Part shown: piece after piece, positions 1 through 64,000 of the stretch | Position numbering within the stretch: position 1 is the first letter of the stretch | Layout of the letters: each line of letters begins with the position of its first letter | DNA from: Pseudophaeomoniella oleicola | Lineage: Eukaryota > Ascomycota > Eurotiomycetes > Phaeomoniellales > Phaeomoniellaceae | Reading direction: 5' to 3' | Assembly: GCA_003868215.1 (NCBI GenBank) | Contig: QWDQ01000032.1 | Coordinates: forward strand, 186,001 to 250,000 | DNA: 64,000 bases | The notes under the pieces: generated by a model | Told to the model about the DNA's origin: nothing | The model's input: only the letters and a program-made list of their open reading frames with translations | Database searches by the model: none | Position numbers and translations under genes: made by a program

Positions 1-2177
1 TGGTGGCAGCTGTGATGCTCGGAACAAATCCAACAACAAGAACGCAGCCAGTGCCAATGCCAATGCTAAGGCAACAAAGCATGGATCTATGTAGACTGTG
101 GGTAAGAACATGGCCACCATGATTCCATGAAAGCCCTTTCTCCTCGTGTCCACTTCTGCTACAGACGTGAGTCGTAAAACAACGCCTAAGCCTGATAGAA
201 GGACACACAAGCAATATGCAGAGAGGCCGATCCGGACATTGGCTTCGCCTCTGACTTGACGAATTCGCTCGAACCAACCTTGGTTGCGAACCTGAGGACT
301 TCCCAAGCTTTCCAGGGTTGGCAGTCTGATCCAGTTATCGTGCGCGTTGCTAACGACCCAAAAACGTAGAGCTGAAATGTTCCCACCGAGGTATCCAATG
401 GCCCATCCGAAGGGCTCGTGTCCATTCAAAGCTTTATCTCTAATATACCGCCGTATAGGCACTAATATTAGAAGCATAGTCATGAGGTATGTATATCCTG
501 CGTAAAGCCACTTGCGTACCGAAACCTGAGCAGGGGTAAACAATAGAAAGGGTTGCAAGCCTGGTGCGCTGCGCCGCTTAGCTCGTCCTTTCGATATTCT
601 TTCGCCGTCAAGATTCAATTTGGTATCTGAAATGGTGCTAAAAGTATGCCGTCGAGCGCGAGATAGTTTCACACTCGGTTCAGAGTCAGCATGGTCTGGA
701 GGCGAAATATTCACGGCTGACGCGGGTATTGGCTTCGTAGTTGCCGATGCAGTGTGTGCGCTGTCAGTTTTGAGGCTCAGCGAAGGTCGGGTATGATGTA
801 GCCTCAGAAGCGACGGTCCATCATCAGATGAGTCGTTTGATTTTAGATTGGATATATCACGGATAAAACGTCCACAGATATCGGCATCCACCGAGGCAAG
901 CCACCCTCGTTCGGATTTTGGCCTATTCTCATTTTTGCGTAGCCTCCATAATGGTAGCCTTGCCAAAGCGATCTCCCATTCTAGTACTTTTGAGCACAGG
1001 CAATATAGGCCTAACCCACCAATCCATGTCACGCTCTTCAAAATTTCCATTTGGGGAGAGCTGGTGAACAGAAGTAGATTGAGCAGTATCGTCGAAAGTA
1101 ATTGAATTTCAGACTCGTCCAAACTTGTCGCAGTTAAATATCTCAAGATTGGAACGACACATTTTTGAAGGGGATACAAGAGCACGAGGCTCTCCGGGTC
1201 CAAGCTATCGCTTGGCATTGTTTTCAAAGCTAATGGGCGAGCGGGCCTTGCTTTCATAATTGAATTCTGCGATAGTATAAGAGGCACGGTTGCGATTAGC
1301 CAGTGGGAATGGCTATAGCTGATCGTTTGTTCATAGTAAGGTATGGCGGATGGAGGTATCGAAGATAGCCCAAGGATCATGTTAGGCAATAGAAATATGT
1401 ACGAAGTCGGCGCAAGCGATGCTGCAACAATAAATGGCAAAAATACTGGGTATAGCAAGGGGGCAGGATCGAAGGTCGTTGGAATTCGAAGACGCCGAGC
1501 GTCCTTCCTTCGTAACAGCCTGATTGGATACAGGACATAAAGGAGCACTGTGGTCCCGAGGAACGTTGCCAGTTCTAGTCCAATTAGTCTCCTCGTAACG
1601 ATCAAATTTACTACGGCCACTCACCTTGGTACCAAAGTTCCAACGTGGCTCTGACGTTCGCTTGGAAGCACACAATGGCGCAGACGACAGACAAGATGCC
1701 TACCTCTGTCAAACGACGAAACACTTCACTTCTGCGTTTTCTTTTGTCTTTCTCGCTTTTTCCTATCCCAGGCCCGTCAAGGTGTTCGCTGGTAAGTCTA
1801 ACGTTGGCAGTTGATTCAAACCTTGAACCGTGACGGGCCCCGTACGCCACCGGCGGTGTTGACTGTGAGCTATGGTCGTCTTCATGATCACCAGCATGGC
1901 CACGGAGTCCTTTGCTCGGTCTCAATGGTGGCGCAGGTAGCTTTCTCACGCCTTGACTTCCTTCGTCATCTGCTTCTGTGCCGCTTTCACTAGATAGCTT
2001 TGGGGTAAGCAGGCCACTTGAGATCGCTTTTGAGGACTGCTGTCGCTCCTCGTCGGACTCCGCGTTCAATAACGAAGGCCCTCTTCTATGGTACGGATGT
2101 GGTGAGCGAGCAAGCGCTCTGGGAAATGGATCATTGCGCTGCTCTTTCGATGGATCCTGATATGCTGTGGGAGTCAT
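1..2177 (-). CDS. sec59: Dolichol kinase (Sec59 family), C-terminus beyond the left edge
   Basis: CTP-dependent ER-membrane kinase that makes dolichyl phosphate, the lipid carrier for N-glycosylation, O-mannosylation and GPI anchors. The ATG at 2177 opens a disordered, charged N-terminal tail of about 150 residues, followed by hydrophobic segments. One intron is read at about 1576-1625 (GTGAGT donor, GACTAG end), which joins LELWYQ to ELATFLG. The reading frame then stays open to base 1 and encodes a multi-span membrane protein. Near the window edge it reads DTRRKGFHG and then LLDLFRASQLPP, which I recognise as the conserved core just before the CTP-binding loop of Sec59 proteins; the CTP loop itself lies outside the window. 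The gene shares a 735-bp upstream region with the divergent diphthine-ammonia ligase gene. A CDP-diglyceride synthase relative is the main alternative, but the RASQLPP block argues for dolichol kinase. Confidence 0.85.
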
Positions 2178-2912
2178 CAAGTAATCGCTATGCTTGGGCT
2201 TGATGCGTCACCTTGCAGAGTGTTGTACTGCGACAAGGGCGACCCCTATGAGAAGTCCCTGGGACCCTTCGACATTCATTTGGCGATCCCTGAAAATGCT
2301 GCAAAGGACAGGCTGTTTGGTTAGGAAACAGGACCGAAAATGCAATTGGAGACTCGTAGATTTCTTCACATGCTTCGCCCTTACTTGACTTTGGGACGGT
2401 AAGCTCCAAAGTCTCGGCTTATGATGCCGAGTTAATAGTACATAGTACGTAGTAAGCTCCAACAAGGATTGTCGATTTGCAGGGGTGCGCTAATCCGTAG
2501 GTAGATTCTTTCAGGGCTCGACTTATTGACTTCTCTCAATTCATCATGTGCTACTGTCGGTAACTTAAGTTAGACCGCTTCCAGATCACCAAAATACCAT
2601 AAAACAACCTGCCAATCTGAGAGCGTCAACCGCAGATACAATGTCCATTTGTTGCACTATCGACATGACGTAGTATGTCGTGTACTGCGTTGGCAAATTG
2701 CAAAGCAAGGCTGTGTCTTCGAGCATATATGTGTCTGTTGTGTTCAATATTTTGTACCTTCTCTTCGGAATATACATCGGCGAATCCGAATCTCCGTGAA
2801 ATATATTCTCTCAACTAGCAACGATGCCACTACTGACGCCTTGCCTTCGCCGACTTATGTTCGCCAGAAATCCATAGCCCAATGTGGCTCAAACAACCCA
2901 AGGACCTTGACA
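2178..2912. promoter_or_regulatory. Divergent promoter region, dolichol kinase / Dph6
   Basis: About 735 bp between two divergent starts. It contains a TACGTA-centred repeat (around 2437-2455, AGTACATAGTACGTAGTA). No other gene is supported here. Confidence 0.5.
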
Positions 2913-5390
2913 ATGTCTGGCTCTCTCAATGTCATTGCCTTGATTTCGGGAGGTAAAGATTCCCTTTACTCCATCCTACATTGTCAGAATGCCGGACACA
3001 ACGTTGTGGCCCTGGCAAACCTCTACCCTACCACAGCAGAGAAGCACGAGGAGGGCCACTCTAAGGACGGCGAGATCGATGACATCGATAGCTTCATGTA
3101 TCAGACAATTGGGCATCAGATCATCCCTTTGTACAGGGATGCTCTCGGACTGCCACTGTACAGACGGGCAATATATGGTACAGCTCTACAGACTCAACGA
3201 GACTATGGCAACCCAACTACATCATCTCATGCTTTAGACGAGACGGAGGACCTTGTGCCACTTCTGAAAGAAGTATTAAAATACCACCCAGAAGCAAATG
3301 CCGTGTGCACAGGTGCCATTCTTTCCTCATATCAACGGACGAGAGTAGAATCTGTTGCAATCCGTCTAGGCCTGATACCGCTATCCTATCTTTGGCAATA
3401 CCCTTTTCTCCCAGTGGAGCGTGGAAATTCCGATAGCGTGACCGGACTGCTGGACGATATGGCCGCTGCCGGATGTGAAGCCAAGATCATAAAAATAGCC
3501 TCGGGGGGTTTAGACGACGAGGCGCTGTGGGCTGACATATGCTCTCCTCGTACTCGAGCAAAGCTTGTGAGGAGTATGCAAAGATTTACCATGGATGACC
3601 CCGACTCACTAAAGGCGGCAGTGCTAGGCGAAGGAGGAGAGTTTGAGACGCTAGCCCTGAAAGGACCGCCACCAACATGGAAGATGAGGATCAAGGTAGA
3701 CGACGCCACGATCACCAAAGTAAGAGGAGAGGGGGGAGCTAGCTTCCTCAAGCTTGGATGTGCGACACTTGAGCCCATCGACGAAACAGATCTTACAAGT
3801 AATCTACAATTGAGGCGGCCTGCTCTCTTTGAGCCCACATTATCCTCCCTGGCAGTATCGTTATCAAACGAAGCATTGAGCGAAGCTGTACCACATCATG
3901 AAGTTTCCGAACAGACGGTCCCGAAGCCATTTTCGAGACCAGACATAGTTGTTACTCAAAGCTTGTCAACGGTTACTTTGGCGAATATCCAATTACTACT
4001 CTCTGTGACGGATGCTGAGCTTCGTGCTAGCATCATTAAGACCCTGCATTCATCAATTGGCTTTCCTGATCACCAGACGGAAACCTCGCATGATCCCCTT
4101 TCTTCCGTTGTTTTCGCTGTTCTCCTTGTTAGGGACATGGCCTCTTTTCCGCACGTCAACTCTTTGTGGACATCTTTGTTTTCTTCCTGGCCGAATCCGC
4201 CGGCAAGGGTAACGATCTCTTGCGGCGAACTCCTGCCTGAAAACGTAGACTTCTCAGTATCCGTCGTCATAGACAGAGGTGATCGCTCCGTTCGAGAAGG
4301 GCTTCACGTCCAATCTTGGAGCTACTGGGCTCCTGCGAATATCGGGCCCTATTCACAAAGTGTCGTAGTGCCGTTCATCTCAAGAGTGTCAGCCGGTGCA
4401 CAAGGAGGCCAGGATGAGCAACTCTACGATGGCTCTATTGCCTACATAGCAGGGCAGATACCGCTTACTCCATCAACAATGCGATTGCACTCAGGCTGCT
4501 TTTCGGAAAATGCGCTTCTGTCCCTTCAACATTTATGGCGGATAGGCATAGTCCAGCAGGTTGACTGGTGGTTGTTTGGGATTGCCTTTCTCGAGAAGTG
4601 CTCTGGGAGCGAGGCTGCAAAACGCGCAATTGTAGCCCACAAGGCATGGAAATTCATTAACGAGCAATATTGCATTGACGTCTTGCCAGATGACGCAGAT
4701 GATGAAGAAACCGGACCCGATGCTTGGGACTTGAAGTACGGCAACTTTCAAGGGCATTCTTATAATGGTTCCCCAGGAAGGACGTCGTCTAGCACGTCTC
4801 ATCGTATCCCGAACCCCAACGTTGTTGATGCGACCCTGGCAGCGCCTCCATTTATCGCTGCGGAAGTCTGCTCACTTCCCCGTGATGCACCAATTGAGTG
4901 GCAAGCTCTTGGGGTTCGTAACCTCAAACCCAGTTTCAGTATCTACAATATCAGCGTTGAGCCGTGGGGTGATACAACTCTCCATGTGACGACCCTCTCA
5001 AGCTCCCATGGGCTCAAGGATGTAGATCCACAAGCTGTGATGCAAACATATATCACTACAGTATCAATGCCTTCGCGAAGCTTGCGAGTCAACCTAGTGG
5101 ATTCGGTCTTCCTCCAATCAGTCAAGAACACCTTAACCAAAGCCCTATCACGAATGAGGATAATCGCCTCCCAGGAAGGATTACAACTTGCTGGAACTAC
5201 TGTCTATTCGGTGTTACCAAAATTGCCCGAATACTTGCCTCAGGACATCCTTCGCGATGGGCTCATTGTGCCATGCTTCAGCGTCAGAAGCTATGTGTCT
5301 CCGCATGATGCACAAGAGGCTCTACGAGACCCTGCCGCCGAGAGGACTTGGGACATGCTTCTTGCTCTAATTACAAGAGCTGAACGCTAG
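2913..5390 (+). CDS. dph6: Diphthine-ammonia ligase (Dph6) with C-terminal RidA-like domains
   Basis: Last step of diphthamide synthesis on elongation factor 2: ATP-dependent amidation of diphthine. A single exon encodes 825 residues. The start is the ATG at 2913, directly before SGSLNVIALISGGKDSLYSI, because the PP-loop motif SGGKDS normally lies within about 15 residues of the N-terminus; the open frame upstream has no conserved content. Residues about 5-250 form the ATP_bind_4 (DUF71) adenylation domain, with GEGGEFETL as a second family motif. The C-terminal half carries two RidA/YjgF-type domains (WAPANIGPYSQ near residue 470), the usual layout of the eukaryotic enzyme. The length fits fungal orthologues. 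Confidence 0.93.
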   Translation: MSGSLNVIALISGGKDSLYSILHCQNAGHNVVALANLYPTTAEKHEEGHSKDGEIDDIDSFMYQTIGHQIIPLYRDALGLPLYRRAIYGTALQTQRDYGNPTTSSHALDETEDLVPLLKEVLKYHPEANAVCTGAILSSYQRTRVESVAIRLGLIPLSYLWQYPFLPVERGNSDSVTGLLDDMAAAGCEAKIIKIASGGLDDEALWADICSPRTRAKLVRSMQRFTMDDPDSLKAAVLGEGGEFETLALKGPPPTWKMRIKVDDATITKVRGEGGASFLKLGCATLEPIDETDLTSNLQLRRPALFEPTLSSLAVSLSNEALSEAVPHHEVSEQTVPKPFSRPDIVVTQSLSTVTLANIQLLLSVTDAELRASIIKTLHSSIGFPDHQTETSHDPLSSVVFAVLLVRDMASFPHVNSLWTSLFSSWPNPPARVTISCGELLPENVDFSVSVVIDRGDRSVREGLHVQSWSYWAPANIGPYSQSVVVPFISRVSAGAQGGQDEQLYDGSIAYIAGQIPLTPSTMRLHSGCFSENALLSLQHLWRIGIVQQVDWWLFGIAFLEKCSGSEAAKRAIVAHKAWKFINEQYCIDVLPDDADDEETGPDAWDLKYGNFQGHSYNGSPGRTSSSTSHRIPNPNVVDATLAAPPFIAAEVCSLPRDAPIEWQALGVRNLKPSFSIYNISVEPWGDTTLHVTTLSSSHGLKDVDPQAVMQTYITTVSMPSRSLRVNLVDSVFLQSVKNTLTKALSRMRIIASQEGLQLAGTTVYSVLPKLPEYLPQDILRDGLIVPCFSVRSYVSPHDAQEALRDPAAERTWDMLLALITRAER

Positions 5391-6152
5391 GCAGCACAGA
5401 GCCCTTTGGAAGGCGGACAAAACATCAAATTTTCTGGCCGATGGAAGTCACGATCGTGCATATATGTACGAGAAGATTGTATAATTACCAGCAGTCTTAG
5501 TGGCGATACTAGATACATAGTAGATATGCCAATGTACAATCTGTCGATGAAGCTCCTTGTGTATAGTACAGTACCTACAGAACGTGACACATCGGGGGCT
5601 AGGTAAGGTAATCTTGGAACTTTAAAGTGCCCCACAAAAACTAGATACCAATACAGTACAGTACAGGCCAGGCGGCTCCTCCTCACCTTGAGAAACATCT
5701 TTAGTATCGATCTCCAGGAATGACCTCGTCGGTCCGCGGCTTGTCAACACTGCCAGGTGATCGTCATATGTCAGCGCCTCTCTTCTTCCGTTGACTCACA
5801 CCTACATTCTCCCGTATTTCTCTACCTCAAACCTTGTTGTACACTTACTACATCCCTTCGCATGCGATTCATTGCGCGGCTCAACCTGACCTTCAGTAAA
5901 CGTCCCACCGCTCTTGCGCCTCCGAATCGTACCTCGCCGAAGCGCTTCTGTACATACGGCCATTATTCACAGCATCTGAAACAGTGTACAATGCACAGGA
6001 TATAGCCGGGCTTGTCACGCCTGGCCTGTGCCGACTTTGCGCTTTGGTCTACGGACTCCGGTTCAATCGGGAGCCCACCGACCGGATTGGTTGGACGCCA
6101 GATCTAGCTCTCCTACCAGAATTCAAGACTATACAACAGAGCAGTAGAAGCC
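5391..6152. promoter_or_regulatory. Intergenic region and probable AP180 leader
   Basis: 760 bp between two same-strand genes. A pyrimidine-rich stretch from about 5780 to 5900 suggests the promoter and leader of the AP180 gene. No coding capacity is supported. Confidence 0.4.
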
Positions 6153-8274
6153 ATGGAGAAAACCGTGAAAGGTGCAACGAAGATCAAAGTGTGTACTCTA
6201 GTCTGATTTCCAGAATTACATGCTGATTTGTGAGCTCGCTCCCCCAAAATCTAAGTATGTTGAAGCGATCCTCGCTGCAACCAGTGGGGGTGAAATAGGT
6301 GTCGCAGAGGTCTTTAGAACTTTGCAACATCGGTTGCGCGACTCGACATGGACAATAGCATTCAAGTCCCTCATCGTGGTACATCTGATGATTCGCGAAG
6401 GCGAGCCTGATGCAACCCTCAGTTATCTAGCAGAGAATCCGCGACTGCTAGCTATTAGCAGTTTTACAGAAGGTGAGTACCGATGCAGCGTCTCATAGTC
6501 TGCCTATTCATCTTATTCAGTGTTCGAAATAATTACAGTAAATGATTGCGTACTAATCCAAGGTGTGTGCAGTTCAAATACAAGGAGGCAATATCAAGAG
6601 TTACGACAGCTATCTCCTAGAGAGGGCAAAGGCTTTTCGAGACACCAAGACAGATCACGTGAGGGCTGGCGTTGGCAGACTGAAGCGGCTCACCGTCGAC
6701 AAGGGGCTGTTAAGAGAGACGGAATGTGTGCAACACCAGATCCGCGCGTGTCTGAGATGTGACGTGAGTGACGATCAATAGGATGTTGTTGCCTCATGTG
6801 TTGATTGAAATGGCAGCTGCTCTCAACGGAATCCGACAATGAGATCACATTGACCGCCTTTCGGCTACTCACCATGGATCTTTTGGTCCTGTTCTCAGTA
6901 ATGAATGAGGGCACGATCAACGTCCTAGGTAAGATATCAAGATACGTTGAGCGAATCTAAGCTAACCATAAAGAACACTATTTCGAAATGTCACGACCCG
7001 ATGCTGAGCGCGCTTTGAACATATACAAAACGTTTGCCAAGCAAACAGACCAGGTTGTACAGTATCTCAGTATTGCAAGGCAATATGAGCTCTCGACGAG
7101 ACTGGAGATACCGAAGCTCAAGCATGCTCCTACGAGCCTGACTAACTCACTTGAGGAGTATCTCAATGATCCGGACTTCGACATCAACCGAAGGCAGTAC
7201 CTTGCCCAGCAGCAGGCGAAATCAAGCGGCAAACCAAAAAGTAGCGCCATCATGACTGATCAGACCTCTAAAACACCAAACATGAACACGGCATTTCCTG
7301 ACACGAAGGCGAACGTAGCTCCACCGCCTTCGAAAGGTCCAGCGCCGGATTTGATAGACTTTTTCGAATCAATTGAGCAGAATCAGCAACCATTGGGCCA
7401 ACAATCGCAAAACCAAGGCTTCAACAACGGATATCAGCAATCGCAACAACAACAACAACCACAGCAGCAATATTATCAGACAACCGGCTTTGGGCAGCAA
7501 CAGAATCCTTTCCCCTCACAGCAGACTGGGCTTCAACAGCAGCAGACCGGTTTCCAGAGCTCGAATCCTTTCGGTCAACCGCAGGCATTCGAACAAGCCC
7601 ACCAGCAGCAACAGGTACAGCAGCCTCAGCCGCTCCAGCATGACTTTACTGGTGCTGGATTTGGGGGATACACTCCGCAACCCCAATCGCAATCTTTCCA
7701 ATCATCTCTAGGGTCTATTCCCCAAGATAGTGCCGTCGCGTTTCAGCAACAAAACCTTACTGGTGCTAATCCACAGCAGTCAACGAATCCTTTCAGGCAG
7801 TCTATGATGCCGAACCAGCTATCAGGCGCGTCACAATTCGCCCTGGCTTCTTCACCATCGACGAGGCAATCCACTAATCCTTTCGCGAAGAACCATACGG
7901 GCCAGCAGATGGGGCAGCCATTCGGCTCAAACACGCCGTTCACATCTCCGCCACCGTCTGGTCAGTATACTCAACCTGGACAACAAGAGTCTGTGGCACA
8001 ATCATCGCCGGCGATGCTAATGCCTCAACGAACCGGCACTAATCCGTTTGCAAAATCACCTCCTGCGCAATCTAATCTGACTGGCCAGCCGGCCGTCAAC
8101 CCCTTACGTCCAAATCCTACCGGAAGTACGAACCCTTTCCGACAGAGTACTTTCGTTAATCAACAAACTGGCCAAGCGTGGCAGCAGTCAATCCCCCAGG
8201 GGACCCTGGGAGGCTATAGTATTGATCAGATGCCGACCAATTCTCTTTTCCCACGACCGGGGCAAACTACATAA
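6153..8274 (+). CDS. AP180/CALM-family clathrin adaptor (Yap1801/1802 orthologue)
   Basis: Endocytic adaptor that binds PtdIns(4,5)P2 and cargo through an ANTH domain, and recruits clathrin and EH-domain proteins through its tail. Five exons: 6153-6188, 6235-6472, 6573-6763, 6817-6928 and 6974-8274, giving 625 residues. All junctions are GT-AG and keep frame; the second intron has a TACTAAT branch site. Residues 1-280 are a well-conserved ANTH domain (MEKTVKGATKIKLAPPKSKY at the start; LLERAKAFRDTKTDHVR and FSVMNEGTINVLEHYFEMSR further on). The remainder is Gln-rich and low in complexity, with at least six Asn-Pro-Phe (NPF) motifs, the ligands of Pan1/Ede1-type EH domains. The first coding exon is only 12 codons long. 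Confidence 0.94.
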
Positions 8275-8767
8275 ATTTCGAGTAAATAGTCATTTCTTCA
8301 ATTACCCATGTCTGAAGCAAGTACGGTGTTTCCTTTTCCGTGAGCTGGCAGCGCTTTTGGAGGGGCGGAAACTACGGTGTATCCGCAGCATAAAATGGAC
8401 AAAGTCTGAGCAAAGATCTGTATTTGGTAAACGGAATCGCGAACACCTAGTAATATATCAATACATATATTATTTCCTTTGGCTGACCGGAGCCGTAGTC
8501 ATGACGGCCCTTCGAATTGAATTTGGTTCCGTGGCTATCGAGCGATGCAAACAACGAAATTGACTTTCTGCTATCTGTTGTTGCTGTAAATACTTCACGC
8601 TGGGAGGTGCGCCACAATAGAACGTCATTGTACGCCGCAACTATCCGCCGACTAAACTAGACCTATCGTGGGGTTTGCGACTAACAGACAACACAATATC
8701 TCTTCATGAATACAGACCCACGCCAAGGTCTCTCATACACGCCTGGTCTCGGTTCAAACTGCTCAAG
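8275..8767. other. Intergenic region
   Basis: About 490 bp between two same-strand genes. It presumably holds the AP180 terminator and the thioredoxin-like promoter. No further gene is supported. Confidence 0.4.
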
Positions 8768-9953
8768 ATGTCAAAAACAGTACATATAAGCTCTACGTCG
8801 CAGTTCAGCACGATCATATCATCTTCCTCGATCGTGGTCGCAGATTGTAAGTTGATAGAGTCCCCTCCTCTCGCGCATCCCCGCCACTTCCCTCGAAACC
8901 TTTTCTACTTGACATGGCGCCGTGTTGTCCATGGATAGGGGTGTCGACAGGTCTTTGCTAACTGTAAGGATGTTCTAGTCTATGCGGATTGGTGTGGACC
9001 TTGCAAGCAGATCGCTCCCATGTATGAGCAGTTGTCTGCTCAACTTTCAAGACCGGGGAAGATTACTTTCACAAAGATCAACACGGAACAACAGAATGAA
9101 CTTGCTGCCGCCTACGGTGTTCGGGCGTAAGTCTCAGCCTCCCATGGCATTTCACTCATGCGTCAGAAACTGATCAGTTGCTCTACACAGTCTTCCAACC
9201 TTCATGATATTCAAGAATGGCCGAACAGTACAAACTATCACCGGCGCCGACCCTCACAAGCTCTCTCAGGCTGTCAAAAAACTTGCCAACGAAGCCGAAG
9301 CATTGGGCGATGGGAAAGAGAGTTCTGGTGGTTTCTCCTTCGGTGAATCCAGTGGCTCTTCTCTTCCATCATGGGTCGGTGCCTCTTCGGTTCCCAGACC
9401 GTACATCGATGTCACAGAGCAGGTTGACGTCAAAGGCCTCGAACTGCTGAATTACGACAGCGAGTTTGGTGGAGTTAGGACATTATTTGATGCAGCAGCG
9501 CCAAGTAAGAGCAAGGACAGAAAAGATTGGGTAGAGAGTGATACGGATGAACAACTCATGTTATTTGTTCCTTTCCAGTCAATGCTGAAAGTTCACTCTT
9601 TATACATTACGTCGCATGCCGCTGCATCTACCGACGATGACGAAGAACCTATGAGACCGAAGACTATCAAAATGTACACTAACCGACCACACAATCTGGG
9701 CTTCGAGGAAGCAGATGATCTTACCGAAACTCAGGCCATCGAGCTTGCGCCGCGGGACTGGGACTCGAAGACAGGCACAGCAAAGGTGGATTTGAGGTTT
9801 GTCAAATTTCAGAACGTAACGAGCCTGGTGATCTTTGTGGTCGATGGCGAAGGCACCGGTGAGAGAGTCCGAATAGACAGAATGAGGATAGTGGGTGAGA
9901 CCGGAGAGAAGAGGAACCCTGGGAAGCTGGAGAAGGTTGGCGATGATGACTAG
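8768..9953 (+). CDS. Thioredoxin-like protein with C-terminal PITH domain (TXNL1 type)
   Basis: Cytosolic or nuclear thioredoxin that in other eukaryotes associates with the 26S proteasome through its PITH domain. Three exons: 8768-8846, 8979-9126 and 9191-9953, encoding 329 residues. The junctions rebuild FYADWCGPCKQIAPMYEQL with the redox-active CGPC centre, and then the cis-proline segment ALPTFMIFKNG. After a Gly/Ser-rich linker, the PITH (DUF1000) domain starts near residue 150 with QVDVKGLELLN and contains VKFQNVTSLVIFV. A Trx plus PITH protein of 300-330 residues is the normal TXNL1 layout. The first intron (132 bp) is the longest in the gene. Confidence 0.93.
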
Positions 9954-12900
9954 AGACAGAACCTGGGACGTACAGTCCTGCTACTCGGCAGAGAGTCCCA
10001 TTGCATTTCTATTGAAAGAATGATGCTACCATTGATGGAGATTGCACCAAAATACCTTTTGCATTGCTGTATACTCCTAGAGAAATGAATCTACAGGAGA
10101 GCAATAGAAAGGGTTCTTCACATTCTTCCCAATCAAGAGGTGACTTTGAAAACGTAGGACAGAGCGAAAAGAACATCCAGATCCCACTTCATTCATACAG
10201 ATTGAACACCACATGTGACCCAAGACTGGGGAGTATTGAGTATAATGGGGATGGAAGCTCGACACCACGTCCTCTCCCCCGGCGGATTAGATCCTTCTAA
10301 AAAGCAAGAGCACCGAGCAACGCTAATCACACCGAGCCAAATTCGACGAATATCAAAGTATGTTCGATCCCGCACTCCCTGAGGTGCGGTTTAATCCCCT
10401 CGACGCAAACTCCGACATTGAAAGCAGGGAGACCGAAAGGTCTTCCTAGTCGTTCGAGCTCAAACACCAAGGGGAACCAACGTGCAATTTCATTTCTCTG
10501 TGTCATCGACTGACACCTTGGTACATCATGGGTTTTATAGATGTCAAAGCAACACGGTTTGATAGTCGAGACGCCGCACGAAGAAAAGAAAAAGAAGAAA
10601 GAGAGAAGAGAGCCAAGTTCGCGAAAAGGAATTTTAATAGTCACCCGCCAAGGATTTGCGGGGGCCGATACTGATTTAGGTCTAGTGGAAGTTGACTTTG
10701 CTTATTGATATTTTCCTCATCGACCCTTGAACCACAACATCTCTTCTTGTTGTTATATTCAGGCTTGTGATGAACGGTGTCCTATGGGCATCAGTTATAA
10801 AAGATAGGAAGAGAATGAATGCATCAGACAAGATCTGGTGCTTGATCTCAACTGACAACCATTCTGAAGCCCTACCACAACTACAATCTTTACCGTTCTT
10901 TGATGGCATGTCATACAAGATTTTCAACCTCGCGAAGCCATAAGCTTTATCGAATATACTACTGGACTCATTTGACCCTGTCCCGAGCTGATTGGACTCA
11001 TAGAAAGATTGAGCATCGAAGCTCAAGAACTTCATGGTCAGCCGTTTCCTGGACGCCTTGTTAACCTCGCCTCTGTTCGTCCAAATCGGTGAGTATGGAT
11101 GGAGAATTGTGCGATTGCCCCTCATAGTTGTAATGTTGTCTTTGGCATAATTGATACACACTTCCAACCTTCTTCCGACGGATGTTATCCTCATTTCCCT
11201 GTGATCGTCGAATTCTTTCTCTTGCTGGATTATTGTCCGACTGCCTGTTTACAGCTGTCATGTCTGTCAACAGATGTAAGGTACCTCTTACTCACAGCGT
11301 GATTATTACATCGTCCTTGAACTATTTTTGCGGCTGACCTTGGTCACTGCTTGCTCTATACGCTCCGCCACCTTACCAGGTGACATGGAGTCCGGGCTTC
11401 GGCCTAGCAATTCGACCATGCAGATGGGTGCATCTATCTAGGTGAGTCAAATGGGATGATTAGGATCAGGCAGAGACAGCGCTAGGTGTCGTGGTACCGG
11501 TGCCGCACATGACAAACGACCTATTGAGCATCAATGGGAACCCTCTCGGGCCTGCCACGAACAATAGAGGGCCACACCGTACATATTCTGCTGCAACTCC
11601 GTGGCAGCTGTGCCGGCACCAGCATAAATATGCATATCAAGCATATAAGAGTGCTCATGGGACCCCAGTTCGCGGAGCGTATGCTGTCTACATCGCATAG
11701 AGCCCAACTGTCCTTTTGACAAACTTATGCGACGACAAGCTGCGCAGCCAATATATGTTCATTGGATGCATTTAGAAGAGTAGTAGTACACAACGCCTTC
11801 TCGACGGTTGCAAACGAATCTCGTAAAATTTCGGAAACCTTGATTCCTCTGGAAACTCTCGCGTTTTCTCAATGAGCAATATGCTTGCTAACTCATATAT
11901 CGCATTGGGCAGTTTCAGTCACTTCATGCTGGTCATTGCAGGTGTGTTGGGCCGGTGCCGCAATTGACAAATATCGCTTTTGGGATATGGAAATACTAGG
12001 GAGGCAAGAACAATGCCCGTTGCCTGACCATGAGGGATGATGTCCTGCCGGCACTGTTCACCTAGTTGATAGGCTCGGGCTCTCAAACGGTTCGTGGTAT
12101 TGCCCGAGGCAGTCGTACGCTATCTCACATACCCTCACAATTTTCGTAATCGGCCTGCGCGTCCAAATTTGCTCGAAATTTAGAGAGCGCGCGGATCTGC
12201 AAGCCAAGCACACGGTGCACTTGGTCAAGATTTGATGCCCGATGCAGCGAAGAGCCAGCATCGTCAGGCAGCAATGGCTATCAGGGGTATTCCCTGCTTA
12301 GCAAAGATGATAGTAGATCTCTTAGACAGCGATAAGAGGATCTGCTTCAGAATCCTCACAAAAGAGTTACTACGTATGTTGAGGCTTTTGACCCGCTGGT
12401 CGGGACAATGGCATAGTGCGAAGACTAGAGGGTTGCTCTGGTATACTTGACGGAATCGGTCTGATACTCGGAGCCAAAACTTCATCGACGTTGGAAAGGC
12501 AGAGTTTCAACACCGCGGTAGACATTTTGCTATCCAGGAAGAAGCTCGAAATTGCATGAGTCGCACCTCACCAGCAACTTGGCTTTAATCATTGCTCTAC
12601 CACGTAGTAGATCAGCTCCGCATTGAAAAAGGTCTCTATCGGGGTAGAGCAGTTTGGAGGAACGGCTCGACGGGCAACGGATGTGGTCGCCAAACCCAAC
12701 CTACAACTTACAGCTAGCAGTGAGACCCTGCGAGCTGTCGCAAATACAACTTTTGGACCCCGGTTTCTCATGAGATCGAGAAAACTAGACTTTGCCTGCC
12801 CTGCTCGCCTGCTGCTTGTGAGCGTCGAGGCGTACATGTGACTATTGGAACTCTGAGTGTACACAGGCATTTTTGAGAACAGTGCTTCATCATGATCGGC

Positions 12901-15900
12901 AGCGGCCGAGCCGAAAGAGCATCTCACGGGATGGAATACGAAATTGCTCCGTGTTAGTGTGGAAACAGTTTCAAAAGAAACTGGTCGTTGTACTTGCACG
13001 AGCAGGATGCTCTCGTGCACACCTGCGTTGAAGTCCCACAGTCATTGATGACCGTCTCGCTCAGAGTGCCTACACTAGGGCTTCCAGCATAATGGTATCA
13101 ACCCGTCTGATTTCACGAGCAATGATCGTCGGACTATCGGGTGCGTACCTTTTATCTTCGTAGAGACGACAGGTCCATTTCACCATGGCTCGATGGTGTC
13201 CAATATCATGAAGAGACTCTCACCGGCCCCAGTTTCCGTGAGGGTCTGGTTTGGAGAGATCATCAGAGCTCATAGCGGACAGCAATTCATTGGACTTGCG
13301 GGAATCTCATGCACGTGAAATAGAGTCTCAAATGATTGCGATGTTTCTTCAACTGATGTGAGTTACATAGTAGATCATCTCGGGGAACCCATTTTCTCTA
13401 TACACAAAACCCTGTCATCCACCATCAGGAAGTTGAAATCACGATAGCTCATTGCACGGGACCAGACTGGAACTTCTTTGACCCAGTGACAGAGCTTCGA
13501 TATTGTGGAAAAGGTTGGATTTCTAGCTTCGAAGGAAGCATCGGCGATGCTTCTTCTAGTTTGTTTCATATTGTGAATCCAACCACAGTTTTGCTTCGCT
13601 TCCAAACTATCGGTCTTTGCCGAGGAGGAACTAACCATGAAGGCGATGATCAGTGTCGACAAGTGGACAGGTGAGCTTTTGCTGCACAATTGATACCTCT
13701 TCCTGAATGAGTATGAACTAAAGATCACGCCAGAACAAACGTCCCTGAATGTAACATCAGATATTATTCTCAACATCAAGGTAGTTTGACATATGCCCAC
13801 CAATCTGCTGAGAGACTATAATATATCAACGGCTTGGGTTACGTGGACACGACTAGGAAAAGGCATCTCGGCAACAAGTTCAATATAAGAATCAATGACT
13901 GGCGGCGATCTAAACTGGCCTAATGGCTCTGACATACCCACTGGCGAGCCGGATTGAAATCAAGGCACGCGGCGAGGTGATACGACTCCCAGACAACCAC
14001 AAAGCTCTTGAGGGCTGTCTAGCTATTGCCTCAGACGCCGCTCTATTTCCAAGAACATACTACGTAGTATGGCAGGTTTCTGGAAAAGGATCTACCGAAA
14101 GTCATGTACCGAAGCTGTGGGAAGGGGCAGATTTGTCTTTGTGCCCTTCACCACACCACGTGCTGTTGCTGAGTGTACTTAGTAAATGCTCGTGACCGTC
14201 ACGCCGTTAAGTCTTATAACAAGTGAGACTGGCAAGCCTCTTGGGTTTTACTGTCGACGAAGTTCTCGTGGTCAATATTGACATATTTGAAGATCGACAG
14301 GCGGCATTGTTTCGGTGGAGGTCAAGGTCATCTTACAAGATCACTGCTTCTCGATATCGCTTCAGACCTATGATTACAAAACAACGGCACCAACAATGAT
14401 CGTGAATGCATTATTGCCACCAGCGTTGCGGCCGTCGATTCGTACTATGGTCCGGATCGCTCACAGCTAAGGCGTGGATAACTTATATTTCATGCCAGAT
14501 TTCTCGTCAACGTTCATTTGCATTGATGCTAATGGCGACAGAGGGTTTCATATCAGTCCCTGTTTGGTAATGAGATTCCTGAAGATGCTCGTGCGTAGGC
14601 AGCTAAAGGCCAAGGGACCGAGGGGACCTGCAACGGGATTGAACTGACTGTGGGCATTTTAGTAAGTATAGATGCCTATTCAGGACATGGTGTTGCGTCC
14701 AAGCACGCTTTTAGCGTACGAGGTACAACTAACTAGTAGTAAGTCGCTACCATAGGAGTGATTGTCGGGACCAACGATAGAGACGCTAAAGGACGCCAGC
14801 ATGATGGAAGCGGTCCTTCCCCGGTGCCGGCGGCTTTCTCGATTGATGGCCAACAGAGGAAAGGTGGAAGGACATGGATGGGTACTTCTAGAATGCACGG
14901 CAAATAACGTCTGCGAGGTCGCAGGGCCCAATCTCATGGGCCGACAGGAATCGATACGAAGATGGAGCCAAAAGATAACAACTGCTACAGGGATTTGAAA
15001 TTTTCTGGGCATGAAATATACCGTCTACAACGCCACCGAGTCATCTGTCCTGTCATGTAACAAGAGCTGTCCGAGGGTCGACAGTTGCCCGGATCGATCT
15101 CGAAAAGGATGACCCGTGGAAATCGCTTGGTTAGGCGAGCTCTCAGATAATGTACGTCGGTTGACGGAGTACTGTGATGTACAATGGGTGTACACTGGAG
15201 ACAAGTCTTCGTACCTGCAGCTGTTCCTGCGTTAGAGTATCGTACGCTTCAACAGTCTTGCACTAGGCGAGGTCATTGAGCGGGGTGGGGGGGCCGGAGG
15301 ACCTTTGGGACAGCATACCGTGGAAGCCGGTAAATTCGCTAAAGGGACCCTGTGTCGAATCAGTGGTCCTACTATTCTGGAAGAACAAGGCCCATGATTC
15401 CAAGCGAAGGTCAAGCTGCATGACCAAGCGAGCAGGGTCATACTACTGTATTGTACGTTACTGTAAGAGGGCGATTCCGATACGAAGCTGTTATTCACGG
15501 TTAAAAGCAGCAAGAGAAACGTCGACTCATTATCGCACTATCTCACCTTAGCCGTCCATCCCAGTCGGTGCTTTTCTTCAATCAGGTCAAGGCTATGCCG
15601 CTTCTCGCCCGGTTTCATGACCACTTCCTATCTTTAGTATGTTCGTTGATGAGGTTAATGCAAAATATCATCCACTGCGATGCTGTGCAGGCACACACCG
15701 TCTACGAAATCCCACAACAAACCAATTGTATGATGATCAACTCAGACCAGTCAGATTGCATCTCCATGCACGCCACTGCTTTGGAGGAGGCGCGTGACTG
15801 TATCTTCCAGAGGCTACGCGCTGATGAATTCGTGGACAACGGCACTTGAGATAGCTTCTTCCAATGGATCAGGATATCAATAGGTCGATAAGTGCACGAT

Positions 15901-18823
15901 AGTATCATCGGTCACTGCACTAGATCTATGCCTCCCGCGGATTCGTCGAGGTCATGGACGAATGTGTGTTGGGGAAGGGAAGACCAAGTGTGAAATCTGA
16001 AACACTCGACAAGTGAAGTGCCAAAGAGACGGACGAAGACACGATTCTTAATTCGGTAGAAACTCCTGTATCAAGCATCCAATGAGGTTTGCTGCTCACC
16101 ATCCATTTTGTGGCTAACCGCAGTGGACCAAATTCACTTCTGGCTACTACGATACAAGAAATGGTCCATCGGAGCCGTACAGCAGTAGGTCACACGGTTG
16201 AATTCTTATCGTTAAGATTCCCAATCCAATTATAGTCGTGAGGTTGCGGTCAAAAGCCTCAGAGCATTGTGATAGACCAGACCACGGCTGACCGTAGCGT
16301 CGTAAAACAGCACCGTGGTGACGGTGATGCGAAAGTGCACCTGGAAAGAATGGGCGGCATTGGATGCGATGTCGCTACTGCATAGTCCCTACATTTCAAT
16401 CACAGATTCACCACCAAACACCATCCCGACCGGCAGAAGATGGCGTTCCATCTCTGGTACCCTGGAGCAAACTTTGTGATGGCGAGTGCAGATCTCAATC
16501 CCTCACACATCAGTCACACTCTGCCGGTAACGTTAGAAGAGAAACATTTTCGTTGACTACAGTTGGTAGGGATTCGGCGGCGTCATTCTCGTCCATATTG
16601 TCATTGTGTGACATGACGCGTCTATCTCACAAAAAAAGACTTGTGATTTTCGCTCAATATGCACATGTCAAGGATACGGCAATAGCTGTACGCTACTGTT
16701 GCTTCCCGAGGTTCCAATCATACGCTCGCTGTCTGCATACAACTATGGAGATGTTGACGAGCATGTTCGATATAGCGGCTGGCGGATCGTGATAATGCAA
16801 CTTGGCCGACCTACATTAGATGCGAAGTCGTGCACTACAGTATTCCGGCCGAGCTTGAACTCGTAGCGGCCAATTTGTCTCTTGTGTCTTTTGCTAGACG
16901 CTGTTTAGTACCTATGTATGGTTTGCCTCTGGCTGCATGATGGCTCAGTCCGTCCGTCTACTTGTACGAATCATGGTTGGGCAATGTTACGTGGTCGTGA
17001 TCCCGCGCTGATGTCAAGGTCGAACCGCGACTCGCTACAGGCGCCTTTGAATCATGACACTTTGCAGCTTGAGGGCGACGCTGTGGTTTTGGATCCAATA
17101 ATCAGCGTCATGCCATAAACGCGCCCGTCCAAGGCAGCCGCCTCCAGCTGACATTAAAAGTTTCAAAGCATCGAAAGCACACATGAAACTGAAACCTGCT
17201 TTCAACCATCACACATCCATAACTTATCAAGCTTCGCGTCAGATATATAGCCCAATTATACCGAGTTGCAGGACACCATTTCCGATTCTATATCTTGTAC
17301 TACTTACGGTGGACTATTGCACGACAGCAAATGAATCAGCTGCTGACGCCTGCATCCATTCATCTTTCTATCGCCTCGCCCAATTCTCGTGTCTAATAAA
17401 GATTTGAGACATGTTGATGGGATAGCAGCATGAAGGTGGTGTGGACATTTCACTTAACCGGGAGGGCTGTGTCGCTCGCAATTTCCAGTTGGCACCGAAC
17501 CACACCAAGTTCCCACATTATCACCATTTGGATGAGACTTTGACCGGGAGTGGCCCAAAGTCCATTTTAATGCACCAGTTGAATTGTGACTTGGACTTGG
17601 GCTGGGTGGGACGAGGCTGGTTTAGTCGTGTTGCTGCTATACTGTACGGTCGTCGTGTATTACCGTTTGACAAGCTCGACAACGTCCGTATTCTCTTCCC
17701 ACGGTACCAGGCGAGCAGGATCCCTAACGTTCTTAGCGTGCCACACGTTGGATGCGCTGCGCGGGTTCCACTCTCCGGGGTCATCGGAGACTGGCACTGG
17801 TCCAGTTATCCATGGTCAACCGTCTTTTCGCCAGAGACCCTTTTGGGTCCGCTCACGACGAAAAGCAACCTTCTACCTTACTATAGCCCACTATGGTATT
17901 CTATACTCTGGTAGTACCGAAGCCACAAGCACGACATCGTACTCTGATGGCCCATCGAGCCCATATTGATACCGTACAGTAACTGCCTAGTCCACCGTGG
18001 CCTAGGTTCCCGCAATGCGCTTGCCATAGTATACTTTTCCCGACCTGGCACAGGACCGCCGGCGGGCATGGATAGTGGGTGGGTGTGCCTATGGATCTGC
18101 TGTCTCTAGTCTCCAGGTCATGTAGCAAAGTGTGAAGTCCAATGGATGGGTTACCACTGATAGACATTCGGCGACCACAGATAGATGGATTGGCGGGCAG
18201 TTGATCCTCCATCGATCTGCTCTTTATCCTGCCCAATCCTCGTTGATCCCATCTCGTCACTCTCTCTCTCTCTCACTCATTCTCTCTCAATCTTGCTTTT
18301 CCTCATCTTTGGTCTGTTCTCTCGTTTTCCCTATCTGGGTCTGATACTTCTTTTTAATTCATCTTTCTCTTGTTCAGTCCTCGACATCCAGGAACATTCC
18401 GTCTGAGACTCGACCATCCTGTCGACTACATTCGGATACTTCCAGTCCTTCCTTTTTGAAGTCGAACTTTACAGCCTTACTACCTACAACCCTAATACAC
18501 CTGCTTGACTTACGTCTTTGAGTTACTTCTCTGAGACAGTCTTGTACAACATAAGACAGCGTTCACGCATGAACCGCCTGTCGTCCAGTCCTTCATCAGC
18601 CGCCAATCGTCATTGATAGCGACCTTCCAAACCTAGATCCGATACAACTCTTCACCTCTCGAGCCATCGGGCCAAGAAAGAACCGCCTTGATCCAGTGTC
18701 TCGTTAAACATAATTGATTACGACTCGAAGAGATATCTTACATCAACAACTTGGTATGAATAGAGACTTCAACCCGATCTGAGGAGTGATATTAGAGGCT
18801 AACGGTATCTGCTTCTAGATAGG
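9954..18823. other. Gene-poor stretch of about 8.9 kb, ending in the long leader of the next gene
   Basis: No reading frame here shows a recognisable domain or a convincing exon chain. The longest open frames (for example 10682-11194 on the minus strand, and 12589-13020) look compositionally random. Base composition is not strongly AT-rich, so heavy repeat-induced mutation is not evident. One 14-bp perfect palindrome (ATACTACGTAGTAT) lies at 14057-14070. From about 17.2 kb onward the sequence becomes pyrimidine-rich, with a CT run at 18261-18290, which looks like the promoter and 5' leader of the zinc-finger gene downstream. Confidence 0.5.
18752..18819 (+). other. Probable 5'-UTR intron of the zinc-finger gene
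   Basis: A GTATGA donor at 18752 and a CTTCTAG acceptor end just before the ATAGGATGG start context at 18824. The segment lies in the leader and does not change the protein. Confidence 0.45.
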
Positions 18824-20822
18824 ATGGAATCCCCTTACAGTATGCCTCAGATGGCAGGCCATGCTCCCTACGTCTTTTATGGCTCCGAGCATGACCACCA
18901 ACATCACGAACAAGGTCACTATCGATTTCCGCCTACCGAGATGCACCCATACCTTGCATACCCACCTCACATGCATCAGTTCGCATATGGTCCTATACCG
19001 GTGCCTATGCCTCCCAGCAGCTACCCGCAGCAAATGCAACCTCAAATGCACTTTGCCGCGCCTCTCAACATGACCCCGATCGCCTCCCCGCAACCGAACC
19101 AACGCAAGCCAATGATTCTGGTCCAGTCTTCCGACTCTCCTTCTTTGCTCCCAATCGATACCAGAGTTGGAGACATGTACTGCTTGCCGTCAACTCCACC
19201 ATTGTCAGCGACAGGCAGCAATACGAGTAGCCCACAATCAAGCTGTGGACCGCTGCCCACTCCAAGTGGCGACAATCCATTCGTCCACGAGCTGTTTGAA
19301 GGAGTCAAGGAAGGGTGCGAGGTAGATGTGCACTCGGAGATATTGGCTAATGTTGATTGGCCGCGAGCTGGCTCGCCTCCAATGACACCTGGTGAGTCTG
19401 CACATACGCTTTTGAAGGGAGAATGCCAGACCACGCAAGCAGAAGAGCAATTTTTCTGCGGCGTGCTTGGCCTTTTCTTTGTAAAATGCGGTGAATTTAA
19501 ATATTGTGGTTTGGTTTAGGTGCTAATTTTAGCTGATAGTCTTACTTAATGTTCCCTCGGCGGCCGCGTCAGGCCCAAGCTCTGACTTTCTTCTCTCCGC
19601 CAACATTTCCTGCCCTTCCCTTTCCCCTTCCCCATCGCCTATTCCACAAAACTTCAACGTTCCTTCACCAGCACCGTCAACGGCTGCAAGTTTCTGCGAT
19701 CCCAGAAAATTGACTGTTGACGCTGGTTGTGAAGTTCCTTTGATTGTGACCACGTCTCCAGAGTTCCCGCCTCTGCCAGTTCTTTGTGTTGAAGACGACG
19801 AAGCCAAGTTCACTCTTGAGGTGTCTCCAACGCTGTCTCAACCCCACCAGGAACAAGAAACTCCTGCGCTGATCACCGCGGTGCAAGCCCCTGAACTCCC
19901 TACTTTCACCGTCTCGAACGAATTTGACTCTGAAGACGAGTTCGAAGGCTTCGTCAACTTTGCCCCCACTGATAACGTCGTCTACAACGGTGATAAGCGT
20001 CAACGAGTGTCAACTTTGTCGAGCATTTCAGAAGAGGACTTTTTGCTTGAGGAAAGCTTTAAAGATCTTGAAGACACCGAAGCTTTTGCCAGTGTGGGGT
20101 TACCTTCGCCTCCCGACTCCCAAAGTGCAGCTACCGATGCGACTCCAATTAAACCAAAACGCAAATCAACTTCGCGCAAGATGAAGAAGTCAGTCAGTCC
20201 TATCGAGGTTGATGTGGAGCTTGAAGATTCCAGCGCACAAGACACATCTTCTCATAACGATGGTGCCAAATCCAGTTCTCAAGGGCAAGATTCTCCAACG
20301 TCTGGAAACAACTCATCTGCTCCGCCGTCCGGCAACCAGGAGTCGCCTGTCGTGCAACAGGTCAACCGCCGAGGTCGCAAACAATCGTTAACTGAAGATC
20401 CCACGAAAACCTTTGTTTGCACCCTCTGCAACCGCCGATTCAGACGTCAAGAACACCTGAAGCGTCATTATCGGTCTCTCCACACGCACGACAAGCCCTT
20501 CGAATGCAACGAGTGTGGCAAGAAGTTCTCTCGTAGCGACAACCTTGCGCAGCATGCTCGTACTCACGGTTCCGGTGCAATGGTCCTAAGCATAATTGGT
20601 GATGATGGAATGCCACAATACAATATGCCTTATGATCAAGAGACTGGAGAACTCGGCCACCGATTATACGAAGCCGCCGTTGCAGCTGCAGCTAGAAGTA
20701 CAAGTGGCAGTGTGAGCAGCGATGCAGTCACCGACTCAGATGGCAGTGTTCATGGAGCCAGTGACAGTCAAAGCAGTTCAGAGAAGAAGTCAAAGAAGAG
20801 AAAGAAGGACCGGGCTTCATGA
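18824..20822 (+). CDS. C2H2 zinc-finger stress transcription factor (Msn2/Msn4/Seb1-like)
   Basis: Nuclear DNA-binding regulator of general and oxidative stress responses. In this family two C-terminal C2H2 fingers bind STRE-type AGGGG sites. Two exons: 18824-19391 and 19573-20822 (GTGAGT donor, GCGTCAG acceptor), encoding 605 residues. The junction restores [15 protein letters not shown], part of a Ser/Pro-rich activation region conserved in Seb1-type proteins, as is FCDPRKLTV. The fingers are at about residues 470-525: [17 protein letters not shown] and [21 protein letters not shown]. Downstream are a Ser-rich stretch and a basic tail. The N-terminus is rich in Met, Pro, His and Gln. The gene has a long leader with a probable UTR intron. 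Confidence 0.92.
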
Positions 20823-21908
20823 AGTGGCCGTTTCAACCTTGACTCTCGCAAGGCGTTACGCTAATATTGCTGGGCCTCAGCGGCTCGTGGTACATATACA
20901 GCAAACATGTGATTGCCTGCGGAAGAGAACCTTTTTGCTATGATGAGCGACGATCATGAGACCAAGATAAGACAACAATGTTATTACCAGAAAATTTCGT
21001 TGGTGGTGAGGATCAACCCTCTTCCATCCCTTTTGCGGCGGATTGTTTCTTTTACAAAAAGGGCTGTTTGGATTGGTACCTAGGTCAACGGAATACCCCG
21101 GGGAAGGGTGTCGTCTCGAGGTTGTTAGCGAGTCAGTGTTGTCCATTTGGAGAAGTCTGTCGCTCAAACTACACTTCCTTATCTGTTTGTTTTTCAGCAC
21201 AATGCCCTTCGTTTATCTACACCGAGCACCCCCACCCCAATCCTATGTTCAAGCGTCCATATTCTTTATCACTGTTACCTCTGTGTACCTAAGATATACA
21301 ATGTACTCGTAATCTGTTTCTGTCATCCTTGGCGATTCTACCCTACCTTGCGCGATTGCGCTCGTCAGATAACATCATAGCTTCAACAAAGGAGCGCTGG
21401 CCGCTCTTGAGTAATTTTTCGCCCATAGTCACCACGTGTATAATCTTGAACCTTCCAATTTGCTGCCATGGTTGGCGCAGAACACAAGAAAGGTGGTGAT
21501 GGTGGATATTTCGAACCATAGGTTGAACCCCTCAGAGCTTGAGATTGAAAGCCTGAGGCGGCCAGGCCCTTGTGTTGTACATACCTTACCTACCTAACCT
21601 TAGGTACCTATCTCGCTATGTAGGTCATTATTAGTTGATAGTAGATAACAGTCGTGGATCCAGTTCCCCAGACTCGGATAACGGGAGAGTAACTACAAGA
21701 AGAAAACTTAACCCTAAAACGTCATTTGCATTCATGAAAGACCTTGGGCCGCGCGCCAGCCAAGCAAACTTCCATTGTTTTTCCACGAGGCCTCCATAGG
21801 GCCCCCCGCATTGCATATACCGATGCAAGTTATCATGGCGTCAGGATACAGTTGACACCCAGGATTCCCCCGAAAACTTGTTGAGACCTGCGATCCTAGA
21901 AAGCAGAC
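20823..21908. other. Intergenic region, 1.1 kb
   Basis: 3' region of the zinc-finger gene and promoter of the transporter gene. A TACCTACC/TTAGGTACC low-complexity palindromic patch lies at about 21580-21625. No gene is supported. Confidence 0.4.
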
Positions 21909-23546
21909 ATGGCGAATGTGTCAGAATCACCTGGACGCGCTCTGTATCGACTGGGAGGCTTCTCGGGCTTCATTCCTCTCAACGATGATGCCGCGATATC
22001 TACACGCGGCCAACATCTCCCTGGACTTATTCAGAGCCGTTCAAGCGCAGCCGCATTGGGGCTCCAGCGGAGAAACACAGCAGACAGGCTGAGTGACGAA
22101 ATCACACATGGCGATGATGGGACGCCGCGGCGCCGAAGTAGTCTCGACGATATGAGAAGGTTCTCTGCTGGAGCAGAGGTTCTCCTGACACCGCAAATGA
22201 GGAGTATGAGGTTGATTGGCAACAGTAACCCACGTTACAGGTGGGAGCAGTACTACAAATCGAAGACAGACCTGAAGGGATACAAAAGATCGACACGCCA
22301 GTATTATGAGCGCAACAACTTTCTCGTCTCGCAATACATGTATATAGACAGGCTTCTGGATTCATCGCTACCGCACAGCCTGATTCAAGAATACAATCAA
22401 CCCTCGGCCGAACTTCAGAGACCTGCCGATATCCCAAAAACGATCAGCGAGGAGCCCCCAACTCCAACGCTATCTCACACTGATGCCCCCATAGGCGTCG
22501 TTGAAGGTACTGCAGAGAACGGCTTGACGACCAACGTTCGTGTTAAGCGGACACCTAAAGCGCTATACAAGCTGCCGGATGAAGAGACTCCACTGTTGGG
22601 TGATACTCAGACTCTTGCCGAGATCTCCGAGGAGCAGGAGGAGGATTTTGACTCTCAGTCCCCGGTCGTCACGCTGGCGATATATATCAACTTTGCCGCT
22701 AACTTCATCCTACTGGTTGCCAAAATTGCTGTGATTGTTCTCACCTCTTCGCTCTCCGTACTTGCCTCGCTGGTCGATGCAGCTCTCGACTTCTTATCCA
22801 CGGCCATTGTGTGGACCACCACCAAACTGATTGCCCGTCAAGATCAATATGCTTATCCCATCGGCCGGCGGCGTCTCGAACCGGTTGGGGTTTTGGTCTT
22901 TTCCATCATCATGATAACGTCTTTTTTCCAGGTGGGCCTTGAATGTATACAACGCCTCATGTCTACCGATCATACTGTGGTGGAACTCGGTATACCGTCC
23001 ATTGCCATTATGTTGTCAACCGTCGTTATCAAGGGTTTCTGTTATGTTTGGTGTCGGCTGATCAAGAATTCATCCGTCCAGGCCCTGGCACAAGACGCCA
23101 TCACGGATGTTGTTTTCAATACTTTCTCGATCATATTTCCTCTCGTCGGCTACTATGCTCGAATTTGGTGGCTCGACGCCCTTGGCGGTCTTCTCTTATC
23201 CCTTTATGTGATTTTGAACTGGGCAAAGACTTCAAGCATCCACATTCGCAATCTCACGGGGGCTGCTGCATCTGCAGATGAGCGAAACGTGCTCCTTTAC
23301 CTTGCAATGCGCTTCGCGAAACCTATCAGAGCGATACAAGGTCTACAAGCGTATCATGCAGGCGATAAACTTAACGTCGAGGTGGATATCGTGCTGGATG
23401 AGCACATGAGCTTGAGGGACAGCCATGACTTGGGAGAAAGCTTGCAGTACATGCTTGAGAGCGTCCCAACTGTCGACAGGGCGTTTGTCCACGCGGATTA
23501 TGCAGACTGGAATCTTGCTAGTCACATGAACCAGCAAGGTGATTAG
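21909..23546 (+). CDS. Cation diffusion facilitator, Mn-CDF type
   Basis: Membrane antiporter exporting divalent metal (probably Mn2+) from the cytosol or loading it into a compartment. A single exon encodes 545 residues. Residues 1-250 are a long, hydrophilic cytosolic N-terminus ending in an acidic patch. The membrane domain begins near 255 with VTLAIYINFAANFILLVAKIA. The two metal-site helices both carry DxxxD: DAALD in helix 2 and DAITD in helix 5. DxxxD in both helices is the mark of the Mn-CDF group, whereas Zn-CDF members have HxxxD. YPIGRRRLEPVG between helices 2 and 3 also matches the Mn group. The C-terminal cytosolic domain holds VEVDIVLDEHMSL. The exact cation cannot be proved from sequence. 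Confidence 0.9.
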   Translation: MANVSESPGRALYRLGGFSGFIPLNDDAAISTRGQHLPGLIQSRSSAAALGLQRRNTADRLSDEITHGDDGTPRRRSSLDDMRRFSAGAEVLLTPQMRSMRLIGNSNPRYRWEQYYKSKTDLKGYKRSTRQYYERNNFLVSQYMYIDRLLDSSLPHSLIQEYNQPSAELQRPADIPKTISEEPPTPTLSHTDAPIGVVEGTAENGLTTNVRVKRTPKALYKLPDEETPLLGDTQTLAEISEEQEEDFDSQSPVVTLAIYINFAANFILLVAKIAVIVLTSSLSVLASLVDAALDFLSTAIVWTTTKLIARQDQYAYPIGRRRLEPVGVLVFSIIMITSFFQVGLECIQRLMSTDHTVVELGIPSIAIMLSTVVIKGFCYVWCRLIKNSSVQALAQDAITDVVFNTFSIIFPLVGYYARIWWLDALGGLLLSLYVILNWAKTSSIHIRNLTGAAASADERNVLLYLAMRFAKPIRAIQGLQAYHAGDKLNVEVDIVLDEHMSLRDSHDLGESLQYMLESVPTVDRAFVHADYADWNLASHMNQQGD

Positions 23547-24070
23547 ATCATCTCGGCGGGTCAATAAAGACAAATAGGATTGAAGTGAACCTGATTTCTC
23601 CTTCCCCCTTGATCTCTGCTTGGTGTCTTTACCTGTCTGAAGCTCTGGATTGATCTTGCGCACTTCAATCTGTGATGAACGCCGTCCCTTACATACCCTG
23701 TGACGGCTGTAGTACGTGTTAATTGAGATGAATTACATTAATTGAAAAAGACTGCTAGATTATATTGTTGCACTTATGGTCGTCGCCCAGCATAGTTGAT
23801 CTTTGTGAGCGTTGTGAGGGATTCCATAAGCTTCTCGGAGAAAGCTCCAGTCTGCGTCACTGGGGAACCCACCCCTCCTCCATCGACAATGCGCGGGCAA
23901 CTTACTGTAATTCCAGAAGGCAACGAGAGTTGACGCAACCACAATTTCTTCTGATATCGAAACAGAATCGATAAAATTAAACTGCAGTTTTATGTTACTT
24001 CTTTAAACCCCCTACAAGAAGTGGAATTGTTTAGCGTCTATTGCGCAACGTTCGTCTTGCTCCCGCCATC
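23547..24070. other. Intergenic region
   Basis: About 520 bp between same-strand genes. No gene is supported. Confidence 0.4.
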
Positions 24071-25770
24071 ATGGCGTCCCACGTCGTGGTCATAGATTCG
24101 ACTGCCCGGCGAGCGATGGTCAAGGTCACGCCGTCGAAACCGCTGAGCGATGTGCTAGAAGAGGCCTGCAAGAAATTGGGCGTTAATGCAAGTCAGTACG
24201 GGTTAAAGTGAGTGCGTCTCCTGCTGCAGCAACCCCCATCCGAGCTTCGCATGTCCCTATGGTTCGCCTCCGCCGTACTGTGCTGTACTACGTACTATGT
24301 ATCTGCTCGCGTTCCAAAGAGCTGACCTTTTCCTTTTGCAGACATAACAACAAACAGGTAGATCTGTCGCGAAGCATCAGATTATCCGGGCTATCGTCGG
24401 GCGCGAAGTTGGAACTCGTACAGTTGTCCAAGTCACCTTCGGTCGTCTCTGTTGCTATCAAGCTACCCGAGTCAGAAGCGCATGGCGTACCGAACGGGAG
24501 ACTGGCGGATAAATTCCCAAGTACGACAACGCTATGGCAGATCTTGCGGAGATTTGAAGCAGGCGTTGCAGGCGGAGGCGACATAAAGGGTCGAAACCTT
24601 ACAGCAAGAAGTGTACCGGTGACTGAAAACGGTGGCTCAGGTGCAGGTTCTCTGTTCTATGAACAGCCGGCTATAAATATCATGGGAAGGGAACTTTCTA
24701 CATTCGCAGACCTACAAAAGACGCTTGGGCAGTTAGGGTTCAACAGTGGTAGTGCTCTACTGCGGCTCAACTTCAAGACTACGGAGACACCCATGCATGA
24801 GGCTATGGCACAGATAGAAGAGTACTTCAAGTCACTGGGGGAGGATACCCCAAGACCTCCACAACCAGCTGAACCATTGCGTGAGGCGAGTCCAGCAGCT
24901 GAAACTATGTCTGCACAAGAAAGTGCGCCGCAGGCACCATCAGGCGGTGATACGCCCATGACTGATGCTGTCCCCACCTCTACTACCTCCTCACCTCCCG
25001 TTGAAGCACCCGACACTGCAATCGAACCTTCATCCGTCTCCTCACGTCCTGTACAGATATTTTCACCTCCAACCTCTTCAACACCATCTGCCGCTTTAGC
25101 TTCAAGCTACAACGAGACTGATTACGTTCCCACCGTCGAGCACGCACAAGTCCACCAACGACTTCTCCAACAATCCTCTCGCAACACTCGCCTCCCAACC
25201 GACTCTGAGCTACAGGCTCAAGCGCAAGCTGCTCGTGAACGGCTAGCCTCGATATCATCGGTGGAAATCAAAATTCGCTTCCCAGACCAAAGCTCAGTGG
25301 TCGCAACCTTCGGCCAATCCGACACAGGAAGCTCGCTATATTCCTTCGTACGAGATTGCCTAGATCCGAATCTTCAAACCGAACCCTTTCTCCTAAGATA
25401 CCCCAGTCCTACCACCGGAGGCCGCGGTCAAGCCACGGTGCCCGAGTCAAGTGATCCTTCACCTTCACCTTCACCTAAACTGATCCAAGAGCTCGAACTA
25501 CGAGGTAGGGTCTTGATGACCTTTACCTGGGATCCCGAAAGAGCAAGCCCGGAAGCACGAATGAAGAGACAAGTCCTGAAACCGGAATTGACGAATCAGG
25601 CGAAACAGATCGAGGTCGTTGATGTCGGAAAGACCATGCCGAATGCCGACGACGGGGACAAGGGCGTCAAAGTCGATCTGAAGGGTACAGACGAGAAGAA
25701 AGGAGGAGATGGTGGTGGTGCAGGAGGAAAGAAGGTACCAAAGTGGTTGAAGTTACCCGGGAAGAAGTGA
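24071..25770 (+). CDS. UBX-domain protein of the TUG/ASPSCR1/Ubx4 family
   Basis: Cofactor of the AAA ATPase Cdc48/p97. Two exons: 24071-24207 and 24342-25770, encoding 521 residues. Exon 1 starts with MASHVVVIDSTARRAMVKVT, and the junction gives SQYGLKHNNKQVDLSRSIRLSG; this is the N-terminal TUG ubiquitin-like domain (TUG-UBL1). A second ubiquitin-like region follows around residues 100-220. A Ser/Pro/Thr-rich linker leads to a UBX-like domain near residues 350-460 (VEIKIRFPDQSSVVATFGQSD, then LMTFTWDP). The basic tail ends in PKWLKLPGKK. The canonical FPR loop of UBX domains is not obvious, as is common in Ubx4 proteins, so Cdc48 binding is inferred from the family. Confidence 0.88.
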
Positions 25771-26609
25771 TGATAAAAGCAAAAATCCCCAAGAAAAGGA
25801 AAGAAAGAAAGAAAGAAAGGGGAGGTAAGGGAACCCCTTGAACTGGGTCTTTATCGGGCCCTTTCGCTTCTTTTCTTGGTTGGTCCCATGGGGAATTGAT
25901 TGATTGATTCATGTTGCAAATCTGATTAATTAGAAATCCCGGGGAGATTTTATGTAGATAGATAGGTAGGTAAGGTAGGTAGGTACCTAAGATACCTTAG
26001 GTAGTAGTAATTGTTACTACTACTTACTCCCTTTGAAAGTAAAGTAGATGATGATGACGACGACGACCATGCAAACAAGGCAAGCAAAGCAAAGCAAAGC
26101 AAGTAGGCAAGTAGGCAAAGTAAGCTCAAGGGAACCTTTTTTTACGAGGGGACGATAAGAGATACCATGTAAATAACACACGGAAAGTCTGTCATTTGTC
26201 TTGTCTTGTCTTGTCTGTCTTGTCTGTTGAAAATGGAAATGGAAACAGAAACAGGGTGGGGGTTTGGATTGACTTTCTTTTCGTTTTTTTCGGTCGTGTC
26301 TAGGTAGATAGATTGAATGGTGATCTCTCAAGAGAGGGAGAGAGAGAGAGATGAGGATGAGCAAGGGAATAAAGCTACTAGTATCGTTCGTTCTCTACCA
26401 CATGCCACAATCACCCAGCATCCATCACCGCTGTTTCTATCCGTTTCCCAGTTCATTCCAAGAGCAGAATCCTTTGCCTTTTCCTTTTTGGTTCGTGAAA
26501 AAAAAAAGGTCCAAGGATGGAAGACAACACACACTCCTTTCCCTCACTAACGACAAAAACACACCCTCAGTTATCGTAACGTGTTTGCGAGAATTGAAGA
26601 TTGTGGCGT
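25771..26609. repeat. Intergenic region full of simple repeats
   Basis: Between two convergent genes. It holds a (GAAA)n tract at about 25795-25820, a TAGGTA/TACCTA palindromic patch at about 25955-26010, a CAAAG/AAGCA tract near 26075-26105, and a (CTTGT)n tract at about 26191-26226. No gene is supported. Confidence 0.7.
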
Positions 26610-27485
26610 TTAGTGACCTGCTCTCCTGGACTCGGCGATGACGGTTTGCATCTCGTCGACCTTTCTCTTGGCACGGCCGAATGTTCCGAGCTGGGTTTAG
26701 ATGTTAGCTTGCCGATCTGAGATAGAACGGGATGGGTGGTGATGGAAGTGGAGGTAAGGAGACATGAGAGAATATGAAAGTGGTCTGCCAGATGGAGTGC
26801 TGTCTGCCTCGGGGAAACAGCGATTCGGTAGAGATAGAGAATCTCATGCAAAATCGAGCAATCCGTGCAGGCGACTCTGTCATTCAGATCACGTTCGTCT
26901 TCACGACGTCCTCCAGCCACTTGCAACGACGGGAAAATTGTGTAGACATACCCTCTTCTTTGCTAGCTTCCTCGCTCTCTTGTCCTTGCTGTTCCTCAAC
27001 AATTCGACAACTCGGCGTTCATATGGGGCCAATCCAGCAACTTCCTTGACGATGTCACGAACAAACTTGGTACGGTTGGAAAGATGACCCTTGGTGCGAG
27101 ATGGGCGGGGCTTGCGGTCAAGAGCAGTGGTTTTCTGTAGAGAGACAGGTTAGCAAGATGGATATTTTCAGAAAAACTTGACTTCGATGGTGCGAGATGG
27201 GTGGTGATAAAAAGAAATGATGGATCTGTAGATTGAAGGCTTGGAATGGCGCTGGAAGAGTCTCAACGGCAATATCTGTTGTCAAGGCAGTGTGATCTCG
27301 CACATGTGACAATATCGAAGATGCCGCTCAGCGTTGTTGTTTCAAACCATGGCTCTTCAACCTGACAATGGATCCTCATCGTCTTCCGCATCTTCGCACC
27401 ACCCCATCAACGTGAAAAATGGACTGGAACAACATACGTAACCACTGTTAAGACCGACGGCAATGCCGGTGCGTTCCTTTGCCAT
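26610..27485 (-). CDS. rpl36: 60S ribosomal protein eL36
   Basis: Structural protein of the large ribosomal subunit. Three exons on the minus strand: 27485-27438, 27134-26952 and 26690-26610, encoding 103 residues. Exon 1 gives [16 protein letters not shown]. Exon 2 starts [20 protein letters not shown] and ends [16 protein letters not shown]. Exon 3 gives [15 protein letters not shown] and ends AESRRAGH. All donors are GTATGT. The length and the very basic composition fit eL36 exactly. The first intron is long for this genome (303 bp), as is common near the start of fungal ribosomal protein genes. Confidence 0.96.
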
Positions 27486-27837
27486 GGCTGATGATATGGT
27501 CAAAGGAGTCGAGGTTGTCGTGAGTTGGTGCTGAAAGATTGTCGAAGTCAAAGATTGTCGCAAGTCGGCCCATCGACAATTTCGTGGTCGGAGAATCGAA
27601 AAGTGCGGCTAGTGCGATGTGGGTCTTGGCAAAGAATCAGAAAAACGTTGTGTGGGTGCAAATAAGTTTGCTTATGTAATAATTCGGGGCAATATTTGAT
27701 ACCTTGCAACTCATCGCGGATTCTTCACTTCATGCAATTGCTCCATGGCTATGAAGATGATGATGCTGCCCTACTTCTATACTTCGTCTCTATAGTACGC
27801 TGAGAGCACCTGTCTATCCTATCCGATGCACGTTCTC
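27486..27837. other. Promoter region of the eL36 gene
   Basis: 350 bp between two minus-strand genes. No gene is supported. Confidence 0.4.
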
Positions 27838-30800
27838 TCATGACTCATCATCGTCCTCTGATCCCTCTCCAGAATATTCTTCATCGTCTTCGTCTTCGTC
27901 ACCATCATCGTCGTCTACATCATCTTCGACATCGTCATCTCCGCTCCCCGCTTTTAGGCCGTAGTCGTCCTGAAAGTATGTAAGATCCCTGATCTCAGGC
28001 TTAAAGCCGACAGATTCGAGTCCAGATTTGATTCCCTAAACCCATGTTAGCTTTTCAACTGGAACGTGATATGTAGCTAGCGAATTTACCTCTTTGAGTC
28101 CTGGTGCACAAGTTACGATCACGTCTGCCTTTTTAGGTGTAAACATGTCGAAGACGAGGTTTTTAAGTACATCCTTGATCTCATCCACTGTGACATGACG
28201 AACCTTCTTGAGCATCTGTTGCATGAAGTCCGCGGGCAACTTTCGGATCGATTGCCTAACGAAACTTGCTACTGCTGCACTTGCCAGAGTCTGCTGCTCG
28301 TTCGCAAACTTGACCACAATACTGCTGATGGCACCTTCAAGCATCAGCGGATCGAATTCGACTTTACCAGTGATGTGATCTTGAACAACTTGTTTGCTCG
28401 CTTCGATGGCTTTGAAGGCATCAGGTGAGCGATACACATCCAGATGCAAGAACCCAGATTCGATATCATATGACATGGAGGTGCCATATGCGAGACCAGT
28501 TCCACGAACTGCTACCCAAAGTGGGCCTTCCACGGCATTGAAATATGACATGGCAACCATCAGTCGAGGTAGTACTGGGTCATCATATGAATGGGGTCCC
28601 GCAGCTGTGCAGTAAGCATAGGAGGAATCAATGGTTGCCATTGGGACAATATAACCAAGTGTTCCCGGGTGAAGCCCTGACTCTGATAGCCGCTGACGCC
28701 GTAAGGCCAATGGCTGAAGTGGTTGGGAAACGTCCAACCTTGAATAGAAACCTTTCCACGCAGACGCTGGATCTTTTAATTTTTCAAGATCGGCAATCAC
28801 AAGAACGCGGAAGTTCTGAAATTGACCAAGAAGTGATCGAAGCCTGTTCAAGCTCGATATTACGCTTTCGGGCTCTTTCTTCAACAGAGCTTTGATCCTG
28901 TTCAGATACAGGGCCCGTGTGAGCGTGCTTCGTGCTCGTCCGAGAGATTCCGGCTGGAGATGAGACATGAGGTGAACTGCAGTGAGCATATCGTCACCGC
29001 TGCGTTTGGCATCTGGCACGTCTGCTAGTAACCGGGATGTCACAGCTTTGATCCTTTTCGCATCAAAAATAGAGTCCCAAATCAATTCCTTCAGCCACTC
29101 AATGGCGACCTGATATTTCTCGACTTCCACCTGGAATGTGATCCTCAGATTCTCGACAGTCCCTAGCCTGCTTGCCGGATCGATAGAATAGCCCACAGTA
29201 TCTCTGTCAAGTTCGGTCACCACTTGCTCAAAATCGATCACTTGGCCATCACGCTTGATTGGTAGTGCAAAGAAAACCTCCGTATAGATAGATAGTAGGG
29301 GAAAGATGTCAACCGGTAACGACTTTGTCGAAATCAAAAGACTGATTTGGGCGAAGTTCGATGGAATATGCTCGAAGTGTAGATATAAAGGCGTGTCTTT
29401 GGCATCTTTGTCTATCACCTGTTGAAACCTATTATTTGGTTTCCCAAACTCAAGAGCCGGACCGGCGCGTGCTGTCGTCGATTCCACAAAATGTATGCTC
29501 TCGGTCGATGGTACTTCAAATTGTGCGAGTAGGTCGGATGGTATCTCTTTGTCATTTTCTGCCTTTGCTGCATCGAGTTTCTCTTGCATTTGTCTCAGAC
29601 CAGCATCGCCAAGGCGTGCTTTTTGTTCTTCAAGCCTCTTCTCCTCTTGAGCTTTCAATTTTGTAGACATTCCTGATGATGGGACACCCAGAATCGAGAC
29701 ATGTTCAGCGTCCGAGATCCACTTCTTTATAAAGGTCCGCCACTGTTCTTCATTCCATTCCAGCAAGATATCATACTGTTGGAGCGACGCTATTTCCATG
29801 AGAGTGGAACCGTCCCTTTGCCCGAACAAGAAGTCTGCTATGACATAGTCTGCAAAGGCAGTGGTGGAAGCCTCGGCTTGGAACTTCCAACTTCTAACCT
29901 GTCGTTCAATGCATTCTTTCATGAACTTCATGTCAAGTTCCTTGGACATCGCGCCCTTTAGGACCTCAAAGAAACGTCGCTCAACAGCGTCAAGCTGGTC
30001 TGTCTCGACGCCTGTTAGCGAAAATTGGATCTCGGAGCTTGGCCTCGTATCCAAGGAGAAATATACACCTGAAGCCACTTGCTCTTTCTCAACCAGAATA
30101 TTATCAAGCACCGATGCGGAGGAGCCGGCAAGGTAAAGTGTCACCACATTCAGGGCGGCGATCTGAAGATTGTCGGTAAAACTTGGTCCAAGGAACCGTA
30201 TCTCGATTTGCCCGAATGACTCGTCTTCTTCTGGAAATTCGACTGTCTCGACTGTCGTTTTCGTCAAGGCCGGGACTTGTCTCGATTCTACCCAAGGTCT
30301 CCTGAATGGGGTATCCGGACTGGGTATATCTTCCAAAATCGTGGACTCAAAACTATCCAGAACCTCGAGTAGCTCTCCGTGGTCAATCTCGCCAGTCAGC
30401 ACCAAACATAAGTTCTTCGGTTGGTACATATCTCTATGGAATTGGCGAATCCGTTCTGCGGTGAGAACACGGAGCTGCTCCAGCATACCTCCAGTCTCAT
30501 AGCGGAAGCCTACCCCCTCAGGATAGAGGATGCGCTTCACCCGTAGCTCGATCAACTCGTTTGCAGTATTTTGAACACCTTGCATCTCCGAGTAGACAAC
30601 ACCAGCATCATTCCCACTCCCATCGATATGATGGACTTCTGTTATGCAACCGGCGTCTGTCAAGGTGGGAATGATGACATGCTCTAGATAAACGGGTAGG
30701 ATCTGTGCAAATCCTTTCCAACCAGCAGTTTCCAGGGTGTATGCGGTGTGGTCAGTGGCGGTCCAAGCATTAGTACCGGAGTATGCTCTGGTGGCAAGTT

Positions 30801-31056
30801 TATCTAAAAAGCCTTTATAGCGGTAGGATTTCGAACCCATGAAACAGAGATGCTCCAAGGTATGAGGAGCGCCCGAGTCATCGTGTATCTCGGTTGCCAA
30901 AACAAAATACCCGTTCAATTTGGGCCCTTCTTGGTCGATGACCACCACTCGCATCCCAGTCCTTTCGGATTCATATTGCGTCAGCTTGCTGGGTGAATAG
31001 TCCACTCCAAATTTCTGGACGGTACGAAAATACGTTGATTTCTGAGCGTCGCCCAT
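27838..31056 (-). CDS. M16 family zinc metallopeptidase (YOL098C/Sdd3-like)
   Basis: Large pitrilysin-type peptidase with cytosolic relatives in yeasts. Two exons on the minus strand: 31056-28090 and 28035-27838, encoding 1054 residues. The ATG at 31056 (MGDAQKSTYFRTVQKFGVDY) was chosen because the open frame upstream begins only with GTG. The inverted zinc motif HTLEH lies at residues 65-69, and VVYSEMQG near residue 157 supplies the likely third ligand, so the N-terminal half looks catalytically intact. The duplicated C-terminal M16 half follows. Exon 2 adds GIKSGLESVGFKPEIRDLTY and an Asp/Glu-rich tail of about 40 residues ending EDDDES. The cellular substrate is unknown. Confidence 0.9.
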
Positions 31057-32228
31057 TGTGCTTGAGATTATGGCAGCCACACAAGGTCGGCAGCGTTACA
31101 CCCAGGCAATATGCAAATGTCTGCTAATGCCTGACCAGTGTGTTGCGATCCCGGATGATGCGACCAAAGACAAGAAGCCTACCCAAGCTGAGCACTTTCA
31201 ACTAAACTGAGATAATATGAACTATGAGAATTCGAAAAGGTGGAGGAAGCCAGAGTCTCTGTGTTTTTCTTCAGTCGATCAGTGGCTGTGGCTGCTCTGT
31301 ACTTTGATGATAATTATACGTGCGTTTGACTAGATTGACTAGACGGTATGACGACGAAAATTCCAGTGTGAAATGTTTCTTTACTCATCCCACTCCCCAC
31401 GGTCATTCATGGTCACAAGATGAAGGATTTTCTGTCGGCTGACTTCAATGTTCCTCAGAGTGGCTTCCGACAAGTCAGACACAAGATTTCTTGTTGGATT
31501 GGGGGGGAGGATGAAATGGTTTGGGTAGACAAGAAGGTGAAGGCACAGATGCACCTCATTCTGCCTCATCCCCAAATCGTAATCCCACTGGTCACTTCAA
31601 GTCTCGGTGCATAATTCATTATTCACGTCAGGTCAGGTCAGGTCAGGTCAGGTCAGGTACCGCCCTTATCGATAGGCGTCCCCACAGCGAGTTACTCCAG
31701 TACCTGATCTGATCTTGGTTAAATCTGGTTGGTCCTTGTTACCCAGGTAGGTACCTAGGTAGGGAGGGCACCTAAAGTAAGATACCTGAGGTAGTCTAGG
31801 ACATAGTAACTAGGTACTCATGTAATTAGATTAATTCAGACATCTCCGTTTCGACCTGTAAAGAGAAATGAAATAATACAATGCCAAATGAGGTTCCATC
31901 GCAAATGCTCTAGCTATAAGCAAGGTGCGGATTGCGAGAAATTGGAGATAGCGGACAGGGAGCCAAGGATCTTTTGTAGCAAGCAGCAATACTCAACTAA
32001 GGTAATTAATTACTGTAATACACAACACTTCTTCTGGTCTCTCGCCAGAATCCTGACCTCAGGATCGTGTAAACACACTGTACATTCTCCAGGCAAATTC
32101 GTTCCCGAGAGCATAGAATTCCCCCTGATCTCACTCTGTTCCTCTCTCAAGCATCTGCGCATCTTTCGAAACCTTATCTTTTCCACAACCTTCTTACTAC
32201 CTCTCCTGCGTTCGGCATTGTCCCTGCC
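31057..32228. repeat. Intergenic region with AGGTC array and TAGGTA palindromes
   Basis: Six to seven tandem copies of a 5-bp unit (GGTCA) lie at 31627-31658. A TACCTAGGTA-type patch follows at about 31741-31800. The rest is promoter-like sequence of the M16 gene and the 3' flank of the LITAF-like gene. Confidence 0.7.
31627..31658. repeat. Short tandem array, 5-bp unit GGTCA
   Basis: Six to seven direct copies, intergenic between the M16 and LITAF-like genes. Confidence 0.95.
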
Positions 32229-32756
32229 CTAATGCCTCCTACCATCAATATCGACCATTGGAATCGCTGAGGTGCTGAATGGAGGTGGATCACTCTGTCT
32301 ATCTACCGTCCTTCCGTCCTTGGTCGTCTGCTCTGTTGGCATATCCACGATTGGCTCCGATTCCATCAAGATAGGTGCAACCTGTAACACCGGCATAGAC
32401 GTCGTAGACTTGATGTCGATCAGGCCATTGTATGTCTTATGGGTCAAGTGCGCTCGGCACATGGTGCAGTAGTGGTCCGTGTCTTTATACCAATTGTTCA
32501 TATACGGAATAACAGCGCAACAGCATGCGCCGAGGAGACAGCAAAGAGCTGCTGCGAAACTTTGGAGCTGATGTTAACTCGACCTTCCTCGCACCAAAAG
32601 TACATGGTGTTAGACATACTGTGTGGAAGCCGAGCTCTCACGCTCCATTCTTGTTGTCATAATCTTTCGACAGGTTGGACATTGGACCACTTGGGGTTGA
32701 TCGCCGAGTCTCTCCAGAGGCACGGGTTGCTGAGATGCTCCAATCTTGGGTTCCAT
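32229..32756 (-). CDS. LITAF-like (simple-like) zinc-binding membrane protein
   Basis: Small monotopic endosomal or lysosomal membrane protein type. Two exons on the minus strand: 32756-32620 and 32559-32229, encoding 155 residues; neither exon alone looks like a gene. The N-terminus MEPKIGASQQPVPLERLGDQ leads to the first CxxC (QCPTCRK). After splicing comes a Cys-rich hydrophobic stretch (CCLLGACCCAVIPY), then the second CxxC (HYCTMCRAHL). CxxC, hydrophobic loop, CxxC is the LITAF signature: four Cys bind one Zn2+ while the middle part inserts in the bilayer. The C-terminal 70 residues are unstructured. The intron has a GTATGT donor and a GTTAAC branch site. Confidence 0.8.
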
Positions 32757-33509
32757 GATACAGGCTTAGAATGGCCGTCTGAAGCTGACTAAAATTGTGA
32801 AGAATAGACGCACCGGCAGGAACAGTATCGCTCATATATGTACGATTCGTCTTGCCATCCATGATGCCTTTTGGCCCCCTTCTCTTTGTCGTGTACCATG
32901 TTGTCTTGTCTCGTCACATACAGGGCTGGGGCCTGCTGGGAGCAACATGCTGACATATCGATCGGTATCTTCCTCTGACTGTCCAATCAAAGCAACACAC
33001 TTGTAAAGGAGTACAACTTCATCCCTGCAGAAAGCTACACCTGTGGCACACTAACGATTTTTTGCCGTTCTGCCACGGCCATTACCAATGTTGATTATTG
33101 ACAACCAGATTCAAAACACCGTCGAATCACCAAGATGATTTGCGGATACCCCTTCTCCTAGACATACAATTCGATATTCACGTCCTTCGGAGTCTTGCCA
33201 AGGCTGTCCTTGTCCTCTCAGAGCATTGCATTCGTAACGGACCCCAAATCTATCTCGGCCGAATCTGCACCTGAGGTAAAGCGACGGTTCAACGTCGTTT
33301 CCTTCAGGTTATCATCGAGATGTATTCAATCCGCTTAGAATACCATCGAAATAAAAGTCCGTTCTGCAGACACGCCCGCTACTGAGTGTGCATCATCGCG
33401 GAATATCTCAATCAATCACCGGCTGATGCGCGCCTACTCTGGACCTCGCCTGTGGCCTGGGAAGAGGCCTGATATGACCAACAAGTTCTAAAATCTTTGC
33501 CCAGCGATA
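32757..33509. promoter_or_regulatory. Divergent region, LITAF-like / HET gene
   Basis: About 750 bp shared by two divergent starts. No gene is supported. Confidence 0.4.
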
Positions 33510-35330
33510 ATGCGTCTTTTGAGTACGGAGAATCATGAACTCACAGATGTCTCCCCGGACAAGATCCCCGCCTATGCCATTCTGTCACATACATGGGGCG
33601 ACGAAGAAGTCGATTTTGCAAGGCTCCAGTCCGGAAACTGGGTTGAGGAGACTGAGGGTATGAGAAAAATTCGCAATGGATGTAGAAAAGCGAAGCAAGA
33701 TGGCTACGATTATCTCTGGGTTGACACATGTTGCATTGACAAACGGAATAGCGCCGAATTATCTGAAGCCATAAACTCGATGTACGATTGGTATCGCCTT
33801 GCGGATGTCTGCTACGCATACCTGGCTGACGTCGACACCCCAGTCGAATCAGAATCCGTCCCCCATTCATTTCGAGAGAGCAGATGGTTTACGCGGGGTT
33901 GGACCTTGCAAGAACTGATTGCGCCTACAAAATTGGAATTCTTTGGCAACAGAATTGGATCAAAAGACTGGCACCCGCTTGGAACGAAAATCAAGCTGTC
34001 GAAGACCATATCCGAGGTGACTTCGATCGACGAAGATATTCTGACGAAGAAGAAACTTCTGGGTGACATCAGCATCGCCCAGAGAATGTCCTGGGCAGCT
34101 CATAGAAACACAAGCAGACTGGAAGATAGAGCATATTGTCTGATGGGCATCTTCTCAGTCAATATGCCAATGATATACGGAGAAGGAGAAAGGGCTTTTA
34201 TCCGACTCCAGGAGGAAATCATGCGTTATTCGGATGACGAGTCTCTTTTTGCGTGGACGTCATCAACGATATCGAAACCATCCCCTGAAAGCGTGGTCTC
34301 TTCAGGGTTCTTGGCAAGTTCACCAGCCGCATTTGCTCGCTCTAGCCAGATCGTACCATACTCACGCTGGGAGGCGAGAACGCCGTACAACATGACTAAC
34401 AGAGGACTCAGCATCGACTTACCGCTCTTCTTTCTCGAAGGAAAGAACATGTACTTGGCTGCGCTCGACTGCCCTGCACTGGGTCGCTTCGGCGAGTATG
34501 TCGCAGTCGCGGTCAGACGCTTAGCGGGATTTGGAAATCAATATGTACGCATCGAGCCGGAGAAATTATTTTTGGTTCCTCATCGTGAGAACATCCAAAC
34601 GATTTACGTACCGCAAGGGCATTTGTCGTCGCGGGTTCATGAAGTGTACCCGCACCATTACTGCCAACTGTACAGAGGGCCGCCTGCGGAAAATGGATAT
34701 CGACTGCTAAAAGTCCTTGAACATCCGAGATCCTCCGTCAAGATTGCCTTCGACGTTTCATCCCTTCGACCATCATGGATACCTGGGACACAGCCGTTCA
34801 CGTTCGAGTTGGCAAAAGGTGTAGTTCAAGTAGCATGTCTTTTAGTCTTTGAGGAGACACAAACGGGAAGAAGATTGGTCGTTGCGGCAGCCTCGACCGT
34901 AGATTTTGGCCTCACCTTCGATGTATTCGATGCCGATTCCTCCGAGCTGCCACTATACCGATTGAAAAGGTTGTTAGAGGGCGACTATGCTGAATCCGCA
35001 GAGAAAGCATACATGTCCACTCTGGAGGAACTGAAGGATATCTATCAACCTCAAGCATCAGGCACAAGAGTGGAGCTCGAAGATCACGGCTATGTATGTG
35101 TCAATATTCAAGTACACACCAAAGGATCTTCGAAATATTTCATCGTGAATATCGATATAGGACCTGCACCGAGACCATCGATCCTCGAAGCTTTGCTTGG
35201 GTATCCTTCAGACCCTACTGATGAAGCAGCGACATTGCTACAAGAAGAAAGCCCGAAATCTGCAGGGTTCAAACTTTGGCCGCGATCCAGAAAGAAGGCG
35301 TCCAAAGGCCCCGTCACAGAGCCACGGTAA
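33510..35330 (+). CDS. HET-domain protein (heterokaryon-incompatibility type)
   Basis: Fungal allorecognition and cell-death type protein. A single exon encodes 606 residues. The HET domain covers residues about 1-250 and shows all its usual blocks: YAILSHTWGDEEVDF, YDYLWVDTCCIDK, WFTRGWTLQELIAP and AYCLMGIFSVNMPMIYGEGE. This is the HET-E/HET-D (HNWD-like) subtype in which the domain starts at the very N-terminus (MRLLSTENHEL). No NACHT, WD40 or ankyrin part follows; the C-terminal 350 residues are a beta-rich region of unknown function with a basic end. It borders the triterpenoid cluster on its left side. HET genes are highly variable in fungi, so it marks the edge of the accessory region. 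Confidence 0.93.
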   Translation: MRLLSTENHELTDVSPDKIPAYAILSHTWGDEEVDFARLQSGNWVEETEGMRKIRNGCRKAKQDGYDYLWVDTCCIDKRNSAELSEAINSMYDWYRLADVCYAYLADVDTPVESESVPHSFRESRWFTRGWTLQELIAPTKLEFFGNRIGSKDWHPLGTKIKLSKTISEVTSIDEDILTKKKLLGDISIAQRMSWAAHRNTSRLEDRAYCLMGIFSVNMPMIYGEGERAFIRLQEEIMRYSDDESLFAWTSSTISKPSPESVVSSGFLASSPAAFARSSQIVPYSRWEARTPYNMTNRGLSIDLPLFFLEGKNMYLAALDCPALGRFGEYVAVAVRRLAGFGNQYVRIEPEKLFLVPHRENIQTIYVPQGHLSSRVHEVYPHHYCQLYRGPPAENGYRLLKVLEHPRSSVKIAFDVSSLRPSWIPGTQPFTFELAKGVVQVACLLVFEETQTGRRLVVAAASTVDFGLTFDVFDADSSELPLYRLKRLLEGDYAESAEKAYMSTLEELKDIYQPQASGTRVELEDHGYVCVNIQVHTKGSSKYFIVNIDIGPAPRPSILEALLGYPSDPTDEAATLLQEESPKSAGFKLWPRSRKKASKGPVTEPR

Positions 35331-36109
35331 TAGCCTTAAGGGCTGAGCGAGGGAGCATCATGGAGGAAGTTGACGTGTGGAATGATATAAGGACAATAAT
35401 CTCTGGATTTCTCCTCATTACTTATATATCTGTGTATCCGGTCCTAGCTGGTTTCAAATGGTGAAAGAGCAGTGGAGGATCTTATTCTTGGAAAGTTGAG
35501 CCTGGATTCTACAGTACAGCAACAACAGTTCCGCTATTGTGAGGCATACTGGATTTGAAGTCGTGTAGCCTGGCACGAGAGAAGAGCTCGCAATCCAAAT
35601 GTCTGACAATGCTGGGGGACCATGATGCACCCTGACTTGCTTACCTGCTTACTCATATTTACTTAAGGATATGGACATAGCCTACATTGCAACCTGGAGC
35701 ATGGGCTGGCCCCCCAATCGCAATGCGCAGGATGTGGTACTTGCAACTCCCTGCATAGAGTTGGTTCTATCTTTTGGATCCGGGATGACTGCGTAAGCGT
35801 GGTAGTATGTAACGATAAGACGTTTCCCATGCCGGTTTTGTTACGCGTAATTACTCACATTACCGCGAAAACAAAAACAATACCTAGGTACCGTATCCCG
35901 GTAAGTTTCTCCGTTACAGACCCCATGTGTTGTCAGAATCATACTACTAGTGTTCTTTGGACGTGCTCGAAGACGTGGGTAATCGGCACAAGAGCGATCC
36001 TGCTCTGTCCGGAAGCGTTTGGCATCTGGATAGATGGATGGACGACTTTGGTATTCACTGTCCCCAAGCTGTTCATAGGAAATCAGTGAGCCCTGCATCA
36101 AAGTCGGTC
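35331..36109. promoter_or_regulatory. Intergenic region, promoter of the first P450
   Basis: 780 bp with no supported gene. It holds a TACCTAGGTACCG stretch near 35880-35893, which includes one GTACCG hexamer like those grouped upstream of the cyclase gene. Confidence 0.4.
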
Positions 36110-37941
36110 ATGGCTGTCGAAGTCGTACTGAACAGGACTTATGTAGAGAAGGTCATCTTTATAGCTATCTTGCATCCCTTCCTCTCTACCTTGGTCGTCA
36201 GCTTTCTCATCTGCATCTCTTACCGCTGCTGGAATGGGCTCAGGTATTCGAGGCAGCAAGCACAAGATGTGCCGAAAGAGCCTTCGATGTTACCCCACTG
36301 GGTTCCATACATCGGACATGCCTTTTCTTTCATTGCCGACAATAAGACATTCCTAGCCAATGCGAGGCAAGTCCCCCGGGGTGGTCCTTGGAAGGGGGTT
36401 TCAATATGCTTTTAGCTGACATCTCGGAAAGAGACAAGTCGGTAGACAGTATCTTCGCTATCAGACTGGCCGGCCATAAGCATTATATGGCTCTCACACC
36501 ATCTATCGTCAAACAGGTCTTCGCACAGCGTCCCACGGTACTGACCAATCGTCCTCTAGTCAATTGGCTGGCCAAGAACGGGTTTGGCGACAAAGGTACC
36601 ACGGCGAAAGTGCCGGAACTGTACGACGAGATCTCCTCTAATCTTCATGTCTTGATGACCGAGGCCGCCATCATGGACGCATCCAATCGAACTGCCAAAG
36701 TTGTAGGCAGGACCATCTTCTCTTTGACTACATTCAAGGACGATCCCTTGAGCCAACGATGTTGGGAGCACGGCGCCGATATTAATGTCCTCGCTGACGA
36801 GAAGGAACCTGAAGCGGAGGTCGAGGCAGAGTTCTTTCATCTCATGACTCGTTGGGCATACTCTTGTTCCACACCAGCTGTTTTTGGCCAAGCATTACTG
36901 GACCAGTGCCCACACATGATGGATGACGTCTTTGAGTTTGACGAGCAGTTTCCTATGCTGATCACAGGCCTGCCAGCGTTGACCCGTAAAATGTCTCGTG
37001 CAAGAGCCGCTGTTACCCGTTCCTCAGATGGAATTGAAGCTTGGTACAGAGCGTTCCGAGCCGTTGAAGATGGTAGGGATCCTGGTCCTGGTTGGGGCAA
37101 CATGGAGGATGTAAGCGAATTGGCCAAAATGCAACATCGGACATGGAGAAAGGGAGGAAAGGATGCGGAAAAAGCGGCTTTTGCCAATCTCCTTGGCCTT
37201 TTCTGGGGTCTTCACACGGTTCGTACAGGTCCAGCCTGGTCGCATTACCGCTAACATTGGAAGTAGAACTCAAATCTTGTCTTCTTCTGGTTCTTGACTC
37301 ATATATATGGGTCAGACTCACTCCTCGCGTCCATCCGTTCTGAAGTGGCACCGTTTGTTACCCGGCTTCCCAGCGGAGAATACTCTTTTGATCACACATC
37401 ACTTTCCCGGCTTTGTCCACTGCTGAAGTCCACATGGCTTGAGACGATGCGTCAAGACGTTATCGGTGCCGAACAAAAGTACATCCTTCAGGACTTCATG
37501 GTCACGGAATCTCCGCAGGACGCTACCTTGCTCCGTGGGAAGGGATCCACACCTCGCTCGTATGTTCTGAAAGCCGGTAACGTCATCTGCGTCCACAACG
37601 GGGCCACTCAAAACGATCCGAGACTATGGAAGGATCCCCTTCACTTCAACCCTGAGCGATTTTTAGTCGAGGATGAAAAGAAAGGCGTCAGAGCAGAGTG
37701 GCCAAGGCACCTATATAGCTTCGGAGGGGGTTACAGCATGTGTAAAGGAAGACTCTTTGCAGAACGAGAGGTTTTGACTTTTGTGGCGGCCGTAGTGACT
37801 CTTTGGGATATTGAGTACATGGGACCAAAGAACGCGGATGGAACTTGGGCTATAAAGAAAGGGTTGGAAGCTGGAGCGCCTTATCCAGCGCAAGACGTGA
37901 GGGTGAGAATCAAGAGAAGACAGGCTGGAGAACCACAATAG
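36110..37941 (+). CDS. Cytochrome P450, cluster P450-1 (CYP7/CYP8-like I-helix)
   Basis: Haem monooxygenase anchored in the ER, probably oxidising the triterpenoid scaffold. Three exons: 36110-36366, 36432-37218 and 37267-37941, encoding 572 residues. Intron 1 is GC-AG: a GCAAGT donor after NAR, branch CTGAC, joining FLANAR to DKSVDSIFAIRL. Intron 2 is GT-AG with a CTAAC branch and joins GLHT to NSNLVFFW. An N-terminal membrane helix (about residues 15-40) precedes the proline-rich hinge. The K-helix ExxR is ETMR. The haem loop is FGGGYSMCKGR, with the Cys ligand. The I-helix reads GLHTNSN instead of (A/G)Gx(D/E)TT, a trait of CYP7/CYP8-type P450s. It lies tail-to-tail with P450-2. The substrate is inferred from the cluster only. 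Confidence 0.9.
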
Positions 37942-38393
37942 AAGAAACACAAGCATGCCGACGATAGTAATAGAATAACCAGCATGGGAAATCAATCGTG
38001 TACATACATACCAGGTACTGTAATTACATCAAATATGCTCAACCCGCCGAATCCCACGATCCGACCCATTCGACAAATGGCATTACAGCTACAGTTATAA
38101 TGTAGCACTTGATATATAGGCTGTCAAGTTCAAGTGCCCTAGGCCTCCTTGGTGTGTCTCTCTAGATATTGTAGCATCATCGAGTATCTCTACCGTACGA
38201 GTGATAATATATCAATCGCTTCGCTGCAATCCCGAAAATCCCCCTCACCGCCGATGTCCCCGCTAAGTCCGGCCTTGGCACGAAAAACCGGGGGGTAGAT
38301 TTCTCCTTGTTCCTTGAAGATCCAATATGAAAATCCTCCCATTGATTATTACAAAACCCGCCGTCTTCCATCCTTTTGTCAAAACCCGTCATC
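37942..38393. other. Convergent intergenic region
   Basis: 450 bp between two genes that converge. It must hold both 3' ends. Nothing else is seen. Confidence 0.4.
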
Positions 38394-40346
38394 TCAGGTT
38401 CGGATCCGTCGAATTCGAAACGGTATCGCTCGATCGGGCGGCATGGTGCCAAAGCCAAAACAGCTCATGTTGACTTCTGGCTTCTGACCTCCAGAGGTCA
38501 ATTGTATATCATAGGCAGTGAGTAACATTGCAGTGGTGAGTATGATCTCTCTTTTGGCGAAGTGACGACCGGGGCAGAGACTTCGTCCACCGCCGTAGGG
38601 AATCCACGAAGCCGATAAGCCGTCCATGGAAAAGAAAGGGTTTCCCGGTTCGGGCGGCTCTTCAATTTGCTTCGCATTGAAGTTTGGCCTACACTTCTTC
38701 GTTTCTCGAGCCTTCCTTGGTCCGCTGTTGGGCGCCGCGGGATCTACAATGAACCGTTCGGCCCAGAAGGAATTGAGCGGGTGTGGGTCTCCTGGTCCAC
38801 CGGTGTTCCAAATCTGCTTGTTCATTGCTTCTGTCCGAGTAGAGATACTGAGAGCCTCGTTCTTCTTGATGTGCCAGCCACGAAAAGAGTAGTTGTCTTT
38901 AGCTGGTTCGCGGACGACCAAGACTGCGACACGGAGACGGAGGGTTTCCGCATACATTGATTGAAGCAAAGGCTCCGAGCACAATTTGACATGGTCAAAC
39001 GTTCGGAGCTGGAATGGGTTCTTCCAGCTCCCATACTTTCGTTCTGGGCTTGGGTTCAGTGAAGCAGGAAGTAACTGGCTTACAGAGGCCCTCAGCGACG
39101 GGTCGTGTAGGGTCTCAAGCAGGAACCATATGGCTGCTGGGGCGGAATTCGAGTTAGTGCTATGAAATTATCAGCACGCCACCCAGCGATTCTGATTGGG
39201 AACTTACGCCCACATGAACGCAAAGTTCTCCGATGCTCTCGCTGTCTCGTCCATGATACCCCGCTTGGTAAGTAACACTTGCCTCTCTCGGATGAATTTA
39301 CTCCCATAGTAAGGCTCCCAATCGACATCACCAACATCCTCGATCCTACAGCGCTCGGTGACGTACGTCTGCCAGCGTTTGATATTCGCTATCATCCGTT
39401 CACGCTTCTTGATGGCGCTCGACGTCATCCACTTGGGGAGACCCATGAACAATGCTCCAATCGAACGATTGAAATCCCAAAAGTCATCCGCGAGTGTCGG
39501 ATTCAACGAAAGCATGAAGTCTCCGAACATTGAACGCATTGCCGCTTCGAACACGTGCTTTTCTACAAACGTGCTGAGATCGGGATACTTGACCCAAGCT
39601 CCTCCAATATGGATTGCCTCTTCGATATGCCGGATGAGAAACTCTTGATATCGACCCGTGAGACCGTCCAGATGCGCGCCGGAGAGACCAGTATTCACCG
39701 CCCTATGGATGAGGACTTCGATGTTATCCTCTGAATCAGCTGGATTAGTTGTTACTGTTTGCGGCTTAAACGAATCAACCAGATGGTGCGGACAACCAAA
39801 GGCAGTCTCCATGATCGTGACGCTGCGGGATGTCGTCGACAGATCCCGAGACTCCTTGAAGTACGCCGCCACATTCTCCGGCCCTGACACGACATAATTC
39901 GAAAATATCGGCAGAATAGTCCGAATCGGCACCGTTCGTCCAAGATATGTACTGGAATCTCCTTATACGTTAGACCAAAAGCCCCCCAAAGCTTTCTCCT
40001 TTCCTTCTCGATTCTGATATTCTCCGGTGGGGGAAAAGGGGAGGGGGAGAACACATCGGGGCTTGACGAATACTCACGCAGCATCCTCCATCAAACACTG
40101 CCCATCCCACAAAAACCCAAACAAGTGCCCAACATACGGCACCGCGTACGGTAAGGTCGGGGGACGCTTGAGACCCGCCGGCGTCGTTGACGCCACTGCG
40201 ATTGCTCGCCGAGCACTCCACGACGTGATCAACCATGTCAAGACGAAGGGAGCGGTGAGGGCGAGGGTGAAGAACAATATGCGCTTTGGATCCCCCCATA
40301 GTATCGTCGTCGTCGACGGCGCTTCTTGTACATTGTTGGTGTCCAT
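38394..40346 (-). CDS. Cytochrome P450, cluster P450-2 (CYP7/CYP8-like I-helix)
   Basis: Second haem monooxygenase of the cluster. Three exons on the minus strand: 40346-40078, 39951-39208 and 39159-38394, encoding 592 residues; all introns are GT-AG and keep frame (DAATYLGRTVPIR and FAFMWATNSNSAPAAIWFLL at the joins). A membrane anchor lies at residues about 22-42 (ILFFTLALTAPFVLTWLI), followed by LPYAVPYVGHLFGF. The K-helix ExxR is ETLR. The haem loop is YGGGRSLCPGRHFAKRE, with Tyr in place of the usual first Phe. The I-helix ATNSN shares the NSN block with P450-1, so the two may be distant paralogues within one P450 class. A (TA)n tract lies 14 bp upstream of the start codon. The product is unknown. 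Confidence 0.9.
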
Positions 40347-40356
40347 TTTATGATCG

Positions 40357-40391
<35 letters not shown>

Positions 40392-41214
40392 TATACCCCA
40401 ATCACGATGTTCGTATATACTTACTTGCCTTTGGCCCAAGATCCGCTGATGAAGTGAAGTGAATACTCCGGAATTATTCGTGTCGACTCGCAAAATCTCG
40501 TAGCTTTAAGGTAAAGGTGCCTACTTTTGATCGAAGGTAATCCGGTAAGCTTGAAGTCGAAAGACGGAAGATGGGGAGCCAGGAAGCAGGAGGAAGGGGT
40601 GTGTATAGTCCACGTCCATAAGGTATACATACACACAATCCTTACCTACCTTAGGTAAGGTAGATACAACAGACACCACTTTCACCTTGCAAGTGTGTGA
40701 CCTACCTAGGTACCTAGGTACCTATCCTTACCTACCTGGGCTTTACATCAGCCTTTGCTATAACAACAACAGTTCTTACATTGGAGTGCAAATGCACTGT
40801 GGCATACTACGGGGTTCGATTGACTCGATCCATGTTATCTCGGCTCCCCCGAGGCCCTGGTAATTTATTAATTACTTGAGATACAGGTTTCGGGGGGGGG
40901 GGTTTCTTTGGTTACAGTAATTACCTATTTTGAAGTTTCCGGAATCAATCCTGGTATTACTGTCATTTCACCCAAATACCGTCGTACTAGATTTACCGCA
41001 GTATGCGAAATAAAACCCAGTAATAGAAAACGGACGGAACTTGGGCATCATCCATCCCTCCCGCTCCCCCCACCTCTATCTGTCTGTCTAATTATCTAAT
41101 ATCTGATCTAATCTTCCCCATTTGTCGACCGGAGAAGAATATACCTAGATACCTAGTATCTGCCTAGGTACATACCTAGAAAGGTAGAAAGCCGAACTGT
41201 TGATTCCCGGTCAC
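40347..41214. repeat. Intergenic region with TA repeat and TAGGTA palindromes
   Basis: A (TA)14 tract runs from 40360 to 40387, just upstream of P450-2. Palindromic TACCTAGGTA-type patches lie at about 40641-40740 and 41141-41185, with a G run near 40893-40901. No gene is supported. Confidence 0.7.
40360..40387. repeat. (TA)14 microsatellite
   Basis: Perfect TA dinucleotide run 14 bp upstream of the P450-2 start codon, probably in its leader or core promoter. Confidence 0.95.
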
Positions 41215-42631
41215 TTAATACCTTGTACACAAATCGAGTAGACTGAAAGGTAAAATCCGACCTCCTCCCTTATCTCTTTGCATCATTGGATAGGTCCATA
41301 CGGGAGTTGCCCATACCATCCACGCTATCACCCACAGATATCCAACAGTTCTGTCGATCATCCAACGTGGTAATGGGCCCAACGATTTGCTTCCTGGCCC
41401 CACCGGTCCGTGAGATCGAGAGTAATACAACGATTGCAGGGTATCCTCGAGCATGATGCCAGCGGTCTGCATGCAGAAGAAGCGCATGGCGCCGCTTTCC
41501 CGAAAGGGTATGTCTTGCGTCATGTCGGACAGGGTGTGGAAGACTCCTGAGACGGCGAATGTGCAGAAGATGAACATGTATCTGCCCACGATGCCACCCT
41601 TCTTTAGCCGTAGGGAGGAATATGTGGTGAAGTAGGCGATACTACTGCAACCGCGTCGGATAAGCTGATGATAGAAACAACTACTCACAGCATTAGCGTG
41701 GGATAGAGTAGTAAACCGTTAGTAAAGGATCGTCTCACCCCCAAAACTGACGGAGCGAGTAAGACTCGTCGATATATCCAAAGACGGGAGGCCACGACTT
41801 GACCGCCGAGATTCCTAGCGCGACTGCCACGATTGCCAGAGTATCATACACAGCTTCGATTATGATGTATTGGACACACCAATAGGCGCAGATGCTGAGG
41901 ATCCTTGCAACCAGCTCTTCTCCCGAAACGCTGAATAGCCGAGATAGAAACGGAATTCTGTGAGAAGCAAATACGGTAGCATTGTCTCCGGTGTTGCTGA
42001 AGAGTCCGACAAGGTCAAGCACAAGGATGCAGATCATCCATCTGACGACCGACTCGCGTAAGAATTGAGTCTTCCCCGGCACATGAGCCGGGTTGCTCCG
42101 AGAGAAAGGCGGGATGTTCTTGACAGGCCAATTCGTTGCACAGAAACGACTTTGGAGGCTGACCTCTAGACCGAATCGAAATCTGTCTAAGATGCTGACC
42201 AGTGGTGGACGGACTCCCGAGTTAGCTTCCTTCATTGCCGCACCATCGACCGGCTTCAGTCCAGCGACTGAAGAAGTTGGGCCTTTGGCCTCGAACGTCC
42301 ATTTGTGCAAGAGCACAGTGTCGATGAAGAGTACATTCAGGTAAACCCCTGCAGCACCTAGAAAAGCCCTATGAATGGGATTCTCAATAGGTCGTACGTT
42401 GGGTAGCTGTAGGTATGTACATAGGATCATACCGGGGAGTATAGCCGGCCGGAGGACAGATGTGCCTGAAGTGAAACCCAACACCACAGCCATGCTGATA
42501 ATCTGGACGCCGACAAGACATGTGGCAGTGAGCGCTGACATTCTGGCGGATAATGGAGACCTATGATCGAACGGATCTGCTGTAAAGGCGCTGGTAGCAG
42601 TAAATAGACACTGTACCCAAGATATGCCCAT
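41215..42631 (-). CDS. Membrane-bound O-acyltransferase, wax-synthase/MBOAT_2 type (probable triterpenoid acetyltransferase)
   Basis: Multi-span acyl-CoA-dependent O-acyltransferase of the type found in many fungal terpenoid clusters. Two exons on the minus strand: 42631-41739 and 41680-41215, encoding 452 residues. The splice (GTGAGA donor, CTAAT branch, GAGTAG acceptor) joins SLRQFWG to CFYHQLIRRG, which restores the family block in which FW is followed by a conserved HQ and Arg pair; the catalytic His is expected further on, in FAVSGVFHTLSD. About eight hydrophobic segments are visible. Acetylation of a scaffold hydroxyl is the likely role, as enfumafungin carries an acetoxy group. It lies between P450-2 and the cyclase fusion, all on the minus strand. 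Acyl-donor identity is inferred. Confidence 0.85.
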
Positions 42632-43752
42632 GACATTCTAGCAGTTGCCTGAAGGAGACCAACTTTGTCACATGCCAAAATAGGTTTATATCGTGGCAGT
42701 CATCGCCTCCGATACACAGTACCGTGTCTCGACGTTTGCAACTGTCATAATGACAAGTTCCATCTCAGTCCATACCCTGACTGGTATTGACCAAAAGATG
42801 ACAATACAATGCTCTCGTTTCGAAGCTGACTGACTTTCTGTTGGGACCTTGGACTTGTAAGCACAGAAAAAGACAAAATTCGCTCCACCATCACCATCAA
42901 CCCCGATGACACGAAGGGTGCTCCAGGGTCCCTGCTGCATCCGAGCTCGAGACGATGCTAAAATGCCGGCCCATTTTCTGCCTACAACTTCGGCACGAGG
43001 TGTGGAAAAGCCCCTCGTCTGTCTAGCATTGGCGAGGATGCTGACTGACAGGATGACTACGTTAGCTCGGGAAGAAGTAGATCAGGGTTTTTGAGTACCC
43101 CGGAAGCAATCTTCGAGTGAGTAGGGGCCCGGTTGGTTGGTCGTCGTCGAAACAATCGTCGTCAAGATGCATATGGTTTTGGTAGATGGGATGAGAATGA
43201 CACCATGTAACCTCATCAACTAGCATGCACGTCGAACGAACCGGATGCTCTTACCTGTTTCGGATCCCGTGCTGGGAACTTGGATGCTTACATCCTTTAG
43301 TTCGAGTCGTTATCATTCACAACAACCGAAGTTGTAATCCATGATGTTGTCCCGTCCGCGGCCCGACGGATCCACACGGGAAGACCACCGATACGATATC
43401 CTCTAGATAGTGCTTACAAGGGGAGATTGTCGACTAAGATAGATCATGCATACTACGTAGTATACTTCTCACCATCTCCTCCATCCTTGGAGCCCCTCTT
43501 GAGATCACGTAAGCCGTACTGATAGCGGCATCCACAACTACATACTACCATTGTGGTCTCAGGTGTCCGGCTATCAACACAGTCTCTGGCCGGAGCGGCG
43601 GTCATGCTGTTTTGGTACAATGGCCCTTCAACTTTATCTCACTGACGTTCTTCGCGTGGGATCGTCATTCGTCGGAGCTTTGCTTGATTGGATGCCGTAT
43701 GAAGAGTCGTAGTCAAAATGACCGCTACGGTAGCAAATTCCAATACATCTAT
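42632..43752. promoter_or_regulatory. Intergenic region inside the cluster, 1.1 kb
   Basis: Promoter of the acyltransferase gene and 3' flank of the cyclase fusion. One GTACCG hexamer is at 42719-42724, and a 14-bp perfect palindrome ATACTACGTAGTAT at 43450-43463. No gene is supported. Confidence 0.45.
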
Positions 43753-46700
43753 CTACGCTCTCGTAACGCCGTTCTTGAATTTCCTGTGGAAGGCAGCTGC
43801 ACTCAGAACCTGCCAATTACTGATGACTTGATCCCCGATTGGTTCGTTGGCATCAGACTCGGTGATAGCGCGCTTGACAAATTGCATGTCATGTTCCGCC
43901 TGCTTGATTCTCGATTGGTACACGGGATCTCGAGCTTTGATCACCAAGTCATCATCTCGATCGACTCTCGTTCCACCTATAGAGACCACCCAACTCAATA
44001 TAGCATGCACGAGCCGGAAAAGTCTGTAAAGTAGATCCGTGAGCTTGGCCAGGGATGCAATAATGTCGTTTGACTTTCCATTCAGCCGATCAGCCCAGTC
44101 CAAACCGCATTCAGGCTCCAGGTCAATCCAGTTGAGGACGTCATTCGTTACCAGGTATGCAGCGGCGACGCCTGAGAGTAGGAGACCAGAATCGACGTGT
44201 CGCCATCGAGCTTTAAGACCAGTGACGATGGTGCATGGAGGCTGGGTGTCTGGCGCGATTTGCAACCCAGCGATCTTTCCTGCAGCGATTTCCGCTCCGT
44301 CTTTCTCAGACTTGATTACAGCAGCCATGGCGGCGCAACGAGCTCGGTATTTTGAAGACAGTAAATCTTGCAGAGACGCTGCTAAACCACCAGTGGTGAG
44401 TTTTTGGTGGGCGATTGGTGCTGGCCCAAGCTCAAGCCGTCCAACATTGGCAGCCCACAGGTTTTGATCCAGGAAGAACGGGATGATCAACATCGGTACG
44501 CCTGCCCTCAGCCCGGCGGCAGTATGACCGGCGCCACCATGGTGAACAAAGCCTTGGACTCGTGAAAGAAGCCAATCGTGAGGAACTTCCTCTACGATGC
44601 AAACTTTGTCGGGAATTGTGACCGTACTGCTGATATTCTGTCCATTCAAGCAGACCACAGCTTTTGCGCCAATTCGCTCGATGGCAGAAAATACCGTTGT
44701 CATTAATTCCGTTGGGTTCGCAATACTTGCCGAGCCGAATCCAATGGCAAGCGTAGGTTCGTCGGTATCTAGGAAGCTCTCCAATTCCCTGGGTGGTACG
44801 TAACCCTTCTCGTGCTGGTGAGTGTATCCTGCAATGATCACCTCCTCATTCCATTCGCGAGGTCGTGGAATCAGGTTAGGTGACCATAAACAAAGGTGAG
44901 GGATCCTCATGCTCGGGAACTCAAACGCAGCCCAGGCCCAAGATGCAGGTTTTAGGCGATAGACTGAAACACGAAGATAATTGAGGTACGGTCCGAATGC
45001 CAGCCAATTTCTATGTATCGTGTCAGTATTCAGTATAGAGCGAGAAACATAGACCAGTGAATTTCCTCACAGTAAATCTAGACATAAGTATGATATGTAG
45101 TTCCACCAGTGGTTCGGGGAAAACGTCGGCTTCGTCATAGTGAAAACCTGCGGGAAGGAGGACGTTGGCAGGAGGGGTTGGACAGATACAAGCACGAGGG
45201 GGACTCCAAGTTTCTCCGCGCAATGGATATGGGTAAGAGTCGGAAGGCTTGAAACAATGGTATCGGCAATGAAAGGGCGTGGTGGTCGTTTTCCATCCTT
45301 CTCCGACCTCGCCGGGTTGTCATAACTCGACTGCCAAAAGCTTGCAATCATGACATGGAACATACGCCACAAAGCAACAAAATCTCCCTTTATAGTGGAG
45401 AGCAGAATATTGGGCTTTTTGGTGAAGGCTTCTGAGAATTCCGCCGGATCACCATTGACGGAGTAAAATTCAATGCCTTGGTCTTCAACAAGCTTCCGGT
45501 GCACAGGATGTGTAGCAATCCTGACGCGATATCTGTAAGCATTGGCCAATATTTTGGCAACGTTCAAGAATACTTGAATGTCCCCACGACTTCCGACCAC
45601 CATGAAGAGGATGCTGGGGCGATTCAGCACTCTTGAAACTTGGAGAGGGACTGTGATAGGCTGCAACCTGTTTTGCTCGTCTCCGTCCAGGTACTTCGCC
45701 AAGGCCACGATTGCGAAATAATGGTGATAGTACGGATATCCCAGATAAAGTACTTTTGGGAAACCGGTTGCAGTGTACATGTTGGAATCCCAGGACATGC
45801 CGTGTTCTGACGCAACATTTTGATGATGAACAAGCCACCGTATACCTCTCTCGACCGCGGGGTACGACCGAGGACGGTATGGCTGTAAGGAAAGAAGAGC
45901 CCAGGAGGTTTGTGCAGCTGTGCTGTTACCTTGGCCTGCCAACTCCGGGTAATCGTATGTTTTCAAATGCTCGCCCCATCCTCCATCGGCATTTTGACAA
46001 GACTCGAACCATTCCGTGGCCCGTTCAACACAGGCTCTGACGTCCGCGCTCGTATGAGCGAAATGGACCAAGCCACGGAGGACATTGCTGGTTCCATAGA
46101 TGTAGTTGTTACCCCATCGACCCCACCAACCACCGCAGGCTTCTTGCTCTTCCAGGATATATCTTATCCCACGTTCCGAGGACGTCTTGACTTGCTGTTG
46201 CAGCTTTGGATCCCAAGACCCTTTCCTATGGGACAACATGAAGCCCCAGCACTCTAGGACCCGGCCAGTGATGTCTGCGGAGCTCGGATCACAAAGGCTG
46301 TCCATGTCACTGAAAGGTATCTTGTGCAGCCATAGCTGGTTGTTTTCATGATCAAACGCACCCCATCCTCCATCGGAATTCTGCATGCCGAGGATCCACT
46401 GAACGGCCATTGAGATGCATTCAGACCCGATCAAAGGCGGATCATGTTTCACCAGGGCCATTATGACCACAGCGGTATCGTCCACATCAGGGTAAAACGT
46501 GTTGTGGTACTCAAAGCTCCAACCGCCAGCTGAATTGGGCCCGTATATGCGCCAATCGCCATATTCGCTTAGAATTTGACGGCTCTTGACCCAGTCAACC
46601 GACTTTTGAACGCGAGGGTCTCCAGAGACACTTGCGTCGCACAAAGCACTCAGCATCAATGCTGTGTCCCAAACGGGAGAGACGGTCGCTGCGATGCGCT

Positions 46701-47643
46701 TTCCCTCGACATTCTCGAATGCTAGGCGTTCCAAGGCCTCTAGACCAAGACGTACGGCTTTGTGATCAAGAGGAAATCCCTCCAAGATCAGAGCCCAGAT
46801 ACTACCATGCATTGGAGGGAAGAAGCCAGCCCATTCGCCGGTTTTCTCTTGGTGCTCCAAGAGCCAATCGATGCATGCTTTTCGTGAGCGGGTACGCAAA
46901 GGGAAGTGTTTGAGACCGCCTAACGACCCGAGGAACTTTTCAATGGCGGTGAAAGCGAATCCGATGAAGTCCTGTTCCCATAGTTGTTTTGATAAAGGAG
47001 GTGCGAAAGGCACATTCTTATTGTTGGGTGCACACCACAACTCATCAAGGAAATCGTTGTCAGAGCTCTGGCCATTCGGCAGAGCATACACGGGTTCGTG
47101 ATGGCGGACAATGAGAATAGGAATCAAGGTACTGCGTGCCCACGAACAAAGTGTGTAGATATTGAGAGGAGCAGATGGTGGCATCAGTATCAATTCGGCT
47201 GGCATTTGAGGGATAGCGGTCCAAGGAAATAGCCCGAAGGTTGCCAGGAAAAACCTCGTGAAGAATCGGACTTTAACCACACCTCCATTCTTTACCATGA
47301 AATCTCTGGTCCTGAACATATTTGGCTCATCTGGTGAAACGCCGAGTATCTTTAAGGCTAGGTATGCCTCTACCGTCGTCGAAACGTTGCCCGGTAGTGT
47401 GGGTGCGAGAGCCCATGATCCATCGTCTTTCTGTGTATGTAAGAGCCAACGTCTCAACGCAGCTCCATCGCTTTTCAAATCAAACCCCATGGCATACTTG
47501 AACATGACATACTCCGAAGTAAACGATACATCAGCAGAAACCTCAGCGACCCAGTGGCCATCGGGCTTTTGATGATCAAAGGAAAAGGCGATGGATTTTT
47601 GAAGAGCCTCACGGGCATCGGCTTGGAGCCCTCCATCGCTCAT
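43753..47643 (-). CDS. efuA-like: Squalene-hopene-type triterpene cyclase fused to a UDP-glycosyltransferase (enfumafungin-synthase type)
   Basis: Core enzyme of the cluster. Two exons on the minus strand: 47643-45071 and 45010-43753 (GTGAGG donor, ACATAG acceptor; join DLLNWLAFGPYL), encoding 1276 residues. Residues 1 to about 655 are a class II cyclase of the squalene-hopene type: QKPDGHW at the N-terminus, the general-acid motif DVDDTA at residues 386-391, and QW motifs QNSDGGW, QEACGGW and QNADGGW. After a linker of about 20 residues a GT1-like domain begins with ILFMVVGSRGDIQ (about 678) and carries the sugar-nucleotide motif HHGGAGHTAAGLRAGVP near residue 1014, as in sterol 3-glucosyltransferases. 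A tail of about 150 residues has hydrophobic stretches. The cyclase-GT fusion is the known hallmark of enfumafungin synthase and relatives. Cyclisation of squalene (lower likelihood: oxidosqualene) followed by O-glucosylation is inferred. Confidence 0.93.
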
Positions 47644-48836
47644 CTTGTTGGGGTGCTACTGTCGTATGTCGAGTCAACGGCTCGGACAAAGCAAAGTTGG
47701 CATCGCAAAGCCCTTCAAAAATGGATGCGAAGAGCTGCAAGGCTTTCTTGTAAGAAAGGGCCAATCCATATTCCCCACCATCCTCTGTCTCTCTCCCTGG
47801 CACTACAGCTGACATACTGGAACGACATCCTCAAGAGACCCATGACTGTGCCCAACTTACGCGAGGGCTGGATATCCTTCTCCTTTGTTGGGGGCGGAAC
47901 GGTCCAGCGGCGATGATCGGCTGAGAAAGGTCTGTACAGTATTTTGCAATGAGTACACAGCACTAAGCAAGGTACAGGGGAACGACCGATGATCGTATTA
48001 GCTCCCATACCGAGTGGGTGCGGTTCCCTTATCGTATCCTGCTAGGGCCACGGGTTCGCCGAGATGTCGCGATTGTTGATTGTGGATCCCGCAGCCTTGT
48101 CGGCCGTGATATGGCGGGATTTCTAGGAGTATTGAAGGAGCTGATAACGACCGAGCGAATGACTTGCTGGTCTTGCGCACCCGAACAAGCTCTGGAGAGA
48201 AATCGGCGGTCGAGCACTCCCAGGACCGACGGATAAATTCAGGCTTCTGGACGGCTGATTGGACGGGCAGGCAGAATGGCTTCAAATATGCCGAGATGTT
48301 TGATAGTACTAGAGTACATCGCTTACTCGGCTAGTAGTAGCAGGATGAAATGTCACACCTCTTTGAGATGTCGTTGCATTACTGTGATATGCTGATTGTG
48401 GCATCCTTGTCGGACAAAATTACGGTACAAGCGGTACATACATGTACCGAATTACTCTCGTTACTGCCGTAAGGTACGGTGTATTAGCGGTACTGTATCT
48501 CAAGAACTGTGAGAAACTTTTACAGAGACTTACATGACCACCGTACCACACCTCATTTCATCCAGGCGAGGTCCAAATTGATAGGCACTTCAAGCATGGA
48601 AACATACCTTACAGTACTGTGGTCCAAGAGAAACGGTTGAAGTGCTGTTCGCAAAGTGAGCTAGATGTCTTGTCCGCAGAGGCTTTCGCGTGAGATGACG
48701 TCCAACTTCGCGGAAGTCGGTTTACCAACGGCATGTATGGAATTGGCGCGTTCCCTGCAGTGAATGTTCCACGATCCTTCGTTCCTATTATACTGAACTG
48801 CGAGTGTAGGAGATTAGAACCTGCTTTTGTTGCAAG
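47644..48836. promoter_or_regulatory. Divergent promoter region, cyclase fusion / P450-3
   Basis: 1.2 kb between two divergent cluster genes. It contains a tight group of CGGTAC/GTACCG-type hexamers (next entry). No coding sequence is supported; short open frames near 48.0-48.3 kb show no domain. Confidence 0.6.
48423..48547. promoter_or_regulatory. Cluster of CGGTAC-like motifs, candidate regulator binding sites
   Basis: CGGTAC at 48423-48428, 48432-48437 and 48488-48493; the reverse form GTACCG at 48444-48449; near-copies GGTACGG at 48473-48479 and CCGTACC at 48541-48547. Chance predicts about one CGGTAC, either strand, per 2 kb. CGG-containing repeats are typical targets of Zn2Cys6 factors, but no such factor is encoded in the window, so function is inference. 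Confidence 0.4.

Positions 48837-64000: not shown

Follow-up and report, generated by a model that had tools for sequence, protein, structure and literature searches.

The window, by which is meant the whole 64,000-nucleotide stretch of Pseudophaeomoniella oleicola DNA that was analysed, encodes a squalene-hopene cyclase (SHC)-type cyclase followed by a sterol glycosyltransferase (GT)-like domain in a single polypeptide. This cyclase-glycosyltransferase fusion (TC-GT) is probably a functional member of the enfumafungin/fuscoatroside synthase family and the core of a cluster at ~36.1-51.9 kb that would direct a pathway to a fernane-type 3-O-glucoside. The gene may be considered in terms of two exons and one short intron:

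47643..43753, minus strand: TC-GT fusion gene, whole, with its ATG at 47643 and its stop ending at 43753
45071..47643, minus strand: exon 1, with the complete SHC-type cyclase domain, a linker and the N-terminal part of the GT
45011..45070, minus strand: GT-AG intron of 60 nt, donor GTGAGG...ATACATAG, with CTGAC 5' of the acceptor
43753..45010, minus strand: exon 2, with the GT half bearing HHGG and a C-terminal tail that includes a hydrophobic stretch

A preliminary description had proposed a single gene here, with both domains and one intron at 45011-45070, and this reading held: the coding sequence is open and Pfam families cover both halves. The strand, absent from that description, is minus. 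Once spliced, the coding sequence is 3831 nt long and translates to 1276 aa with no internal stops. An identical pair of exons was returned by a splice-scoring script whose codon table was partly trained on exon 1, giving partial independence only. The N-terminal part of the GT lies in an unbroken frame with the cyclase inside exon 1, and the intron falls within the GT domain.

The cyclase half matches SQHop_cyclase_N (residues 16-311, E = 2.3e-98) and SQHop_cyclase_C (321-652, E = 2.1e-108), and the GT half matches Glyco_transf_28 (678-748, E = 2.4e-8), UDPGT (931-1081, E = 2.5e-8) and EryCIII-like_C (964-1101, E = 5.3e-17); the matches of both domains are far beyond chance. The motifs of both active sites, DVDDTA at residue 386, GSRGD at 684 and HHGG at 1014, are all present and intact as first described, and the acid motif (DVDD, residue 386) is the DXDD of the SHC class. 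The assignment to squalene-hopene-type cyclases also stands; for the QW motifs, a loose pattern gives seven matches (25, 71, 265, 356, 421, 500 and 550) instead of the three first described. The exon-1 protein matches the Alicyclobacillus squalene-hopene cyclase with an E value of 2.1e-121, and the top PDB sequence match of the GT part is the yeast sterol 3-beta-glucosyltransferase UGT51 (E = 6.8e-37). An AlphaFold model of residues 1-856 of the 1276 (mean pLDDT = 85.1) matched the SHC structures 1sqc and 3sqc with a target-normalised TM of 0.89, and matched UGT51 (5gl5) weakly (E = 3.5e-4). Through the hydrophobic stretch of its C-terminal tail, the protein may be attached to a membrane.

A search with the TC-GT protein identified 625 relatives, and the best 120 of these were analysed. 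Among those 120, the closest full-length protein has 63% identity and the closest partial ones 72% over 67%; many have a length of 850-880 aa, and neither EfuA nor FsoA appears by name. The shorter relatives were used to examine the intron. From the 60 that are under 1000 aa within rows P0018-P0085, 58 align as far as the exon 1 boundary; in 51/58 the protein ends within 0-40 residues of the splice junction of the window's gene. Such endings are expected of models that read into the intron, and thus its position is conserved. The exceptions are five Xylaria rows (P0069, P0070, P0071, P0072 and P0084) that extend past the junction by 76-119 residues, and two rows (P0034 and P0075) that end just short of it.

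When compared with 20 full-length fusions, the window's protein keeps 171/174 of their invariant residues in the cyclase and 50/50 in the GT (221/224 together), as well as 7/8 in the C-terminal tail. This retention tells against a decaying or silent copy with an open frame and a disused pathway, a reading that is quite improbable even though six Xylaria relatives, unless their gene models are faulty, seem to have lost the GT core while retaining the cyclase. That none of the six cluster gene models contains a stop agrees with a maintained pathway, as a weak test given that the models were built to be open.

Trees of the two halves were calculated separately, from rows that do not include EfuA or FsoA. 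The cyclase tree (FastTree, 122 cyclase regions, no bootstrap) was rooted on the Alicyclobacillus enzyme, whose branch is very long, and rows P0116, P0065, P0112, P0044 and P0115 were flagged as long. It places the window in a clade of 88 rows with a local support of 99, and 33 standalone fungal SHCs fall outside. Fusions could be scored in 68/88 of the clade, 22 as full-length proteins with HHGG (the window included) and 46 by G[ST]RGD; BLASTP found a GT piece in 18 of the remaining 20 and none in P0081 and P0088, so that 86/88 have one. Set beside the continuous frame across the cyclase and the GT start in exon 1 and an intron inside the GT domain, a layout common to so many rows leaves it scarcely credible that two adjacent genes were wrongly joined by gene prediction. 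Such joining is a general risk; two relatives, P0068 and P0170, look like merged models.

The clade of 88 splits into subclades of 37 and 50 rows, with P0065 apart. The smaller includes Chaetomidium, Xylariaceae, Cytospora and Trapelia; the larger includes the window, Hypoxylon rubiginosum, Paramyrothecium, Diaporthe, Oculimacula, Endocarpon, Aspergillus ellipticus and Teloschistaceae. In the GT tree (IQ-TREE, 25 rows: 21 fusions, three GTs from the window's own genome and UGT51), all 21 fusions are united (100/100) away from the three own-genome GTs, standalone relatives at 37%, 36% and 30% identity, and from UGT51. With four standalone GTs for comparison, the GT half appears to derive from fungal sterol GTs, a descent common to the fusions. 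Both halves of the window's protein thus fall among fungal TC-GT fusions. The agreement of the two trees, together with the conserved intron, favours without proving it a single fusion event that was retained in distant fungi. A full-length tree of the 21 fusions, the only one of the three trees to resolve the window's nearest sister, identifies seven Teloschistaceae fusions as its sister group (96/95).

The active site of the cyclase was examined in Alicyclobacillus SHC numbering by comparing the 88 rows of the fusion clade with the 33 standalone fungal SHCs. D374, D376, D377 and D447 are retained in 88/88 of the clade. Four pocket positions separate the two groups: 605 (L in 77/88 versus F in 30/33), 307 (T in 82/88 versus C in 29/33), 363 (W in 87/88 versus F in 28/33) and 261 (F in 73/88 versus I in 32/33). 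At 455, the bacterial C is kept in 87/88 versus A in 32/33. The window's cyclase presents the fusion-type residue at each of these positions. While it shares its fold, the DXDD motif and most of the compared active-site aromatics with the Alicyclobacillus enzyme, it differs from it at 261, 262, 307, 363, 420, 451 and 605, and the bacterial SHC has no GT; the changes Y420F and H451R are common to the fusion clade and the standalone fungal SHCs. A search for literature on residue F605 of SHC found none. From the residues, it is reasonable to infer that the window's cyclase would have a ring outcome other than hopane. A second SHC was sought in the genome and rejected, as the sole other SQHop match (contig C47) reads VSDCTSE in place of DXDD and is lanosterol-synthase-like; VSDCTSE resembles the DCTAE-type motif of lanosterol synthase.

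It is unlikely, as an alternative, that the cyclase makes a non-fernane triterpenol (e.g. of the hopane type) which the GT glucosylates directly, with the P450s and the acetyltransferase acting on the glucoside. The cyclase is SHC-like in both fold and sequence, its product cannot be read from the sequence, and many fungal SHC-type enzymes are described as uncharacterised in the available text of PMC9476466; yet the pocket residues match the fusion clade and not the standalone SHCs. A second argument against a non-fernane product comes from the acetyltransferase of the cluster.

The cluster extends over ~36.1-51.9 kb, flanked by a HET-domain ORF and an aconitase-family gene. Three P450s, one MBOAT and the TC-GT lie within 14.5 kb. 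The genes that accompany the TC-GT are:

36110..37941, plus strand: cytochrome P450 'a', a gene model with exons 36110-36380, 36446-37218 and 37267-37941, its first intron tentative
38394..40346, minus strand: cytochrome P450 'b', a gene model with exons 40346-40078, 39951-39208 and 39159-38394, whose homologues adjoin the TC-GT in other fungi
41215..42541, minus strand: MBOAT_2 acetyltransferase of 422 aa (MBOAT_2, 1.7e-23), with exons 42541-41739 and 41680-41215
48837..50601, plus strand: cytochrome P450 'c', a gene model with exons 48837-49040, 49100-49813, 49862-50361 and 50424-50601
51406..51921, plus strand: small DUF4267 protein at the cluster edge, of uncertain membership in the cluster

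A P450 search of the genome (26.1 Mb in 112 contigs), in which counts are lower bounds, gave three matches in the window and these are the three modelled. From its tandem position with the MBOAT gene, P450b is a candidate for the C2 hydroxylase (the FsoD/EfuH2 role), and by elimination P450c is a candidate for the P450 that cleaves the E ring (the FsoE/EfuG role). The MBOAT aligns with FsoF (FSOF_HUMFU), the acetyltransferase of the fuscoatroside pathway, at 41% identity over 96%. FsoC is glucose-oxidase-like, and glucose oxidases are GMC enzymes. Within the 64-kb window, where the best candidates were read exon by exon, GMC_oxred_N gave no match that would indicate an FsoC-like oxidase, and a counterpart to the oxygenase EfuI, sought in the same manner in C39:186001-250000 through three 2OG-oxygenase Pfam families (PhyH, 2OG-FeII_Oxy and TauD; the family of EfuI itself may differ), likewise gave none. 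With neither type of enzyme evident in the window, enfumafungin itself is an unlikely product. A duplicated glucan synthase was also considered as a self-resistance gene; the genome has one match only, leaving a duplication of the target unsupported.

The chemistry expected of such a cluster can be drawn from the available text of PMC12667498. The cyclase domains of EfuA and FsoA convert 2,3-oxidosqualene to fernenol and isomotiol, respectively. FsoD hydroxylates C2 and FsoF then acetylates that hydroxyl, acting on 2-hydroxylated fernane aglycones; the GT domain adds glucose at the 3-OH once the intermediate is acetylated, but not when it is merely hydroxylated; and FsoE cleaves ring E after glucosylation. 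The enzymes of the two pathways are 55% (EfuH2/FsoD), 42% (EfuH1/FsoF) and 56% (EfuG/FsoE) identical (PMC12667498). An FsoF homologue in the window's cluster is the further point against a non-fernane triterpenol. That one polypeptide would both build the scaffold and add the sugar, as the preliminary description put it, is right in its gist, with the qualification that the two steps are not consecutive: 2-hydroxylation and 2-O-acetylation intervene in the published fusions (PMC12667498). The same source describes that without the P450, the unmodified alcohol is also glucosylated by FsoA, and slightly by an EfuA(TC)FsoA(GT) hybrid, which speaks against a strict step order. Native EfuA expressed in A. 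oryzae gave little fernenol and its glucoside went undetected, and the GT of FsoA was borrowed instead (PMC12667498).

By analogy, the cyclase half of the window's TC-GT would use its DXDD acid to cyclise 2,3-oxidosqualene, giving an alcohol of the fernane type (fernenol, isomotiol or an isomer). P450b would hydroxylate this alcohol at C2 and the MBOAT enzyme would acetylate the new hydroxyl; only after C2 acetylation would the fusion protein's own GT half glucosylate the 3-OH. P450c and/or P450a might then oxidise the skeleton further and possibly open ring E. The product would most likely be a 2-O-acetyl, 3-O-glucosyl fernane-type triterpene, and its class is likely that of the antifungal glucan-synthase inhibitors.

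The enfumafungin-synthase type of the fusion, proposed from the outset, fits with the architecture, the motifs, the trees of both halves and a P450/acetyltransferase cluster with an FsoF homologue. EfuA, the enfumafungin synthase of Hormonema carpetanum, as described in the literature (PMC9476466, PMC11371599, PMC12667498; available text), resembles the window's protein in having a cyclase N-terminal to a sterol-GT-like domain, a DXDD motif, and P450s and an acetyltransferase in its cluster. In contrast, the efu cluster has the Fe(II)/2OG oxygenase EfuI, which forms the C24-C25 hemiacetal, and the window has no match in the three 2OG families. The fso cluster of Humicola fuscoatra, which makes fuscoatroside, likewise has a TC-GT fusion, three P450s and one acetyltransferase; it differs by the glucose oxidase gene fsoC, whereas the GMC oxidoreductase search matched nothing in the window. 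FsoF is closer to an MBOAT of Chaetomidium leptoderma (66%) than to that of the window (41%), and the Chaetomidium TC-GT, apparently on the same contig as this MBOAT, sits in the cyclase subclade to which the window does not belong.

Hypoxylon rubiginosum has a putative fernane cluster with a TC-GT, two P450s and an acetyltransferase (PMC8403587, available text). A TC-GT of this fungus (P0040), placed in the same large subclade as the window, shows 64% identity to the window's protein over 67% of the latter. The cluster described differs in including an FAD monooxygenase and an O-methyltransferase (PMC8403587), neither of which is among the window's gene models. EfuA homologues, mostly without a GT, are noted in Lecanoromycetes and other classes, with more fusion proteins in unrelated fungi and not rare (PMC9476466, available text, citing Kuhnert et al. 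2018). With EfuA-type fusions and the H. rubiginosum cluster already published, the window's gene belongs to a known kind.

The closest full-length relatives among the best 120 of 625 are unannotated TC-GT fusions, 59-63% identical, from lichen fungi of the Teloschistaceae (cf. Caloplaca, Wetmoreana, Xanthoria and others). By locus tag, P450b and/or MBOAT homologues adjoin the TC-GT in Polycauliona, Wetmoreana and two cf. Caloplaca. In Polycauliona the tags run from Q9168_002631 (P450b) to 002632 (MBOAT) and 002633 (TC-GT); the trio also has consecutive tags in Wetmoreana (Q9181_001887, 001888 and 001889) and in Oculimacula (VTL71DRAFT_9169, 9168 and 9167). Judged by a proxy for shared contigs, 21/49 MBOAT relatives and 14/52 P450 relatives are apparently on the same contig as one of 85 TC rows, and 28/49 and 38/52 share none; locus tags are 1-3 apart from the TC-GT in 4 of the 21 and 7 of the 14, respectively. 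The P450 rows came from one joint search with all three P450s, and every row (52/52) is best matched to P450b, so that the survey covers P450b almost solely. A Paramyrothecium protein model contains homologues of both P450c (56% over 419 aa) and P450b (53% over 447 aa). From these comparisons, P450b, MBOAT and TC-GT recur as a group in lichen fungi and others. Fernanes are recorded from the lichen Lobaria (PMC11371599, available text), and the terms 'enfumafungin' and 'hopene' were not found in the available portions of the lichen papers PMC11457338 and PMC12136951.

The drug ibrexafungerp has its natural parent compound in enfumafungin (PMC12667498, available text). With its TC-GT, MBOAT, three P450s and DUF4267 protein, and no evident EfuI or FsoC type, the cluster could make a fernane-type glucoside that is as yet undescribed and acts as an inhibitor of beta-1,3-glucan synthase, and its core pathway could be an old trait, widely kept among ascomycetes including the lichen-forming Teloschistaceae and not peculiar to a few endophytes; this broader proposal is put forward tentatively, as a possibility that falls somewhat short of being probable. 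The added interest lies in the tailoring set and in the spread of the P450b/MBOAT/TC-GT trio in lichen fungi. As an intact cluster with different tailoring genes, it offers new cyclase and GT domains. If the fusion of two enzymes that work at separate points of the pathway arose once and was retained in distant fungi, as the trees and the intron suggest, the reason for its retention becomes testable.

The cluster of three modelled cytochrome P450s (P450a, P450b and P450c), an MBOAT protein and the triterpene cyclase-glucosyltransferase fusion (TC-GT) has the following features at its sides in the window:

33510-35330, + strand: HET-domain (heterokaryon incompatibility) ORF, immediately left of the cluster
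51406-51921, + strand: small DUF4267 protein, at the cluster edge

A full-text literature search for the term DUF4267 found no paper containing it.

Two gene models from cf. Caloplaca, P0174 and P0190, each contain a P450b homologue together with a second P450. Since this second P450 shares just 27–28% identity with P450c, these lichen clusters may have a second P450 unlike that of the window. Compounds of the enfumafungin type presumably act on 1,3-beta-glucan synthase. The fungus's own genome assembly has one match to this enzyme family (contig C13, positions 218328–220781), and a duplicate of the presumed target gene was not seen there.

When the cyclases are aligned, residue 44 of the window's protein falls at SHC position 45, which is occupied by Q in 45 and by E in 36 of the 88 fusion-clade rows. 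Q is found in 28 of the 37 rows of the Chaetomidium-side subclade and E in 29 of the 50 rows of the window's subclade. The Q/E state is possibly connected with product type.

Among the best 120 of 625 related proteins listed, the Aspergillus coremiiformis model P0108 (1141 aa) joins an SHC to a PF02458 transferase domain. It is possibly a different kind of cyclase-acyltransferase fusion, or a merger of two genes.

For six Xylaria proteins (P0069, P0070, P0071, P0072, P0079 and P0084), the BLASTP pieces span the amino terminus and the tail of the GT half and miss its middle, where the HHGG motif is located. The gap would reflect either a lineage-specific GT loss or faulty gene models. If the loss is real, the GT half is able to decay while the cyclase is retained.
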